Shown here: piece after piece, positions 1 through 62,317 of the stretch | Layout of the letters: every line of letters begins with the position of its first letter | Numbering within the stretch: the stretch's first letter is position 1 | Assembly: GCA_026400735.1 (NCBI GenBank) | Contig: JAPLOL010000128.1 | Location: 1-62,317 of the forward strand | Direction: 5' to 3' | Origin: Alphaproteobacteria bacterium | GTDB lineage: Bacteria; Pseudomonadota; Alphaproteobacteria; Caulobacterales; Aquidulcibacteraceae | Length of the DNA stretch: 62,317 bases | Program-made: the position numbers and the translations under genes | Notes under the pieces: generated by a model | What the model saw: the letters and a program-made list of their open reading frames with translations, nothing else | Database searches by the model: none | Told to the model about the DNA's origin: nothing

Positions 1-1162
<1,162 letters not shown>

Positions 1163-1205
1163 TGTGCGCGTGGCTTACGCCTCCGCGCACTGCGCTTCAA
1201 GCGAT

Positions 1206-2474
1206 CTAGTTGGCCCGCAGGTCGTGGAACTCCTGGCCGTCGACGAGGCTGAGCGTCATGGCGATGACGCGGCCGCGGGCGTTGCGCTCGAAGTGGACGC
1301 GTTGCAGTGGCGCTGCGCCGGAGACGGCGAAGAGATCACGCTCAAGTGGCAGCAGGATAAGCGCCGGGCGACGGTCGCGGTGGAGAACGAGGCGGTTGTT
1401 CTCGATGGCGACGCTGCGCGCGCCGTAGTCGCCGGCATAGTCGCGGAGGTTGCGCGGGTAAGCAGCGGACTCGGCATTGAGGGAGTCGAGCGCCCATTGG
1501 GCTTCGCGGCCGGCGCTTTCGTCTGCCGGCGCGCGGAGTGCGGCTTCCAAAGCAAGCGCGCGTGCGCGGGTGAGCGCGTCGGCAACGGGTGTGACGACGT
1601 TCGGTTGCACGCCGGCGCCTTCCCAGTTGCTGTGCGTGATTGGGTTTACCGGCGTGCCCATGGAGACGAACACGGCGAGGTTGTCGTCAACGGGGATGAG
1701 GCCGCCGGGATTGGCGCCGCCGGCGGATGGTTCGCCAACGATGGTGGCGCGGCCGGCTGATTGCAGCGTGTAGGCGACGCTTTCGCACGCAGAGCCGGTG
1801 CGGCCGCTGGTGAGGACGAAGAGCGGGGTGTCGAGGCGGCGTCCGCTCGCGGGTTGTTCTGGCGGAGATTCGTCTTGATCGCCGCGGCGCGAGTGGAAGG
1901 TGTTGTAGACGTTGGCGCCTTCAGGGAAGAAATGGCCGAGGATGTAGCCGACCATTGTCGGCGAGCCGCCAGCGCAGTCGCGCAGATCGAGGATGAGGGC
2001 TTGCGAGCCGTGCACCATCGTGAAGGCGGCGTCGAGTGCGTACTTCGCTTGGAAATGGTCGGGATCGAAGTCGGCGAGCAGACGGAAATCGACGACGCCG
2101 ATTCCGCCTGGGTACATGGTGACGCCGGGGATGCCGTAGGCGGCGCGCGCATCGTTGCCGAAGCCGCCGTTCGGGCGTGCGGGGGCGTTGGGCTGAGGCG
2201 GACGATACTCGACGCGGAAGTGACCGTCGTGCGGATGGAGCGTCGCTGTGAGCGCCGCGGCGAGATCGGCTTCGTTGGTGATGTCGTAGCGCCCTGCCGC
2301 GGCGGCCGTGCGCACCTCGGCGGCGATGGTGTGTGCGCGTTGTTCGTCGAAGTAATTCTCTTCGACGGCGGCAGCGACCCGTTCTGCAACGGCGCGTGGC
2401 TCGGCGACTTGTGCGGCGGCCGTTGTCGCCGAAAGCGCGGCGAGAGCCACTGACGCTAAAATGATCTTCTTCAT
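1206..2474 (-). CDS. Secreted S41-family (C-terminal-processing/IRBP-like) peptidase homologue
   Basis: A 422-residue exported protein. The start chosen is the ATG at 2474, because it opens a clean signal peptide (MKKIILASVALAALSATTAAAQ); an upstream extension to 2561 has no signal-like sequence. After an N-terminal helical region (VAEPRAVAERVAAAVEENYFDEQ) comes the tail-specific-protease/IRBP core. LILDLRDCAGGSPTMV forms the oxyanion strand, and TSGRTGSACES contains the expected nucleophile serine within the TxSACE motif. The last 80 residues resemble the beta domain appended to many S41B proteins. Substrate unknown; periplasmic location inferred. Confidence 0.85.
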   Translation of the reverse strand: MKKIILASVALAALSATTAAAQVAEPRAVAERVAAAVEENYFDEQRAHTIAAEVRTAAAAGRYDITNEADLAAALTATLHPHDGHFRVEYRPPQPNAPARPNGGFGNDARAAYGIPGVTMYPGGIGVVDFRLLADFDPDHFQAKYALDAAFTMVHGSQALILDLRDCAGGSPTMVGYILGHFFPEGANVYNTFHSRRGDQDESPPEQPASGRRLDTPLFVLTSGRTGSACESVAYTLQSAGRATIVGEPSAGGANPGGLIPVDDNLAVFVSMGTPVNPITHSNWEGAGVQPNVVTPVADALTRARALALEAALRAPADESAGREAQWALDSLNAESAAYPRNLRDYAGDYGARSVAIENNRLVLHRDRRPALILLPLERDLFAVSGAAPLQRVHFERNARGRVIAMTLSLVDGQEFHDLRAN

Positions 2475-2630
2475 GTGTGCGGTGTCCCCAGTTCGTCGCC
2501 GATGGATAGGCGACCAATATTTCAGGCCTGTTTCAAGATCGGCGTGGTGATCCCCAAGCAAGCGCCCGCGCGCACGGTTCGTGCGGACGCTGCGAATTGG
2601 AGATGCGGCTAGGGGCGCGGTTGGATGCGG

Positions 2631-3044
2631 CTAGGCGGCGCGCTTTGCGAACCAGCCGTCGAATGTCAGCCACGCGCCGATGAGGAGCGCCACGGCGCCG
2701 GCGATAAGCGCGCCTGGGCCGAGATTTAGGAACGTATGCACGAGACCCGTTAGCAGGCTTGGCGCGAAGAGGAGCGTGACGCCGCGGATGATCGTGAGCA
2801 GCGCCAGCAGTGTAAGCGCGATGGCGGGTGGGCTGGTCCAGTGATGGTGTGCGGCGAAGAGGGTGAGCCCGCAGATGAGGGTGAAGACGCCGGTGATGAA
2901 CGTCAGCGGGCCGTTGCCGAGGATGCCGGGGATCAGCAGCACCATGTCGTTGAAGCGCGCCAGGACGACGGCGCCGACGATGATCATGAGCGGGCCGACG
3001 ACGCGGGCGCAAAACTGGGTGGTCGCGGTTTGGGATTCTGTCAT
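2631..3044 (-). CDS. Small four-helix membrane protein, function unknown
   Basis: 137 residues, mostly hydrophobic, with about four transmembrane helices (around residues 13-33, 43-63, 70-92 and 106-130), a short polar N-terminus and a terminal FAKRAA. I do not recognise a family. The ATG at 3044 overlaps the stop of the upstream PH-domain-like gene by 4 bases (ATGA), so the two are almost certainly translated from one message. The start at 3044 is preferred over a much longer arginine-rich extension in the same frame that shadows the upstream gene. Confidence 0.7.
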   Translation of the reverse strand: MTESQTATTQFCARVVGPLMIIVGAVVLARFNDMVLLIPGILGNGPLTFITGVFTLICGLTLFAAHHHWTSPPAIALTLLALLTIIRGVTLLFAPSLLTGLVHTFLNLGPGALIAGAVALLIGAWLTFDGWFAKRAA

Positions 3045-3601
3045 GGGTGAATTTCCTGAGCGGTGGTTTGCTCTGCTGTGGACGAATAGCCGCCGCGCAC
3101 ATGTTGGATGATAAGCAGCTCCACGCGCTCCGGTTCCTTGAGACCGCGGAGGTGGGTGCGAAATGCGTTTCCGCCCCTTGTGCGTCCGTAGTTGAAGCTG
3201 ACCGTGTCGCCGCGCCGATCGAGGCTCATGACTTGCTCGGGGCCATAGTCGTTCACCCATAGCCATGGTCTGTTGTCGACGATGAGGACGCGCCGATTGG
3301 TGATGCCATAAGCTCGCTCGACGCCGTACATGGCCTGTACCCAAAAGTAGCCCGCAACGACAGCTGGCAACGTGACGAAGAAACCAGCGAACGCGGCGAT
3401 CTGCCAACGTGTCAACTTGGGTGTTCGTCTGCTTCTGGCCTGGAACGCGGCGCCGGCGGCGAGCAAGGCAAAAAGCGTCAGACCGATTGCCACAAGCCAA
3501 GCGCCGCTGGCCGCTGAACTTGGGGCCGCCTGCCACCAGACGAGAGTCTCGCCGTGCCGGAGCACGCTGGTGACCAGTTGACGGGCTTCAAGATCGGTCA
3601 T
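3041..3601 (-). CDS. Membrane protein with a bacterial PH-like domain
   Basis: 186 residues. Two helices (around 33-52 and 66-92) are followed by a soluble beta-rich tail with the signature YGITNRRVLIVDN. That signature is typical of bacterial pleckstrin-homology (YdbS/bPH2-like) domains, in which a membrane-proximal strand precedes an 'aTNRRvi' turn. The downstream pattern SLDRRGDTVSFNYGR also fits that fold. It heads a two-gene operon with the four-helix protein that follows. Molecular role unknown; the domain call is moderate. Confidence 0.7.
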   Translation of the reverse strand: MTDLEARQLVTSVLRHGETLVWWQAAPSSAASGAWLVAIGLTLFALLAAGAAFQARSRRTPKLTRWQIAAFAGFFVTLPAVVAGYFWVQAMYGVERAYGITNRRVLIVDNRPWLWVNDYGPEQVMSLDRRGDTVSFNYGRTRGGNAFRTHLRGLKEPERVELLIIQHVRGGYSSTAEQTTAQEIHP

Positions 3602-3729
3602 GCCGGGTGTTCGTCGGGCGAAATTGTGACTGGCGTTGCGCGGCGCCTAGTGTCGCAGGGTGTGGTGTGGCGTCAACCATTGCGCCCGACGCGGCGCGTG
3701 CGCATGTTGCCGGCTAGGAGACGACGCGC

Positions 3730-3882
3730 ATGGGTACGCCCGCGGATTATACGATTATCGTGCTGCTGGTGGCGATTGGCGTTGGCCTCTGGACGATGCT
3801 CGACCGGCTCACGCAGTTGCAGCGTGACGTTGACGCGCTGAAGCGCCGTGCGGGCGTTGATGAGCCGCCGCCGCAAGGCTGA
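3730..3882 (+). CDS. Small single-pass membrane protein (50 aa)
   Basis: The reading frame encodes about 20 hydrophobic residues near the N-terminus (YTIIVLLVAIGVGLWTMLD). An amphipathic, heptad-like segment (RLTQLQRDVDALKRR) and a proline-rich tail follow. The layout suits a short membrane-anchored coiled coil. It lies alone between two minus-strand genes and ends 3 bases before the 3' end of the mscS-like gene. GC-rich third positions and the coherent membrane topology support it as a real small gene, but no homologue is recognised. Confidence 0.5.
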   Translation: MGTPADYTIIVLLVAIGVGLWTMLDRLTQLQRDVDALKRRAGVDEPPPQG

Positions 3883-3885
3883 GCA

Positions 3886-5082
3886 CTAGGAGTGCTCGCC
3901 GGGCGGTTGTGCGCTCGGGAATTGTTGCGGCGCGATGAGCCGCGTTGTCGATTGGTTGAACTCGATGCCCTCGCGCTCGAAGGCGAGGCGGATGCGGCGC
4001 AGGTATTCGCGCTGCACGGACCATTGCTTACCGGGTATCGTGCGCATGCGCGCTTTAAGAAGCACGCCGGCTTCTGAGACTTTGTCGACGCCTGCGATGT
4101 CGATCGGCGCCAGAACGATGCTGGCGAAGTGTGTATCCTCGCGCAGTTCGTCGCCGATCGTCTTTATGAGATCGAGCGCTTTGCTGATGTCGTTGTTGTG
4201 GTCGAGCGGAAATTCGAAGACGGCGTAAGAGAACGTCTTCGTGCGGTTCGAGATCACCTGCGCTTCGCTGTACGGGAAGATGTGGAGCGTACCGTCGTAA
4301 GCGCGGAGCTTGATGGTGCGCAGCGACATATCTTCGACGGTGCCGGCGAAGTCACCGATCTTCACGATGTCGCCGATGGACACGGAATCTTCCATGATGA
4401 GGAAGAGGCCGGTGAGAAAATCCTTCACGATCGTCTGTGCGCCAAAGCCAACGGCTAGACCGACGATGCCGGCGCCGGCGAGCAAGGGTCCGATTTCGAC
4501 GCCGACCTCGGAGAGCGCCATCATCGCGGCAATGATCACGACGATGGAGGTCGCAAGGCCTGAGAGAACGGGGCCGAGCGTGCGGATTTGCGCTGCGCGT
4601 CTTGGGTTGCGTGAGCGGGCGGCGACGCGCTCGAAGACACGGCGGATGGCGAGTTGGCCGAGTTCGATGGCCGCGAGCGCGAGCACTAGAATGACGGCGA
4701 TGCGCCAGAGCACGGAGAAGATCGCATAGATCGGGCTGTCGCGCAGGTCGGCGAAGTTAAAGCCCCAGAGGCGCAGGATGAGCACCATTGCGCCGACGAA
4801 GATCGCGAGTCGCGCGACGCGCATAGTCCATCGGCCAATATTGGCGCGGCGCTCTTTGTCAGTCTCATCCTTCGGCGCGATGCGCTCAGTGATGGACTTC
4901 AGGATGATGTGAAGGCCCCAAATGAGGATCACAGCGCCGATCAACACGAGGAATGAAAGTCCGCCGCGCAAAAGCGCTTGCTGCGGGTCCAGCATCAGCA
5001 CGCCAGATACGAAGTCTTGGACCTGCTGCGCGAAGGTGTTGAACGAATGGTCGGCTGGCGCCGGTGTTGGAGTCGTTGTCAT
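3886..5082 (-). CDS. Small-conductance mechanosensitive channel (MscS family)
   Basis: 398 residues. Osmotic-downshock safety valve of the inner membrane. Three or four hydrophobic helices precede the diagnostic pore helix and beta-domain junction: GPLLAGAGIVGLAVGFGAQTIVKDFLTGLFLIMEDSVSIGDIV. This contains the small-residue-packed TM3 and the start of the MscS beta domain; VEDMSLRTIKLRAYDG continues the cytoplasmic beta/alpha-beta region. The C-terminus ends in a short proline-rich tail. The N-terminus is proline/threonine rich (TTTPTPAP) and cytosolic or periplasmic. Start ATG at 5082. It appears monocistronic. Confidence 0.93.
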   Translation of the reverse strand: MTTTPTPAPADHSFNTFAQQVQDFVSGVLMLDPQQALLRGGLSFLVLIGAVILIWGLHIILKSITERIAPKDETDKERRANIGRWTMRVARLAIFVGAMVLILRLWGFNFADLRDSPIYAIFSVLWRIAVILVLALAAIELGQLAIRRVFERVAARSRNPRRAAQIRTLGPVLSGLATSIVVIIAAMMALSEVGVEIGPLLAGAGIVGLAVGFGAQTIVKDFLTGLFLIMEDSVSIGDIVKIGDFAGTVEDMSLRTIKLRAYDGTLHIFPYSEAQVISNRTKTFSYAVFEFPLDHNNDISKALDLIKTIGDELREDTHFASIVLAPIDIAGVDKVSEAGVLLKARMRTIPGKQWSVQREYLRRIRLAFEREGIEFNQSTTRLIAPQQFPSAQPPGEHS

Positions 5083-5125
5083 GTGAGCGCGATATTAGCG
5101 CGTCGCGTCGCGATTTCGAGGCAGA

Positions 5126-5473
5126 TCAGGCGCCAGGTTTTGCAAACACAAGCGCAACCCATCCCAAAATGAGTGTAATTCCCCCGACTGGGGCCAGCAT
5201 GATGAATGCGCGGCTGTGGGTTATCGCCAGCGCGTAAAGTGTTCCGGAGAAAATTGCGGCGCCCAGCAAGATCATTGCGCCGGCGATGAGGTTGAGGCGG
5301 CCGCTGCGATTTGCAAGCGCAAGACCTGCCGTCGCGGCGCCAAGCTGGAGATATGCTGCGAGATGGATGCGGTCGAGATCTTCGGGCGCGGGTTGCAGCG
5401 CGTGCGCGGCAAGCACGAGCATAGCGAGGGCGAGAACGCCGGAAAGCGCGGCGAAGATGTTGAGCAGGCGCAT
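5126..5473 (-). CDS. DUF423 family small membrane protein
   Basis: 115 residues with four predicted helices. The family pattern is clear: an N-terminal AALSGVLALAMLVLAAHAL, a central YLQLGAATAGLALANR, then AIFSGTLYALAI, and a C-terminal LAPVGGITLILGWVAL. DUF423 proteins are widespread and functionally uncharacterised. It sits upstream of mscS on the same strand with a gap of about 43 bases, so cotranscription is possible. Confidence 0.87.
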   Translation of the reverse strand: MRLLNIFAALSGVLALAMLVLAAHALQPAPEDLDRIHLAAYLQLGAATAGLALANRSGRLNLIAGAMILLGAAIFSGTLYALAITHSRAFIMLAPVGGITLILGWVALVFAKPGA

Positions 5474-5546
5474 GGACGCTCCTAAGTTAGGCGCATTCTC
5501 GACAATCTAAGCGCGGCGTCCAGATGGCGCGCATGGGAGCGGCAAC

Positions 5547-6485
5547 ATGCAGCAGAAACGCGAAATCGGACGCAGTGGCATCAAGATCGCGCCGCTGGTG
5601 CTGGGCGGTAACGTGTTCGGCTGGAACGCGGACCAAGCGACGTCGTCCGCTATTTTGGATGCGTTTATCGATGGCGGCGGTGATGCAGTCGATACGGCGG
5701 ATGTCTATTCGGCCTGGGTGCCGGGGCATAAGGGTGGCGAGAGCGAGAATGTTGTTGGCGCGTGGCTGAAGCAGAGCGGCAAGCGCAACAAAGCTGTGAT
5801 CTGCACCAAGGTCGGGATGTTGCCGACACGGCTTGGCATCAAGCGACAGAATATTATCGATGCGTGCGAGGATTCGCTGAAGCGCTTGGGTATCGAGACG
5901 ATCGATCTCTATTGGTTGCACCGCGACGACGAAGCGACGGACGCCGATGAGTATACTGGCGCGTTGAATGATCTCGTGAAGGCTGGGAAGATCCGCTCGT
6001 TCGGCGCTTCGAACTTCAAACCGGGGCGTTTCGCGGAAGGTATCGCCGCCGCGAAGAAGGCGGGCGTGCACTACGATGCTCAGCAGCCGGAATACAATTT
6101 GCTGAACCGCGAGATCGAAGCAGAGCTTCTGCCGCTGTGCGAGCGTGAGAGCGTTTCGATACTGCCGTACTACAGTTTGGCCAACGGCTATCTCACGGGG
6201 AAGTATCGGAGCGCCGAGGATAAGACCAAGAGCCTGCGTGGCGGGCGCATGGATAAGTACATGGAGGGCAAGGGCCCTGCAGTGTTGGCCGCGCTGGACG
6301 ATATTTCCGCGCGAACGAAAGCAACGCAGGCGCAGATTGCACTCGCGTGGGTGATGGCGAAGTTACCGACGGGTGCGCCGATCGCGAGCGCAACGAGCGT
6401 GACGCAACTCAACGAGCTTATGGGCTCGTTGCGCGTCACGCTCTCCGCGGACGATGTAGCGGCGCTGGACCACGCCAGCGCTTAA
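5547..6485 (+). CDS. Aldo/keto reductase
   Basis: 312 residues, the normal length for the NADPH-dependent AKR superfamily (carbonyl reduction in the cytosol). The catalytic tetrad can be traced: Asp and Tyr in DTADVYSAW, Lys in CTKVGM, and His in WLHRDD. The C-terminal cofactor segment IASATSVTQLNELMGSL is also present. The N-terminus (IGRSGIKIAPLVLGGNVFGW) matches the subgroup of general stress/YajO-like AKRs. Start ATG at 5547 with GGGAG eight bases upstream. The stop codon overlaps that of the convergent PcfJ-like gene (shared TTAA). Confidence 0.93.
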   Translation: MQQKREIGRSGIKIAPLVLGGNVFGWNADQATSSAILDAFIDGGGDAVDTADVYSAWVPGHKGGESENVVGAWLKQSGKRNKAVICTKVGMLPTRLGIKRQNIIDACEDSLKRLGIETIDLYWLHRDDEATDADEYTGALNDLVKAGKIRSFGASNFKPGRFAEGIAAAKKAGVHYDAQQPEYNLLNREIEAELLPLCERESVSILPYYSLANGYLTGKYRSAEDKTKSLRGGRMDKYMEGKGPAVLAALDDISARTKATQAQIALAWVMAKLPTGAPIASATSVTQLNELMGSLRVTLSADDVAALDHASA

Positions 6486-7630
6486 GTGTGGGCGTCATAG
6501 ATCATCCAGGGACGACCCGTCAGCGATAGCCAGGCCGGGATGCGCCGCTTGGCTAGCCAGTATGGACGCCACAACGTTTGCCATGCCTTGTGGTCGTGGC
6601 CTTGGCGCACACGCGTGTAGCGCTGGGGATCAACGCCTTCGTGATCGCCGCCGACGATGAAGCGCCGTGCTGCGATCCATATCGGCAGTCCGACTTGCGC
6701 GTTCGACGGCCCCGCCAGCTCACGGATCGTTGGCAGCGGGCCACGCATGACTTCGGCTGATAACGTTGCAACGTGCTCGCCATCCTTGCGGATGCTCCAC
6801 ACGCGCGCGCGGTTGTCGGCGATGTCGTACGCGTACTTCGCCACGCAGTGCTTCATCGCGATGGCCTCGGCATAGAGATCATCGCGATTGCGAATGGCAA
6901 CGAAGCTGTAGCCATTGATCTCGGCATCCTCGACCCACACGTCGTCGATCGCTTCGGTGAAGTCGAGCGCCGAAGAGAGATCGTTCGCCCAGTCGATAGC
7001 GCCTGTCTCCGCCGCGTCCCACTGCATTTCCGGACGCCAGATTGTGCGCATAGGCACACGTTCGCGATCGGCGTGGATGGAGTGCCATGCCCAGAACGCC
7101 ACGAGGCGCGGATACGGGCGCTTCCAACGCTGCTGTCGCGGCAGGCGAAGGGGAAACGCGCGCGCGAACCAAAGCGCGATGTCGGCGTCGCCAATCGCGG
7201 CAGCGTTCGAGATCGCCAAAAGCCACTTCGCAACCAGCTTCGTTTCATTGGGCACGTGGTTCACGACGCAGCGCCGAAACTCCGCTGTATCGGGCAATGC
7301 CGGAATGGCAGCGGTGAATGCCTCGGGCGGCAGATTGCGCAGCCATATGGGAACGCCAGCGCGTTGCGCGACCGTCGCGAGCGGTGCGCCGCTGATCACG
7401 AGCGCGAGCGCTGCTTCTGAGTCCACCTTCACGCGCGGCCGCGCGAGCGCAAACAGCACCGCCGGAAAGCTGATGGCGAGGTCGGCGATCCAATCGTGCT
7501 CAGCCGCCAGCGCGCGCACGCGCGGCTGCACGCTCGCATTGAAGCGAGACAAACGCGATTCAAGGAGCGCCGCGCTGGAGCGCGCAGGCGCGGGCGCGCG
7601 CGAAGGCGCACGCGAAATTTCGCTATACAT
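6482..7630 (-). CDS. PcfJ-like domain protein
   Basis: 382 residues. The C-terminal half carries the PcfJ hallmark: a conserved Met-x-His-Cys with a following Tyr (AMKHCVAKYAYDIADNRARVWSIRKDG, about residues 258-284), then a short beta strand (HVATLSAEV) and GPSNAQV. PcfJ-like proteins were first noted on enterococcal conjugative plasmids, but chromosomal copies exist; their biochemical role is unknown. The N-terminal half is helical and arginine rich without a recognised domain. No conjugation genes are nearby. It is preceded by an intergenic region with a tiny reading frame and hairpins, and it ends convergently on the aldo/keto reductase. Confidence 0.8.
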   Translation of the reverse strand: MYSEISRAPSRAPAPARSSAALLESRLSRFNASVQPRVRALAAEHDWIADLAISFPAVLFALARPRVKVDSEAALALVISGAPLATVAQRAGVPIWLRNLPPEAFTAAIPALPDTAEFRRCVVNHVPNETKLVAKWLLAISNAAAIGDADIALWFARAFPLRLPRQQRWKRPYPRLVAFWAWHSIHADRERVPMRTIWRPEMQWDAAETGAIDWANDLSSALDFTEAIDDVWVEDAEINGYSFVAIRNRDDLYAEAIAMKHCVAKYAYDIADNRARVWSIRKDGEHVATLSAEVMRGPLPTIRELAGPSNAQVGLPIWIAARRFIVGGDHEGVDPQRYTRVRQGHDHKAWQTLWRPYWLAKRRIPAWLSLTGRPWMIYDAHT

Positions 7631-7718
7631 GACGGACCCGTTGCCGCTGGACGGCGTCTGGCTATTGATTTTGAGATAATGGTTGCGCGTTGTCAGCCGT
7701 TACTGACGCGCGGAAGCG

Positions 7719-7757
7719 TCAAGTACCGAACTGCGCCTCGAGGCGTATGCATTTCAT
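7719..7757 (-). CDS. Possible 12-codon leader peptide upstream of the PcfJ-like gene
   Basis: On the minus strand an AGGAGG Shine-Dalgarno sequence (7763-7768) stands five bases before an ATG that opens a 12-residue frame, MKCIRLEAQFGT. Its stop runs directly into a TGACGC...GCGTCA hairpin (about 7704-7720) and a GTCAG...CTGAC hairpin (about 7692-7706). The two hairpins share bases and could be alternatives. The strong ribosome binding site is the main evidence. No coding bias can be judged at this length, so treat it as a candidate regulatory leader. The rest of 7631-7890 shows nothing else. Confidence 0.3.
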   Translation of the reverse strand: MKCIRLEAQFGT

Positions 7758-7890
7758 CAGCGCCTCCTTGGGCATAAAAATGGGAGCGCGTGCATACAGG
7801 CAGTGCGCGCTCGATGCAATTGCTGAAATTATTGTTATCCGCGACGCGCGTAGATGATGGTGTTGGCGTTGGCCATCGCGTCGCGCGCGC

Positions 7891-9594
7891 TTACCAGCCG
7901 CCGCCGCCACCACCACCGCCGCCGCCGCCGGACGAGCCGCCACCGCCGCCGCCGGAAGAGCTTGAGCTTTGCGGCAGTGATGAGCTGACGCCGGAGTTCA
8001 TGTTCGAGACCATAGAGTCAGACATCGACGCGAACGATTGGCCGGTGCTCATGCCAGCCCAAGTTGGGTGATAGTTTGCGGCCTCTTGCGGGATCAGTTT
8101 TTCGAAGTGCTTGGTCCACGGCTTTTCGACGTCGAGCGCCACCGCGTAAGGCAGGAATTTCTCGTAGCGCTCCTTGGTCATTGGCGGCGGCGCATCCGTG
8201 CCGGGCTTTGCGGCGTTGAGCTGAAGCTTCTCAGCGGTTTCCATATAGAGGCGGAAGCCTTCGATTTCGGTGCGGATCTGTTGGCCTTTCACCGTTGGCG
8301 CCGGCATGAGGTACATGAACACGACGTTGAGCGCCGTGAGCGCGACCAGGCCGAGCGTGATGCCCCACGACCATTCGTTGATCTGTGTCGCAGCGATGGC
8401 GAAGGCGATGATCGAGACAAGGAGCGCGGCGATGATGTAGCCGATGTTCCAGCGGAAATAGTCGTCGCCGTATTTCTTGCTGAGCGCGTTGGTGAAGGTG
8501 GTGTAGGCGCTGGTGAAGCCGGAATCGTAGTCGCCGCCGAGCGTCTTCTGGTTTGATCCGACGAAGAGATCGATTTCGAAAGCGCGATCTTCGGGCGCGA
8601 TGTCGGCGCCAGCAGGCGCGGAAGTACTGCGCGTGAGGACGGTTTTCTTCTTGTCGGTGGCGTCGACGTTGATGTGGCCTTTGACAGCCAAGTTCATCAG
8701 CGTCGCGATCAGAGCGCGGTGGCCGCTGACGGCGCGGTTGTAGATGTAGTGGACCGCGGCAGGCGAATAGCCGGCGGGCGCTTCATAGCGCGGGAAGATG
8801 GGGCCCTTCGGCGGATCGCGGCCGACGCGAACGAAGGCGTTGTAGAGATAGAAGAAGAGAGCGGCGATTGACCCGAGCAGGATCGTGAGCGCGCCGTTGC
8901 GTTGCCACCAGAGGCCCGCGATGTCGGCTTGTGATGGCGGATCGATCAGGCCTTTGGCCATGCTGATCGAGACAGTGAGGCCTTCGCCGGAGCCGAGTGG
9001 GCGCGTGGTGTTGAAGGTGAGGCGTTCGCCGGATTGGGCGAGCGTGGCGTCGGATCCTGTTGCGCCGCTGGCGCCGGTGTAGATGCTTGTGCCGGTGATG
9101 GCGACGCCTGGTGGCAGGGTGATCACGGCGCTCGCGTGCGTGATCGGGAAATTCCAGTAATTGCCGGTGACGTTCCAGTAGAACTCGTCGTGATCTGGGA
9201 AGTAGCGGATCTGGTTTTTGACGCGATAGCGGATGACGTAGGTGTGGTCGCCGTTGTCGAGGAAGACGTCTTCGTCGCCGATGAGGATGCGATAGGCGTT
9301 GTCCTCGGTATCCGTATCGTATTTCTCGCGGCGATTGTCGCGCTGTACGGTGAGCACGTCGTACTCGTAGTGATAGCGCGCGCCGTCTTGCTCGTAATAG
9401 CGCGGCAGGTCGCGGAAGATGCCGCGGCGGATTTCGTTCCCTTCGGAACGGACGCTGATGGTTTCGGTGACGACGATATCGCCGTCGCGTTCGACTTTGA
9501 TGGCGACGTCAAAAGCGTTGATTTGCTCGGTCGCTAGAGCAGGCGTGGCGACGAGGAGCGCGATGAGCGCGAGGAAGAGGACGCGGAGGTTCAT
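7891..9594 (-). CDS. DUF2207 membrane protein with poly-glycine C-terminus
   Basis: 567 residues. A signal peptide (MNLRVLFLALIALLVATPALA) precedes a periplasmic DUF2207 beta domain containing DVAIKVERDGDIVVTETISV and RRGIFRDLPR. A first transmembrane helix lies near residue 238 (GALTILLGSIAALFFYLYNAF). A cytoplasmic region (PPKGPIFPRYEAPAGYSPA) is followed by a helix pair near residues 385-430, and the protein ends in a Ser/Gly tail with long glycine runs and a final Trp. This architecture is the usual partner of LemA, whose gene overlaps it by 4 bases. Function of the pair is unresolved; an envelope role is inferred. Confidence 0.9.
   Translation of the reverse strand: MNLRVLFLALIALLVATPALATEQINAFDVAIKVERDGDIVVTETISVRSEGNEIRRGIFRDLPRYYEQDGARYHYEYDVLTVQRDNRREKYDTDTEDNAYRILIGDEDVFLDNGDHTYVIRYRVKNQIRYFPDHDEFYWNVTGNYWNFPITHASAVITLPPGVAITGTSIYTGASGATGSDATLAQSGERLTFNTTRPLGSGEGLTVSISMAKGLIDPPSQADIAGLWWQRNGALTILLGSIAALFFYLYNAFVRVGRDPPKGPIFPRYEAPAGYSPAAVHYIYNRAVSGHRALIATLMNLAVKGHINVDATDKKKTVLTRSTSAPAGADIAPEDRAFEIDLFVGSNQKTLGGDYDSGFTSAYTTFTNALSKKYGDDYFRWNIGYIIAALLVSIIAFAIAATQINEWSWGITLGLVALTALNVVFMYLMPAPTVKGQQIRTEIEGFRLYMETAEKLQLNAAKPGTDAPPPMTKERYEKFLPYAVALDVEKPWTKHFEKLIPQEAANYHPTWAGMSTGQSFASMSDSMVSNMNSGVSSSLPQSSSSSGGGGGGSSGGGGGGGGGGGW
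7893..7962. repeat. Low-complexity GGN-codon tract (glycine tail of DUF2207 protein)
   Basis: A nearly pure run of CCG/CCA triplets on the plus strand encodes two glycine stretches separated by Ser-Ser on the minus strand. Such triplet runs are prone to length change by slippage. Glycine-rich ends are common in DUF2207 proteins, so the tract is probably functional rather than an assembly artefact, but its exact length should be treated with caution. Confidence 0.75.
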
Positions 9595-10154
9595 TGCGGA
9601 TTGAGCCCGAGTGTCGGCACGTCGCGATCTCCCGCAGCTGTGATTTCGAAGAAGCCGCGTTTTCCGATACCAAAGCCGCCCGCAACGACGTTTGACGGGA
9701 AGCTCTCGACGGCGGTGTTCAACTCGCGCACGGCGCCGTTGTAGAAGCGGCGCGCCATCTCGATCTTGTTCTCGGTCTCTGAGAGTTCCTTTTGGAGCTC
9801 GAGGAAGTTTTGGTTCGCCTTGAGTTCGGGATAGGCCTCGCCGAGCGCGATGAGGCGGCCGACTGGCTTGGAGAGCGCGCTCTCGGCTTCACCGCGTGCA
9901 GCCGCATCGCTGCCAGCGGCTAGCGCGGCGTTACGTTTCTCAGCCACATCTTCAAAGAGTTGGCGTTCATGAGAGGCGTAGGCCTGCACGGTGGTCACGA
10001 GTTGCGGGATGAGATCGGCGCGGCGTTTGAGCTGCACGTCGATATCGGCCCAGCCGTTGTTCACCATCTGGCGTTTAGAGATCAGCTGGTTGAAGAGAAC
10101 GATGACGATAATCGCGACGATGGCGATAGCTGCGAAGATGTAGAGTCCGGTCAT
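9591..10154 (-). CDS. LemA family protein
   Basis: 187 residues, the family norm. A single N-terminal helix (IFAAIAIVAIIVIVLFNQLI) is followed by the LemA helical bundle. The bundle has the motifs NNGWADIDVQLKRRADLIPQLV, YPELKANQNFLELQKELSETENKIEMARRFYNGAVRELN and the C-terminal FPSNVVAGGFGIGKRGFFEI. LemA is a membrane-anchored protein of unknown biochemistry. Its stop overlaps the start of the DUF2207 gene (ATGA), a pairing seen across many bacteria, so the two products probably act together. Confidence 0.95.
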   Translation of the reverse strand: MTGLYIFAAIAIVAIIVIVLFNQLISKRQMVNNGWADIDVQLKRRADLIPQLVTTVQAYASHERQLFEDVAEKRNAALAAGSDAAARGEAESALSKPVGRLIALGEAYPELKANQNFLELQKELSETENKIEMARRFYNGAVRELNTAVESFPSNVVAGGFGIGKRGFFEITAAGDRDVPTLGLNPQ

Positions 10155-10226
10155 GGGCTTGCCTTACACCGCGTTGGGCGCTTTCGCCAAATGTGACACG
10201 GGGGAGGCGCAGCTCGGCGCGCCGGT

Positions 10227-10589
10227 CTATTTGCGCAGGATCTTGTCCATAGCTTTGCCTTTGGCGAGTTCGTCGACGAGTTTATCGAGGTAGCGGATTT
10301 CGCGCATGAGCGGTTCCTCGATCTCTTCGATGCGGACGCCGCAGATAACGCCGGTGATCGCAGAACGGGCTGCGTTCATTTTGGGCGCCTGATCGAAGAA
10401 GTCTTCGAAGTTTGTTTTCTTTTCGATCTGGGCTTCGAGTTTCTTCTGCGTGTATCCGGTGAGCCAGCGGATGATTTCGTCGACCTCCGCTTTGGTGCGG
10501 GCTTTCTTCTCGGCTTTGGCGACATAGTGCGGGTACACACTCGCGAAGCTGGTGGTGTAGATGCGGTGCTTCGTTGTGGTCGCCTTCAT
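10227..10589 (-). CDS. DUF2200 family protein
   Basis: 120 residues, soluble, lysine rich. The family pattern is clear: [33 protein letters not shown], then [22 protein letters not shown], and [43 protein letters not shown]2200 proteins are uncharacterised and related to a group of bacterial growth- or stress-linked proteins. The start ATG at 10589 overlaps the last codons of acetyl-CoA synthetase by 4 bases, so it is translated as the second gene of that operon. Confidence 0.88.
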
Positions 10590-12526
10590 GCGCCAGCCCG
10601 ATTGTTCACGAGATCGTCGACGACGCTTGGATCGGCGAGGGTTGAGATGTCGCCGAGATTGCTGACGTCGTTCTCCGCGATCTTGCGCAGGATGCGACGC
10701 ATGATTTTGCCGCTGCGGGTTTTTGGCAAGCCTGGCGCCCATTGGATGATGTCGGGCGTGGCGGTTGGGCCAATCTCGTGGCGCACTGTTTGAATGAGTT
10801 CGCGTTTGAGGTCGTCGCTCGGTTCGACGCCTTGCTTCAGCGTGACGTAGCAATAGATGCCTTGGCCTTTGATATCATGCGGATAGCCGACGACGGCGGC
10901 TTCGGCGACCTTTGTATCGGCGACGAGCGCGCTTTCGATTTCGGCGGTGCCGATGCGGTGGCCGCTGACATTGAGCACGTCATCGACGCGGCCGGTGATC
11001 CAGTAATAGCCGTCCTCGTCGCGGCGGCATCCGTCGCCAGTGAAGTACATGCCCGGGTAGGTGGTGAAGTAGGTTTGGAAGAAGCGATCATGGTCGCCGT
11101 AGACGGTACGCATTTGGCCTGGCCACGAATCGAGCAGGACAAGATTGCCGCTTGCCGCGCCGTCGAGAAATTTTCCTTGATCGTCGACGAGCGCCGGTTT
11201 GATGCCGAAGAACGGGCGTGTGGCGCTGCCGGGTTTCATCGCGGTGGCGCCGGGAAGGTTGGTGATGAGCGCGGCGCCGGTTTCTGTTTGCCACCACGTG
11301 TCCACGACTGGGCAACGCGAGTCGCCGACGGTTCGGTAGTACCAGAGCCACGCTTCAGGGTTGATCGGTTCGCCGACTGTGCCGATGAGGCGAAGCGTTG
11401 AGCGCGAGGTCTTCTTCACGGGCTCTTCGCCGTCGCGCATGAGCGCGCGGATGGCGGTTGGCGCGGTGTAGAAGATGTTGACCTTGTGCTTGTCGATGAC
11501 TTCCCAGAAGCGCGAGACGCTTGGGTAGTTCGGCACGCCTTCGAACATGAGTGTGGTCGCGGCGTTCGCGAGTGGGCCGTAGACGATGTATGAGTGGCCG
11601 GTGACCCAGCCCACGTCGGCGGTGCACCAGTAGATATCGCCCGGATGATAGTCGAAGACGTATTGGTGCGTCATCGCGGCGTAAACGAGATAGCCGCCGG
11701 TCGTGTGCAGCACGCCCTTGGGTTTGCCGGTGGAGCCTGAAGTGTAGAGGATGAAGAGCGGATCTTCCGCGCTCATTGGCTCCGGCGCGCATTCGGCGCT
11801 GACATCGGCGGCGGCGTCTTCGTAAACAATGTCGCGGCCTTCGTGCATCGGCACGCCGGCGCCGGTGCGTGTGATGACGACGACAGTGTCGACGCCGGGC
11901 GCTTCTTCGAGCGCGGCGTCGACGTTCTGCTTCAGCGGAATGATCTTGCCGCCGCGGACGCCTTCGTCAGCCGTGATGACGCATTTGGAGTCGCAATCTT
12001 TGATGCGGTTGGCGAGGCTTTCAGGTGAGAAGCCGCCGAACACGACGGAGTGCACGGCGCCGATGCGCGCGCAGGCGAGCATCGCGTACGCCGCTTCTGG
12101 GATCATCGGCATGTAGATGGTGACGCGGTCGCCTTTTTTTACGTTGCGCGATTTCAGCACATTGGCGAAGCGGCAGACTTCGTCGTGAAGCTCGCGATAG
12201 GAGATGTGGCGCGATTGGTGCGGATCGTCGCCTTCCCAGATGATCGCGACTTGATCTGCGCGTTCGGTCAGATGGCGGTCGATGCAATTGGCGGAGACGT
12301 TGAGGACGCCATCCCAATACCAGCGGATGTGGAAGTCAGCTTCGTTGAAGCTCGTGTCCTTCACCTTGGTGTAGGGCTTGATCCAATCGAGGCGTTGGCC
12401 GTGCACGCCCCAGAACGCTTCTGGGTCCGCCAATGCGCTTGCGTGCATGGCGCGATACTTCACGTCGTCGACGTAGGCCCTCTTGGCCCATTCCTCGGGG
12501 ACGGGGATGACGACGGGATCGGACAT
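10586..12526 (-). CDS. acs: Acetyl-CoA synthetase
   Basis: 646 residues, full length. Acs activates acetate with ATP and CoA to acetyl-CoA in the cytosol. Diagnostic segments include the AMP-binding loop [16 protein letters not shown], the acetate-pocket region [55 protein letters not shown], and the C-terminal [11 protein letters not shown]. The lysine in that last motif is the usual target of reversible acetylation. Start ATG at 12526. The product would let the cell use acetate or recycle it, consistent with the acyl-CoA dehydrogenase and other acyl-activating genes in this window. Confidence 0.97.
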
Positions 12527-12622
12527 AGGGCTAGCCTCAGGACGTTTGCTCTATCGCAATTGTCCCGAAGCTAGCGCCGGAAACAAGCACCATTCGTTCG
12601 TCAGGAAAGAACGTCGCGTCGG

Positions 12623-13333
12623 TTAAGGCGTGCCTTGGCCCGCTGCCGCGGCGCGGGCGCGTTCGATCGCTGCGTTGACCGACTCGCGCGACGGCAAGTG
12701 GGTCTCTGTCACTTGAACGCCTGGCGGAACCGCAAACAAGCTGGCGTCTTGAGGTCCGCGCTGGAGGCTCGTCGTGTCGAACACGATAACGCCGTCCTGC
12801 TTCATCTGAATCATGATGCCATCGTTGGTGAGGCACATGGTGCGCGCGACGGCAGGCGCTTGAACTTCCGGTGGCGGTTCGACGCTCCACTCGCTGCCGT
12901 TCTCGCCGCCAGCGGAACAATCGCCGACGCGATGCGTGCGCGCTTGCATCTGGGCGCGCAGCGCGTCGATGTCGACGGGTTGCGATGCGCCGGATTGAAC
13001 TTGTGAGAGATCGGTGCGCGTTGCCATGGTGCGGCCGCCGATCTGCATGATCGAGATGGCTTCGTGCGTCTCAGAGTTGACGATGCTCGTCATCGAACCG
13101 CCTGCCGGGCTCGGCATCTCGGTGCGGATACGGGCGCCGTCGTGATAGATGATCTGGTGGATCGATTGTCCGCCGATGGTGAGTGTCGCTTCTTGGCGGA
13201 ACGCGACGCCGCTTGCTTGCGGTGGTGTCGCGTCATTGGCGGCGGCGGCGGGCGCGTCACTGTTGCTGGACGTGCTGGGGTTACAAGCGCCGAGCGCCAG
13301 AAGTGAAACAAACGCTAAGGCTGCAATCCGCAT
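12623..13333 (-). CDS. Lipoprotein of unknown function
   Basis: 236 residues. The N-terminus MRIAALAFVSLLALGACNP ends in a lipobox (LGAC), so the mature protein is probably lipid-anchored at Cys17. A Ser/Ala/Asn-rich linker follows, then a beta-rich domain (RQEATLTIGGQSIHQIIYHDGARIRTEM) resembling proteins that bind metal or track oxidation state, though I cannot name a family. A helical C-terminus (SVNAAIERARAAAA) follows. A GAGGAT sequence about five bases before the ATG supports the start. It stands between acs and the GMC oxidoreductase gene without overlap. Confidence 0.75.
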   Translation of the reverse strand: MRIAALAFVSLLALGACNPSTSSNSDAPAAAANDATPPQASGVAFRQEATLTIGGQSIHQIIYHDGARIRTEMPSPAGGSMTSIVNSETHEAISIMQIGGRTMATRTDLSQVQSGASQPVDIDALRAQMQARTHRVGDCSAGGENGSEWSVEPPPEVQAPAVARTMCLTNDGIMIQMKQDGVIVFDTTSLQRGPQDASLFAVPPGVQVTETHLPSRESVNAAIERARAAAAGQGTP

Positions 13334-13410
13334 CGAAAATCCTCCTCGAATGGGATTGGATTAGCAGGTCAGCGCACTGGCGGGAAATGAAAGCTCGGGC
13401 TTTTCCCCGC

Positions 13411-15246
13411 TCAGCCGACGAAGTTTGCCAATTTTACACCGTGGTCGCGGGCGATCATCTCGGCGGCTTTTTCGCCGATCATGATTGAGGCGGCATTGGT
13501 ATTACCGCTCACGATCTCGGGCATGATGCTGGCGTCGGCGACGCGGAGATTTTTCACGCCGTAGACGTTGAGGCGCGGATCGACGACATCGCCGATGCGG
13601 CACGTGCAGGTGAGGTGATAGACCGTCGTGCAGAAGTGTAGCGCAATGTTTTCGAGAAGCGCGTCGCTCGGCGTCTCGCCTGGTTTGTGGCCGTGCTTTT
13701 TCGCGAGCTCGGGCGGCACTTGCCAGACGGGCTTGTTTGGTCCTGGCCAGTTGTCGGCGATGGCGAGCGCCTTGCGGATCACCGCGACCATGACCTTGAG
13801 GTCGTAGGGATCGCCGAAATAGTTCATCAGGATCGATGGCGGCTGCATCGGATCGGCGCTCTCAAGCACGATCTCGCCTTCGCTGTGCGGCAGTACGGGA
13901 TTGGCGAGAATGATCATGTTCTCGCGATCGACGGCGAGATGCGGCGCGCCTTCACCGAAATAGCGCGTCGTGTCGACGTTGAGGGCGCCTTCGAAGAAGG
14001 CTTTGTCGAAGCCGACTGGAAGAAAGCCGATTTGGCCGTCGTGGCTGTGATTGTCGCCGAGGCCGGTCGAGAAGAAGGCGATGCCGTCGTACATCGATGA
14101 CGAGATGAGGCTTGAGCCTGTCTCCATCCATTCGGCGATGCGCCGTTCGGATTCAGCTTTTAGCGCCGCGAGTTCGGGGGAGAGGTTGACGTCGTCGGCT
14201 GGATTGGCCGGCAATGGACCTGCGGGCGCGCGTAACGCATCGGGACCAGCAGAGACGCCGACATCGGCCATGGCGAGCCCGTGGCCCGGTGCATGGAAGG
14301 CGAGCGCGGTGTGGATGTGATCCTTCAAGTGTTTGCCGACAGACGGCAGATCGTGGCGGCAGACGACATCGACGGCTTCGAGATCGCGGCGTGGGCCGAT
14401 ACCAGACAGCATCAACAGATGCGGTGAGCCGACAGCGCCGGCGCTTAAGATCACGTCACGCGTTGCATGCACGGTGCAGGTTTTGCCGCTGGCATCCTTA
14501 TACTCAACGCCGACGGCTTTGAGGTCGCCGTTGGCGCCTTCGAGCAGCACGCGTGTCGTGTGCGCTTTCGTGATGATGGTGAGGTTCGGACGGTGTTCGG
14601 CTTCGCCTTCGAGAAACGCGCGATAGGTGCCGCAGCGCACGCCTTTGCGTGTGTTGGTTTGCACGAGTGAAGCAACGCCTGCGGCGCCACCGCGATCGCG
14701 GCCGTTATAGTCGCCGCGCGGAATGCCAGCTTTGCCCGCGGCTTCGACGAACGCGCGGGACGCTGGGATCACCGGTGAGCGCACGCCGACGCTGACGGGG
14801 CCGCCTTCGCCGTGTGCATCGCGGTCGACAGTGATTTCGTTGCTGGCGTTGAAGCTTTCGATCTTGCGGAAATAAGGGAGCACATCCTTGTAGCTCCAGC
14901 CTTCTGCGCCGTGCGCGGCCCAATTGTCGAAGTCGCCGGGATGGCCGCGGACGTAGACCATGTAATTGATGCCGGAGGAGCCGCCGAGCATTTTGCCGCG
15001 TGGCACCGGCATGCGGCGGTTGTGTAGGCCGCGCCCGGCTTTGCCGGCGTCGGCCGTGTACATCCAATCAGTTTCGGGGTTGAGCTGCATGCTGGCGCAC
15101 GCGGCGGGCATTGCTTCCGCTGGAGGCGGGCGGTCGCCGGCTTCAAGTAGCGCGACGCGGCATTTGGGATCTTCGCTCAAGCGCGATGCGATCACCGCGC
15201 CGGCCGAGCCTGCTCCCACGACGATGAAGTCGTACGTATCCGTCAT
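13411..15246 (-). CDS. GMC-family FAD oxidoreductase (choline-dehydrogenase-like)
   Basis: 611 residues. The N-terminal FAD dinucleotide fold DFIVVGAGSAGAVIASRLSE is followed by the GMC signature regions (GKMLGGSSGINYMVYVRG; GAVGSPHLLMLSGIGP). The C-terminal active-site block has a His (TVYHLTCTCRIG) and a terminal Asn-containing segment (EIVSGNTNAASIMIGEKAAEMI). It is longer than typical BetA because of an insertion around residues 320-395. It probably oxidises a primary alcohol. No betaine pathway genes are adjacent, so choline is not implied. GMC homologues are abundant in alphaproteobacteria and substrate cannot be predicted. Confidence 0.9.
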   Translation of the reverse strand: MTDTYDFIVVGAGSAGAVIASRLSEDPKCRVALLEAGDRPPPAEAMPAACASMQLNPETDWMYTADAGKAGRGLHNRRMPVPRGKMLGGSSGINYMVYVRGHPGDFDNWAAHGAEGWSYKDVLPYFRKIESFNASNEITVDRDAHGEGGPVSVGVRSPVIPASRAFVEAAGKAGIPRGDYNGRDRGGAAGVASLVQTNTRKGVRCGTYRAFLEGEAEHRPNLTIITKAHTTRVLLEGANGDLKAVGVEYKDASGKTCTVHATRDVILSAGAVGSPHLLMLSGIGPRRDLEAVDVVCRHDLPSVGKHLKDHIHTALAFHAPGHGLAMADVGVSAGPDALRAPAGPLPANPADDVNLSPELAALKAESERRIAEWMETGSSLISSSMYDGIAFFSTGLGDNHSHDGQIGFLPVGFDKAFFEGALNVDTTRYFGEGAPHLAVDRENMIILANPVLPHSEGEIVLESADPMQPPSILMNYFGDPYDLKVMVAVIRKALAIADNWPGPNKPVWQVPPELAKKHGHKPGETPSDALLENIALHFCTTVYHLTCTCRIGDVVDPRLNVYGVKNLRVADASIMPEIVSGNTNAASIMIGEKAAEMIARDHGVKLANFVG

Positions 15247-15364
15247 AGTTTTCCTCCCGCGCGCTCATGGGCGTGAAGACTTGGCGCTTCATTTCGCGAT
15301 CAGGAGCGAGCGAACTAAGCGCCGAATATCGCGCGCGCGCAATATGGGCGCCTAGCACGCGGTG

Positions 15365-15844
15365 TTAGTGCGCGACGCTCGCTGCACGTCTGAAGACGGT
15401 GCGGATGGTGAAGTTGGAGACGAGACGGCGGACGCCGGGGAGGCGTGAGAGCGTGTCTTGGTGGATGCGCTGGTAGCGGTCGTCGTCGGCGATGACGATG
15501 CGGAGGAGATAGTCGCTCTCGCCGGTCATCAGGTGGCAGTCTTGCACTTCGCGGCAGAGCGCTACGGCGCGTTCGAACTTGGCCATGGTTTCGCGGCGTT
15601 GATCTTCGAGTGTGACGGCTACGAACACGGTGGCGCTGCGGCCGAGTGCTTTTTCCGAGAGTATCGCGGCGTAGCCTTCGATGACGCCGGCGGCTTCCAT
15701 GGCCTTGACGCGGCGGTGGCAGGCGGAGGGCGAGAGTCCGATCCGCTCGGCTAGCGCGGCGGCGGTGAGCACGCCATCGCGTTCGAGCTCGATCAGGATC
15801 TTATGGTCGAAATCGTCGAGCTGGACGGGAATTTCTTGCGGCAT
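15365..15844 (-). CDS. Lrp/AsnC family transcriptional regulator
   Basis: 159 residues. The N-terminal winged helix (DHKILIELERDGVLTAAALAERIGLSPSACHRRVKAME) is followed by a RAM/AsnC ligand-binding domain with the effector-loop pattern TGESDYLLRIVIADD and the end LPGVRRLVSNFTIRTV. It is divergent from alanine dehydrogenase with an inverted-repeat operator in between. By analogy to the known Lrp-like activators of ald genes, it probably senses alanine or another amino acid and controls both promoters. The regulatory target is inference from gene order. Confidence 0.95.
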   Translation of the reverse strand: MPQEIPVQLDDFDHKILIELERDGVLTAAALAERIGLSPSACHRRVKAMEAAGVIEGYAAILSEKALGRSATVFVAVTLEDQRRETMAKFERAVALCREVQDCHLMTGESDYLLRIVIADDDRYQRIHQDTLSRLPGVRRLVSNFTIRTVFRRAASVAH

Positions 15845-15863
15845 GGCGCTCTGTACGCTGATT

Positions 15864-15886
15864 TATAGGCGTCTGGAACGCCTATA
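15864..15886. promoter_or_regulatory. Perfect inverted repeat between lrp-like and ald genes (operator)
   Basis: TATAGGCGT, five bases (CTGGA), ACGCCTATA: a 9-bp perfect dyad located 20 bases upstream of the regulator start. The A/T-flanked arms and the odd spacer resemble Lrp/AsnC family operators. It is probably the autoregulatory and activating site. Confidence 0.7.
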
Positions 15887-15892
15887 CGCCTA

Positions 15893-15928
15893 AAATATCC
15901 AAGAAAAACCGTTCCGATCGGGATATTT
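15893..15928. promoter_or_regulatory. Second inverted repeat in the lrp-ald intergenic region
   Basis: AAATATCC at 15893-15900 and GGATATTT at 15921-15928, separated by 20 bases, lie between the main operator and the ald ribosome binding site (AGGAGG). Together with the 9-bp dyad this gives two phased sites, which would suit the octameric wrapping typical of Lrp proteins. No independent evidence of binding. Confidence 0.45.
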
Positions 15929-15952
15929 CCCCGCCCAATAGGAGGAATTCCC

Positions 15953-17065
15953 ATGAAAGTCGGCTGCCCGAAGGAAATCAAGGTCCACGAGTATCGCGTT
16001 GGTCTGACGCCGGAGAGCGCGGCCGAGCTGGTGCGGGCCGGGCATGAGGTTTTCCTCGAGACGAAAGCGGGCGAGGGAATTGGCGCGCCGGATAGCGTCT
16101 ACGAGAAGGTCGGCGTGAAGATTCTGCCGAACGCCGACGCGGTGTTCGAAACGGCTGAGATGATCGTGAAGGTGAAGGAGCCGCAAGCGGTAGAGATCGC
16201 GCGGCTGAAGCCGCATCACACGCTCTTCACCTATCTGCACTTGGCGCCGGATCCGGCGCAGGCGGAAGGCCTGATCAAGTCGGGCGCAACGTGCATCGCG
16301 TATGAGACCGTTACGGATCGCGACGGCCGTTTGCCGTTGCTGAAGCCGATGTCGGAAGTCGCGGGCCGTATGGCGATCCAAGTTGGCGCGTACTTCTTGG
16401 AGAAGGCGCACGGTGGTCGCGGCGTTTTGTTGGGCGGTGTGCCAGGCGTGCAGCCGGGTACGGTTGTGATCCTCGGCGCTGGCGTTTCTGGTTACAACGC
16501 GGCGCAGATCGCTGTCGGCATGCGCGCGCGCGTGATGGTGTTCGACAAGAACGCAGCGCGTTTGGAAGAGCTGGATCGCGAGTTTAACGGCCGTTTGGAA
16601 ACGGTGTATTCGACGACGGCTGCTGTCGCGGAAGCGATCAAGGAAGCTGACGTTGTTGTTGGCGCGGTGTTGGTTGCTGGGGCGGCTGCGCCGAAGCTGA
16701 TCACGCGCGAGATGCTGAAGACGATGAAGCCGGGCTCGGTGTTGGTCGATATTTCGATCGACCAAGGCGGCTGCTTTGAAACGTCGAAGGCTACGACGCA
16801 CAGCGAGCCGACGTTCGTGGTCGATGGCATCGTCCACTATTGCGTCGCGAACATGCCGGGCGCGGTGTCGCGTACGTCAGCGTTTGCGCTGAACAATGCG
16901 ACGTTGCCGTTCACGCTGGCGCTGGCCAACAAGGGCTACAAGAAAGCGCTGCAGGACGATCCGCACCTCGCGAACGGCTTGAACGTGTACGAAGGCGCGA
17001 TCACGCACGAAGCGGTGGCGAAGGATCTCGGTAAGCCGTTCAAGAAGCCGGATTGGTTGAGCTGA
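15953..17065 (+). CDS. ald: Alanine dehydrogenase
   Basis: 370 residues, full length. Catalyses NAD-dependent interconversion of L-alanine with pyruvate and ammonia. Family landmarks are MKVGCPKEIKVHEYRVGLTP, the active-site lysine in IVKVKEPQ, the histidine in FTYLHLAPDP, the NAD-binding glycine loop VVILGAGVSGYNAAQIA, and the C-terminal FVVDGIVHYCVANMPGAVSRTSAFALNNATLPF. A textbook AGGAGG lies just upstream of the ATG. The divergent Lrp-like regulator and two dyads suggest amino-acid-responsive control. The role is probably alanine catabolism. Confidence 0.97.
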   Translation: MKVGCPKEIKVHEYRVGLTPESAAELVRAGHEVFLETKAGEGIGAPDSVYEKVGVKILPNADAVFETAEMIVKVKEPQAVEIARLKPHHTLFTYLHLAPDPAQAEGLIKSGATCIAYETVTDRDGRLPLLKPMSEVAGRMAIQVGAYFLEKAHGGRGVLLGGVPGVQPGTVVILGAGVSGYNAAQIAVGMRARVMVFDKNAARLEELDREFNGRLETVYSTTAAVAEAIKEADVVVGAVLVAGAAAPKLITREMLKTMKPGSVLVDISIDQGGCFETSKATTHSEPTFVVDGIVHYCVANMPGAVSRTSAFALNNATLPFTLALANKGYKKALQDDPHLANGLNVYEGAITHEAVAKDLGKPFKKPDWLS

Positions 17066-17081
17066 TCGCCTCATTCTGACG

Positions 17082-17633
17082 TTGCCTGGTGCTCTCTCGC
17101 CGGTGCAGATTGCTCGGGTGATCAGGGGGCTCCTCGCCGCGGCGTTCGTTATAGCCTGCTCGCCGGCTCAGCCGGCGGTCGCGGAGGGTGCGCGCGTGCA
17201 AACTGAAACCTACAGTTTGCGACTTAGCGCCGACTGGGCGGAGGCGCCTTCCACGGACGCTGAGCAGCGAACCTTTGTTTCGCAATCGCGCGGCGTGCAT
17301 CTCGTCGTGTCATCATTGCCTGGAGCCATCCCTGCCGAGCGATTTGAGGAGATTGCGCGCTTTGTAGTGGGGCGACGAATTGAGCTAGAGCGCCAGATCG
17401 CTGCCGAGCGCGGAGAGACCGCCGACATTGTCGGGCCCGTTGTGATCAGCGAGGCTTGGGGCACATCAATGTCGTACACTGGTACGTTTTCCGGAGGTCG
17501 ACAATTCAGCTATTCGGGCTCGGTAACAGGCACGCAGGTACTCAATTTGTATCTAGAGTCCGAGACGCTTTCGCATGATCGACTAATGGACGTCTCAATG
17601 GAGGTGACGTCGGGCCTCGACTTCACCTTCTAA
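17082..17633 (+). CDS. Probable exported protein or lipoprotein, function unknown
   Basis: 183 residues if started at the TTG at 17082; in-frame GTG codons at 17103 and 17118 are alternatives. The N-terminus has a hydrophobic segment (VIRGLLAAAFVIACSPAQP) that could be a lipoprotein signal ending at Cys. The mature part is short and beta-rich, with YSLRLSADWAEAPS and SMSYTGTFSGGRQFSYSGSVTGTQVLNLYLES. No family is recognised. It follows ald by only 16 bases and could share its message. Confidence 0.6.
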   Translation: MPGALSPVQIARVIRGLLAAAFVIACSPAQPAVAEGARVQTETYSLRLSADWAEAPSTDAEQRTFVSQSRGVHLVVSSLPGAIPAERFEEIARFVVGRRIELERQIAAERGETADIVGPVVISEAWGTSMSYTGTFSGGRQFSYSGSVTGTQVLNLYLESETLSHDRLMDVSMEVTSGLDFTF

Positions 17634-17698
17634 GCAAACTCTCGCATTGCGTTGCCGATTGTGTTCATAGACGCCTCGTGGCGTAAGACGGGGCGGGC

Positions 17699-18874
17699 AT
17701 GGCGAGCGAAGCTGAGGGCGTAAGCGAGGCGCCATCCTGGATCGGCGCGCGGCCGAGTGCATCGCAAATTTCTGCGCTGATGTTCTGCGGCGTCGTTGGG
17801 CTGATGATCCCCGGCCTGCAGCCGCTTCTGCTTGGCGCTTTCGCAGAAGAGGGCCGTCTCGGCGCGGAGCAACTGGGCCAAGTTGCGACGGCGGAATTGT
17901 TCGCCATGGGGCTGACGGCGGGTTTGGCCGGCAGTCTGCTCAAGGCGACGCGGCTGAAGCTCGTCGCGATCGTTGCGTTGGTGGCGCTGGCGCTCGCGGA
18001 TGTCTTTACGCCCTATGCGCGCGGCGATGCGTTTACGTTGCTGCGCGCGGGCGCCGGCGTGCCGAGTGGCGTGCTGGTGTGGATCGCTATCGCCTTCATC
18101 GCTCGAACGCCGACGCCTGAACGGTGGGCAGGCGCGTACGTTACGACGCAGACGCTTGGGCAATTCGCGATGGTGGCGCTCATTGCGGCGTTCGTGATGC
18201 CTCGCTTCGGCGCCGACGGCGGCTTTCAGGCGCTAGGCGCTTTGTGCGTGTTGACGATCGGCGTCGCGTTGCTGCTGCCCGCTGAGTTGGCGCCGTTGCC
18301 ATCTGCGGCGACTGGTGGTTTGCCGAGCGCGCGCGGATGGGTGGCGTTGGCGGTGTCGTTCCTGTTTTTGGCGACGACGAGCGGGGCGTGGGTTTATTTG
18401 GAGCGGCTGGCCACACAAGCGAGCCATGATCCAACTGTCGCCGGCCAAGCGGTGTCGTTCTCGCTGGCGTTTCAAGTCGCTGGCGGAATTGCCGCGACGG
18501 TGCTGGCGGGCCGCATCTCTTGGTTCTGGACGCTGATCGCCTGCGCGCTGATCGATCTTGGCGTGTTTTTTGGCTTCGGGCTTTTGCCTGAGGCGAGCAC
18601 GTTTGTGGCGCTGGCGTCAGTCATGGGGTTCGTCTGGCTCTTCGCGACGCCGTTCCTGGTGCCGATGACGATTGAGGCTGATCCATCTCGCCGTGCCGCG
18701 CTATTGATCGGTGGCGCGCAATTGGTGGGCGGCAGTTTGGGCCCGTTGTTCGCGTCGTTCTTCGTGACCGACGCGGATGCGCGCGGGGCGTTGGTGTTTG
18801 GCGGCGTTGCGCTTTCGCTGGCGGCGCTGATCGTGCTGGCGCTTCATCTGACGCGCGGGAGGAGCGAAGCATGA
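17699..18874 (+). CDS. Major facilitator superfamily transporter
   Basis: 391 residues with about 12 hydrophobic helices and MFS-like spacing: a first half through AFIARTPTPERWAGAYV, a central polar loop (GGLPSARG), then a second six-helix half. The protein resembles sugar-efflux or drug-efflux MFS carriers, but the loop 2-3 RXGRR motif is degenerate and no substrate can be inferred. The stop overlaps the start of the following DUF2834 gene (ATGA), so both are cotranslated. Its own start is near a GGGCGGGC stretch; a GTG or ATG slightly downstream cannot be excluded. Confidence 0.8.
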   Translation: MASEAEGVSEAPSWIGARPSASQISALMFCGVVGLMIPGLQPLLLGAFAEEGRLGAEQLGQVATAELFAMGLTAGLAGSLLKATRLKLVAIVALVALALADVFTPYARGDAFTLLRAGAGVPSGVLVWIAIAFIARTPTPERWAGAYVTTQTLGQFAMVALIAAFVMPRFGADGGFQALGALCVLTIGVALLLPAELAPLPSAATGGLPSARGWVALAVSFLFLATTSGAWVYLERLATQASHDPTVAGQAVSFSLAFQVAGGIAATVLAGRISWFWTLIACALIDLGVFFGFGLLPEASTFVALASVMGFVWLFATPFLVPMTIEADPSRRAALLIGGAQLVGGSLGPLFASFFVTDADARGALVFGGVALSLAALIVLALHLTRGRSEA

Positions 18875-19311
18875 GTGTGCAGCAACGTGGGCTTGTTGGC
18901 TTCTACGCGCTCGTTGCGGTGATCGCGCTGATTGCGACGTGGGGGCAGAACCTGACCTACGTTTGGCAGAGCGGCGAGATGTCCGCGCTCAATCAGTTTT
19001 TGCCTGATCTCAGGGTCAACCCAGCGGCGCGGTCGATCGCGGTGGACATTGGTCTGTTCTTGTTGGCGGCGTCGGCGTTCATGGTTATCGAGGCGCGGCG
19101 TTTGGGCGTGCGGTTTGTGTGGCTCTACATCTTGTTGGGCTTTCTCGTCGCAATCAGCGTGACGTTTCCACTGTTCATGATCGCGCGTGAGATGCGGTTG
19201 GCGGCTGCGCCGGATACGCCGGCGAAATGGTTGCTTAGGGCAAGTGACGTGCTTGGCCTTGCTCTTGTGAGTGCTGCGGTGATCGGGTTGAGTGTTGTCG
19301 TCCTGGGCTAG
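18871..19311 (+). CDS. DUF2834 membrane protein
   Basis: 146 residues and four helices. The family fingerprint is visible: FYALVAVIALIATWGQNLTYV, then NPAARSIAVDIGLFLLAASAFMVIEARRLGVRFVWLYILLGFLVAISVTFPLFMIAREM. This has the conserved D (in VDI), the E-A-R-R loop and the PLF...RE end. DUF2834 is uncharacterised and found in actinobacteria and proteobacteria. It is translationally coupled to the MFS transporter, so it may be an accessory membrane subunit, though that is a guess. Confidence 0.85.
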   Translation: MSVQQRGLVGFYALVAVIALIATWGQNLTYVWQSGEMSALNQFLPDLRVNPAARSIAVDIGLFLLAASAFMVIEARRLGVRFVWLYILLGFLVAISVTFPLFMIAREMRLAAAPDTPAKWLLRASDVLGLALVSAAVIGLSVVVLG

Positions 19312-19322
19312 CGGAGCGGACG

Positions 19323-19730
19323 ATGCACAAAGGATCATGTCTGTGCGGAGCGGTGCGGTTCACGGTGGCGTGCGAGCTACCGGGGCCGGATGCGTGTCAT
19401 TGTTCGCAGTGCCGGAAATCTTCGGGGCATTATTTCTCATCGACGGATGTGCCGAAGGCCGCGGTGACGGTTGAGGGCGAGAGCAAGGTCACCTGGTTTC
19501 AGTCGTCGGAGAAGGTGCGGCGCGGGTTCTGCGGCACGTGTGGCTCGCCTTTGTTCTGGGATCCGATTTTTAGGGATTGGATCGGCGTTGCGATGGGGGC
19601 GTTTGAAGCGCCGACGGGCACGCGCTTGGCCAAGCACATCTTCACCGCCGACAAGGGCGATTATTATGACATTGGCGATGACGGCCTACCGCGTGACCCG
19701 CCGCGACCGGTGGCCTCCGCGCCTTCTTAA
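19323..19730 (+). CDS. GFA family protein (glutathione-dependent formaldehyde-activating-like)
   Basis: 135 residues. The zinc-binding cysteine motifs of the GFA/CENP-V fold are complete: CLCGAVRF near the N-terminus, CHCSQCRKSSG in the middle, and GFCGTCGSPLFWDP later. GFA-domain proteins bind zinc and a few activate formaldehyde-glutathione adducts, but most are uncharacterised. The gene starts 11 bases after the DUF2834 stop, so it belongs to the same transcription unit. Confidence 0.92.
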   Translation: MHKGSCLCGAVRFTVACELPGPDACHCSQCRKSSGHYFSSTDVPKAAVTVEGESKVTWFQSSEKVRRGFCGTCGSPLFWDPIFRDWIGVAMGAFEAPTGTRLAKHIFTADKGDYYDIGDDGLPRDPPRPVASAPS

Positions 19731-19816
19731 GGTTAGCATCGGGGCTGCTGGTTGAGAAAAACAACGAGGCGGCGTTCGGGCGTGATCTCTGGGCGTCGCG
19801 GTCGCATGGTGAAGAG

Positions 19817-20548
19817 ATGCGGTTTGTGTACGCCTTTGTGATGCTCGCGGCGCTGGGTGCGCCCAGTGCGCAAGCCTCTGCGCAAACGCCGGAGGAGTTG
19901 AACGCCCGCTGCGTCAATCTCGGCAAAAGATTTAGCTACGACGAGCAAGTGCTCGCTTGCACCCACCAGCTCAGCTTGCCGGGGCGGACCGCGGAACAGC
20001 AGGCTGTGGTCTACAACAACCGCGCTAATGCTTTCCGCGGTAACCGGGAATATGGCTCGGCGATCGCCGACTATGACGAAGCGATCCGTCTCGATCCGAA
20101 TTACGCCAACGCTTACAACAATCGGGGCATTGCCAACCGTTCTGCGGGGTTGCCGGATCGCGCGGTGGAAGATTTCAACGCGGCGCTGCGGATCAATCCG
20201 GAATTCGCCAGCGCCTATGGCAATCGGGGCAGCGCGTACGCCGATCGCGGCGATCTCACACATGCGATTGCCGATTACACCCGCGCCATTGAACTCGATG
20301 CCGAGTATTCGAACGCTTACAACAATCGCGGCAATCTCTATCGCCAACAGCGGCGCTACGATCTCGCTATTGCCGACTTCACGGCGGCGATTCGGATCAA
20401 TCCGGAATATGCGGTCGCGTTCAACAATCGCGGCCGGACCTATCAGGCGATGGGCGACATGACCCACGCGCTGGCTGATTACGAAGAAGCGCGACGGATC
20501 GAGCCGGACAATACGGCCTATCAAGGGTTCGGAATGCGGCAGCGCTAA
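19817..20548 (+). CDS. Exported tetratricopeptide-repeat protein
   Basis: 243 residues. A signal peptide (MRFVYAFVMLAALGAPSAQASAQ) is followed by a Cys-containing pre-repeat segment and five consecutive TPR units of 34 residues. Each has the pattern A-x-x-NNRG...AIADY-x-x-AIRLDP, from about residue 55 to 230. The repeats are unusually alike, with NNRG recurring in four of five. Likely a periplasmic scaffold; partner unknown. The stop codon overlaps the stop of the convergent lipoprotein gene by 4 bases. Confidence 0.9.
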   Translation: MRFVYAFVMLAALGAPSAQASAQTPEELNARCVNLGKRFSYDEQVLACTHQLSLPGRTAEQQAVVYNNRANAFRGNREYGSAIADYDEAIRLDPNYANAYNNRGIANRSAGLPDRAVEDFNAALRINPEFASAYGNRGSAYADRGDLTHAIADYTRAIELDAEYSNAYNNRGNLYRQQRRYDLAIADFTAAIRINPEYAVAFNNRGRTYQAMGDMTHALADYEEARRIEPDNTAYQGFGMRQR

Positions 20549-21042
20549 TTGGCGGGCGGCGTTTCCGGCGAAGGCTGTTCGGTTGTGGGCGGCTCAGGCG
20601 TCGTTGAGGCTGCCGGTGTCTCGACAGCTGGCGCAGCGGCCGGAAAGAGTGCCATGCCTGCCACGTTGTAACCGTGCAAGATCGCGCGATTGCCAACAAT
20701 TTGGAACGTGATGGTCTCGGTCAAGCCGCCGCTTTCGCACTGACGGTTGTAAACGACAGTGACGAAATGGCCCGACGTAGTTTGGTTGCTGCGCCAGTTG
20801 GCTGGATCGCGCGACGGCGTGGTGCAATTACGCAGCGCGCGCACGGCCCCGTTCAACCGGGTGAGATCCTCAACGGTCGCTGAATCGCGGAAGCCTTGGC
20901 TGGAGTCGGCCAAGATTTCGGCATCTTGCCCGGCGGCCTGCTGTTCGAAGAAGTGGGATGCTGCGGTCTCAATAGACGCCACGTTCTCCTGAGACATGCA
21001 TGCGCTCAAGACCACCAGTGCGGCGAGCATTGCGTGTTTCAT
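20545..21042 (-). CDS. Lipoprotein, DUF4019-like, function unknown
   Basis: 165 residues. MKHAMLAALVVLSACMS is a lipoprotein signal with the lipobox LSAC. The mature part has an alpha-beta layout (IETAASHFFEQQAAGQDAEIL...GHFVTVVYNRQCESGGLTETITFQI...LHGYNVAG) reminiscent of DUF4019/NTF2-like secreted domains. A long Pro/Thr/Glu-rich tail follows. The family assignment is weak; the lipoprotein nature is well supported. Confidence 0.7.
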   Translation of the reverse strand: MKHAMLAALVVLSACMSQENVASIETAASHFFEQQAAGQDAEILADSSQGFRDSATVEDLTRLNGAVRALRNCTTPSRDPANWRSNQTTSGHFVTVVYNRQCESGGLTETITFQIVGNRAILHGYNVAGMALFPAAAPAVETPAASTTPEPPTTEQPSPETPPAN

Positions 21043-21117
21043 TTGTATCCCCTTCGGCCCTATGGATTGGCTGTGGAAGCGCTCACGTCAAGTGCGGCGG
21101 GCGCGTTAGAATTGACC

Positions 21118-21465
21118 ATGGCCGTTACCAAAGCCCACGTCCGCAAACTGGCACTCGCGCTCGAAGGTGCGATGGAGGTCGTTCACATCGACCGGCCGGC
21201 GTTTCGCACCAAAAGGAAGATGTTCGCGACGTTGCCGCCGGATGAGCAGGTCGTGAACTTGATGTTCGATCTGCCGACACAGGAATTCTTCTTGGAGCAG
21301 GCGCCGGGCGTGATCGAGCCGCTGCCAGGCGGCTGGGGGCGCATGGGGATGTCGCGGTGCGATCTGAAAGCGGCGGATGAGGCGTTGGTGCATTCTGCTC
21401 TTAAGGCGGCACATGCGCTTTGCTTGCCCAAATCACCGGCAAAGAAGTCAAAGCGGAAGAGCTAG
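21118..21465 (+). CDS. MmcQ/YjbR family DNA-binding-like protein
   Basis: 115 residues. The start is the ATG at 21118; the longer frame upstream shadows the divergent lipoprotein promoter. The YjbR fold is recognisable from VRKLALALEGAMEVVHIDRPAFRTKRKMFATLPPDEQ, through LMFDLPTQEFFLEQAPGVIEPLPGGWGRMGMSRCDL, to ADEALVHSALKAAHAL, with the usual Trp-Gly turn. The lysine-rich C-terminus (SPAKKSKRKS) fits nucleic-acid contact. MmcQ/YjbR proteins are small MazG-like or DNA-binding proteins of unknown role. Confidence 0.88.
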   Translation: MAVTKAHVRKLALALEGAMEVVHIDRPAFRTKRKMFATLPPDEQVVNLMFDLPTQEFFLEQAPGVIEPLPGGWGRMGMSRCDLKAADEALVHSALKAAHALCLPKSPAKKSKRKS

Positions 21466-21670
21466 GCCGTCAGACAAATGGCGTGATGCGGCGCAGCTCA
21501 ACTCCTTCAGCGAAAGAAGGCGATTTCGCCGTATTCGATGCGCGAGCGATCACATCTTCGTGGAGCGCGCGTCTAGTCTGGAGCGCGGCCGCATCTTCAG
21601 CGTTGGATCAGGTGCAGCAAGGTTTAATTCACCATTACTGCACTAGTGTGAATGCGTTCGGAGAACACCA

Positions 21671-21859
21671 ATGCTCGAGAAACAAATCGGCGAGCCGTGT
21701 CCGACCTGCCAGACGCCGCTGCAACGGCGCGCGTCGACCTTTCGCACTATCGTTGGTGATGTCGCGTTCTGTGCGCGCTGCTGCTCATCGTTCGAGCTAG
21801 CGCGTGCGGATGATGACTCCACGCTGGCGTTCGGACCGCCGGAATTCGCGCCCGTCTAA
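21671..21859 (+). CDS. Small zinc-ribbon-like protein (62 aa)
   Basis: Two closely spaced cysteine pairs (CPTC near residue 10 and CARCC near residue 35) flank an Arg-rich beta hairpin (PLQRRASTFRTIVGDVAFC), the layout of a small zinc ribbon. A GGAGA ribosome binding site precedes the ATG by about seven bases. A hairpin suitable as a terminator follows the stop. No named family is recognised. The stretch 21466-21670 upstream shows no other gene. Confidence 0.6.
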   Translation: MLEKQIGEPCPTCQTPLQRRASTFRTIVGDVAFCARCCSSFELARADDDSTLAFGPPEFAPV

Positions 21860-21881
21860 GGCGCTGACAGTGCAGAACTGA

Positions 21882-21907
21882 CGCCGGATCCCGAACGGGA
21901 CCCGGCG
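21882..21907. terminator. Hairpin between small zinc-ribbon gene and yjhX
   Basis: CGCCGG-AT-CCC, loop GAAC, GGG-AC-CCGGCG, with a two-base internal mismatch, followed on the plus strand by TAGATTATTTC. It sits between two convergent genes and may end both transcripts. The T-run is poor, so efficiency is doubtful. Confidence 0.45.
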
Positions 21908-21916
21908 TAGATTATT

Positions 21917-22174
21917 TCACCGATTATCGAGCTGAGCCCGTACTGCAGCTAAGCCATCGCGTGTGATGCGATAGGGGCCGCCTTCTTGGCTGCTGATGAG
22001 CCGGCGGCGGCGAAGGCGTTGGAAGACTGAGAGTGTGCAGTCATCCAACCGCCAGCCGTCGCGGTTCACGCAGTCGATTTCGATGATGTGGCCTTCAGTG
22101 TTTTTGCGATGATGGATCGCGCCGCCTTGCGCCAGCGCGTGCAGCGTCCGCTGCTCGTACTTTGAAATGTTCAC
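21917..22174 (-). CDS. yjhX: YjhX family protein (TopAI-type, UPF0386)
   Basis: 85 residues, the family norm. The match to E. coli YjhX is extensive by eye: an N-terminal [18 protein letters not shown], then the [10 protein letters not shown] segment, [11 protein letters not shown] and the invariant end VRAQLDNR. E. coli YjhX (TopAI) inhibits topoisomerase I and is neutralised by the GNAT-like YjhQ. Here no YjhQ-like gene is adjacent, so toxin activity is uncertain. The start is a GTG at 22174. An inverted repeat (22202-22216) lies just upstream. Confidence 0.92.
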
Positions 22175-22201
22175 TTGGAATTGCCTGAACTGAACGTGCG
22201 T

Positions 22202-22216
22202 GTTCGCGCCGCGAAC
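22202..22216. promoter_or_regulatory. Inverted repeat upstream of yjhX
   Basis: GTTCGC, three bases (GCC), GCGAAC: a 6-bp perfect dyad about 28 bases upstream of the yjhX start. It may be an operator for yjhX. It lies in the region shared with the pgsA-like gene on the other strand, so the regulated gene is not certain. Confidence 0.35.
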
Positions 22217-22336
22217 GGGCGCGGTTCAGAGCGGACTGGCGTTCAAGCGACGCGGTCCGCGGCGTTAGGCAATCTCAGGCAGCATAGGCAAGGCGGTAAT
22301 TGGCTGTGCTAGAGTGTTCGCACAAGAGGGGCGAAC

Positions 22337-22873
22337 ATGATTTCCAACACGATCACGATCTTCCGCATGCTGCTGACCATTCCACTGTTCGCGCTGCTGG
22401 CGTTTGGCGGTGGCGCTTATGGCTGGTGGCCGTTGGTGCTGTTTTTGGGCGCCGGCTTGCTGGACATGGTCGACGGCAAAGTGGCGCGGGCGCGGAACGA
22501 GACGAGCGCGTTCGGCGCCATGATCGATCTGATTGGTGATCGGTTGCTGACGTTTGCGGCGGTGTTGGGATTGATGATCGGTGGCACGATCACGGGCGTG
22601 CATGTGGCGGCGGGCGTTGTCTTGATTGCGCGCGATCTCATTGTGGCTTCGATGAATGAAGCGCTGCCGGGTAAGCTTGGGCCGCGCGTGGGCACGCAAG
22701 AGAAGGTGAAGATCATAGCAGCCTTCTCGGCGCTGACGTTGCTGATCGCGCCGCATTTGTTTGAGCAACAGCAGCCGATCGGGCTCGGCGCGCTTTGGAT
22801 TGCGGCAGCGCTGACGGTTGCGACTGTCGTTGGGTATTGGCTCGCGGCGCTGAAGGAATTCGCGAAGGGCTAG
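22337..22873 (+). CDS. CDP-alcohol phosphatidyltransferase (PgsA-like)
   Basis: 178 residues with about five or six helices. The CDP-alcohol phosphotransferase motif D-x2-DG-x2-AR-x8-G-x3-D-x3-D is complete (DMVDGKVARARNETSAFGAMIDLIGD). Size and motif fit PgsA, which makes phosphatidylglycerophosphate from CDP-diacylglycerol and glycerol-3-phosphate. Other CDP-alcohol transferases share the motif, so the exact headgroup is not proven. Short hydrophilic loops and an N-terminal NTITIFRMLLTIPLF fit PgsA. The stop (TAG) overlaps that of the convergent Rieske gene (CTAG). Confidence 0.8.
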   Translation: MISNTITIFRMLLTIPLFALLAFGGGAYGWWPLVLFLGAGLLDMVDGKVARARNETSAFGAMIDLIGDRLLTFAAVLGLMIGGTITGVHVAAGVVLIARDLIVASMNEALPGKLGPRVGTQEKVKIIAAFSALTLLIAPHLFEQQQPIGLGALWIAAALTVATVVGYWLAALKEFAKG

Positions 22874-23982
22874 GCCGGTGCGCGTTCTAGCTTTGCTTCG
22901 GGGATTAGGTCGCGCATGCGGTTGCCGAATGAGATGAGGCAGACTTCGGACGGCGACAGCGGGCCGGTGGAATAGCTTGAGCTTTCCATGCCTTGCTGCA
23001 CGCCTTCGATCAGCACGGTGTCTTCGGCGTTGACTTGGCGATTGATGCGCCAGTTGAGATAGCGTGCGGCGTTCATCTCGCGATTGGCGTTTGGGTGGAC
23101 GTAGGCGATTTCGCGGATCATCGTTTGCGTCGCGGAGACGGGGATGAATTGCATGAAGTCGACTTGGTCCGGGTAGATGTCGAGCGCGACGTTGGGCCAG
23201 AGTTTGTAATAGGCCCACAGGCGCCGGCGTTCTTCAGGGATGTGATCGAACGTGCCGATCAGCTTTTGATATTGGCGCTCCGGCCAATGGTTCGACGGCG
23301 TCTCGGTGATGGTGCCCCACATCTTATCGATCCAGGGTTTAGCTTCGATTTTGTAGGTGCCGGCGAGGAGGCGCGACAGGCCTGGGTGCGCAACCGGGAT
23401 GTGCATGCCGTCGGAATAATTGTCGCCGACGTTTTTCCAGTTCACGGGACGCGGACGCAATGTGACGCGGCCGTTGGGCACAAGCTTTTCAAGTTCGAAC
23501 GCGGCGAGTTCTTCGGCGTAGGGCGCCATCATTTCGGCGATGCTCGGCAGCCCTTGCGCGAAGCGGATGAAGATAAAGCCGAACGCGATCTCTTGATCGA
23601 CGGGCTTCAAGCCAAGCTCGTTTGCGTCGAGCCCTTCGAAGCCTTGCCACTTTGGCGCGCCGGCGAAGCCGCCATCGAGCTTGTAGCTCCAGGCATGGTA
23701 GGGGCAGACGAGGCGATGGCCGCAAGAGCCACGCGCTTCGGTGGCAATCTTGCCTGCACGGTGACGGCAGACATTGTGGAAGCTGCGGATCGTGTTGTCG
23801 TCACCGCGCACGGTGACGACGCGTTCGCCGAGGATGTCGAGCGTGAGATAGTCGCCAGTGTTTGGGACATCATTGATGTGGCCGACGATGTGCCAGGCCT
23901 GCGCGAACACTTTCTCGCGTTCAAGTTCAAAGAAACGCTGATCAGTGTAGAGCCAGGCGGGCAGGGATTGCGGGACGACCAT
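22870..23982 (-). CDS. Rieske aromatic-ring-hydroxylating dioxygenase, alpha subunit
   Basis: 370 residues. The start used is the ATG at 23982; upstream in-frame sequence is arginine-rich shadow. The Rieske 2Fe-2S motif is complete (Cys72-x-His74 and Cys93-x2-His96 in CRHRAGK...GHRLVCPYHAW). The mononuclear iron site follows (NVGDNYSDGMHIPVAHPG) with the bridging Asp and two His. No beta subunit, ferredoxin or reductase is nearby, so it is probably a single-component-type oxygenase supplied by reductases elsewhere. Substrate unknown; betaine- or carnitine-type and aromatic oxygenases share this architecture. Confidence 0.93.
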   Translation of the reverse strand: MVVPQSLPAWLYTDQRFFELEREKVFAQAWHIVGHINDVPNTGDYLTLDILGERVVTVRGDDNTIRSFHNVCRHRAGKIATEARGSCGHRLVCPYHAWSYKLDGGFAGAPKWQGFEGLDANELGLKPVDQEIAFGFIFIRFAQGLPSIAEMMAPYAEELAAFELEKLVPNGRVTLRPRPVNWKNVGDNYSDGMHIPVAHPGLSRLLAGTYKIEAKPWIDKMWGTITETPSNHWPERQYQKLIGTFDHIPEERRRLWAYYKLWPNVALDIYPDQVDFMQFIPVSATQTMIREIAYVHPNANREMNAARYLNWRINRQVNAEDTVLIEGVQQGMESSSYSTGPLSPSEVCLISFGNRMRDLIPEAKLERAPA

Positions 23983-24044
23983 TGGCTCCTTGAGTAGTGC
24001 GCCTGAAATCTTGCTGCAACATTCGCCGCACAATCTTCGGACGT

Positions 24045-24563
24045 ATGAGGGGATTTCTCGTATTTGTGTTGGCGCTGGCCGCCGTTGGTTGCACGCCGGC
24101 GCAGCGCCAGCCGCAATGGTGCAGCGCAGAGATGGTGCGGCGCGACGCTGAGGCGGTTCTGGCAGGCGTGACGCGCGCGACGATCGCCGAGGATATCGAG
24201 GCCTACATGTCGTATGTGCCCGAGACGTCGGTGATCGACGATACAAGCGGCGAAGTTATCGATCGCGACCGCTTGCGCGAGTACGTGCTGCGCGATTGGG
24301 GCGTGATCACGGAAACCAAGTCTCTTGAGCAAGGCGTTGAGTCGGTAACGATGAACGGCTGCGAGAGCGCCGAATTGATCGTCAATCAGCGTTGGGAGCG
24401 GGTCATGACGCGGCCCAATGGCGCCGAAGGTACAGATTTGATCCTGACGACACAGCGCCATCGCGAAACGTGGCGGCATACCGAGCAAGGCTGGCGCGGG
24501 TTCGAAGTTGAGGAGCTTGGCGGCGATATTTTCGTGAACGGCGAGCGCTACGCGCCGGAGTGA
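24045..24563 (+). CDS. Small lipoprotein with SnoaL/NTF2-like region
   Basis: 172 residues. MRGFLVFVLALAAVGCTP is a lipoprotein signal (lipobox AVGC). The mature part has a length and secondary-structure pattern like the NTF2/SnoaL fold: EDIEAYMSYVPETSVIDD, then VIDRDRLREYVLRDWGVI, and ETWRHTEQGWRGFEVEEL. Substrate unknown. Divergent from the Rieske gene. Its last 16 bases overlap the 3' end of the convergent sterol-desaturase-like gene. Confidence 0.65.
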   Translation: MRGFLVFVLALAAVGCTPAQRQPQWCSAEMVRRDAEAVLAGVTRATIAEDIEAYMSYVPETSVIDDTSGEVIDRDRLREYVLRDWGVITETKSLEQGVESVTMNGCESAELIVNQRWERVMTRPNGAEGTDLILTTQRHRETWRHTEQGWRGFEVEELGGDIFVNGERYAPE

Positions 24564-25402
24564 GCTGACTTTGGCCGGGGTGTTCTGAGCGCGCGCCACG
24601 CCGCGATGAGCGGCCACGCGAGTTGGCCCGCGGCGCCCTTGCCGATTTGGTCGTGCACGCCGAGCGACGCATCGCACGGACGTGGCACGTGGTAGGTGCC
24701 GAAGGCTTGGTCGAAGACTGAGAACACGGTGGCGAAGTTTACGCCGGCGCCTTCGGCATCGCGGATGTGATGCCAGCGATGCATGGCGGGCGAGACGAAG
24801 ACGCGGCCAAGCGGGCCGTAAGTCCATGGCAAGTCCATGTGGATGAAGAGGCCGTAGAAGTGCCGCGTCAGGTTGTTGATCATCAAAGCCCAGAGCGGCA
24901 GGCCGAGTAGGGCTAGGAATGTTGTGTCGATCAGCGTGGTGGTGAGGCGGTTGAGCGGGTGAAAGCGCAAGCCGGTCGTCCATGTCATGTGTGTATCGCT
25001 GTGATGGATCGCGTGCGTCGGCCATAGAAACGCAGTGTGTTCGAGGCGATGGCGCCAATAAGCGATGAAGTCGCCAGCGAAGATCGCGATGATTGCGACG
25101 GTCCAGGCTGGGATGACTGACCAGAAGTCTGCGGAGAAGAGACGCAGGCCCGCCTGTTGGATAAGGCCGCCTGTGTAGGTGAGCGCCATCACCAGAAGCG
25201 GCGTCACGATGGCGATGTCGATGGCGAACAAGATGAGGTTGATGCGGATTTGCGGCGTTGCTTCGTGAGCGATGCGTAGGGCATCGCGACCGCGAACGAT
25301 GAGCGCGATGAGGCCGAAGACGAGCGCGGGCCAGACGAGGCCGCTGAACGCGGTCCAGAACGCTTGGCCAGTTTGAACCAGGAGCGTTTGCAGGACATGC
25401 AT
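24548..25402 (-). CDS. Sterol desaturase / fatty acid hydroxylase family protein
   Basis: 284 residues from the ATG at 25402. The di-iron histidine boxes are present in order: FIAYWRHRLEHT (HxxxH), THAIHHSDTHM (HHxxxH), the intervening RFHPLN, and AMHRWHHIRDA. Four or so membrane helices surround them. Members of this superfamily hydroxylate or desaturate sterols, hopanoids or lipids in the membrane. The ATG overlaps the MAPEG stop codon by one base (TGATG), so MAPEG and this gene are coupled. Substrate cannot be inferred. Confidence 0.92.
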   Translation of the reverse strand: MHVLQTLLVQTGQAFWTAFSGLVWPALVFGLIALIVRGRDALRIAHEATPQIRINLILFAIDIAIVTPLLVMALTYTGGLIQQAGLRLFSADFWSVIPAWTVAIIAIFAGDFIAYWRHRLEHTAFLWPTHAIHHSDTHMTWTTGLRFHPLNRLTTTLIDTTFLALLGLPLWALMINNLTRHFYGLFIHMDLPWTYGPLGRVFVSPAMHRWHHIRDAEGAGVNFATVFSVFDQAFGTYHVPRPCDASLGVHDQIGKGAAGQLAWPLIAAWRALRTPRPKSAHSGA

Positions 25403-25812
25403 CAGATCAAGCCCGCAGCCTCGATGAAGCGCATCACACAGAGGCCTCCGCCGCCGAGCAGCACGAGCCAAGTCAGAATGTTGCCGATGAAGCGGAGGAT
25501 GTTCGGATGCTTGGCGCGCATCATGCCGAAGGCTTGGACGATGCGGCCGAAGGTGAAGGTGGCGCCGAGGATGTGGATCGGCAGCGCAGCGGTGTTGGTG
25601 AGTGCGAGCGCGACCAGCAGGAGAAGTGCGAGCGGGGCGTTCTCGGTGAAATTGCCGTGGGCGCGGATAGCGCGGGTGAGTGCGCCTTCGCCGAACGTGC
25701 CGGGCTGGATGTTATCGCCGCTGCGGCGGATGCCGGCGTTGATCGAGAGGATCACAAGCAGAAAGGCGTTGAGCCCGGCGTAGAGCGCGACGGCTGCGAA
25801 ACTATCGTTCAT
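25402..25812 (-). CDS. MAPEG family membrane protein
   Basis: 136 residues from the ATG at 25812; a GAGG six bases upstream makes this start better than the ATG at 25827. The MAPEG family (membrane-associated eicosanoid/glutathione proteins) is suggested by four helices and the motif RAIRAHGNFTENAPLALLLLVALALTN, plus ALPIHILGATFTFGRIVQAFG. Bacterial members are small uncharacterised glutathione-transferase-like membrane proteins. Coupled to the sterol-desaturase gene downstream. Confidence 0.88.
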   Translation of the reverse strand: MNDSFAAVALYAGLNAFLLVILSINAGIRRSGDNIQPGTFGEGALTRAIRAHGNFTENAPLALLLLVALALTNTAALPIHILGATFTFGRIVQAFGMMRAKHPNILRFIGNILTWLVLLGGGGLCVMRFIEAAGLI

Positions 25813-25846
25813 TGAATCCTCGATCATGCGCTGCAGGCCTTCGACG

Positions 25847-25880
25847 GGCTCAGGCTTCTTGTTATTCGTACTACTGAGCC
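25847..25880 (-). terminator. Hairpin overlapping the stop of the GIY-YIG gene
   Basis: GGCTCAG (25847-25853) pairs with CTGAGCC (25874-25880) around a 20-base loop. It overlaps the last codon of the small GIY-YIG protein and lies before the MAPEG gene. No T-run follows, so it may attenuate rather than terminate. Confidence 0.3.
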
Positions 25881-26134
25881 TGGAGCAATTTCGCCAGCGC
25901 TGCGCGGAACCTGCGATCTCGTTTGAGCAAGACTTCGCGGCTCATGGCTTCGCGGCGCGTTGCGTATCGTTCGGCGTAGAGCAGCACCCAGACGCGGCCG
26001 CGCGTGGAGCGTGCGCCGAGGCCGGCATTGTGCGTCTCAAGACGCGCTTCGATGTCCACCGTCCAGCCGACATACGTGCGCCGGTCGGCGCCAAGGGCGC
26101 TGCCGAGGACGTAGACGTAGCCATCTGACTTCAT
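25871..26134 (-). CDS. GIY-YIG nuclease-like protein (UPF0213 type)
   Basis: 87 residues, the normal length for small GIY-YIG proteins. The core is clear: GYVYVLGS, TYVGWTVDIEARLETHNAGLGARSTRGRVWVLLYAERY, and REVLLKRDRRFRAALAKLL. The active-site Tyr (of YVGWT) and Arg (of RLETHN) are present. The usual second Tyr is contained in GYVYVL. The role is unknown; family members are candidate DNA endonucleases or repair accessories. Start ATG at 26134 overlaps the stop of the upstream membrane protein by 4 bases. Confidence 0.88.
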   Translation of the reverse strand: MKSDGYVYVLGSALGADRRTYVGWTVDIEARLETHNAGLGARSTRGRVWVLLYAERYATRREAMSREVLLKRDRRFRAALAKLLQAQ

Positions 26135-26349
26135 TTTGGAGGATTGGGAGTCAGCGGACGAAGCAAACGCCAAATCGAGTATATGAGCGCAAATACGCCG
26201 ATCACGCCCCCTGCAATGATCGCAGGCCCGCCCTCGTGCACCGTCACGCTTTCGGAAAGGAACATGAGTGGGGCGCACGCCACCGCGGCGCTTACCAGCG
26301 CGATCCCGAGCCACAACGCGCGATAGATAATCGGATGAACTCGTATCAA
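26131..26349 (-). CDS. Small two-helix membrane protein
   Basis: 72 residues. Two helices (IIYRALWLGIALVSAAVACAPLMFL and AIIAGGVIGVFALIYSIWRLL) separated by a short polar loop. No family recognised. It is squeezed between the aldehyde dehydrogenase upstream and the GIY-YIG gene downstream by 4-base overlaps at both ends, so the three genes form a translational relay. Confidence 0.65.
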   Translation of the reverse strand: MIRVHPIIYRALWLGIALVSAAVACAPLMFLSESVTVHEGGPAIIAGGVIGVFALIYSIWRLLRPLTPNPPK

Positions 26350-27788
26350 GCAAACCCACCGAAGTTCACGAACTTCGTTTCCATATATTCGTCCAAGCCT
26401 TCGATGCCGCCTTCGCGGCCCAGGCCGCTTTGTTTCCAGCCGCCGAACGGGATGACTTCGTTGGAGAAGATACCGTCATTGATCGAGACCATGCCGGACT
26501 CGATGCGCTCGGCGACGCGCCAGGCGCGGTGGACGTCTTTGGTGAAGAAGTAGGAGGCGAGGCCGAATTCAGTCGCGTTGGCGATGGCGACGGCTTCGTC
26601 TTCAGTCTTGAAGCGGATCAGCGGCGCGACCGGGCCGAAGATTTCTTCGGTGTTCACGCGCATGTCGCGGGTGACGTTGGCGAGCACCGTTGGCGTGTAG
26701 AATTGCGCGCCGGCGTCGTTCTTCTTGCCGCCGGTGAGGGCAGTGGCGCCGGAGGCGAGCGCTTCGGCGACCATGCGCTCGACTTTTTCGATGGCCTTCT
26801 GATCGATCAGCGGCCCAATCTCGACACCGTTTTGATCACCGGGGCCGACTTTAAGTTTGGCGACTGCGTCAGCGAGCTTCTTGGAGAACGTGTCGTAGAT
26901 CGCGTCTTCAACGAGGATGCGGTTGGCGCAGACGCAGGTTTGGCCAGCGTTGCGGAACTTGGACATGATCGTGCCTTTGACGGCGAGATCGAGATCGGCG
27001 TCGGCGAAGACAATGAGCGGGGCGTTGCCGCCGAGTTCGAGCGCGACCTTCTTCACGGTGGAGCCAACGCAAGCGGCGCCGAGCTTCTTGCCAACTTCGG
27101 TTGAGCCGGTGAACGAGAAGTGGCGCACGAGATCGCTTTCGCACATCACTTTGCCGACGGCGCTAGCGTTCTCAGTGGTGACGACGTTGAACACGCCTGG
27201 CGGCACGCCGGCTTTCTCCGCCAGCTCGGCCAGCACCAAGGCGGTGAGCGGCGTCTGATGCGGAGGCTTCAGCACGATGGTGCAGCCAGCGGCGATAGCC
27301 GGCGCGGCTTTGCGGGTGATCATCGCCATCGGGAAATTCCATGGCGTGATCGCGGCGCAGACGCCGATCGGTTGCTTCATGGTCACGTAGCGGCGCGTGC
27401 CGGTCGTGGTTGGGATGACGCGGCCGTAGGCGCGCTTCGCTTCCTCGCCGAACCATTCGATGAAGCTCGCGCCATACGCCGCTTCGCCTTTGGCTTCCGC
27501 GATCGGCTTGCCACCTTCGAGCGAGATGAGACGGCCGAGGCGATCTAAGTCCGCCATCATAAGATCGAACCAGGCGTGCATGATCTGCGCGCGCTCTTTC
27601 GCGGGTTTTGCGGCCCAGAGCGGAAAGGCGCGGTGCGCGGCGGCAATCGCTTCTTCAGTTTCGGCGGCGCCGAGATCGGGGACTTCAGCGATGACGTCCT
27701 GCGTTGCCGGATTGAACACCTGGAAGCGCTTTGCGCCCGAGCGCCATTTGCCGTCGATATAGGCGTCAGTGCGGAACGTAGGCTTCAT
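26346..27788 (-). CDS. gabD: NAD(P)-dependent succinate-semialdehyde dehydrogenase family enzyme
   Basis: 480 residues, full length. The aldehyde dehydrogenase fold is complete: the general base Glu in KVALELGGNAP, the catalytic Cys285 in NAGQTCVCANR, and the cofactor loop FSFTGSTEVGK. Overall sequence style (IGVCAAITPWNFPMAMI; LYxxFGxxA insert) matches the succinate-semialdehyde branch. The second Cys next to the catalytic one (TCVC) is typical of that branch and can form a redox switch. It probably oxidises succinate semialdehyde or a related aldehyde. The exact substrate needs testing. Confidence 0.9.
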   Translation of the reverse strand: MKPTFRTDAYIDGKWRSGAKRFQVFNPATQDVIAEVPDLGAAETEEAIAAAHRAFPLWAAKPAKERAQIMHAWFDLMMADLDRLGRLISLEGGKPIAEAKGEAAYGASFIEWFGEEAKRAYGRVIPTTTGTRRYVTMKQPIGVCAAITPWNFPMAMITRKAAPAIAAGCTIVLKPPHQTPLTALVLAELAEKAGVPPGVFNVVTTENASAVGKVMCESDLVRHFSFTGSTEVGKKLGAACVGSTVKKVALELGGNAPLIVFADADLDLAVKGTIMSKFRNAGQTCVCANRILVEDAIYDTFSKKLADAVAKLKVGPGDQNGVEIGPLIDQKAIEKVERMVAEALASGATALTGGKKNDAGAQFYTPTVLANVTRDMRVNTEEIFGPVAPLIRFKTEDEAVAIANATEFGLASYFFTKDVHRAWRVAERIESGMVSINDGIFSNEVIPFGGWKQSGLGREGGIEGLDEYMETKFVNFGGFA

Positions 27789-27928
27789 TGTGGATGTTCC
27801 TCAAACGGCATGTTGGGTCAGGACATTGCGCAGGCTCAACGCCGCTTCAAGCCTTGAGGCGCAGGCTTTAGCGGATTTGTGGCGCGGCATTCGTGCAAGG
27901 CGTATAGGTTAGGAAAAAGAGGTCCCGC

Positions 27929-28774
27929 ATGAGCTGGAAAGATGTCCTGGTCATCGTCTCCGAGGCGGACGCGGACGAGCCCGCATTGGCGCTCGGCGAA
28001 ATTCTGGCCGGCTTGTGCGCTGATTGCCACTTGTCGGCAGCGTTTCTGACGCCTTTGCCGGACGAGCCTTTGGCGTATGAGCCAACCGTGGTCGCGGGCG
28101 TGTGGGCCGAATTGCTGGGCCGTGCGCGTCAGGATGCGGAAGTCGAGCGCAAGAAGGTCGAGGCGCGGCTGAAGCGTTCGGGCAAGACCACCGAACTGCG
28201 AACCGCGGAGGCGCTTTCGCGGGATCTTGGCCGCGTCGCGGCCGTGCACGCGCGCTACGCCGACGTGGCGGTCATGACCAGGCCGACTGACGGCGTGGGC
28301 GTCGAGTTGCGCGAGGAAATCATTGAGGGCGTGCTCTTCCATTCTGGCCGCCCGGCGCTGATCGCGCCGCCTGGCTGGACGGGTACGACTGTCGGCAAAC
28401 GTGTGCTGGTTGCGTGGGATGCGAGCCGTGAAGCAACGCGCGCGCTCTCCGAGGCGGACGATTTGCTGGAGAATGCTGAGGCGGTGACCGTGCTTACGGT
28501 GGACGCGAAGCCGAAGATGTTTGGCCATGGCGATCAGCCGGGAAGCAATATTGCCGGTCACCTCAATCGCCGAGGGTTGCCGGCGGAAGTGCGCAACGTT
28601 GATAGCGGCGACCGTTCGGCGTCAGCGGCGATTTTGGAAGAGGCGAAAAAGTTCAACGCCGATCTGATTGTGATGGGTGGCTACGCACATTCGCGACTGC
28701 GCGAACTTGTGTTCGGCGGCGCTACGCGTGAGCTGCTGCGGACGACGACCGTGCCGCTGTTGATGGCGCACTAA
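27929..28774 (+). CDS. Tandem universal stress protein
   Basis: 281 residues. Two tandem UspA domains. The second has the ATP-binding pattern G-x2-G-x9-G-(S/T)-T within DLIVMGGYAHSRLRELVFGGATRELLRTTTVPLLMAH, and the first lacks it (the AVMTRPTDGVGV segment is degenerate). Such tandem proteins respond to stress or growth arrest, often in the cytosol. An AGAGG precedes the ATG. A small membrane-protein gene follows 15 bases after the stop and may be cotranscribed. Confidence 0.9.
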   Translation: MSWKDVLVIVSEADADEPALALGEILAGLCADCHLSAAFLTPLPDEPLAYEPTVVAGVWAELLGRARQDAEVERKKVEARLKRSGKTTELRTAEALSRDLGRVAAVHARYADVAVMTRPTDGVGVELREEIIEGVLFHSGRPALIAPPGWTGTTVGKRVLVAWDASREATRALSEADDLLENAEAVTVLTVDAKPKMFGHGDQPGSNIAGHLNRRGLPAEVRNVDSGDRSASAAILEEAKKFNADLIVMGGYAHSRLRELVFGGATRELLRTTTVPLLMAH

Positions 28775-28789
28775 ACAGGGAGGCGGGGC

Positions 28790-28969
28790 ATGGATTTCAA
28801 TTTTTCTATGATCGACGGCGGACTCGCGGTGCTGCTTGCGATCGTCGTCATTTGGGCCGCGCTGAAGCTGGTGACGCGTCTGGTTGTCGGCATCATTCTG
28901 GTTGTCGTGATCGCGGTGATGTTCTTCGGTGTTCACCTCAGTGATTTCGGGATCAATCTCGGCGGCTAG
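28790..28969 (+). CDS. Small membrane protein (59 aa)
   Basis: 59 residues with two close hydrophobic stretches (GGLAVLLAIVVIWAALKL and LVVGIILVVVIAVMFFGV) and a polar end (SDFGINLGG). An AGGCGGGG lies just before the ATG. It begins 15 bases after the universal stress protein stop, so it probably shares its message. No family recognised. Its last 17 bases overlap the convergent lipoprotein gene. Confidence 0.55.
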   Translation: MDFNFSMIDGGLAVLLAIVVIWAALKLVTRLVVGIILVVVIAVMFFGVHLSDFGINLGG

Positions 28970-29453
28970 GCGCCCCGTTGAAGGCGAAGTTCCGGAATTG
29001 ACGAGTTGCAGGATCGTACTCCACGCCGAACGTGATCGGACCGCCATCGCAAATCTCGATCGGCGCGGTGCGCCAGGTCTCCGGGTCCACGGAATCCGCG
29101 TCGACTCCGTTGACGTAAATAATTCGACGGCCACCGATCACTAGGCCCGCGATCTGTCTGTAGTAACGACCAGGTGAAGGGCTCTCGCCCATCTCTTCCT
29201 GCTGGTGAGCTACGATACGAATGAGCTCGCGTTCCATCGTGCGAATGTCAGCTTCAGTGGGCGTCCAGACATCGTCTATTGGTCCAGGCGAAACTCTGCT
29301 GCACTGGTGGCCGAACGCCCGCGATGTCTCACCGGTCAGGACCGCGCGCGTGTTGGCGCTCCAGATTTCGCCCGCACGGTCCTGCACCGCGGCTGGCGGA
29401 GGCGCACATGAGGCCGCAAGGGTGGCAAGCATAACGATCAGTCGGCGCTTCAT
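28953..29453 (-). CDS. Lipoprotein of unknown function
   Basis: 166 residues. MKRRLIVMLATLAASCAP is a lipoprotein signal (lipobox AASC). The mature part contains a 60-residue helix-rich segment (SANTRAVLTGETSRAF...EADIRTMERELIRIVAHQQEE), then a beta-rich end with INxVDADSVDPETW-like turns. No family recognised. It stands alone between the stress operon and clpB on the opposite strand. Confidence 0.65.
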   Translation of the reverse strand: MKRRLIVMLATLAASCAPPPAAVQDRAGEIWSANTRAVLTGETSRAFGHQCSRVSPGPIDDVWTPTEADIRTMERELIRIVAHQQEEMGESPSPGRYYRQIAGLVIGGRRIIYVNGVDADSVDPETWRTAPIEICDGGPITFGVEYDPATRQFRNFAFNGAPSRRD

Positions 29454-29494
29454 TGCCCAGCTCAGGAAAACCAGTGCGGCATCGGAGCATGCCC

Positions 29495-29523
29495 CTTGTG
29501 TGCTCGGTGCGCCACACCTAGTT
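29495..29523 (+). promoter_or_regulatory. Possible heat-shock (RpoH) promoter of clpB
   Basis: CTTG at 29495-29498 and CCTAGTT at 29517-29523, 18 bases apart, sit about 75 bases upstream of the clpB ATG. They resemble the alphaproteobacterial RpoH consensus (CTTG, about 17 bases, CYTATNT) with one mismatch. Position and partial match only. Confidence 0.35.
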
Positions 29524-29599
29524 CATGCTCACAAGTAACACTCATGCCATGTTGACCAGCCGCAATGGGGGTTAACGTGGGACGCCGTAAGGGTCGCTC

Positions 29600-32194
29600 A
29601 TGGATATGGAAAAGCTCACCGAGCGTGCGCGCGGATTCGTGCAAGCCGCGCAGACGATCGCTATTCGCGAACAACACCAACAACTCGAAACACAGCATTT
29701 GCTGAAAGCGCTGCTCGATGACCGTGAAGGTCTCGCGGCGGGTCTGCTGAACGCTGCAGGCGCCAATGCGCGTCAGGCGGCGGATGAAGCCGATAAGTCG
29801 GTGCAGTCGCTGCCGAAGGTGCAGGGTGGCGGCGATCGCATGTATGCGGCGATGTCATTTAACCGCGCGCTGGATGCGGCTGATCAGGCCGCGACGAAGG
29901 CCGGCGATAGTTACGTCACGGCTGAGCGCCTGCTCTTTGGCCTCGCTATCGCCGATGGCAAAGCCTCTGAGATTTTGAAGAAGGCGGGGCTAACCCCGCA
30001 GAAGCTGGAAGCGGCGATTGGCGAGCTGCGCAAGGGCCGCACGGCGCAATCATCGTCGGCTGAAGATCAGTATGACGCGCTGAAGAAGTATGCGCGCGAT
30101 CTCACCGAGGATGCGCGCAAGGGAAAGCTCGATCCTGTTATCGGCCGCGACGAGGAAATTCGGCGCACGATCCAGGTGCTGTCGCGTCGTACGAAGAACA
30201 ACCCGGTGCTGATCGGTGAGCCTGGCGTTGGCAAGACCGCGATCGCCGAAGGTTTGGCGCTGCGCATCATCAATGGCGATGTGCCGGAAAGCCTCAAGCA
30301 CAAGAAGTTGCTGGCGCTCGATATGGGCTCGCTGATTGCGGGCGCGAAGTTTCGCGGTGAGTTCGAAGAGCGGCTGAAGGCGGTTCTGAATGAAGTGATG
30401 TCTGCCGAGGGCGGCATCATTCTCTTCATCGACGAAATGCACACGCTGGTTGGCGCGGGCAAAGCCGATGGTGCAATGGATGCGTCGAACTTGCTGAAGC
30501 CGGCTTTGGCGCGCGGTGAGTTGCACTGCGTTGGCGCGACGACGTTGGATGAGTACCGCAAGCACGTGGAGAAGGACGCTGCCTTGGCGCGGCGATTCCA
30601 ACCGGTGTTCGTTGACGAACCGAGCGTCGAAGATTCAATCTCGATCTTGCGGGGCCTGAAGGATCGCTACGAGCAGCACCATGGCGTGCGCATCTCGGAC
30701 GCGGCGATCGTCGCGGCGGCCCAGCTTTCGCATCGCTACATCACCGATCGCTTCCTGCCGGACAAAGCCATCGATCTGATGGACGAGGCAGCGTCGCGCT
30801 TGCGGATGCAGGTGGATTCCAAGCCCGAGGAACTGGACGAACTCGATCGCCGTGCGCTGCAGTTGAAGATCGAGCTCGAAGCGCTCAAGAAAGAGAAGGA
30901 TGCCGGATCGCAAGATCGAGTGACGAAGCTCGAAGCCGAGATCGCGCAGATTGACACGCGTTCAGCTGAGCTGACCGCGCGCTGGTCGGCGGAAAAGCAG
31001 AAGCTGCAAGTGACTTCAAAGTCGAAGGAGGAGTTGGAAAAGCTCCACACCGAATACGAGCAAGCCGTTCGGCAGGGCAATCTCGCGCGTGCGTCGGAGC
31101 TGAAGTACGGGCGTATTCCGCAACTCGAAAAGCAAATTGCCGACGCGGAGCAAGCGGGCGGTGAAGGCGGCGGCTTGGTGAAGGAAGTTGTCGACGCTGA
31201 AGCAATCGCCGGCGTCGTGTCGCGCTGGACCGGCGTGCCGGTCGAAAAGATGCTGGAAGGCGAGAAGGCCAAGCTGCTGGCGATGGAGGAATCGCTACGC
31301 GGGCGCGTCATCGGCCAAGAGCCAGCATTGCGCGCTGTGGCTGATGCTGTGCGCCGCTCGCGGGCGGGGCTGCAGGACCCGAACCGGCCGATCGGCTCGT
31401 TCATGTTCTTGGGGCCGACGGGCGTTGGTAAGACCGAGCTTACGAAGGCGGTCGCCGAGTTTCTGTTCGACGATGAACATGCGCTGACGCGCATCGACAT
31501 GTCTGAGTACATGGAGAAGCATTCCGTCGCGCGTCTGATCGGCGCGCCGCCGGGTTATGTTGGTTATGAAGAGGGTGGCGCCCTCACGGAGGCTGTGCGT
31601 CGCCGGCCTTATCAGGTGATCTTGTTCGATGAGATCGAGAAAGCGCATCCGGATGTGTTCAACGTTCTTCTGCAGGTGCTGGATGATGGCCGTCTGACCG
31701 ATGGCCAAGGCCGCACTGTCGATTTCAAAAACACATTGTTGATCATGACGTCGAATGCCGGGTCGCAATTTTTGGCGGAGCAGCCAGATGGCGCGGATGT
31801 TGAGGACGTGCGCGGGCCGGTGATGAACGAGCTGCGCTCGCGCTTCCGCCCGGAATTCTTGAACCGTGTGGACGAAATCATTCTCTTCAAGCGTCTCGAA
31901 CGTGCGCAGATGGGCGCCATCGTTGAGATCCAGCTGAAGCGGCTTGAGAAGCTGCTGGCGGCGCGGAGTATCACGATGGAGCTGGATACGCGCGCGAAAG
32001 CGGAATTGGCGAAGCGCGGCTACGATCCAGCTTGGGGTGCACGGCCGCTGAAGCGTGTGATCCAGAAGGATATTCAGGATCCGTTCGCACGGCTCATTCT
32101 GGAGGGACGGGTGAAGGATAAGGATCGCGTCGTCGTTACGTTCGACGGCAACGATTTCCTGTTCAATGGCGCCAGCGATAAAGCCGCTGCATAA
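29600..32194 (+). CDS. clpB: ClpB disaggregase
   Basis: 864 residues, full length. ClpB is the AAA+ chaperone that, with DnaK, threads aggregated proteins. The N-terminal Clp repeats cover about residues 1-145. The first AAA domain has Walker A GEPGVGKT near residue 206 and Walker [15 protein letters not shown]. The coiled-coil M domain runs from about 410 to 530. The second AAA domain has Walker [11 protein letters not shown] near 604 and the [29 protein letters not shown] segment. The tail is Lys/Asp rich. A strong terminator follows the stop. A heat-shock promoter is likely upstream. Confidence 0.98.
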
Positions 32195-32196
32195 AA

Positions 32197-32224
32197 AAGG
32201 GCGGAGCGCAGGCTCCGCCCTTCG
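32197..32224. terminator. Intrinsic terminator after clpB
   Basis: GGGCGGAGC, loop GCAG, GCTCCGCCC: a 9-bp GC-rich stem immediately after the clpB stop, flanked by an A-run on the left and a T-rich tail (TTCGTTATTT) on the right. It can terminate clpB and, read from the other strand, the lipoprotein gene at 32241-32489. Confidence 0.9.
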
Positions 32225-32240
32225 TTATTTCCCGCACCCG

Positions 32241-32489
32241 TTACGGATGCGTGTTTTCGTTATCGTCGGTCGCGCGGGCGACGGAGTTTGCGGCGTCGTT
32301 GGTTGCGCCTTCAATGGCTTCGCCGGTGGCGTCAGCTGCTGCGCCAACGTCGTTTCCGGCATTCTCAAGCGCTTGACCCGTTTCGTCGGCGGCTTGGTTC
32401 ACATCTTGCTCGGCGGCATTTTGGTCAGCAGGTGTGCAGGCGCCCAAACCTAAAGTAGCGACTGCAGCAAGCGCGATCAAAAATCTCAT
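32241..32489 (-). CDS. Small acidic lipoprotein of unknown function (82 aa)
   Basis: MRFLIALAAVATLGLGACTP is a lipoprotein signal (lipobox LGAC), so mature Cys18 is probably lipidated. The remainder is a low-complexity Ala/Asp/Glu/Asn helix with repeating A-x-x-AADxTG units (VNQAADETGQALENAGNDVG, then ADATGEAIEGATNDAANS), ending in DDNENTHP. It resembles entericidin-like small lipoproteins, and two paralogous lipoproteins at 40159 and 40569 share the style (GENAD, ADAV/NAT repeats, terminal TRP/THP). Role unknown; an envelope buffer or stress lipoprotein is a guess. Confidence 0.75.
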   Translation of the reverse strand: MRFLIALAAVATLGLGACTPADQNAAEQDVNQAADETGQALENAGNDVGAAADATGEAIEGATNDAANSVARATDDNENTHP

Positions 32490-32579
32490 ACGGTCTCTCT
32501 CCAACGCATTTGCCCCTCGCAGCGCGCGGATGCTAGCCTGACGCAGCGCGCGCGAGTACCCACAAAACTGCGTCAGCAA

Positions 32580-33338
32580 TTGAACCGAATGCATGGAACC
32601 AATTGGCTACATATGCATTTTGTGAGGTTGATGCGGGCGCTTAATCCAAAAACGTGGCTTTCACTTGCACGTCGGGACATCATCCCGATCGCGGTGCTGC
32701 TTGGCATTGCTGTGCCTGTTTGGGCTTTCACCGAAATCGCGGAGGAGGTCGGCGAGGGCGATGCGCGCTGGTTCGATGAAAGCGTGCTGCTTGCGCTACG
32801 TACATCCGATCCGGCTGATCCGATTGGCCCGCATTGGGTCGAAGCTTCGGTGATGGATATCACAGCGCTTGGCGGCTTCACCGTGCTTGCGCTGGTGACG
32901 CTGCTGGCTGTTGGGTACTTGCTCACATTGAAACGCTGGGCCGACGCCGCTCTGCTGTTGGCGGCGACGGTTGGCGGCACGGCGATCAGCGAAGGCTTGA
33001 AGATGGGCTTTAACCGGCCGCGTCCTGATCTTGTCGCGCACGTCGTTGAGACGACGAGCATGAGCTTTCCGAGTGGCCACGCGATGCTGTCGGCCGTGAC
33101 GTATCTGACATTGGGTGCGCTCATTGCGCGAACGCAGGATCGCACGAGCTTACACGGCTACGTTTTGGGAGCGGCGGTACTGCTGACCGTCCTGATCGGC
33201 GTGAGCCGCATCTATCTGGGCGTCCATTGGCCGACTGATGTGCTGGCCGGATGGTGTCTAGGCGCGGCGTGGGCGCTTTTGTGTTGGACCGTGGCCACTT
33301 GGCTGACACGCGATCGCGCGCCTAAACTGGAGCCATGA
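32580..33338 (+). CDS. PAP2-family membrane phosphatase
   Basis: 252 residues, about six helices. The three PAP2 catalytic motifs are complete: KMGFNRPRP (Kx6RP), SFPSGHAM (PSGH), and SRIYLGVHWPTDVLAGW (SRx5Hx3D). It acts on lipid or isoprenoid phosphates at the membrane surface. Start ATG at 32580; downstream ATGs at 32592, 32613 or 32631 are possible. The stop overlaps the pirin start (ATGA), so the two are cotranslated. Confidence 0.95.
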   Translation: MNRMHGTNWLHMHFVRLMRALNPKTWLSLARRDIIPIAVLLGIAVPVWAFTEIAEEVGEGDARWFDESVLLALRTSDPADPIGPHWVEASVMDITALGGFTVLALVTLLAVGYLLTLKRWADAALLLAATVGGTAISEGLKMGFNRPRPDLVAHVVETTSMSFPSGHAMLSAVTYLTLGALIARTQDRTSLHGYVLGAAVLLTVLIGVSRIYLGVHWPTDVLAGWCLGAAWALLCWTVATWLTRDRAPKLEP

Positions 33339-34222
33339 GCGAAAATCCAGGCGATGCCGTCATGTTCACGATCGAGCCCAAACCGCGCGATCTAGGTGAT
33401 AACTTCTCGGTACGGCGCGCCTTGCCCGCGATCGAGAAGCGGATGGTGGGGCCGTTTATCTTCTGGGACGAGTTTGGGCCGGCGCATTTTCCTGTCGGGA
33501 AGGGGCTCGACGTTCGTCCGCATCCGCACATCAATCTCGCGACGGTCACGTATCTGTTCGAGGGCGAGATCTTTCATCGCGATACGCTGGGCTCGGCGCA
33601 AGCAATTAAGCCGGGCGACGTGAACTGGATGAATGCGGGGCGCGGCATCGCGCATTCGGAGCGCACGCGCGCTGAGTTGCGTGTGACGGGATCGCCGATT
33701 GCGGGCATTCAGTCCTGGGTGGCTCTGCCGGAAGAGCATGAGGAGAGCGAGCCGTTCTTCAAGCATCACGGTGTTGGTGAGCTGCCGGTGATTGATGAGG
33801 GCGGCAAGGTCGTGCGCGTGATTGCTGGTTCGTTGTACGGCAAGGCGTCTCCGGTGAAGACGTACTCGGAAATGTTCTACGCGGACGCGCAGCTTGAGGC
33901 TGGCGCTTCGTTGCCGCTTAGTGCGGAGCACGAGGAGCGTGCACTTTATCTCACAAGTGGCGAGATTGAGATTGCGGGTGATCGGTTTGAGAAGGGGCGG
34001 CTGCTGATTTTTCGACCCGGCGACGCGACTACGATCAAGGCGCTCACGCCTGCGCGCTTCTTATTGCTCGGCGGCGCCAGTCTTGGTGCGCGCCATCTGT
34101 GGTGGAATTTTGTGTCGTCGCGGAAAGAGCGGATCGAGCAGGCGAAGGAAGATTGGAAGGCGGGACGCTTCGGCACTGTGCCCGGCGACGACAAGGAATT
34201 CATCCCGCTACCGGAGCATTGA
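33335..34222 (+). CDS. Pirin family protein
   Basis: 295 residues. The N-terminal cupin has the iron-binding histidines in the HPHINLATVTYLFEG and ...NAGRGIAHSERTR segments, with Glu in between, and a second cupin half ends LLGGASLGARHLWWNFVSSRKERIEQAKEDWKAGRF. The last pattern is a strong pirin fingerprint. Pirins are iron-binding quercetinase-like or regulatory proteins with varied roles. Cotranslated with the PAP2 gene. Confidence 0.95.
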   Translation: MSENPGDAVMFTIEPKPRDLGDNFSVRRALPAIEKRMVGPFIFWDEFGPAHFPVGKGLDVRPHPHINLATVTYLFEGEIFHRDTLGSAQAIKPGDVNWMNAGRGIAHSERTRAELRVTGSPIAGIQSWVALPEEHEESEPFFKHHGVGELPVIDEGGKVVRVIAGSLYGKASPVKTYSEMFYADAQLEAGASLPLSAEHEERALYLTSGEIEIAGDRFEKGRLLIFRPGDATTIKALTPARFLLLGGASLGARHLWWNFVSSRKERIEQAKEDWKAGRFGTVPGDDKEFIPLPEH

Positions 34223-34341
34223 GCGTCTGCTTTTCGCCGGGAACAGTCATTCCCCTGCGTCCGTCTAGGACCACACGATGCACCAGGTCCGCTGACACAC
34301 ACACCATCGATAATGGTATTCGTAACTATGCCAGTGCGCGA

Positions 34342-34683
34342 CTAATGCCGACGTCGCCGAATTCGCAGACTTTCCCCAATTACCTTGTGCCGCAAATCGA
34401 CCGATTTCCATTCGGCCTCAGATATTGACCGCACACGTTCGGAAAACACATCCGAGTCGAGCAGCACGGCTGCGCCAAGCGCCCAGAGCAACATCGGACC
34501 AACGCAGATAAAATATGCGCCCCACAAAAAGGAGTAGTCCAACCGCCGCGCGGCTTCGGTGACATTGAATCCTACCTGAAACAGCGCTGCGCAAAACGTG
34601 AGCCCAAAGATCAGAGGCCAGAACGCCGCCACTCCGATAGCAATGCCGCGAAGGAAAATCACATAGGCGCGCAGTGCCGTCAT
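34342..34683 (-). CDS. Two-helix membrane protein, function unknown
   Basis: 113 residues from the ATG at 34683. Two hydrophobic helices (VIFLRGIAIGVAAFWPLIFGLTFCAALF, then YSFLWGAYFICVGPMLLWALGAAVLL) are followed by a basic C-terminus (LRIRRRRH). Another in-frame ATG at 34836 would add about 50 residues (MRQTAVRFGALIALLGLS) with a further helix, so the start is unsettled. The local GC is lower than in neighbours. No family recognised. Confidence 0.5.
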   Translation of the reverse strand: MTALRAYVIFLRGIAIGVAAFWPLIFGLTFCAALFQVGFNVTEAARRLDYSFLWGAYFICVGPMLLWALGAAVLLDSDVFSERVRSISEAEWKSVDLRHKVIGESLRIRRRRH

Positions 34684-34938
34684 GCCCCCACAGCCTCTGT
34701 TGACTCCATGTTTGGCACCGCTCCGAAGCGACGAATCAATTTCCGCATCCGCAATCGCTCTCCGCACATCGCCGATACGTGCAGACAGTCCTAACAGCGC
34801 GATGAGCGCACCAAAGCGAACTGCCGTCTGCCGCATCGCATTGACCCGCTGACCGATGGCATGCCCTACCCAACAGCTTGTTGTCGAGAGTTTGCTATGG
34901 GCCAAAAGCTGCCCTCTGCATTTACTTGAAAATTTCGC
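34684..34938. other. Intergenic stretch without a recognised gene
   Basis: Apart from a possible N-terminal extension of the minus-strand membrane protein (to 34836), I see no gene or structured element here. The base composition is more AT-rich than the window average. Confidence 0.5.
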
Positions 34939-34970
34939 TTGAGCCGTCCCTAAGGTCCGGGCTGCATAGT
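34939..34970 (+). promoter_or_regulatory. Possible MerR-type promoter before the TipAS-like regulator
   Basis: TTGAGC (34939-34944) and CATAGT (34965-34970) with a long 20-bp spacer, as in promoters remodelled by MerR family proteins. It lies 20 bases upstream of the regulator start, so autoregulation is plausible. Confidence 0.35.
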
Positions 34971-34990
34971 CTGGCCGTTCGAGGAAGGTG

Positions 34991-35764
34991 ATGAAACCTA
35001 ACGTGTTCCAGGAGACCGCAGCGGCGGTGGCGAAGCGCTTCGGCGTCTCCGTCAAAGCGCTGCGCGTTTACGAGGATGCGGGGTTGCTGAAGCCGGCGCG
35101 GACGGTGGCTGGCTGGCGAATTTATCGGCAGCCAGAGATCGAGCGGCTCTCTGCCATTCTGGCGTTGAAGCAGCTTGGCCTGCCGTTGAAGCGTATCGGT
35201 GATTTGCTGCGCGGCAGTGGTGATCTTGCGGCGGCGTTGGCGCTGCAAGAGGCGGCGCTGGAAGATGCACGCAGCGAAGCGGAGCAAGCGTTAGCGCTGG
35301 TGCGTCAGGCGCATGCGAAGCTCAAAGGCAAACAATCGCTCTCCCCGGACGAACTAGGAAAGCTCGTCAGGAGTACGGCAATGTCTGAAACAAAGTGGTC
35401 CCCGAAGATGGAGGCGTTGGCGCAGAAGCACTACACGCCGGAGCAATTGAATAAGCTGCGCTCGCGTGAGTTTTCGGCAGAGGATCAAGCACGCGTTGGT
35501 GCGGCGTGGACGCAAATCTTTGCCGATGTCGATGCACTCGGAGCGAATGCTGATCCTGCAAGTGCGAAGGCGCTTGAGATTGGCGGGCGCGCGCAGGCGC
35601 TTATTGCTGATTTCACGCAAGGCGATCCGGCGTTGTTCAAGGCGGCGGGCGCGATGAACCGCGAAGCGATGACCGATCCGGATCTCGCTCGGCAAATGCC
35701 AATGCAAGTTGGCCATTGGCAGTTTCTGGCCCGCGTCTTCGAGGAACTCAAAAAGCAAAGCTAA
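34991..35764 (+). CDS. MerR-family regulator with TipAS-like ligand domain
   Basis: 257 residues from the ATG at 34991 (an in-frame GTG is at 34988). The N-terminal MerR winged helix runs AAAVAKRFGVSVKALRVYEDAGLLKPARTVAGWRIY. A coiled-coil dimer helix follows. The C-terminal TipAS domain carries the motif FSAEDQARVGAAWTQIFADVDAL and a final region GAMNREAMTDPDLARQMPMQVGHWQFLARV. TipAS domains bind thiopeptide-like or other multidrug ligands. A GGACC hairpin follows the stop. Confidence 0.92.
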   Translation: MKPNVFQETAAAVAKRFGVSVKALRVYEDAGLLKPARTVAGWRIYRQPEIERLSAILALKQLGLPLKRIGDLLRGSGDLAAALALQEAALEDARSEAEQALALVRQAHAKLKGKQSLSPDELGKLVRSTAMSETKWSPKMEALAQKHYTPEQLNKLRSREFSAEDQARVGAAWTQIFADVDALGANADPASAKALEIGGRAQALIADFTQGDPALFKAAGAMNREAMTDPDLARQMPMQVGHWQFLARVFEELKKQS

Positions 35765-35769
35765 CGTGC

Positions 35770-35796
35770 CGGACCTCTCGCACTGCGGGAGGTCCG
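35770..35796 (+). terminator. Hairpin after the TipAS-like regulator gene
   Basis: CGGACCTC pairs with GAGGTCCG around a small inner CGC/GCG loop (35770-35796), directly after the stop. No T-run, so a weak or factor-assisted terminator. Confidence 0.5.
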
Positions 35797-35951
35797 CGCA
35801 TGACGCGCACTTCATTTACGCTCCCCGTTGCACGTTTGTTGTTTCGGTGAAACAGTACCTGTCTTGGCCTCGACAGGCCGACATAAGCGAGAAGCGGCGC
35901 AGCCGCTGGCGCCGCCCCAACCCCACAGCGGGAAACAAGGGAGTGCGCGCC

Positions 35952-37949
35952 ATGCCTGAAAGCAAATCGGCTAACGTAGTGAGGGCTATTGCCGTCGTCG
36001 GTCCGACCGGAGCGGGCAAGACGGCGTTGATCCAAGCTCTGGCTTCAGCTGCTTCGGGTGGCGCGGGAATTTCCCCGGCCGCAGCGGGCCAATCAACCGA
36101 AACCAATTTCACCGCAATCGATTTCATGGGCGATCATTACGCCCTCATAGACGCGCCAGGCGCCGTCGATTTTCTAGCAGACGCAGATTTTGCATTGCCG
36201 GCCGTCGATTTGGCTATCGTGGTGGCCGATCCTGATCCGGACAAAGCTGTTCTGGTTCAGCCATTTCTCAAAGCGCTCGAAGATCTGCAAATTCCGCGCG
36301 CGATCTTCATCAACAAGATCGACACGGCGCGCGGCCGAATCCGTGATTTGTTGGAAGCGCTGCAGCCGGTTTCAACGACGCCTTTGGTAGCGCGACAGAT
36401 TCCAATTTGGGAAGGCGAGAAAGTCACGGGCTTTGTCGATCTCGCGCTGGAGCGCGCGTACCGATACCAGCCGGGTAAACCATCTGAGATTATCGACATC
36501 CCGAAAGACTTGAGTGAGCGTGAAACCGAAGCGCGCTTCCATCTGCTTGAACAGCTCGCCGACTTTGACGATGAGCTGATGGAAAAACTGCTGTCCGATG
36601 TCACGCCTGACCGCGACACGGTATTCCGTGATCTGACAACCGAGACGCGCGATGGCTTGATCGCGCCGGTATTTTTCGGATCGACGGCCAATGGCAATGG
36701 TGTGCGGCGGCTTTTGAAGGCGCTGCGACACGATACGCCGGAGCCGAAATTCGCTGCAGCTCGCCTCGGCCTCACCGGCAATGGGGCTTACGTCGCCAAA
36801 ATTTCGCATGCGGGGCAGGCAGGAAAGCTTGCTTACGCGCGGGTGTTCGGCGGTGCGCTCAATGACAGCGATCAACTGACGCTAAGTGATGGCTCAACCC
36901 AGAGACCCGGTGCGCTGTTCTCGGTGAGTGGCGCCCAAACAAAGAAGGTCTCGCGCGTGCCGGAAGGCGACATCGCTGCTGTCGGCAAACTCGATCCGGT
37001 TGCGGCGGGCGATTTACTCGGTTCTAGTGGACCGCAGAAGATCAAGCTCAACTTCAAGAAACGCTTCCCGGTTTATCAGCTCGCTATCGCGACGAAGGAC
37101 CGGAAGGATGATGTGCGTCTCTCAGGCGCGTTGCAGAAATTGGTGGACGAGGACGCAGGCCTCAATGTCCTGCATGATCAGTCGACGCACGAGATCCTGC
37201 TGCAGGGGCAGGGCGAGCCGCACTTGCGTTCCGTACTTGATCGGCTGAAGGCACGATTCAACGTGGAGGTTACAACGACGGCGCCGTCGACGCCGTACAA
37301 GGAAAGTTTGCGCAAGAATGTTGAGGTCCGTGGCCGTCACAAAAAGCAAACCGGCGGTCATGGTCAGTTCGGCGATTGCGTCATCCAAGTGCGGCCGTTG
37401 CCTCGCGGCGAGGGCTTTCAGTTCGTTGACAAGATCACCGGAGGCGCCATTCCGCGCCAATGGATTCCGGCCGTCGAAGCCGGCGTGAAAGATGCGATGC
37501 TGAAAGGCGCAATTGGCTTTCCGGTTGTCGATGTAGCGGTGACGCTGATTGATGGTTCGTTCCACTCCGTGGATTCGAGCGAGCATTCGTTCCAGCAAGC
37601 GGGCCGGCTCGGCATGCAAGAAGCAATCGAGCAATGCGGTTCGGTGCTGCTTGAGCCGGTTGAGAAGCTGTCGATCTACACGCCGAGCTCGGGCACGCCG
37701 AAAATCAATTCGGCGGTGTCGAGCCATAACGGCCAAATCCTTGGGTTCCAGCCACGCGAAGGTTGGCCGGGGTGGGATCGGGTAGATGTGTATCTGCCGC
37801 ATAGCGAACGGCAGAACTTCATCATCGAGTTACGATCGCTGACCCAAGGTTTGGCGACATTCGAGGCGGAGTTTGATCACATGGTCGAGGTTAGCGGCCG
37901 CCGCGCTGATGATGTCGCCAAGAGCACCCAGGCGCGCGCGAGCGCGTAA
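35952..37949 (+). CDS. Elongation factor G-like GTPase (second EF-G type)
   Basis: 665 residues from the ATG at 35952, eight bases after an AAGGGAG. The GTPase has the G1 loop VVGPTGAGKTALI, the G3 region FMGDHYALIDAPGAVDFLAD, and G4 INKIDTARGR; the rest matches domains II-V of EF-G. It differs from canonical fusA in its short G domain and unusual switch region, like the secondary EF-G/EF-G2 proteins of unknown function. No rpsG/tuf operon context. It may act under stress or in recycling; untested. Confidence 0.92.
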   Translation: MPESKSANVVRAIAVVGPTGAGKTALIQALASAASGGAGISPAAAGQSTETNFTAIDFMGDHYALIDAPGAVDFLADADFALPAVDLAIVVADPDPDKAVLVQPFLKALEDLQIPRAIFINKIDTARGRIRDLLEALQPVSTTPLVARQIPIWEGEKVTGFVDLALERAYRYQPGKPSEIIDIPKDLSERETEARFHLLEQLADFDDELMEKLLSDVTPDRDTVFRDLTTETRDGLIAPVFFGSTANGNGVRRLLKALRHDTPEPKFAAARLGLTGNGAYVAKISHAGQAGKLAYARVFGGALNDSDQLTLSDGSTQRPGALFSVSGAQTKKVSRVPEGDIAAVGKLDPVAAGDLLGSSGPQKIKLNFKKRFPVYQLAIATKDRKDDVRLSGALQKLVDEDAGLNVLHDQSTHEILLQGQGEPHLRSVLDRLKARFNVEVTTTAPSTPYKESLRKNVEVRGRHKKQTGGHGQFGDCVIQVRPLPRGEGFQFVDKITGGAIPRQWIPAVEAGVKDAMLKGAIGFPVVDVAVTLIDGSFHSVDSSEHSFQQAGRLGMQEAIEQCGSVLLEPVEKLSIYTPSSGTPKINSAVSSHNGQILGFQPREGWPGWDRVDVYLPHSERQNFIIELRSLTQGLATFEAEFDHMVEVSGRRADDVAKSTQARASA

Positions 37950-37955
37950 TGATCG

Positions 37956-37999
37956 CTTCACTTCCCGCGGCGCCGCATCTGGCGTCGTGGGGAGTGAAG
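37956..37999 (+). terminator. Hairpin after the EF-G-like gene
   Basis: CTTCACTTCCC pairs with GGGGAGTGAAG (one G-T wobble), with further GC pairs inside, followed by TTCTATTCT. A likely terminator shortly after the stop codon. Confidence 0.55.
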
Positions 38000-38016
38000 T
38001 TCTATTCTGAAGTCCC

Positions 38017-38703
38017 ATGCAAAGCGGCGGCAGAGAGGAGATGCATCTCCATGATCTGCGCATTGGCGCGCGCGTGCGCCAGCGCCGGCTGGAGCTTGGC
38101 ATGTCGCAGGCGGCGTTAGCAAAGAAGCTTCGCCTCACGTTTCAACAAATTCAAAAATATGAAAACGGGATCAATCGCGTTTCCGCGTCGACGCTGATTG
38201 AGATCGCGCGCGCGTTGAACGCACCTGCTGCATGGTTTCTTGAGGAGACGCCTTCATCGCGTGAGCAGCTCAGTTCCGCGGTTGATGGCCTCGCCACGCT
38301 AGCGCGAGAGCTCATCAGGGATGACACGGCGGATGTGCAGCTAGCCTTTGCAAATGCGGTGTTGGGTGATTTGCCGCTGGCGATCTATCTCATCGATCCC
38401 GACGGCCGTCTGACCTATTGCAACGCCGCCGCTGCCCGGTTTGCGGGACGCGAACCGCGCGTTGGGCGTGACAAGTGGTGCGTTACTTGGCGGCTTTGGG
38501 AGCGCGATGGCCGGCGCTTGCCGCACGAGTGCTGCCCGATGGCCGTTGCGATGAAGGAAGACAGAGCGATACGCGGCGCAAGCGCCATCGCCGAGCGTCC
38601 TGACGGATCTCGGACGTTGTTTACGCCTTTTCCGACGCCGCTCCATGATCAGAGTGGCGCGCTTATTGGCGGCTTTAACGCGCTGTCGCCGCTGTTGGCG
38701 TAG
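38017..38703 (+). CDS. XRE-family regulator with a PAS domain
   Basis: 228 residues. An N-terminal helix-turn-helix (IGARVRQRRLELGMSQAALAKKLRLTFQQIQKYENGINRVSASTLIEIARAL) is followed by a PAS/PAC region (LPLAIYLIDPDGRLTYCNAAAARFAGREPRVGRDKWCVTWRLWERDGRRLPHECCPM). The latter contains a conserved Cys cluster and Trp pair seen in a group of one-component HTH-PAS regulators. Ligand unknown. Start ATG at 38017; a second ATG with GAGGAG at 38041 is possible. Confidence 0.88.
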   Translation: MQSGGREEMHLHDLRIGARVRQRRLELGMSQAALAKKLRLTFQQIQKYENGINRVSASTLIEIARALNAPAAWFLEETPSSREQLSSAVDGLATLARELIRDDTADVQLAFANAVLGDLPLAIYLIDPDGRLTYCNAAAARFAGREPRVGRDKWCVTWRLWERDGRRLPHECCPMAVAMKEDRAIRGASAIAERPDGSRTLFTPFPTPLHDQSGALIGGFNALSPLLA

Positions 38704-38780
38704 GTGGCTGCCGGCGAGACGTAGGCGGTGCAAGAGGATTGTTGCGGAAGAAGGCGCACATGTCGCCGTTGCCTCCCGCT

Positions 38781-39167
38781 TCATTCTGTCGACAGCACTG
38801 CAGCAGCGGCCACGTCTTCTGCTTGCAGGTATACAGCGCCGCCTAGGCTGCCGACGCCCATGCCGATCAGCAGCATGCAAAGCGTTGTCATCATGCGGCT
38901 GCGCTTACGCACGGGCTTTTGGTCGTAGAGATGGCCGATCAGGTTTCGTTGGGCTGTGAGCGCCATCAAGGCAGCGACGCCAAACTCCACCGCCGAAATC
39001 CAGACCAGTGGCGAGCCTTGCAGCAAGCTGCCGGCGAGCGTGATCGTCAAACCAGCGCCGCCCAAACTTACCGTCGCGAGTTGATCGAAGAACCGCGATT
39101 GCAGTTCGTATGCGAGATCTGGCGAAACCTCTTTGATCCGTTCCGGCAGCTCTTCCTTCTTAGCCAT
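38781..39167 (-). CDS. Membrane protein of unknown function
   Basis: 128 residues. A cytoplasmic N-terminus (MAKKEELPERIKEVSPDLAYELQSRFFDQLATVSLGGA) leads into three hydrophobic helices (GLTITLAGSLLQGSP, WISAVEFGVAALMAL, TLCMLLIGMGVGSLGGAVYL). No family recognised. It is followed, across 37 bases, by the DMT transporter gene end on the same strand. Confidence 0.6.
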   Translation of the reverse strand: MAKKEELPERIKEVSPDLAYELQSRFFDQLATVSLGGAGLTITLAGSLLQGSPLVWISAVEFGVAALMALTAQRNLIGHLYDQKPVRKRSRMMTTLCMLLIGMGVGSLGGAVYLQAEDVAAAAVLSTE

Positions 39168-39204
39168 GTCGATCCTCGTTAGCTCAAAATCACAAGAGAG
39201 GTGC

Positions 39205-40095
39205 TCATGCCATTTTTTCCTTCGGCTTCAGCGAAAGACGCCGCTCATCGTACGCCGCCCACAAGCAAGCCGCGATGATCAACGCGGCGCCCATGTATAT
39301 CTCTGGGCGCGGCACTTCGTGAAAAAGGAAGAAGCCGATCAGACTTGCATAGATGAGCTCGGTGTAGTGGATCGGCGCCAGCTGCTGCGCTTCAGCGCGC
39401 GCGTACGCTTGCGCCATTAGATACATGAAGACGGCGGCGAGTGCGCCGAGTTGCAAGAAGAACCACCAGCCATCGAAGTTCGGCGGCGTGGCGTAGGCGA
39501 GCGTGGGAGCAAACAGGATGAGGCCTGGCACCACGCTTGTCATGAGACTGACAATGACGGGTCCATCTTTCTGCGCGCGTTCGCGCAGCAGCACCATGGC
39601 GAGAGAAAAGAAGGTGGCCGCAAGCAAGGCAGCGATCACGCCAAGGTCGTGCAGCGGTGATTCTGCTTCACTTGGTGCGCCTTGCATCGCGAGGAGCACG
39701 CCGCCAAAGCCCACGAGCGCGCAGATGACACTTGAGGCGCGGATTCGCTCTTTGAGGATGAGGAACGCCACGAACGGCGCGAGCAAGGGGTAGATAAACG
39801 AGAGCGTCACCGCCTCGGCCAGCGGCAAAACTTTCAATGACCAAAAGAAAGTAACCGCGCAGATGGCGATGACGAAGCCACGCAGCCCATGCGCCCGCCA
39901 CATCTCTTTCGTGACGGTAGGGCGCCCGGCGCGCCACCAGATCAGTAACGAGAAGAACGCGCCAAATAGGTAGCGGCCAAAGCTCACGAGCAGAACGTGA
40001 TTGCTTTGCATGAGGTGCTTGATCGTCGCGTCCATAGCCGAGCCGGCAATGATCGCCAGCGTCAGGACAAGCGCTGGCGGCAGACGCGCGAACAT
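39205..40095 (-). CDS. DMT (EamA) family transporter
   Basis: 296 residues with ten helices as two EamA repeats. The first repeat starts PALVLTLAIIAGSAMDATIKHLM and the second starts FDGWWFFLQLGALAAVFMYLMAQAYA, with the fold's typical Pro/Gly loops (SFIYPLLAPFVAFLILKERI; TELIYASLIGFFLFHEVPRPEIYMGAALIIAACL). Substrate unknown; RhaT/EamA relatives move metabolites or amino acids. The ribosome binding site (GGGGAG, five bases before the ATG) is buried inside a long hairpin (40099-40132), which may control translation. Confidence 0.92.
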   Translation of the reverse strand: MFARLPPALVLTLAIIAGSAMDATIKHLMQSNHVLLVSFGRYLFGAFFSLLIWWRAGRPTVTKEMWRAHGLRGFVIAICAVTFFWSLKVLPLAEAVTLSFIYPLLAPFVAFLILKERIRASSVICALVGFGGVLLAMQGAPSEAESPLHDLGVIAALLAATFFSLAMVLLRERAQKDGPVIVSLMTSVVPGLILFAPTLAYATPPNFDGWWFFLQLGALAAVFMYLMAQAYARAEAQQLAPIHYTELIYASLIGFFLFHEVPRPEIYMGAALIIAACLWAAYDERRLSLKPKEKMA

Positions 40096-40098
40096 GAA

Positions 40099-40132
40099 AA
40101 CTCCCCGCGCGCCTTTTGGCCCGCGGGGAGTT
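40099..40132 (-). promoter_or_regulatory. Long hairpin covering the DMT transporter ribosome binding site
   Basis: AACTCCCCGCG pairs perfectly over 11 bp with CGCGGGGAGTT, and an inner GCC/GGC stem with TTTT loop extends it. On the minus strand it lies after the lipoprotein gene stop (40159), with GGGGAG of the Shine-Dalgarno in the 3' arm and the ATG four bases further. It can act as terminator for the lipoprotein gene or as an RBS-sequestering switch. Both are consistent with the sequence. Confidence 0.7.
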
Positions 40133-40158
40133 TAACCGCAATTGCGATTTGTCGTTCT

Positions 40159-40404
40159 TTACGGCGTTGTGGTCGCCGGCGGCGTGGTCGTCGTTTGGCC
40201 GGCCGGTTGACCGTTGGTTTGCGCGTCGAGTGCTTCGCCGGCTTCTTCCGACGGGCCTTGGCCCAGATCGGTCGTGCCGGTGGTGGATTGTTCACGCGCG
40301 GTGTCGGCGTTTTCGCCGGCTTCTTCGTTTGGGCCTTGGCTACAGGCAACGACGCCCAGCATGCTCAGGGCGGCGGCTGCGCCCAGCAAAGATTTCAACA
40401 TCAT
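40159..40404 (-). CDS. Small acidic lipoprotein (81 aa), paralogue of neighbours
   Basis: MMLKSLLGAAAALSMLGVVACSQ is a lipoprotein signal (lipobox VVAC). The mature part begins SQGPNEEAGENADTAREQ and includes DLGQGPSEEAGEAL, ending in TTTTPPATTTP. The EEAGENAD/EAGE repeats match the neighbouring lipoprotein at 40569 (SAEKAGENADSAIEEATQ; DGPLEQAGEGVD), so the pair probably arose by duplication. Function unknown. Confidence 0.72.
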   Translation of the reverse strand: MMLKSLLGAAAALSMLGVVACSQGPNEEAGENADTAREQSTTGTTDLGQGPSEEAGEALDAQTNGQPAGQTTTTPPATTTP

Positions 40405-40489
40405 GTTTCTCCTGAAGTGTCCCAGTTATTGGGCGGCATCACCGCCGAGGGTCTCAACGTTCCCGCAACAACACGGTTCCGAAAAAGGT

Positions 40490-40521
40490 GCGGCGCCGGT
40501 GACGAGGTCACACGGCGCCGC
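40490..40521 (-). terminator. Strong hairpin terminator after the lipoprotein gene at 40569
   Basis: GCGGCGCCG-GTGAC, loop, GTCAC-A-CGGCGCCGC, with a run of five A on the left, i.e. a T-run on the minus strand, and TTTT on the right. Intrinsic terminator, bidirectional in principle. Confidence 0.85.
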
Positions 40522-40568
40522 GTTTTCCAATGCGCACTCAGTCCAGCGGGCGGGCATCGGTTGTTTGA

Positions 40569-40829
40569 TTACGGACGGGTATTCGGATTGCCGTCGGTGG
40601 CGTCGTTGACAGCGTCAGCGGCGTCATTGTTGTTGGTGTTGCCGGTGGCTTGATCGACGCCTTCGCCAGCTTGTTCGAGCGGCCCGTCGCCAAGATTTTC
40701 GTGACCTTGGGTTGCTTCTTCAATTGCAGAATCTGCGTTTTCACCGGCTTTCTCGGCGCTGCCTTGACTGCAGGCGGCCAAGCTCAGCATGGCGGCCGCG
40801 GCAGCCGCGGTGGCGATGGTCTTGAGCAT
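40569..40829 (-). CDS. Small acidic lipoprotein (86 aa), paralogue of neighbours
   Basis: MLKTIATAAAAAAMLSLAACSQ is a lipoprotein signal (lipobox LAAC). The mature part is an acidic Ala/Asn/Asp-rich helix (SAEKAGENADSAIEEATQGHENLGDGPLEQAGEGVDQATGNTNNND), ending in NPNTRP. It matches the neighbour at 40159 and, in style, the lipoprotein at 32241. Probably an entericidin-like envelope lipoprotein; role unknown. Confidence 0.75.
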   Translation of the reverse strand: MLKTIATAAAAAAMLSLAACSQGSAEKAGENADSAIEEATQGHENLGDGPLEQAGEGVDQATGNTNNNDAADAVNDATDGNPNTRP

Positions 40830-40960
40830 GAAATGGTCTCCCTAAGCGCGCCCGATCAGCGGGTCGGCACAGCGGAAACACTTAAGTGCATGACAGGTTC
40901 CAGGGTCGGAACGCTGGCGTTGCGAATGCCCGGCGCTATAAGCGGGCCAACGAGGGAACA

Positions 40961-42100
40961 ATGTCGGCGCAACTCACGGAAGACCAAGAACTTATCGTCG
41001 AAACCGCGCGCAGCTTCGCGCAGGAAAAGCTCCGTCCCAACGCAGCGCGCTGGGAAGAGGAGGGTTTGAGCCGCGAGACGCTGCAGGAATTGGCGCGCCT
41101 TGGCTTCGGCGGCATCTATGTGCGCGAAGAGCATGGCGGTTCGGGTCTGTCGCGTCTCGATGCGGCGTTGATCTTCGAAGAACTTTCACGGGGTTGCATT
41201 TCGACGGCGGCGTTTCTGTCGATCCACAACATGTGCTCGTGGATGATCGACTCTTTCGGCAGCGACGAGCAGCGGGCGGAATGGCTGCCGAAGCTCGTCA
41301 GCATGGACAAGATCGCTTCGTATTGTTTGACGGAGCCGGGTTCAGGCTCGGACGCTGGCGCGTTGCGCACGACCGCGAAGCCTGATGGCAATTCGCAGTA
41401 TGTGATCAACGGCTCGAAGGCATTCATCTCGGGCGCAGGTTTTTCCGATCTCTACGTTCTGATGTGTCGTACTGGTGAGGATGGCCCGAAGGGCGTGTCT
41501 ACCGTTCTCGTCCCGGACGGGACGAAGGGGCTTTCGTTCGGCAAGAACGAAGACAAGATGGGCTGGCGCGCGCAGCCGACGGCGATTGTGAACTTCGAAG
41601 ATTGCCGAGTGCCAGTTGAGAACCGCATCGGTCCTGAAGGCGAGGGCTTCAAGTACGCGATGAAGGGCCTCGACGGCGGGCGGCTAAACATCGCGGCGTG
41701 CGCATTGGGCGGCGCGCAAGATGCTCTCGATCGCGCGCTTGGCTATGTGAAAGAGCGTAAGCAGTTCGGTAAGCGCCTTGCCGATTTCCAGAACACGCAG
41801 TTCGTGTTGGCGGATATGGAAACTGAACTCGCGGCGTGTCGCTCGCTGCTGCACACAGCGGCGCGCAAACTCGATGCGAAGGCGCCGGATGCAACGAAGT
41901 ATTGCGCCATGGCGAAACGCTTCGTGACGGACGCTGCGTTCAAGGTTGCCGATCAGGCGCTGCAGCTGCATGGCGGCTACGGCTATCTGGCTGATTATGA
42001 GGTTGAGCGGATCGTTCGCGACCTACGCGTGCATCGCATTCTCGAAGGCACCAACGAGATTATGCGCGTCATCGTTTCGCGCGAAATGCTGAAGGAATGA
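40961..42100 (+). CDS. Acyl-CoA dehydrogenase
   Basis: 379 residues from the ATG at 40961 (GAGGGA upstream); an earlier ATG at 40886 adds an unlikely arginine-rich extension. The fold and FAD/acyl pockets are clear: SYCLTEPGSGSDAGAL, PVENRIGPEGEGFKYAMKGLDGGRLNIAACALGGAQDAL, LADFQNTQFVLADMETEL, YCAMAKRFVTDAAFKVADQALQLHGGYGYLADYEVERIVRDLRVHRILEGTNEIMR. The catalytic base is probably the Glu in ILEGTNEI. Typical of isobutyryl/short-branched-chain ACADs, so it may belong to valine catabolism. It heads a four-gene overlapping operon. Confidence 0.95.
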   Translation: MSAQLTEDQELIVETARSFAQEKLRPNAARWEEEGLSRETLQELARLGFGGIYVREEHGGSGLSRLDAALIFEELSRGCISTAAFLSIHNMCSWMIDSFGSDEQRAEWLPKLVSMDKIASYCLTEPGSGSDAGALRTTAKPDGNSQYVINGSKAFISGAGFSDLYVLMCRTGEDGPKGVSTVLVPDGTKGLSFGKNEDKMGWRAQPTAIVNFEDCRVPVENRIGPEGEGFKYAMKGLDGGRLNIAACALGGAQDALDRALGYVKERKQFGKRLADFQNTQFVLADMETELAACRSLLHTAARKLDAKAPDATKYCAMAKRFVTDAAFKVADQALQLHGGYGYLADYEVERIVRDLRVHRILEGTNEIMRVIVSREMLKE

Positions 42101-42378
42101 GTCGAGACACCAAGGGCGAGACGCGCGCGATCAATATGATCCTTTGGCAGGATTGGGACCCGATCGGCTGCGGCGTGCCCGAGGATGAATACAAATCTTA
42201 CGTCTGGCCGGTGTATAAGCTGCTCATCGATGGCGCGCCGCGCGAGGCTATCGCAAGCTATTTGCGCGAGACTGCTGATGAGGTCATCACTGTCTCCGTG
42301 CCCGAAAATCGCCTCCAGCTCGTCGTTGATAAGCTGATCGCGCTCGGGGTGAAGGCGACTGGAGAGTACGGACAATGA
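42097..42378 (+). CDS. Small conserved hypothetical protein (93 aa)
   Basis: The sequence MILWQDWDPIGCGVPEDEYKSYVWPVYKLLIDGAPREAIASYLRETADEV resembles small uncharacterised cytosolic proteins with a WDPIG motif. No enzymatic residues are evident. It overlaps the ACAD stop by 4 bases and the following membrane protein start by 4 bases, so it is a cotranslated operon member. Confidence 0.6.
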   Translation: MSRDTKGETRAINMILWQDWDPIGCGVPEDEYKSYVWPVYKLLIDGAPREAIASYLRETADEVITVSVPENRLQLVVDKLIALGVKATGEYGQ

Positions 42379-42764
42379 TCATACGCGCGATGTTTCTGGG
42401 CTTTCTGCTCTGGCTTGGAGTGGCGGCCGCGTTCCGGTTTGGCGGCCAGTATTTCTTCTTGCCGGATGAGTCGCTGCGGATGGTGACTTTCCTTTCGGCG
42501 CCGGTGATTGGCGCAGTGCTGGGCTTTATCCTTCTGAAGGTGCTTGGCGAGGCAGCGGGTGACGAAGGCGAGGCGTCCATTGGATTGACGCTACCGGTGC
42601 TGCTGTTGAACGGCTTTCTCACGCATGAATTTCCGAACGCGTTTCCGAACCTGGACCCAACGCTGGATGCGACGTTCGGCGCCTGGTCGCTGCTCTTCGG
42701 CGGCTCGATCCTGTTCATGGGCTTGTGGACGACGAAGCTCGCGCCGCAGGACGAGCGCATATGA
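42375..42764 (+). CDS. Four-helix membrane protein (DUF5367-like)
   Basis: 129 residues, four hydrophobic helices: AMFLGFLLWLGVAAAFRFGG, VTFLSAPVIGAVLGFILLKVL, LTLPVLLLNGFLTHEF, LLFGGSILFMGLWTTKL. A conserved FRFGGQYFF motif near the first helix end resembles DUF5367 members. The role is unknown. Overlaps the preceding gene by 4 bases and the GDPD gene start by 4. Confidence 0.65.
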   Translation: MIIRAMFLGFLLWLGVAAAFRFGGQYFFLPDESLRMVTFLSAPVIGAVLGFILLKVLGEAAGDEGEASIGLTLPVLLLNGFLTHEFPNAFPNLDPTLDATFGAWSLLFGGSILFMGLWTTKLAPQDERI

Positions 42765-43819
42765 ATCGACGCGATGTCTTGGCTGGCGCAGTTGCGCTGG
42801 CGGGGTGCGCAAGTGTGAACCAGCCCATGCAGACAACAGGACGCCCCGTCATCATCGCGCACCGCGGCGCAAGCGCGTATCGGCCTGAGCACACGCTCGC
42901 TGGCTATCTGCTTGCGATCGAGCAGGGTGCGGATTTCATCGAGCCCGATCTGGTGATGACGAAAGACCACGTGCTGGTTTGCCGTCACGAGAACGAGATT
43001 TCGGGGACGACGAACGTTGCAGATCACCCGGAGTTTGCGGATCGGCGCAAGGCGAAGACTGTTGACGGGACAGAGGCGCTTGGCTGGTGGGTCGAGGATT
43101 TCACGCTTGCTGAGTTGAAGACGCTGCGCGCGCGCGAGCGCATTCCGCAGCTCCGGCCCGGCAACACGCAGTACAACGATCAGTTCGAAATTCCGACATT
43201 CGCTGAGGCGCTAGCGTTGGCGCAGCAACACGGCAAAGGAATCTACCCTGAGCTGAAACATCCGACTTTCCTGCGCGAGCAAGGCGTCGATCCGACGCCT
43301 GCATTCATTAGCGCGGTTCGTGAAGGCGGTGGGCAGCGCGCAGCGGACATTATGTATGTTCAATGCTTCGAAATCGGCGCGATCCGCTCGTTGGCGGAGA
43401 TGTCATCGATCCGTTGGCAATGTGTGCAGCTTGCCTCGGTCGATGGCGGTCCGTGGGATCAGCGCGATACGACCTACGCGCAGATGCTCGCTGGCGAGGG
43501 GCTCACCCGCATTGCAGAATACGCGCGCGGTATCGGCGTCGAGAAGACGCTCATCATTCCGCGCGATGCAAACAACAATCTCGCGTCGCCCACCGATCTT
43601 GTGCAGCGAGCGCATGCGGCGAACTTGGTTGTTCATCCGTGGACGTTTAGGCCCGAGAACTTTTTCCTGCCGACTTCATTGCGCGTCGGCGCGACCAGCG
43701 CGCAGGAAACGCTGCGTCTGCATGGCAATCTCGATGCTGAGCTTCGCGCGTTTTACGCCGCCGGCGTCGATGGTGTGTTCAGCGACGATCCTGCAGCGGC
43801 GGTCGCCGCGCGTAACTAA
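42761..43819 (+). CDS. Glycerophosphodiester phosphodiesterase, exported lipoprotein
   Basis: 352 residues from the ATG at 42761. A twin-Arg-like N-terminus ending in a lipobox (MNRRDVLAGAVALAGCAS) directs export and lipid anchoring. The GDPD core shows IIAHRGASAYRPEHTLAGYLLAIEQGADFIEPDLVMTKDHVLVCRHE, with catalytic His and the EPDL metal Asp/Glu, and later a second metal region FVHPWTFRPENF-like at the C-terminus. It releases glycerol-3-phosphate from glycerophosphodiesters. Fourth gene of the ACAD operon. Confidence 0.93.
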   Translation: MNRRDVLAGAVALAGCASVNQPMQTTGRPVIIAHRGASAYRPEHTLAGYLLAIEQGADFIEPDLVMTKDHVLVCRHENEISGTTNVADHPEFADRRKAKTVDGTEALGWWVEDFTLAELKTLRARERIPQLRPGNTQYNDQFEIPTFAEALALAQQHGKGIYPELKHPTFLREQGVDPTPAFISAVREGGGQRAADIMYVQCFEIGAIRSLAEMSSIRWQCVQLASVDGGPWDQRDTTYAQMLAGEGLTRIAEYARGIGVEKTLIIPRDANNNLASPTDLVQRAHAANLVVHPWTFRPENFFLPTSLRVGATSAQETLRLHGNLDAELRAFYAAGVDGVFSDDPAAAVAARN

Positions 43820-43847
43820 AAAGCCCTCCGCTTGCGCGAAGGGCTTT
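43820..43847 (+). terminator. Intrinsic terminator after the GDPD gene
   Basis: AAAGCCCT pairs with AGGGCTTT around a CGC/GCG inner stem, directly after the stop codon. The plus-strand tail is TTTCGAG, so the T-run is short. It also suits minus-strand readthrough from the facing gene. Confidence 0.75.
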
Positions 43848-43871
43848 CGAGACGCGTCGTAGTGAAGTGAG

Positions 43872-44219
43872 TTAGGCGACGCGCCGCAACATGTTGCGGT
43901 TTAGGATTGGCGCTTGCGCTTCAAGGATATCCTGCAGCACGCGGACGCGCGTTTGTTCTTCCTTGATCGAAAGCAGATGAATTTCGCGCGCGCCGAGATT
44001 TTCCGCGGCTTGCCACATGTCGTGACGGCCTAACGTCGCCGAGAAGTCCGCGGTCTGCGCCGCGTACAAGCAGATCGGGCCACCCCAATCTTGTGACGGT
44101 TGGTCGTGTGGCTTTACGAACATGTAAACGCCGCCGATCGCCTCCCAATCACGCTGCGCGCGCGCGATTTCGAACTCGAACCAGCGACCACTGCCGCCTT
44201 GCCAATTGAAGGTATTCAA
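43872..44219 (-). CDS. GIY-YIG-fold-like protein of unknown function
   Basis: 115 residues; the start is a TTG at 44219, three to six bases after a strong GGAGGGG. The order GGVYMFV, LYAAQTADFSATLGRHDMWQAAENLGAREIHLLSI, then RVLQDILEAQAPILN reads like the GIY-YIG fold: an N-terminal G-x-Y strand, a middle arm with R and H, and the final xLIxxxxPxLN. The canonical YVG pair is replaced (LYAAQT), so the protein may be a degenerate or specialised member. Assignment tentative. Confidence 0.5.
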   Translation of the reverse strand: MNTFNWQGGSGRWFEFEIARAQRDWEAIGGVYMFVKPHDQPSQDWGGPICLYAAQTADFSATLGRHDMWQAAENLGAREIHLLSIKEEQTRVRVLQDILEAQAPILNRNMLRRVA

Positions 44220-44277
44220 ATGCCCCTCCGGAAAACCGATTGAGGCGGAATCTAGAGTGAGTCGGCGCGACCGTGCA

Positions 44278-45069
44278 TCAGGCAGCGGGATCTATGCTTA
44301 CAGTTTTGACATCCGCAGCGTCGAAGAACGCGGGCCAGAACTGTTCGATGGCGTAGGTCTGGCGCTCCGTGTGATCGGGCCGGTCTATTGGAACTACACG
44401 CAAATCCACGTGCGCAAGATCTGGCGGCCCGTTCGGAGATGACGCGCGCCAGTCTGCATAATTCGCATCCGGAACATAAAGCGAGAAGCCCTGTGGATTG
44501 TGCTCAAGCAAATCCGAAACAAGCACGAGCCGGCGCTGTCGAATTTCTGAGCCGAATTCCGGATCGGCGGCGACCGCGCGCAGCGCCGCGATGATGGGGG
44601 AGGCGCGTTGCGGTCCGCCGGAGCTCGCGCTGCGAAGGGCGCTGTCCAACGCTTGTGCGAACTCTTCGTCCCACGTCGCTTGCACCATGCGTGCGTTCTC
44701 GAAGAGCGGATTGGTTTGCTCCGGCGGACGCGGAAGGCATTGCGAAAACAGGATCGCCGGCTCCTGCGGCCGCCGCACGTTGATGCGCATGATGGTGAGG
44801 CGATCGTATTGCGAAAGCCGCGCGCGTTCTTGCGCAAGCACTGCGCGCAACTTGCGGCGGTGGCGGGCCTCAAGGCGATCGGTTGAATCGACCAGAACAA
44901 TTGTATGCGCGGCGAGTGGCGCGTCGGTGCGGCAGAGCGTCGTCGTGTCTGTTGGCGGCGGCCGCAGCCACAACGCGGCGCCAGCAAGCCCGCCGAGCAC
45001 CGCCAACGCCAGCGCGATCAGGACGATGCCCAGCGCGTTGCGCCCGCCCGCGCCGCGTCGCCGGCTCAC
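44278..45069 (-). CDS. Membrane-anchored protein with von Willebrand A-like domain
   Basis: 263 residues from a GTG at 45069. A single N-terminal helix (LGIVLIALALAVLGGLAGAALWL) precedes a periplasmic domain with an alpha/beta Rossmann-like order: HTIVLVDSTDRLEARHRRKLRAVL, DRLTIMRINVRRPQEPAILF, SQCLPRP, ASPIIAALRAVAADPEF, RRLVLVSDLLEHNPQGFSLY, DLRVVPIDRPDHTERQT. The first strand (VDSTD) is a MIDAS-like but incomplete vWA motif. No family recognised. The GTG overlaps the stop of the coiled-coil membrane protein by 4 bases. Confidence 0.6.
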   Translation of the reverse strand: MSRRRGAGGRNALGIVLIALALAVLGGLAGAALWLRPPPTDTTTLCRTDAPLAAHTIVLVDSTDRLEARHRRKLRAVLAQERARLSQYDRLTIMRINVRRPQEPAILFSQCLPRPPEQTNPLFENARMVQATWDEEFAQALDSALRSASSGGPQRASPIIAALRAVAADPEFGSEIRQRRLVLVSDLLEHNPQGFSLYVPDANYADWRASSPNGPPDLAHVDLRVVPIDRPDHTERQTYAIEQFWPAFFDAADVKTVSIDPAA

Positions 45070-46445
45070 GCCGGCCCGCTATTGTGGCGATTGGTGGCGT
45101 CTTCGAGTTCCGCCAACAATTCTTCGAGCGACCGGGCCGACTGCGCTTGAGCATCGGCTAGTCGCGCCCGGGCTTCGTCGATCATTGCGGCCGCGCCGCC
45201 TAGGGCATCCAGCGCCGGGCCGGCGGCGGGCGGGGGTGAGTTGAAATAGGCCGGAGCCGGCGATGTACGTGCGCCCGCATTTTCCTGGCGATAGAGGTGC
45301 ACGGCGCCTGCGGCCGCCTCATCCAGCGCCCGCGCTTTAGCGTCGAGTGTCTCGATCTTCAAAGCCGCCGCGTCGAAGGCTTTGCTCATGGCTTCAAACT
45401 CGGCGCGCATCTTTTCGGTTCGGGCCGAAAGCGCTGCCTTCGCGGCATTGATCGGGGTTTCGAGTTCGAGGCGCGCGTCGGCGCGAAAATCGGAGAGCGC
45501 CTCGCTCGCAGCTTGCGCCGCGCGATCCATCTTGCCGAAATCCGGATAGGGGTCGTCGAAACCGGAATAGCCTTTGAGCGCTGAAAACACCCACACGCCG
45601 GCGCCAAGCATCAGCAGGATGATCGCCTGTGGTGAATCTAGCGCCAGCAGCGACCATAGATGGAAGCCTGCGTCGGAGCCCATATCCACAGTGCGCCCGC
45701 TGAGCGCAGCCAGTTGATCGCGCCTGTCGGCGGCGAAGAGGTTCAGCATCAGCGCTAGCAAGCCGACAAACGCGAACGCCAGTCCACCCAAGAGCTTCAT
45801 GGGCAATTGTCGATGCTGCAAATAGCGCAGACCTAGAAAACCGGCGATGAAGCCCAGCGTTACGTTGGCGCCGGACAGGCCAATCGCGGTGATCGCGCCG
45901 CCCAATAGTCCGCGCGCGTCGTCCTCGGCAAACAATGCTGCACTGAAGAGTGCTTCGAATACAGCGGCGCAGAACAGCAGCCCCGATTGCAGCAGTGTCG
46001 ACTTCGGATAGATCGCGGCGCGCCGCAGTTCGTGACTGCGCTTGAAGGCTTCGAGCTCCTGACGCGCTTGGGTCGCGCGGGTCGAGGCGTCATTCCAGTC
46101 ATGCGCCAAACGGCCGGATGTCTGGCGCAGCGCTAACCGGGCGTCGAGCGCGGGGCCGCTAAAATCCTGCGGCGCAGGCGCGAGCGCTCGCAGCCGCCGC
46201 TCTGCATCTGCCTTGGCGTCGGTGCGAGACTGATCCACACGCGCGCGCTCCGTGGCCACTGCGTCGAGCACCGCCTTTTCGGCGTCTGAGAGGTCATCCG
46301 CGTCATGCCGGGGCAGATTGCGGGCAGCGTCTTCCCTGGCGCGCTTGCGAATGCCGAGCTTTTTGTCGAGGGCGGACGCGCTGAGGCCCTGCGGCGGTCT
46401 GGCCGCAGCGCGATCGGCGTTGGGCTTAGTTTGCCCTCCATCCAT
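45066..46445 (-). CDS. Coiled-coil four-helix membrane protein, uncharacterised
   Basis: 459 residues from the ATG at 46445 (a TTG at 46496 is less likely). A soluble N-terminal 150 residues with heptad-like coiled coil (EKAVLDAVATERARVDQSRTDAKADAERRLRALAPAPQ) precedes four helices (SGLLFCAAVFEALFSAALFA; LLGGAITAIGLSGANVTLGFIAGFLGLRYL; LLGGLAFAFVGLLALMLNLF; PQAIILLMLGAGVWVFSALKGYSG). Then comes a GFDDPYPDFGKM turn and a C-terminal coiled coil to residue 459. It pairs with the vWA-like gene downstream. Unknown system. Confidence 0.6.
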   Translation of the reverse strand: MDGGQTKPNADRAAARPPQGLSASALDKKLGIRKRAREDAARNLPRHDADDLSDAEKAVLDAVATERARVDQSRTDAKADAERRLRALAPAPQDFSGPALDARLALRQTSGRLAHDWNDASTRATQARQELEAFKRSHELRRAAIYPKSTLLQSGLLFCAAVFEALFSAALFAEDDARGLLGGAITAIGLSGANVTLGFIAGFLGLRYLQHRQLPMKLLGGLAFAFVGLLALMLNLFAADRRDQLAALSGRTVDMGSDAGFHLWSLLALDSPQAIILLMLGAGVWVFSALKGYSGFDDPYPDFGKMDRAAQAASEALSDFRADARLELETPINAAKAALSARTEKMRAEFEAMSKAFDAAALKIETLDAKARALDEAAAGAVHLYRQENAGARTSPAPAYFNSPPPAAGPALDALGGAAAMIDEARARLADAQAQSARSLEELLAELEDATNRHNSGPA

Positions 46446-46523
46446 GTGAGCCCGCTCCCCTGATGTCACTAAAGCGCGTATGCGGCGCTTCTCCAAGAGG
46501 CGCCTGCGGGCTATCAGGGAGCC

Positions 46524-47276
46524 GTGAACGATCTCAAAGACTTACTGAAGCTCGCCGACACCGCTGCGGCCGCTGCTGGCGAGGCGCTGCTCGCCAACCG
46601 TGTCCAATGGGGCGTGATTGAAGACGTGCAGGGCCGGGAAGTGAAAATTGGCGGCGATAAGCACGCCGAAGAGATCGTGCTGACCGCCATCCAGCGCGAA
46701 AGCGATTATCCGATCATCTCTGAGGAGGCGGGCTGGACCCGTTCGCTGCAGCGCGGCGACCGGTTCGTGTGGGCTATCGATCCGCTCGACGGCAGCGTGA
46801 ACTATTTGCGAGGCTATCCGCATTGCGCGGTTTCAATCGCGCTTCTTGATGAAGGCAAGCCAATCCTCGGAGTGGTTGATTGTTTCGTGACCCGCGAGCG
46901 TTTTACAGGCGCCATCGGACACGGCGCTTGGCTCAATGGTGCGCAAATGCACGTGTCGGCGATCGAAAATCCAGCGAAAGGGATCCTTCAAACCGGCGTT
47001 CCGTCGCGGGCGAGTGACGAATCCATGAAGGCGTTCGAACAGCGCCTTCGCACTTGGCAGAAGGTGCGCATGATCGGCTCGGCGGCGACCGCGCTCGCTT
47101 ATGTAGCGGCGGGCCGTGCCGAGGCTTATCGTGAATCTGGCTCGATGATCTGGGATGTCGCTGCCGGTTGCGCGCTGGTGGAAGCTGCGGGCGGCAAGGT
47201 TCGCATTGAAGGCGCTGCGCTCGATCAGCCCCTTGAGGTCGCAGCCTGCAACGGCGCCGCGCCCATCCCAGATTGA
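46524..47276 (+). CDS. Inositol monophosphatase family protein
   Basis: 250 residues from a GTG at 46524. The lithium-sensitive phosphatase motifs are present: the metal region IISEEAG, the WAIDPLDGSVNYLRGYPHCAVSIAL block, and the WDVAAGCALVEAAGG end. SuhB/CysQ-like members act on inositol phosphates, fructose bisphosphate or PAP. Which one is not shown. Divergent from the coiled-coil protein gene. Confidence 0.93.
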   Translation: MNDLKDLLKLADTAAAAAGEALLANRVQWGVIEDVQGREVKIGGDKHAEEIVLTAIQRESDYPIISEEAGWTRSLQRGDRFVWAIDPLDGSVNYLRGYPHCAVSIALLDEGKPILGVVDCFVTRERFTGAIGHGAWLNGAQMHVSAIENPAKGILQTGVPSRASDESMKAFEQRLRTWQKVRMIGSAATALAYVAAGRAEAYRESGSMIWDVAAGCALVEAAGGKVRIEGAALDQPLEVAACNGAAPIPD

Positions 47277-47428
47277 TCTCTCATTTTCGTAATCGAACCC
47301 GCTGCGACGGATTGGTCTGCCTAGGCCGTTAGCATCAGCAAGATGTTATGAAGGAACATGGCGAAGGCGATGGACAGCGCTGTTTCATCTCTCCAAAGGT
47401 GAGGTGTAGCGAATAATTCGCAGGGTGA

Positions 47429-48811
47429 GTGGGGATGATCCGCGACACGGTCCTTCTGGGATCGGCTCAAGCCATAAGCGATGCTTGGACCGTGCGTGCC
47501 GACTGGGCGCCTGCGAGCCTAAGCGTGCGCGGAGTGGTCCTGATTGGCCCTGGTGATGCGCCGGCGCCGGTGCTTGGGCGCGCGCCTGTGTGGGATGCGC
47601 TCGATCTCTCGGCTGTCCAAGGCGCGAGCGTTATTCTCATTGATCCACCCGCTGACGGCGCTGCTAAACGCGCGGTGCTGACGCGCGCCGCCGCGGCCGG
47701 TCTGCGTTGCTTCCTACTTGCCGAGGGCAAGCTACGCCGTCTCCGCCTTGATGATCTGATTGGCCGTCCGCTCGGCGACGTCGACTTTGCTCGCATCCGT
47801 GAGGTCGTCGCCGGCAGGCGAGTGCTTATCACCGGTGGCGGCGGCTCGATTGGCGGCGAACTTGCGCGGCGGATTGCGACGCTTTCGCCCGCGCGCCTCA
47901 CGTTGCTCGATAGCTCAGAGCATAATCTCTATCGCATTGGGCTTGAGCTGCGCGATGCGGTGCAGGTGTTGGCCGATATTCGCGACGAGCGCTCCGTCGG
48001 TCGTTGGTTCGCGACGGAGCGTCCGGAAATTGTCTTTCACGCTGCGGCGTTGAAGCAAGTGCCGATGGTCGAGGCGTTTCCCAGCGAAGGGGTGCTCACC
48101 AATGTGCTCGGACTGCAGAATGTCGCTGAAGCTGCGCAGCATATTGGCGCGGATCTGATCTTTGTATCGACGGATAAGGCCGTGGATCCATCCGGCCTGG
48201 TGGGCGCGTCGAAACGGCTAGGTGAGATTTATTGCCAGGCGCTTGATCGCCAGGGCCCCGACCGCGCCATTCCGGTGCGCCTCGGCAACGTGCTTGGGTC
48301 AGCTGGTTCGGTCACTCCGATCTTTGAAGGTCAGCTTGCTGCAGGCGGCCCGCTAACAGTCACCGATCCAGACGTGACGCGGTTCTTCCTCACTATCCCG
48401 CAAGCGGCCGATGCGTTGTTGCAGGCGGCTGCTGTCGGTCTCAACGCGGAGCCACGGGGCTGCGCGCTGGTAATCGAGATGGGAGAGGCGCTCCCCGTCG
48501 TGGAACTTGCACGCGAAGTCATTCGTCTTGAGGGCCTTCGCCCGGACGTTGATGTGCCGATCATCTACACAGGTCTGCGCCCCGGCGAAAAATTGCATGA
48601 GGCGTTAGTCGCTTCGGACGAGTGGCAGGAAGCCGATCCTGCGCCCGGTGTTATCGCCGTTGCGTCGCCGGCGCGCGCGTTTAGTGACGTGAGCGCTGTG
48701 ATGGCGGAACTCACGGCGCTTGCCCGTGATGGCGCTAATGAGAAGATCGCAGCGGCGCTTTTCGACGCAATCGGTGGCGACGCGTCCACGAGCCGCGCCC
48801 AGGCCGGCTAG
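47429..48811 (+). CDS. Short CapD/WbpM-like nucleotide-sugar epimerase/dehydratase
   Basis: 460 residues from a GTG at 47429 (ATG at 47435 possible). The catalytic half has the NAD loop VLITGGGGSIGGELARRI, the strand RPEIVFHAAALKQVPMVEAFPSEGVLTNVLG, and STDKAVDPSGLVGASKRLGE, then IPVRLGNVLGSAGSVTPIFEGQL. The position that is Met or Tyr in WbpM/PglF or FlaA1 is Val here. The usual four N-terminal helices are absent: only a short Rossmann-like segment (residues 20-125) precedes the catalytic part. Soluble and perhaps altered in substrate choice. No polysaccharide cluster adjoins. Confidence 0.85.
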   Translation: MGMIRDTVLLGSAQAISDAWTVRADWAPASLSVRGVVLIGPGDAPAPVLGRAPVWDALDLSAVQGASVILIDPPADGAAKRAVLTRAAAAGLRCFLLAEGKLRRLRLDDLIGRPLGDVDFARIREVVAGRRVLITGGGGSIGGELARRIATLSPARLTLLDSSEHNLYRIGLELRDAVQVLADIRDERSVGRWFATERPEIVFHAAALKQVPMVEAFPSEGVLTNVLGLQNVAEAAQHIGADLIFVSTDKAVDPSGLVGASKRLGEIYCQALDRQGPDRAIPVRLGNVLGSAGSVTPIFEGQLAAGGPLTVTDPDVTRFFLTIPQAADALLQAAAVGLNAEPRGCALVIEMGEALPVVELAREVIRLEGLRPDVDVPIIYTGLRPGEKLHEALVASDEWQEADPAPGVIAVASPARAFSDVSAVMAELTALARDGANEKIAAALFDAIGGDASTSRAQAG

Positions 48812-49977
48812 TCCAGCGTACGCCGGAAGCGCAAGAGCGCGAGCGTCGCGAGCACCAACAAAATCACGCTGAGCGGCCAGAGATCGCCGACGACGTCGGC
48901 GAACCCAGCCCCTTTCAATACGATCTCGCGGACGATGCGCAGGAAGTGTGTGATTGGCAGCGCTTCGCCAATGACTTGCGCCCACCCAGGCATTGCGCGG
49001 AACGGAAACATAAAGCCGGAGAGCAGGATGGAGGGCAGAAAGATGAAGAATGTCATTTGCATCGCCTGCATCTGCGTGCGCGCGACGGTCGAGATGAGAT
49101 AGCCCAGCATCAAATTCGCCAGGATGAAGAGCGTCACTGCCGCCAAGAATGCGAGCAGAGATCCGGTGAACGGAATGCGGAAGAGCAACGTTGCGACGAC
49201 TAGGACAATCGCGACCTGAATTGCCCCGACAAAAACGTAGGGCGTCGTCTTGCCGATCATGACTTCGAGCGGCCGCACCGGCGTTGCTAGGAGATTTTCC
49301 ATCGTGCCGCGTTCGGTTTCGCGCGTGAGTGCGATCGATGTGATCATAACCATCGTCATCGTGAGGATGACGCCCAGGAGGGCCGGCACAATGTTGAAGG
49401 CGCTGACGCCGGCGGGATTGTAGCGGCGATGCACGACGATTTCATACGGCGGCGGCGCCTGAGCGAGGTAGGCGAGAGGCCCGGTAAATTGCGTGGCGAA
49501 CGCGGACTGGGCGATGCGCTCGATTGCGCCAAGCGCCCCGCTGGCGGCCACGGGATCGCTTGCGTCAGCTGCGACTAGAATTTGTGGTCTCTCGCCCCGG
49601 ACAAGGCGACGTTCGAAGCCTTCAGGGATGGAAATCAGAAATGTCGCCTGGCCGGAGCGGATCATGGCCTCGCCGTCCTCGGCGCGTTGCGTGACCGCGA
49701 CAACGTCGATGAATGAAGACTGTGCGAGCGACGCGAGAAACGCGCGCGTCATCGGTCCATCTTCGCGCATTTCGACGACGGCGGGCATGTGGCGCGGATC
49801 GGTGTTGATGGCGTAGCCAAACAGCACGAGCTGCATCACCGGCATCATGATCATGATGGCAAAGGTCGGCCGGTCGCGGCGCATCTGCACGAGTTCCTTG
49901 AGGAACACCGCGAACACGCGCGCCCAAGAAAGATCGAAAAACGACGCGATGCGGGAAGGGCGCGGCGCGGCGGTCAT
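48808..49977 (-). CDS. ABC-2 type permease of a drug/lipid exporter
   Basis: 389 residues. The YhhJ/YbhR-like layout: an N-terminal helix (FAIMIMMPVMQLVLFGYAI), a large extracytoplasmic domain (residues 60-190), then five helices with the ABC-2 signature region (VISTVARTQMQAMQMTFFIFLPSILLSGFMFPFRAMPGWAQVIGEALPITHFLRIVREIVLKG). Works with the ATPase and HlyD-like adaptor, which overlap it in frame, to export an unknown compound. Only one permease gene is present, so it is probably a homodimer. Stop overlaps the stop of the CapD-like gene (CTAG). Confidence 0.92.
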   Translation of the reverse strand: MTAAPRPSRIASFFDLSWARVFAVFLKELVQMRRDRPTFAIMIMMPVMQLVLFGYAINTDPRHMPAVVEMREDGPMTRAFLASLAQSSFIDVVAVTQRAEDGEAMIRSGQATFLISIPEGFERRLVRGERPQILVAADASDPVAASGALGAIERIAQSAFATQFTGPLAYLAQAPPPYEIVVHRRYNPAGVSAFNIVPALLGVILTMTMVMITSIALTRETERGTMENLLATPVRPLEVMIGKTTPYVFVGAIQVAIVLVVATLLFRIPFTGSLLAFLAAVTLFILANLMLGYLISTVARTQMQAMQMTFFIFLPSILLSGFMFPFRAMPGWAQVIGEALPITHFLRIVREIVLKGAGFADVVGDLWPLSVILLVLATLALLRFRRTLD

Positions 49978-50900
49978 TGGAAATTGTCCATCGCGCCGGA
50001 CATCAGGTAGATGAAGATCTCCTCGAAGCCGGCTTCGATCGGCGCGATTTCGACGTGCGGCTGCGCTCCTTTGACGGTGCGGACAGCGCGTTCGAGTGCA
50101 GCAGGGTCTTTGCCGCAGGCGTGAATTTCCGCGCCGAAGCGTGCAACGAGATCGACGCCGGGTGAGGCTTCAAGCAATTCTTGCGCGCGCATGAGCGGGC
50201 GCCCGGCGATGCGCCAGCCGTAGAGGCCAATCTGCTTTGGGATTTCGGCCGTCGGGGAGTCGATCAGCTTCTTGCCGTAGGCGATGTAGGCGATGGAATC
50301 ACACTGGACAGCTTCGTCCATGTAGTGCGTGCTGACGAGTGTGGTGACGCCTTGCGCGGAGTAGCGCCGGATCGCGTCCCAGAAGTCGCGGCGGGCTTTG
50401 GGATCGACGCCGGCGGTCGGCTCGTCGAGCAGCAGCAGTTCTGGTTCGTGGATCATGCACGCCGCTAACGCCAAGCGCTGCTTCCAGCCGCCGGAGAGTT
50501 TGCCGGCGAGCTGTGTCTGGCGTTCGACGAGGCCGAGATCGGCGAGGGCGGCGTCCACGCGTTCCGCGCGGCGATCCAATCCGTAGAGGCGTGAGATGAA
50601 TTCTAGGTTCTCGCGGATCGAGAGGTCTTCGTAGAGCGAGAATTTTTGCGTCATGTAGCCGACGCGCTCTTTGATTTTGAGACTTTCCTTCAGCACGTCG
50701 AAGCCAAGCACTTCGCCTTCGCCGCTTTCGGGCTTCAGCAGGCCGCACACCATGCGGATGGTTGTCGTTTTGCCTGAGCCGTTCGGACCTAAGAAGCCGT
50801 AGATCGCGCCGCGCGGGACTTTTAGATCGAAATGGTCGACGACGGTGCGGTCGCCGAAGCGCTTGGTCAGGCCGCGCACATCGATGACGGTGTCGGTCAT
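49974..50900 (-). CDS. ABC transporter ATPase subunit
   Basis: 308 residues. Walker A GPNGSGKTTTIRMV, signature LSGGWKQRLALAACMIHEPELLLLDEPTAGVDPKARRDFWD, and Walker B LLLLDEPTAG are complete. The ATPase of the YbhF/daunorubicin-type exporter family drives the overlapping permease. C-terminal 80 residues may contact the permease. Start ATG at 50900 overlaps the adaptor gene stop (ATGA). Confidence 0.96.
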   Translation of the reverse strand: MTDTVIDVRGLTKRFGDRTVVDHFDLKVPRGAIYGFLGPNGSGKTTTIRMVCGLLKPESGEGEVLGFDVLKESLKIKERVGYMTQKFSLYEDLSIRENLEFISRLYGLDRRAERVDAALADLGLVERQTQLAGKLSGGWKQRLALAACMIHEPELLLLDEPTAGVDPKARRDFWDAIRRYSAQGVTTLVSTHYMDEAVQCDSIAYIAYGKKLIDSPTAEIPKQIGLYGWRIAGRPLMRAQELLEASPGVDLVARFGAEIHACGKDPAALERAVRTVKGAQPHVEIAPIEAGFEEIFIYLMSGAMDNFQ

Positions 50901-51724
50901 TCCGCGATCCGGATGTCCACGGGCATGCCGGGGCGGATCGGCGTTGCGCTGTCGAAGCGCGCCTCGATCAAGAAGACGAGCTTCTCGCGCTGATCAAGTG
51001 AGTAGATTACTGGCGGCGTGAACTGCGGCTCGGTTGCTACGAAACTGACGCGCGCTTCTACGGGCTGAGCGCAGCCATCGCAGCTCACATTGATACGTGT
51101 GCCAACTGGTAACTGCGCTAGCATTGCTTCCGGCGCGAAGAAGCGCACCTTCATGTTCTCTGGCGCTAGTAGCGACGCGATCGGCTGGCCTGCTGAGACG
51201 ACTTCGCCTTGGCGATGGAAGATCTGCTGGATCGTGCCGGCGAGCGGAGCCGTGCCGGCGAGATCTTCCAACCGTTCTTGCGCCAAGCTGGTCTCGGCGC
51301 CTGCGGCCGTTGCTTGTCGGCGTGCTTGCGCGAGTTGTGCGTTGGCTGCATCGAGTGATGCGCGATCTGCATCGAGCCGTGCGCGCGGGTAGAAGCCGCG
51401 ATCGGCGAGCTGGGTGCTGCGGGCGTAGTTGCGTTGCGCGAGAGTAGCTTGTGCTTGCGCTGTGCGAACGGCGGCGGCGGCGGCGGCGCGCTGCGCTTGA
51501 GCGCTCTCGGCGCTGTAGTTCAGGCGATTTGGATCGAGCCGGAAAACGCGCGCGCCAGCTTCAACTGCGTCGCCCTCGCGCACAAATAGCTCACCGACAA
51601 CGCCCGCGTCTTGGCTCGAAAGATAGATATAATCACCCTCGCCATAGCCTTGAAGCACGTTCGATGTTTCGCGCGCGCATGCGGCGGCGAGCAGAGCGAG
51701 AGAGAGGATCAGAAAGCGCTTCAT
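50897..51724 (-). CDS. HlyD-like membrane fusion (adaptor) protein, lipid anchored
   Basis: 275 residues. MKRFLILSLALLAAACARE is a lipoprotein signal (lipobox AAAC). A biotinyl-lipoyl-like barrel (YIYLSSQDAGVVGELFVREGDAVEAGARVFRLD) surrounds a coiled coil (AQRAAAAAAVRTAQAQATLAQRN...ARLDADRASLDAANAQLAQARRQATAA). The barrel halves resume with AGTIQQIFHRQGEVVSAGQPIASLLAPEN. It links inner-membrane exporter and outer membrane. YbhG-like. Cotranscribed with TetR, ATPase and permease. Confidence 0.92.
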   Translation of the reverse strand: MKRFLILSLALLAAACARETSNVLQGYGEGDYIYLSSQDAGVVGELFVREGDAVEAGARVFRLDPNRLNYSAESAQAQRAAAAAAVRTAQAQATLAQRNYARSTQLADRGFYPRARLDADRASLDAANAQLAQARRQATAAGAETSLAQERLEDLAGTAPLAGTIQQIFHRQGEVVSAGQPIASLLAPENMKVRFFAPEAMLAQLPVGTRINVSCDGCAQPVEARVSFVATEPQFTPPVIYSLDQREKLVFLIEARFDSATPIRPGMPVDIRIAE

Positions 51725-52371
51725 GCGCGTGGCTCCAGCCCGGAGAGCAGGACATCGAACTGCTGTTCGATCAGTTTTTGCGGTTCATTAAGAGCGGTTT
51801 CACCGCCCAGGACATGCGTCCACATCGCCTCAAAGAAGAGCGGGCCAATGAAGGCGCGTACGACGGCGTCTTTGTCAACGCGCCGGATCTGGCCTTTTGC
51901 CATTGCGCCTTCGATCAGGGTCTCAAGCGCGCCGCGCGCTTTTTCGACGACGTTCTCGCGATAGTATTTCGCGATTTCGGGGAAGCGGCCGGAGATACCG
52001 ATTACGAGGCGCGGCACGGCGAAGAGGTTCGGATCGCTCAGGCGAAACGCGGCGGCTGTCGCCATCATGCGCAGCGCTGTCTTGGGATCGGCAGCGCCCA
52101 TCACGGCGATCTGCTGAACATTCTGCGCGAGCGGGCCGACCTTCGCTTCAATCAGAGCTTCCAGCACGGCGACCTTGCTTGGGAAGTAGAGATAGATCGC
52201 CGCCTTCGAGAGCCCGGCGCGCTTGGCGATGTCTTCCATCCGAGCAGCTTCAAAACCGCGTGCGACGAACTCCTCCAACGCCGCCTCGAGAATTTCCTCC
52301 GGACGCGCTTCCGCCCGCCTGCGCCAGCGCGGGGCGGGATCGGGCGACTTGAGGGCAGGCGATTGGCTCAT
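51721..52371 (-). CDS. TetR-family repressor of the exporter operon
   Basis: 216 residues. The N-terminal helix-turn-helix (ARPEEILEAALEEFVARGFEAARMEDIAKRAGLSKAAIYLYFPSKVAVLEALI) is typical of TetR/AcrR regulators, followed by a helical ligand domain. It heads the exporter operon and has a palindromic operator immediately upstream, so autoregulation by an inducer exported by the pump is the likely model. Confidence 0.95.
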   Translation of the reverse strand: MSQSPALKSPDPAPRWRRRAEARPEEILEAALEEFVARGFEAARMEDIAKRAGLSKAAIYLYFPSKVAVLEALIEAKVGPLAQNVQQIAVMGAADPKTALRMMATAAAFRLSDPNLFAVPRLVIGISGRFPEIAKYYRENVVEKARGALETLIEGAMAKGQIRRVDKDAVVRAFIGPLFFEAMWTHVLGGETALNEPQKLIEQQFDVLLSGLEPRA

Positions 52372-52381
52372 TCGGTCAATA

Positions 52382-52399
52382 TAACTGACTGGTCAGTTA
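52382..52399. promoter_or_regulatory. TetR-type operator upstream of the exporter operon
   Basis: TAACTGAC, two bases (TG), GTCAGTTA: an 8-bp perfect dyad, 10 bases from the TetR start. The short, near-continuous palindrome with GAC-TG-GTC core matches TetR/AcrR operator style. Confidence 0.85.
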
Positions 52400-52466
52400 G
52401 TTGCAAGCGTAGAATGATGCCGCTCGCATTTTGACCAAGACCAGAGCCAGCGCTGGCCAAGAAAAA

Positions 52467-52491
52467 GGGCGGCGTCCTGAGAACGCCGCCC
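52467..52491 (-). terminator. Intrinsic terminator after the TonB receptor pseudogene
   Basis: On the minus strand GGGCGGCGT, loop, ACGCCGCCC followed by TTTTTC. It ends transcription from the receptor gene ahead of the TetR operon. Confidence 0.9.
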
Positions 52492-52553
52492 GTAGTCGGG
52501 AAGGAGGAGGAGAGCGGCGGCGCCTAGGAGGGAACGCCACCGCCAAACCGCGC

Positions 52554-54636
52554 TCAGTAGCGCGCGGTGAACACCACGCTCGTGGTCTGCGGTGCGCCGT
52601 AATAGACGGTGCGGATGCCGCCGACCGACTAGAAGTCCTGACCATCCGTCTTGTACACTTCGTCGCTCAGGTTGCGGCCTTGGACCGCGATGCTGAAGAC
52701 GTCGTTGACGTTCCAAGTCAGGCTCGCGTCATAGAGCCAGTAGTCGTCTTGGTAGAGGTTGCGTACCGGCACGTTCGAGTTGACCGGTGTGTTGTCGATA
52801 GCCAACGCCATTTCCGAACGGAAGCGCGCCTAACCCGCAAGTGTGAGCGAGCCCATGTTGGCGAGATCCCACTCGTAAGCGGCGCCGAAGCGTGCGGTCC
52901 ATTCCGGCGAGAACGCCGGATCTTGGAATGCACGGCTTCCACCGAAGTTGGTGAAGCGCACGTCCTTGAACTCGCCGTACGAAGCATCGAGGTAACCGAT
53001 CTGCGCATCGAGGCGCAGAGCCTCGGTCGGGCGGTAGACGAGTTCGAGTTCAGCGCCCGAGATCTCAAGCTGACCGGCATTGAGTACGGTGAGCGAGAGA
53101 ACCGGCGGCACGTCGGCGGTTGTGCCTGAGACGCGCGCCTGGAAGTCTTGATAGTCGTTGTAGAAGATCGCGACGTTGGCGACGAGATCGCCATTCAGCC
53201 AATCGGATTTCAAGCCGAGTTCGTAAGAGGTCACGGTTTCCGGATCGTACGGCGCGTCTTCGCCAGGATTGTTGGCGCGACCGTTGAAGCCGCCTGACTT
53301 GAAGCCGCTGGCGACGCGTCCGTAGAGCAGGACGTTGTCGGTCAGCTGATAGTCGAGCGAGATCATCGGCGAGAAATCGTCCCACGAGTCGGTGCGGTTC
53401 ATCGCGACCGTCGAATTGAAGCCTGGGCTCGTCCAGAACGTCGAGGTCGAGCGGATGTAGTGCTTCTCTTCTTCGGTGTAGCGCACGCCGACGCCGACAT
53501 TGAAGCGATCGGTGACCGCATACGACGCGTTTGCGTAAACGGCGGTGCTGGTCGTTTCCAGACTGTCGTCAACCGTGCGCAGGAAGCTCGATTGGCCGAA
53601 GTAGCCGAGGACGAGGTCGTCGCCGTAGGCTTCTTGGTGTGAATCGATGTTCTCGCGCAGATAGAAGACGCCGCTGACGAGGGTCAGGCGCGGGCCTTCA
53701 TAGATCGCCTGGAATTCCTGGCTGGTCTGATCTTGGCGAACGCCGACGAACACGTCGCCGAATTCGAAGCGCGTAGCGTCGATATCGACATAGTCGTCAT
53801 AGTTGAGCGCACGGAACGCGGTCGTCGACTTGATCGTCCAGTTGTTGCCGGCATCCCAGCTGGCGCGCAGAGATGCGCCGCTGTGGTCCATCGTCGAAGA
53901 GTTCGGCAAGCCAGGCGTAGCTTGCGCCGTGAAGTTATATTCCGGCGCCGGCGTCGGCACGATGCCGATCGGGGTTGCGCCGGCGAAGCTCACCAGCGTC
54001 GAAACCGCTTGGCCCATCGTCAGCGCATTGTCTTCTGCTGCGTAGTCGGCTGCGAAATCCAAGCTGAAGCTGGGCGTTACGTCCCACGCGGCTTGGAAGC
54101 GGCCGCCCCAAGCGTTGCGGTCGTTGTACTCGTCGCCTGTCACAGGGTTGGTGACGTAGCCGTCGCGCGAAGCGCCGAAGATGGCGCCGCCGATGGCGAA
54201 GTTATCGGTGATCGGGCCGGACGCAGCGATGCGCGACTCGAGCTGACCGTAGTCACCGACGGTGACCTGGAAGAGCCCGTGCGGGTCTTGGCCCGGGCGG
54301 CGCGTGATGATCGAGTAGGCGCCACCGATCGTGTTCTTGCCGTAGAGCGTGCCTTGCGGGCCGCGAAGAACTTCGACACGTTCGATGTCGAGCAGATCCA
54401 TCTGCGTGCCGCGAATACGCGAGTAGTAGACGCCATCGACGTAGAACCCAAAAAAACGCCGACACGGACGCCGGCACTTCTTGAAGTGATTCTTCAGTGC
54501 GGCGGGCCGTGACGATCAGCTCTTCTTCCTCGGCTGCCGGGTCTTGCGCGTATGCCGGCGTGGCGAGTGCGAACGGCGATGCCGCTACACTGGCCAGCAA
54601 GAGCGCGACACGCGCCTTATCACCAAATTTTCTCAT
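52554..54636 (-). pseudogene. TonB-dependent receptor, disrupted
   Basis: The N-terminus (signal peptide MRKFGDKARVALLLASVAAS..., then TonB-box-like region EEELIVTARRTEESLQEVPASVSAF) is in one frame and the rest, from GFYVDGVYYSRIRG and DLLDIERVEVLRGPQGTLYGKNTIGGAYSIITRRPG onward, in another. A stretch of about 50-60 plug residues between them is missing, at a seven-T run (54450-54456). The barrel then reads to a TAG at 52830-52832, continues in the same frame through ARFRSEMALAIDNTPVNS to a second TAG just after QDF (52629-52631), and ends with SVGGIRTVYYGAPQTTSVVFTARY at 52554. Two amber codons and a frameshifted deletion make it non-functional unless sequencing is wrong. It followed the hydrolase in an operon. 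Confidence 0.9.
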
Positions 54637-55487
54637 GGGGTTGCTCCTCCGCTCCTCAATTCGGGCCGCCGCGTTTCACGGACGAAAGCCTCGATATGAT
54701 TCAAAAAATCGTCTGGCGCCTCGAGATGCGGCACGTGGCCAGCGCCTTTGATGACGACGCGCTTCGCATTGGGTGCGGTGTGCGCGATGAACGCGGTTGC
54801 GCCGTCATCGTAAACTTGGCTGTCGCCGCCGTTAATCACGAGCATCGGTGTTGCGATGCGCGCGAGTGCGGTGCGAAAATCTTGGTTTGTCATTGAGCGC
54901 CAGTAGGACGCCATGGCGTGCGCGTCGGCCTTGGCCATTTCGCCGGCGGCCCATGCTTCAAGCTCGGGGCATGCTTCGCGCATGGATGCAGCGAACATGC
55001 GCGGTGCAAAGCGCGATACGTAAGAGGGCCAATCGGCTTCGATTTCGCTGACGGTGGTTGCGACATCGTTTGCGCCGTAGCCGCTGGAAATTCCGTTGTC
55101 CCAACTCGCGTCGTTGATAAGGCGAGGGCCCATATCTTCGACGATGAGCCCGCTCAAGCGCGCATCAATCCGCGGCGCCGCCGCCCAAAGCGCCATAGCG
55201 CCCATCGACCAGCCGAGCGCATGCGCACTCTTGAGATCAAGTGCTTCAAAAAAATGGATGAGATCGTCGGCGAGGGTTTCGATTGTCAGCTGCGATGTGC
55301 CGAGCTCCGAACCCGGATGTCCGCGCAGTGTCAGCGTGTAGACCCGATGGCTCTTGGCCAATTGAGCGGAGAGATCGCGGAAGAAAGCGCCGTTGGCGGC
55401 CCAGCCGTGCACCAGAACGATAGGAGCGCCCGCGCCGGCTTCGGCGTAGGACATGGTCGCCCCGTCTGGCAAAACACAGTGAGGCAT
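54633..55487 (-). CDS. Alpha/beta hydrolase
   Basis: 284 residues. The fold's landmarks are present: IVLVHGWAANGAFF (oxyanion region), GWSMGAMAL (nucleophile Ser), VIKGAGHVPHLEAPDDFLNHIEAF (catalytic His), and an Asp near MLVINGGDSQVYDD. Similar to small-molecule esterases and carboxylesterases. The stop overlaps the TonB receptor start (ATGA), so it is the first gene of that operon. It may process a substrate taken up by the receptor, which is now broken. Confidence 0.92.
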   Translation of the reverse strand: MPHCVLPDGATMSYAEAGAGAPIVLVHGWAANGAFFRDLSAQLAKSHRVYTLTLRGHPGSELGTSQLTIETLADDLIHFFEALDLKSAHALGWSMGAMALWAAAPRIDARLSGLIVEDMGPRLINDASWDNGISSGYGANDVATTVSEIEADWPSYVSRFAPRMFAASMREACPELEAWAAGEMAKADAHAMASYWRSMTNQDFRTALARIATPMLVINGGDSQVYDDGATAFIAHTAPNAKRVVIKGAGHVPHLEAPDDFLNHIEAFVRETRRPELRSGGATP

Positions 55488-55567
55488 GAGCCCCGCATTC
55501 CCCCCTCGGACCGTTTCTCGGGCCGAATTTTGTTGTCTTGAGGCGGCTTATATCGGAGACTTGAAAC

Positions 55568-56221
55568 ATGAGTCAACATTCAGGTTCCGATCCCGAAGTC
55601 GCCGAGGAGCGCTCGGGGCCGAAGACTGAGCGGGGTAGACGCACCCTACGGCGGTTGCTGGATGCCGCAGGGGAGGAGTTTGGCGCGCGCGGCTATCACG
55701 ACACCGCCATCTCAAACATCACGCAGGGCGCGGGCGTCGGGCTCGGCACCTTCTACGTCTACTTCAAGAGCAAAGAGGAAGTGTTCCGCGCGCTCGTCGC
55801 CGATATGGGCGCACGCACACGTCACGCGATGACGGAGAGCACGCGCGGCGCACATGATCGCCTCGAAGCGGAGCGGCTCGGCATTCAGGCGTTCATTGAA
55901 TTCGTGCGATCACACAAGGCGCTCTATCGCGTCGTTATGGAAGCGCAGTTCGTCGCGCCTGAAGCGTACCGCGACTACTACCGCACGTTCGCCGCCGCTT
56001 ATCGACAACAGCTGGCGCAAGCAGCGTCGCGCGGCGAAATCAGCGAAGGCCAAGACGACGAAGTTCGTGTGTGGGCGCTGATGGGCGCCTCGAGCTTTCT
56101 CGGCATACGATACGGGATCTGGGATACTGAAACCGACGCCGGCTCCATCGCTGCGGCCGCGTCAGATTTGATGATCAACGGGCTCGCGCCGCGAGTCGGG
56201 AAAGACAAAGCGCCGAAGTAA
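55568..56221 (+). CDS. TetR/AcrR family regulator
   Basis: 217 residues. An acidic N-terminal tail precedes the HTH (LRRLLDAAGEEFGARGYHDTAISNITQGAGVGLGTFYVYFKSKEEVFRALVADMG) and a larger ligand domain than the exporter regulator. The gene is divergent from the hydrolase, with 80 bases between, and upstream of an acyl-CoA synthetase. A fatty-acyl-like inducer is plausible but unproven. Confidence 0.95.
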   Translation: MSQHSGSDPEVAEERSGPKTERGRRTLRRLLDAAGEEFGARGYHDTAISNITQGAGVGLGTFYVYFKSKEEVFRALVADMGARTRHAMTESTRGAHDRLEAERLGIQAFIEFVRSHKALYRVVMEAQFVAPEAYRDYYRTFAAAYRQQLAQAASRGEISEGQDDEVRVWALMGASSFLGIRYGIWDTETDAGSIAAAASDLMINGLAPRVGKDKAPK

Positions 56222-56244
56222 GAGGCGCGCGTGGGGAGTGAGCC

Positions 56245-57741
<1,497 letters not shown>

Positions 57742-57767
57742 GCAGCGAAGGGAGCCGCGAGACGACC

Positions 57768-59426
57768 ATGACCTTCATGCGAAATGCCTCGCGCCGCGCG
57801 TTGCTCGCGGGTGCTTCTGGCGCTGTGTTGACGAGCGGATGCGCGCCTTTTTTTTCTGCGCCTTCTGACACCGGTGACAATGCTCTGAAGCGCGACGCAC
57901 GAGACGCGATGAAGCGCGCAGCGCGGTTCATGCGCGAGCGCGTGGCGTATCGCGGCGGTTATGTGTGGAGCTACGCGTCGGACTTCTCGCGTCGCTGGGG
58001 CGAGATGGAAGCGTTCCCGTCTATGATCTGGATCCAACCGCCAGGCACGGCGACGGTTGGCCACCTCTATCTCGATTGCTTCCACGCGACGCGCGACGAG
58101 TTCTATTACCAAGCCGCGATGGATGTGGCTGACGGGCTCATCGCCGCGCAACATCCGGCGGGCGGTTGGAATTATCTCTACGATTTCGCGGGCGAGGAGA
58201 GCACGCGCCGTTGGTACGATACGATCGGCAAGAACGGCTGGCGGCTCGAGGAATTCCATCACTATTACGGCAATGCGACCTTTGACGACGCCGGCACGAG
58301 CGAGGCGTCGCAATTTCTGTTGCGGATGTATGTCGAGCGCCGCTCATCGCGCTTGCGTGCGCCGGTCGAGAAGGCGCTGCGGTTTGTGCTGGATAGTCAG
58401 TATGCGAACGGCGGTTGGCCGCAGCGTTTCCCGCTGACCACGGAAGGCGGCTTGCACGGGCACGCGGAATACACGCACCAAATTACGTTCAATGACGACG
58501 TTGCAGGCGAAAACATCAAATTTTTGCTGATGATCTATCAAACGCTCGGCGATGAACGCGCGTTGGCGGCCATTCATCGCGCCATGGGCATTTTCATCGC
58601 CACGCAGCAACCTGCGCCGCAAGCAGGGTGGGGGCTGCAGCATGACGCGCAGACGCTCGCGCCAATCGGCGCGCGAACCTACGAGCCGGATGCGCTGACA
58701 ACTCACACGACGGCGAACAACGTCTCGCAGCTCTTGAATTTCTACGAATGGACTGGCGAACAGCGTTTCATCGAGCGTGTGCCAGAGGCGCTGGCATGGC
58801 TCGATTCCGTGCGTCTACGCGATGATCAGGTGCAGGTCCCGAACCGGCACTATCCGACATACATCGAAATTGGCACGAACCGGGCGCGCATTGTGCACCG
58901 GCGCGGCTCGAATGTGGTGAATGGCGAATACTATTGGAACTACGACGTCACCAAGCCAATCACGCATTACGGCCAATGGCGCAATCTTGATGTTGACGCC
59001 CTGCGTGTCCGCTATGAACGCCTGCGCGCGGCAAACCCTCACTTGCTGGCGGCCAACTCGCCGCTCACCGCGCGGCCCGACTTCCGTCTGCCGCGTTACT
59101 TCACCACGCAGAACATCGAAGTCTCGGATCTGAATTCCAACGTCGGTTCGGGCGTTGTCCAGAGACCGGCGTCACAACGCGTGCAGGAGCTGGTCTCGAC
59201 GCTCAATGCGGAGGGCTATTGGCCGACGCCGTTAACTGCGACAAGCAATCCGTATATCGGCGACGGCGCCGCGACGCCCGCGCCAGGCGATTTCTCTCAG
59301 ACGTTGGTGGGCGATGCTTCCGATACGTCACCGCACACCACTGACCACCCCGTAACGGGCATCTCGACTGGCGCTTTCATCCAGAACATGTCCGCGCTTC
59401 TGCTCAGCATCGATTTAGGCGACTAG
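57768..59426 (+). CDS. Pectate-lyase-like (PL10 family) exported protein
   Basis: 552 residues. A twin-Arg-like signal and lipobox (NASRRALLAGASGAVLTSGCAP) suggest lipid-anchored export. The alpha/alpha-barrel style of PL10 is visible: QHPAGGWNYLYDF, DSQYANGGWPQRFPL, and ITFNDDVAGENIKFLLMIY. The typical PL10 catalytic Arg/Asp pairs are not all certain. The last 150 residues extend beyond the core. Substrate could be pectate or another uronan; no other pectin genes are near. Confidence 0.8.
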   Translation: MTFMRNASRRALLAGASGAVLTSGCAPFFSAPSDTGDNALKRDARDAMKRAARFMRERVAYRGGYVWSYASDFSRRWGEMEAFPSMIWIQPPGTATVGHLYLDCFHATRDEFYYQAAMDVADGLIAAQHPAGGWNYLYDFAGEESTRRWYDTIGKNGWRLEEFHHYYGNATFDDAGTSEASQFLLRMYVERRSSRLRAPVEKALRFVLDSQYANGGWPQRFPLTTEGGLHGHAEYTHQITFNDDVAGENIKFLLMIYQTLGDERALAAIHRAMGIFIATQQPAPQAGWGLQHDAQTLAPIGARTYEPDALTTHTTANNVSQLLNFYEWTGEQRFIERVPEALAWLDSVRLRDDQVQVPNRHYPTYIEIGTNRARIVHRRGSNVVNGEYYWNYDVTKPITHYGQWRNLDVDALRVRYERLRAANPHLLAANSPLTARPDFRLPRYFTTQNIEVSDLNSNVGSGVVQRPASQRVQELVSTLNAEGYWPTPLTATSNPYIGDGAATPAPGDFSQTLVGDASDTSPHTTDHPVTGISTGAFIQNMSALLLSIDLGD

Positions 59427-59484
59427 GAGAAGGCTGGATAAGTCCCGGCGAGGGGCCTATTCTCGCCGGCGTGGGGAATAGGCC

Positions 59485-60945
59485 GTGACTGATCAAACTG
59501 CAGGCGAAGAACGCGTAATTCGATTGGCTTCGATCGTATCGATCGACATCGTCGGCTTCTCGACCATGTCGGAGCGCGATCAACGCAACGCTGCGCGCAA
59601 AGTCGAAAATCTGCGCGCGCGGATTGAACGCGTCGCGATCGCCAATGGCGGGCGTCTGTTCAACACGGCCGGCGACGGTTTCATGCTGGAGTTTGCGTCG
59701 GCGGGCCAAGCGCTCGGCGCGATCCAAGAATTGCTCGATAAGCGCGGCAAAGGGGAGCCGCCGATCCGCGTTGGTGCACACGTCGGCGATGTAATCGTCA
59801 CTGCGACGGACGATTTGCTCGGCCATGGCGTCAACGTTGCGGCACGTTTGCAGGAGCTTGCCGAGGCGGGATCCGCGCTCGTCTCATCTGAATTCCGTTC
59901 GATGGCGCGCAACTCGCCGCAGAGTGCCTTCCAGTCGAAGGGGCAGAAGCCGCTCGATAATATCGATCAGCGTGTGCAGACGTTCGAGATTTTGTCCAAG
60001 CGCCAAAAGTTCGCGCGTTCGTCGCGCCGTGTTGGCTCGATGGCGCTTGCCGCGGCTGTGCTCGGTGTGCTCGCCTATTTCAGCCCGCAGCTGTTCAGCA
60101 TGGGCATGGAATATTGGCGTAACCGTCCGCAGCCTGCTGCTGAACAACAGCAGGCTGAAGTGCAACAAGCGGCGGCGACAACTGTCCAAACGCCTGCCTC
60201 GCCGACAGAAGATTCACCGACGCGCGTGCCGGGCTACACGTTCAGCGATTGCAGCGGCTGCCCGGAAATGACCGTGCTTGCTGGTGGTTTGTTTGTCATG
60301 GGCTCGCCCGACAACGAGCCTGGCCGTGGCCGAGATGAGGGCCCGCAGCGCGAAGTCTCTGTCACGCCGTTCGCTATGGGCAAATACGAGGTGACGTTCG
60401 CCCAGTGGGACGCATGTCTCGCTGGCGGTGGTTGCAACGGATATTCGCCGCCGGATGGCGGTTGGGGCCGTGGCGATCGTCCGGTCACTGGCGTGTCGTG
60501 GGAAGATGCGCAGGCCTATGTGAATTGGCTGAATTCGCAGGCCGGTGGCACGAGCTATCGGTTGCCGAGCGAAGCGGAATGGGAATACGCCGCGCGCGCT
60601 GGCCAAGCGGCTGCGTACGCATTCGGAGCGCGCGTGACGCAAACCGAAGCGACGTTCCACGCGCGTCAAACAACGCCTGTCGGCGCGCACGCTCCGAATG
60701 CGTTCAACCTTTACGATATGCACGGCAATGCCGGCGAGTTGGTCGAAGATTGCTACGCGGCGAATTACGACCTCGCGCCGATCGACGGCGTTGCGGTCGA
60801 GGCGGACGAGTGCCGCCGGCGTGTCTATCGCGGCGGTAGCTACAACGACCAAGCTCCTGTGCTTCGTGCAGCGGCTCGCCGGTTCACGGAGACGACGTCG
60901 CGTACGCAAGGCATCGGCTTCCGCGTTGCGAGAACGTTGAACTAG
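59485..60945 (+). CDS. Class III cyclase domain fused to a formylglycine-generating-enzyme-like domain
   Basis: 486 residues from a GTG at 59485. The N-terminal cyclase homology domain (residues 11-175) has metal-binding Asp21 and Asp64, Asp110 for the purine position, and transition-state Asn117 and Arg121. Position 60, usually the adenine-specifying Lys in KTTGDG, is Asn (FNTAGDG). A single helix lies at about 184-203, then a Gln/Ala linker, then an FGE/SUMF1-like domain (255-486) with DCSGCPEM, MGKYEVTFAQWDACLAGGGC, SWEDAQAYVNWL, YRLPSEAEWEYAARAG and GFRVARTLN. The catalytic Cys pair of true FGE is not evident. Possibly an altered nucleotide cyclase gated by a periplasmic sensor domain. 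Confidence 0.9.
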   Translation: MTDQTAGEERVIRLASIVSIDIVGFSTMSERDQRNAARKVENLRARIERVAIANGGRLFNTAGDGFMLEFASAGQALGAIQELLDKRGKGEPPIRVGAHVGDVIVTATDDLLGHGVNVAARLQELAEAGSALVSSEFRSMARNSPQSAFQSKGQKPLDNIDQRVQTFEILSKRQKFARSSRRVGSMALAAAVLGVLAYFSPQLFSMGMEYWRNRPQPAAEQQQAEVQQAAATTVQTPASPTEDSPTRVPGYTFSDCSGCPEMTVLAGGLFVMGSPDNEPGRGRDEGPQREVSVTPFAMGKYEVTFAQWDACLAGGGCNGYSPPDGGWGRGDRPVTGVSWEDAQAYVNWLNSQAGGTSYRLPSEAEWEYAARAGQAAAYAFGARVTQTEATFHARQTTPVGAHAPNAFNLYDMHGNAGELVEDCYAANYDLAPIDGVAVEADECRRRVYRGGSYNDQAPVLRAAARRFTETTSRTQGIGFRVARTLN

Positions 60946-60967
60946 GCCAGGCGATACGGGTCATGTG

Positions 60968-61135
60968 ATGCACAAGGTCGTGCGCGTCCTGCTGGGTCTG
61001 GTCGCTCTAGCGATTGTGTTGGGCGTTGCCCTGATGATGGGGCTTCCGCGGCAAGAGGCGCTGCTGATCATCTTGGGTTCAGCGGCGCTCGTGATAATAG
61101 CCTCGGTGCTAGGGAACATGCGGAGAGACGACTAA
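60968..61135 (+). CDS. Small two-helix membrane protein (55 aa)
   Basis: 55 residues: two hydrophobic helices (VRVLLGLVALAIVLGVALMMG and LLIILGSAALVIIASVLGN) with a short basic tail (MRRDD). It begins 22 bases after the cyclase stop and is followed by the phosphodiesterase gene, suggesting shared regulation. No family recognised. Confidence 0.5.
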   Translation: MHKVVRVLLGLVALAIVLGVALMMGLPRQEALLIILGSAALVIIASVLGNMRRDD

Positions 61136-61230
61136 GCGTGCTCGGAGTGTGACCTCGGGCACAGACCTCGCTTGCTCGCTGCTTCATGTCGCGTTCAGGG
61201 AAGCGCGCCAAGAAGTGGGGTAGGGAGCAC

Positions 61231-61989
61231 ATGAGCGGAAAATTCCGTCTCGCGCAGATTTCTGACACCCATGTCCGTGCGGACGACGGGGGCTCAGCCG
61301 CGTTGCAATTGCGGCGCGCCATGACGCAGGCGGCAGAGTACGGCGCGGACGTCATTCTGTTGACCGGCGATCTGGTGAATGACGCGCGCGAGGATGAGTA
61401 CGTCGCGCTCGCCGAGGCGATCTCCAATCCGCCGGCGCCGCTTTATCTCATGCCCGGCAATCATGACGATCGCGGCCTGTTGCGGCGCTTCTTTTCGCAA
61501 CATGCTTATCTGCCGCGTGAAGGCGCACTGCACTTTACGATCGAGAACTTCCCGGTGCGCATCGTTGCGCTCGACGACATTGTGCCGGGCGAAACGCACG
61601 GTCTCCTGCGCCGCTCTGGCGCCGAGTGGCTGGAATCAGCGCTCTCCGTTGAGCGGACCAAGCCCACGATTGTGGCTTTGCATCATCCGCCGTTCCTTAC
61701 CCACGATTTGCTGTTCGACACGATTGGCCTGCTTGATGCGGAGGAGTTCGCGACTGTGGTCGCCCGCCACCGCCAGGTATTGCGGGTCATTTGCGGTCAC
61801 CACCACCGCGTCGCCATCGGTCAAGCGGCGCACGCGCCGGTGATTGTGGCGCCCTCAAGCTCCTGGACGTACGGCCTGGCTATGGATCCAGGGCAGCAGA
61901 TCGCGCCCAAGACCGCTGAACAGCCGGGTTGGATGCTGCACGCCTGGACGGATCATGGCGGTATGGCCAGCCATTTTATCGGGCTCTGA
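61231..61989 (+). CDS. CpdA-like metallophosphodiesterase
   Basis: 252 residues from the ATG at 61231, seven bases after AGGGAG. The calcineurin-like metallophosphoesterase motifs are complete: QISDTHV (DxH), LTGDLVND (GDxxN), MPGNHDDRG (GNHD), LHHPPFLTH (HHPP), and CGHHHRVAIG (GHxH). The size and spacing resemble 3',5'-cyclic-nucleotide phosphodiesterase CpdA/Icc. Its place next to a cyclase-domain protein suggests it removes the same messenger, but this is inference. Confidence 0.9.
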   Translation: MSGKFRLAQISDTHVRADDGGSAALQLRRAMTQAAEYGADVILLTGDLVNDAREDEYVALAEAISNPPAPLYLMPGNHDDRGLLRRFFSQHAYLPREGALHFTIENFPVRIVALDDIVPGETHGLLRRSGAEWLESALSVERTKPTIVALHHPPFLTHDLLFDTIGLLDAEEFATVVARHRQVLRVICGHHHRVAIGQAAHAPVIVAPSSSWTYGLAMDPGQQIAPKTAEQPGWMLHAWTDHGGMASHFIGL

Positions 61990-62013
61990 GCGAGGTTGCC
62001 CTCAAACGCAGGT

Positions 62014-62037
62014 GGGCCGGATCTATCGATCCGGCCC
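62014..62037 (+). terminator. Hairpin after the phosphodiesterase gene
   Basis: GGGCCGGATC, loop TATC, GATCCGGCCC: a perfect 10-bp stem 25 bases after the stop. No T-run follows directly, so terminator strength is uncertain. Confidence 0.75.
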
Positions 62038-62040
62038 GTG

Positions 62041-62317
62041 CTGCGGTGGCGCCTGGGCGGGGGGAGTAGGTCGGCGCCGTGGGAAGAACCCCCGCCGGGA
62101 GAGTCCGTTCCCTCGTTTCGAATAAATTTTTGAACGCGAGCGGGCGCCGGCTTTGTGGCGAGGGAAGCGTACCACCGAAAACGCGCGGTGAACGCGAGAC
62201 CTACCGAGCGGCAAAGCAGATTTCCCGGCGCTCCGCTGGATGAACGAGAAAAAATCGCTCGCCGTCAACGCGGTCAAGCAGTTTTGTTTAACTCGTACAA
62301 AACTTCATGTTTGTGAA
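62041..62317. other. Intergenic right edge with hairpins and AT-rich inverted repeat, no gene recognised
   Basis: The region shows GGCGGGGG...CCCCCGCC pairing near its start, an AT-rich stretch (TTTCGAATAAATTTTTGAA) flanked by CTCG/CGAG, and a GTTTTGT...ACAAAAC dyad (62281-62287, 62297-62303). No credible protein frame exists on either strand. It could be a promoter region or a small RNA for the next gene, which is beyond the edge. Confidence 0.4.

Follow-up and report, generated by a model that had tools for sequence, protein, structure and literature searches.

In the 62,317-nucleotide stretch of alphaproteobacterial DNA analyzed here (the window), a gene fusing a class III nucleotide cyclase to an FGE/PvdO-like domain lies close to a gene for a calcineurin-fold phosphodiesterase, and a CRP-type palindrome precedes the latter. 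The gene pair, its catalytic residues and the palindrome are conserved in the genus, the palindrome and its promoter spacing recur before a family of small peptide genes, and the sites occur together with a CRP homologue. The most likely reading, which we hold with moderate confidence from these sequence data, is that the cyclase product acts through CRP on the peptide genes, with the phosphodiesterase as feedback. The features are as follows.

59485..60945, + strand: protein of 486 aa with a GTG start, comprising a class III cyclase domain, a single membrane helix and an FGE/PvdO-like domain
59521..59988, + strand: class III nucleotide cyclase domain spanning residues 13-168, with the metal residues D21 and D64, N60 in place of the adenine Lys, and D110, N117 and R121
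60040..60096, + strand: predicted membrane helix, residues 186-204 (Kyte-Doolittle), positive charge toward the cyclase side
60259..60933, + strand: FGE-sulfatase/PvdO-like domain with conserved Cys and without the FGE catalytic Cys pair, predicted extracytoplasmic
60968..61135, + strand: two-helix ORF of 55 aa, not found in other genomes and probably outside the system
61148..61163, no strand assigned: CRP-type palindrome TGTGACCTCGGGCACA, differing from TGTGAN6TCACA at one position and centred 75.5 bp ahead of the phosphodiesterase ATG
61185..61190, + strand: hexamer CATGTC, an incomplete match to the [T/C]AnnnT seen here in many related promoters (-12 to -7 with the palindrome centre taken as -41.5)
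61231..61989, + strand: calcineurin-fold (class III-type) phosphodiesterase, CpdA/Rv0805-like, with the conserved start ATGAGCGG

The gene pair and its phosphodiesterase

The genus was sampled through metagenome assemblies. The cyclase gene is followed by the metallophosphodiesterase gene in 19 of the 22 cyclase-bearing genomes, and the genes upstream of the pair are exchanged between genomes. Because the two genes stay together across the genus while those upstream change, a make-and-break pair is a reasonable reading. In G002, the phosphodiesterase gene lies 2.3 kb away from the cyclase gene, and G021 keeps the cyclase without it; in a separate draw of 23 genus genomes, G021, G212 and G248 gave no phosphodiesterase match at 1e-20. 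None of 62 more distant phosphodiesterase loci had a related cyclase within the up to 6 kb searched on each side.

A preliminary description of this DNA had read the locus as a possible three-gene signalling cassette. This holds for the cyclase and phosphodiesterase genes, whose order was found only in this genus, and fails for the small membrane protein. The two-helix ORF matched no Pfam or NCBIfam model, and a search of 40 related genomes gave no convincing homologue: the best matches, from three genomes, have E = 0.006 to 0.1 and fall within larger frames. The nearest relative, which shares 96% identity in the cyclase domain, lacks any counterpart of it. The three-gene cassette was therefore rejected.

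The phosphodiesterase ORF is real, as first described (PF00149, 63.4 bits), although position 61231, which aligns in relatives, is a better start than 61186. Residues D12, H14, D47, N77, H78, D79, H151, H190 and H192 are invariant in all 21 aligned sequences, and the class III motifs DxH, GD, GNHD, H and GHxH, which we take to be the metal-ligand motifs, are all present. The protein scores below the NCBIfam equivalog cut-offs for both CpdA (NF008359; 90.3 against 225 bits) and SpdA (NF050112; 84.8 against 400 bits). Its closest PDB chain is 2zo9 (“Phosphohydrolase”), presumably the glycerophosphodiesterase GpdQ, followed by Rv0805.

These scores and structural neighbours would also suit an enzyme that does not break the cyclase product and acts mainly, like SpdA and Rv0805, on 2',3'-cyclic nucleotides from RNA decay or on another phosphodiester, with CRP control shielding the circuit from such compounds. 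As stated in the passages of PMC4222275 cited here, the specificity of class III phosphodiesterases is not predictable from sequence, and SpdA, encoded at the cyaD1 locus of Sinorhizobium meliloti, had no detectable activity on 3',5'-cAMP and cleaved 2',3'-cNMPs. However, SpdA expression is independent of Clr and cAMP according to the same passages, whereas here a CRP-type site precedes the gene in 19/19 adjacent pairs, as expected of a feedback enzyme. We consider this alternative unlikely, though with a real chance of being right.

The palindrome, the peptide promoters and the candidate regulator

The preliminary reading of the locus did not include the palindrome. In the window, TGTGAN6TCACA with at most one mismatch is matched once, against 0.04 matches expected. 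The looser pattern TGTGAN7CACA, also with at most one mismatch, is matched 10 times against 7.9 expected, no more than by chance, so the case for the palindrome is made by its conservation and not just its rarity. Each of the 19 adjacent pairs has a copy one mismatch from TGTGAN6TCACA, centred 63.5-101.5 bp ahead of the phosphodiesterase start codon in a spacer that is otherwise little conserved. The palindrome was also found in G076 and G135, and in G002 a two-mismatch copy stays with the distant phosphodiesterase gene. The strict motif is present in 21 of 25 genus genomes, whereas of 16 genomes from elsewhere in the order one has it; its backward control is present in 1/25 and 2/16, respectively. 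Perfect TGTGAN6TCACA sites are rare (0-5 per genus genome), which argues against a broad canonical CRP regulon.

Two other explanations of the palindrome were considered. A terminator or RNA hairpin is unlikely: the aligned spacers show no T-run after the palindrome, and in 19/19 sites position 5 is unable to pair with position 12. A mobile repeat end was raised since several other copies edged shared DNA, and was rejected once the shared DNA at most of them turned out to contain the peptide genes. At the L121 and L126 copies, DNA is also shared with an adjoining transposase-like ORF.

The peptides, of about 30 residues, are present in 28 of 30 genus genomes, with up to 25 copies per genome. 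The family is known from this genus and a sister genus, and no Pfam or NCBIfam model matched it. Its members look like a signal peptide followed by a ten-residue tail with the consensus TLNQAA[L/Q]IVA. In genomes with a CRP homologue, 25 lead peptide genes were found independently by peptide search, and all 25 have a site with at most two mismatches, 71.5-87.5 bp upstream. The controls gave no sites: 0/25 for the reversed pattern, 0/15 for internal tandem copies and 0/4 for genomes lacking the CRP homologue. Four genomes have, no more than 1.4 kb from the CRP gene, peptide genes preceded by a two-mismatch site.

Over offsets from 0 to 59, the hexamer TAnnnT begins at none but 21 nt past the site, where 42 of the 43 peptide promoters carry it against 0.4 expected from shuffles; in the loci from the peptide search alone it is there in 22/22. 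Of 20 phosphodiesterase promoters, 14 have NAnnnT at this offset and 6 do not; the window hexamer CATGTC, having no T at the last place, does not fit. The spacing in the peptide promoters would suit class II activation by CRP, in which the site is centred at -41.5 and the -10 hexamer starts 29.5 bp away from that centre. The phosphodiesterase gene and the peptide family carry the same promoter switch, which suggests one messenger circuit with a built-in shut-off. No operator was found at the other two genes concerned: the best sites at promoter distance before the cyclase gene have at least 3 mismatches (two genomes have a two-mismatch site at 316.5 bp), and the 350 bp upstream of the CRP gene hold no site better than 3 mismatches.

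An Rv3676-like CRP homologue is encoded by 23 of 25 genus genomes, the candidate regulator being G000:C160. The recognition helix GASREKVNRKL is present in 22 of the 23. The closest solved chain is a CRP/FNR-family protein, PDB 3d0s, which we take to be M. tuberculosis CRP, Rv3676. G000:C160 scores 61.5 bits for the CRP equivalog NF008732 (cut-off 266), and Ala-Asp is aligned to a Thr-Asn pair of Rv3676, presumably the cAMP contacts Thr134/Asn135. Given this substitution and the low score, its ligand may differ. G011 and G012, the two genomes without the homologue (assemblies 91% and 79% complete), also lack the cyclase-phosphodiesterase pair, and their peptides have no site.

Somewhat improbable, in our view, is that the sites are bound by a different member of the CRP/FNR family, or by a dimeric regulator of some unrelated kind, so that the phosphodiesterase and peptides would share a control unconnected with the cyclase. 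The source genome encodes two further CRP-like proteins with R-E-x-V-x-R helices (L094 and L095), and the Rv3676-like homologue has no operator before its own gene and differs at the presumed cAMP contacts. Against this, homologue and sites are jointly missing in G011 and G012, and the half-site and spacing are those of CRP, for which the cited part of PMC4005916 gives the consensus TGTGAnnnnnnTCACA.

The cyclase and FGE/PvdO-like halves

The cyclase-helix-FGE fusion with its catalytic residues, as originally described, was confirmed. The ORF scores 26.9 bits for PF00211, above the cut-off of 21.9, and 174.3 bits for PF03781, and D21, N60, D64, D110, N117 and R121 are invariant in 18/18 orthologues. 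The protein therefore has the two metal Asp residues (D21, D64) and the Asn/Arg transition-state residues (N117, R121) of class III nucleotide cyclases; at the adenine-specifying Lys/Asp pair it has N60 and D110.

The suggestion that Asn60 might mean a product other than cAMP has lost weight. Asn also occupies this place in the M. tuberculosis Rv1900c/LipJ cyclase domain (PDB 1ybt), whose motif is likewise NTAGDGF, so the Lys/Asp rule is not absolute. Several class III cyclases are common in alphaproteobacteria, and their outputs are mostly unknown; the source genome has nine PF00211 places. Among its other cyclases whose alignments reach the N60 position, four of five have Asn and the fifth has Asp; the L001, L002 and L004 alignments stop short of it. 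At L001, a Lys was read by eye at this position. Asn in place of the adenine Lys is thus weak evidence against cAMP, and we rejected the inference.

The fusion has a single hydrophobic stretch, residues 186-204; of the 12-residue segments flanking it, the preceding one contains four K/R and the following one two. Six Cys are present in the FGE half and none in the cyclase half. With the catalytic Cys residues and numbering of FGE as generally given, the human GGSYM-Cys/Ser...Cys stretch aligns to GGSYNDQAPVL, with no Cys at the aligned places; the half thus lacks the catalytic pair near the C-terminus, in agreement with the preliminary description. Its fold is that of FGE: besides the PF03781 match, the structure predicted for this half alone (45 sequences, pLDDT 95.3) matches human and bacterial FGE chains. 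A prediction of the full fusion from 18 close sequences was poor (mean pLDDT 41.4) and was set aside. The best fold match is PvdO (PDB 5hha; NCBIfam name dihydropyoverdine dehydrogenase), with a TM-score of 0.90 and 37% identity. PvdO likewise has the DCxxCPEM start and no FGE Cys pair, but it is a separate protein, and the window protein scores 179 bits against a cut-off of 500 for its equivalog NF051459. The FGE half is absent from the cyclase orthologues of G002, G016 and G021, and so is not essential to the module. The same cyclase-helix-FGE architecture is found in another family of the class (L291; PF00211 40.6 bits, PF03781 192.3 bits), which, unlike the window protein, has Gly at the adenine-Lys position (FVGSAGD).

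It is improbable that the cyclase half senses without cyclising, or yields some other product, the pair being neighbours by descent only. Asn60, the weak PF00211 score and the restriction of the pair to one genus would fit, but the metal and transition-state residues are all invariant, and Rv1900c, generally regarded as an active cyclase, shares the motif. Within the fusion, conservation is highest in the cyclase domain (78-93% identity versus 62-87% for the FGE half), which is kept where the FGE half is absent.

The proposed circuit and known systems

In the circuit that we favour, the membrane-anchored cyclase would synthesize a cytoplasmic cyclic nucleotide, with cAMP the likeliest product, and the FGE/PvdO-like half, predicted to lie outside the cell membrane, may tune it. 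The product would activate the Rv3676/GlxR-type CRP homologue, which would bind YGTGAC-N4-GTCACR palindromes centred about 41.5 bp before the predicted transcription starts. The regulator would then switch on the many peptides of about 30 residues, which are probably exported, and also the phosphodiesterase, which would remove the messenger as negative feedback. Several observations point the other way: the CATGTC hexamer, the lack of an operator at the CRP and cyclase genes, the few perfect sites, the atypical CRP homologue, the number of PF00211 places and of CRP-like proteins, the phosphodiesterase-less G021, G212 and G248, and the incomplete G011 and G012.

The S. meliloti cyaD1 locus (CyaD1, SpdA, Clr) likewise has a class III-type phosphodiesterase at a cyclase locus and a CRP-family regulator in its circuit. 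However, in the portion of PMC4222275 referred to, SpdA is 2',3'-specific and expressed without need of Clr or cAMP, whereas the present phosphodiesterase promoter has a CRP-type site; moreover, the FGE-like half on the cyclase is a feature of the present system. In Pseudomonas aeruginosa, Vfr directly activates cpdA, again placing a CRP-family protein at a phosphodiesterase gene, but the cited part of PMC13001225 does not describe cpdA as a cyclase's neighbour, and the other target in the present system is a peptide family. The Rv1900c/LipJ cyclase domain is partnered by an alpha/beta-hydrolase instead of a membrane helix and FGE-like domain, and His replaces its transition-state Asn (PMC4886424, in the excerpt used), which is kept here.

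A very improbable extension is an autocrine circuit in a Gram-negative bacterium, in which exported peptides trimmed to TLNQAA[L/Q]IVA-type decapeptides would bind the FGE/PvdO-like half and change messenger synthesis, with CRP raising peptide output and the phosphodiesterase closing the loop. The messenger could also be a nucleotide other than cAMP, because Asn60 makes the cyclase atypical and Ala-Asp in place of Thr-Asn does the same for the CRP homologue. G016, G021 and G002 have the peptides and the CRP homologue without the FGE half, which speaks against it.

Among the literature titles listed, from searches that did not name the peptide sequence, none concerned these peptides, a fusion of cyclase and FGE domains or a CRP regulon of this group, which is not proof of absence. 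Returning to the favoured circuit, its cyclase, probable off-enzyme, operator with exact promoter geometry, candidate CRP and targets can all be read in one genus, and the whole is therefore testable. With its presumed CRP-type control, the peptide family offers small-peptide biology a new lead.

The cyclase–phosphodiesterase pair

The window, one whole contig of 62,317 bases in a genome of 173 contigs, contains the following features around the pair.

57768–59426: pectate-lyase-like protein upstream of the cyclase (PF09492 match at 100.2 bits; under the cut-off of TIGR02474)
59485–60945, + strand: fusion of a class III cyclase domain and an FGE-like domain, with a single hydrophobic helix between them (sequence and profile matches)
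61148–61163: CRP-type palindrome, its centre 75.5 bp before the phosphodiesterase start codon (spacer alignment and motif scan)
61231–61989, + strand, downstream of the cyclase: phosphodiesterase (PF00149 match), with the better start at 61231

The preliminary description proposed a three-gene signalling cassette composed of the cyclase-FGE protein, a two-helix small protein and the CpdA-like phosphodiesterase. As described there, a single ORF joins the cyclase domain through one membrane helix to the FGE-like domain, and both metal Asp residues, the purine Asp and the Asn/Arg transition-state pair are kept, being invariant in all 18 aligned orthologues. The cyclase half of the window protein has no Cys and the FGE half has six, which occur in identical order in 16/16 complete fusions listed. 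Moreover, in 15 of these 16 there are 4–6 K/R among the 12 residues before the helix and 0–2 after it; in the exception, L042, the hydropathy maximum is located elsewhere. These patterns fit the predicted placement of the two halves on opposite sides of the membrane, with a cytoplasmic cyclase and an extracytoplasmic FGE half in an oxidising environment.

In the PDB, the FGE-like half is matched best by PvdO, at 145.9 bits with the sequence alone and 274.9 bits with a profile of 45 sequences. Structure prediction, suggested previously as a check, gave a model of this half (mean pLDDT 95.3) with the PvdO fold (TM-score 0.90, 37% identity), yet its score of 179 bits lies below the PvdO cut-off of 500. 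The alignment also bears out the absence of the FGE catalytic Cys pair. The FGE half is dispensable, because three genomes (G002, G016 and G021) retain cyclase and helix without it. The fusion extends beyond the genus: L291, a protein from a different family within the class, shares its domain order. This locus came from a search of 385 genomes of the class, in which nearly all matches listed span the FGE half only and one further match among them (G611) extends into the cyclase half. Another partner of a PvdO-like FGE domain is a caspase (Peptidase_C14), fused to it in L299.

Among 25 genus genomes, a cyclase orthologue is present in 22 and a phosphodiesterase in 21, and 19 of the 22 cyclase-bearing genomes have the two genes side by side on one strand. 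They lie 2.3 kb apart in G002, the locus is broken by a contig end in G015, and G021 has a cyclase and no phosphodiesterase; in G003 the phosphodiesterase is at a contig end. The pair was also found in G076 and G135. In a second draw listing 23 genus genomes, the phosphodiesterase was matched at 1e-20 in 20, with no match in G021, G212 and G248. The upstream neighbours differ between loci: an AMP-ligase and a pectate-lyase-like gene precede the cyclase in 15/22, and ABC-exporter genes in several others. We also surveyed 80 phosphodiesterase loci from named records, up to 6 kb on each side. A related cyclase is present in 17 of the 18 close loci (60–88% identity) and in 0 of the 62 others; within this span the cyclase–phosphodiesterase order was seen in the genus only. 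G061, a relative from the same family with 46% identity, has no related cyclase within roughly 10 kb on each side.

The small protein finds no support as a cassette member. Its 55-aa ORF sits in roughly 190 extra bases missing from the nearest relative, whose cyclase domain is 96% identical, and its best match in 40 other genomes has E = 0.006, within larger frames. The G013 spacer is also long and has no related ORF. Apart from this ORF, nothing was recognised between the pair genes in the 19 genomes except the remainder of the cyclase-FGE gene in G007 and G014, where the fusion frame is interrupted (L055 and L056); these interruptions may be assembly errors.

A CRP-type site shared with a peptide family

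Alignment of 19 cyclase–phosphodiesterase spacers revealed one strongly conserved block, TGTGNCCNNGGNCACA plus a short tail; the window's copy is its sole match there at ≤1 mismatch (0.04 expected). All 19 spacer sites have exactly one mismatch to TGTGAN6TCACA, given as the E. coli CRP consensus in the available text of PMC4005916, and their centres lie 63.5–101.5 bp before the phosphodiesterase start codon. In G002 a two-mismatch copy accompanies the displaced phosphodiesterase. The strict motif was found in 21/25 genus genomes versus 1/16 other genomes of the order, and the backward control motif in 1/25 and 2/16, respectively. No good site is present at promoter distance upstream of the cyclase gene. 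Start 61231 appears better than 61186, because most relatives have a ATGAGCGG-like start aligned with it; 61186 would sit within the promoter element, in the hexamer following the site.

Further copies of the motif lie at similar distance before genes for peptides of about 30 residues, e.g. MTKFYALIAACAVFAPMAFATLNQAALIVA, which no Pfam or NCBIfam model matched. The family is present in 28/30 genus genomes, with up to 23 copies per genome at E ≤ 0.01 (25 at E ≤ 1), and in 4/4 genomes of one sister genus. Across 12 further genera of the bacterial family it was found in 0/26 genomes, and for two other genomes from the order the matches reached only E = 0.2 and 0.5. The genes are often in tandem (L347–L376; in the window's genome L377–L379, contigs C10, C42 and C83). 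The frame appears to be conserved at the protein level: a comparison of 62 distinct 30-codon genes gives 0.44 nonsynonymous single changes per synonymous one versus 2.8 expected, i.e., 0.16 of expectation (pairs not independent), and Gln24, Ala25 and Ala10 are invariant. With a Lys, a hydrophobic stretch, AxA and a ten-residue tail, the peptides look like a predicted signal peptide followed by a short mature peptide.

To avoid circularity, site counts were restricted to peptide-search loci (L347–L376). A filter on length and E-value left no gene in L370, L371 and L373, and copies nearly identical to each other were merged. A site with ≤2 mismatches lies 71.5–87.5 bp upstream of all 25 lead genes from genomes with the CRP homologue described below (G014, with an interrupted copy, included), versus 0/25 for the reversed pattern, 0/15 internal tandem copies and 0/4 peptide genes in the two genomes without the homologue. 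The window's own genome has three lead genes with the site (one among the 25; 5 of 12 peptide matches inspected).

With motif-fetched loci counted, a site is present in 43 peptide promoters. In 42 of these, TAnnnT begins exactly 21 nt after the site (0.4 expected from shuffles), with no occurrence at other offsets between 0 and 59; peptide-search loci alone give 22/22. If the site centre is at -41.5, the hexamer would occupy -12 to -7, as in class II CRP-activated promoters. Phosphodiesterase promoters have NAnnnT at this offset in 14/20 (next best offset, 5) and the full TAnnnT in just 2/20; the window's CATGTC is without the final T.

Another possible target is a gene for a one-helix peptide of 44 residues (MTAAMTEMAHDARNTLQ...), present in L120 (G018) and L127 (G023), where the same site is followed by TACCTT at the same spacing. 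In L124 (G018:C3), the site and TACATT precede a gene whose product, of about 150 residues, looks exported and is unmatched. L135 (G006:C10) and L139 (G000:C14) have related surroundings, with the strict motif near a small exported-looking gene and no hexamer at offset 21.

Candidate regulator and messenger

The candidate regulator is a CRP homologue on contig C160 of the window's genome, and its closest PDB entry is 3d0s (E 2e-26), which we take to be M. tuberculosis CRP Rv3676. Its ligand may differ from that of Rv3676, because it scores below the CRP cut-off and the alignment places Ala-Asp where Rv3676 has Thr-Asn. It is present in 23/25 genus genomes, and 22 of the 23 copies share an identical recognition helix, GASREKVNRKL; the remaining copy, in G014 (L339), is interrupted, possibly by an assembly error. 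The two genomes without it, G011 and G012, also lack both pair orthologues, the strict motif and good sites before peptides; this co-absence is suggestive only, given assembly completeness of 91% and 79%. Four genomes have a peptide gene with a two-mismatch site ≤1.4 kb from the regulator gene, and four others have, at most 400 bp downstream of that gene, a site one mismatch off the strict motif. A similar recognition helix is found in two other CRP-like proteins of the window's genome. Two further CRP-like regulators of this genome (L144 and L145; contigs C41 and C158) have large cyclase-containing ORFs about 3 and 5 kb away.

Asn60, where adenylate cyclases have the adenine-specifying Lys, had been read as a hint that the product may not be cAMP or that the domain may be a sensor. 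The residue is invariant in 18/18 aligned orthologues, but it is weak evidence against cAMP, because Rv1900c/LipJ, presumably active with ATP, aligns with the same NTAGDGF motif. Five of the eight other PF00211 places in the genome align at this position, four with Asn and one with Asp; L001 has Lys by eye. The metal-ligand motifs of the phosphodiesterase are invariant in 21/21 orthologues, and its substrate cannot be told from sequence.

S. meliloti SpdA is likewise encoded at a cyclase locus. According to the available text of PMC4222275, its substrates are 2',3'-cNMPs rather than 3',5'-cAMP, and Clr is not needed for its expression, whereas the promoter of the window's phosphodiesterase has a CRP-type site. 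This site favours feedback of the kind reported for P. aeruginosa, in which Vfr directly activates cpdA (available text of PMC13001225). The parts are of known kinds; their combination and the peptide output form a new variation on them, and every function given here is a prediction from sequence. The preliminary description holds in part, and the main interest is the operator, which lay outside it and which, we infer, would tie the phosphodiesterase to a genus-level peptide regulon.
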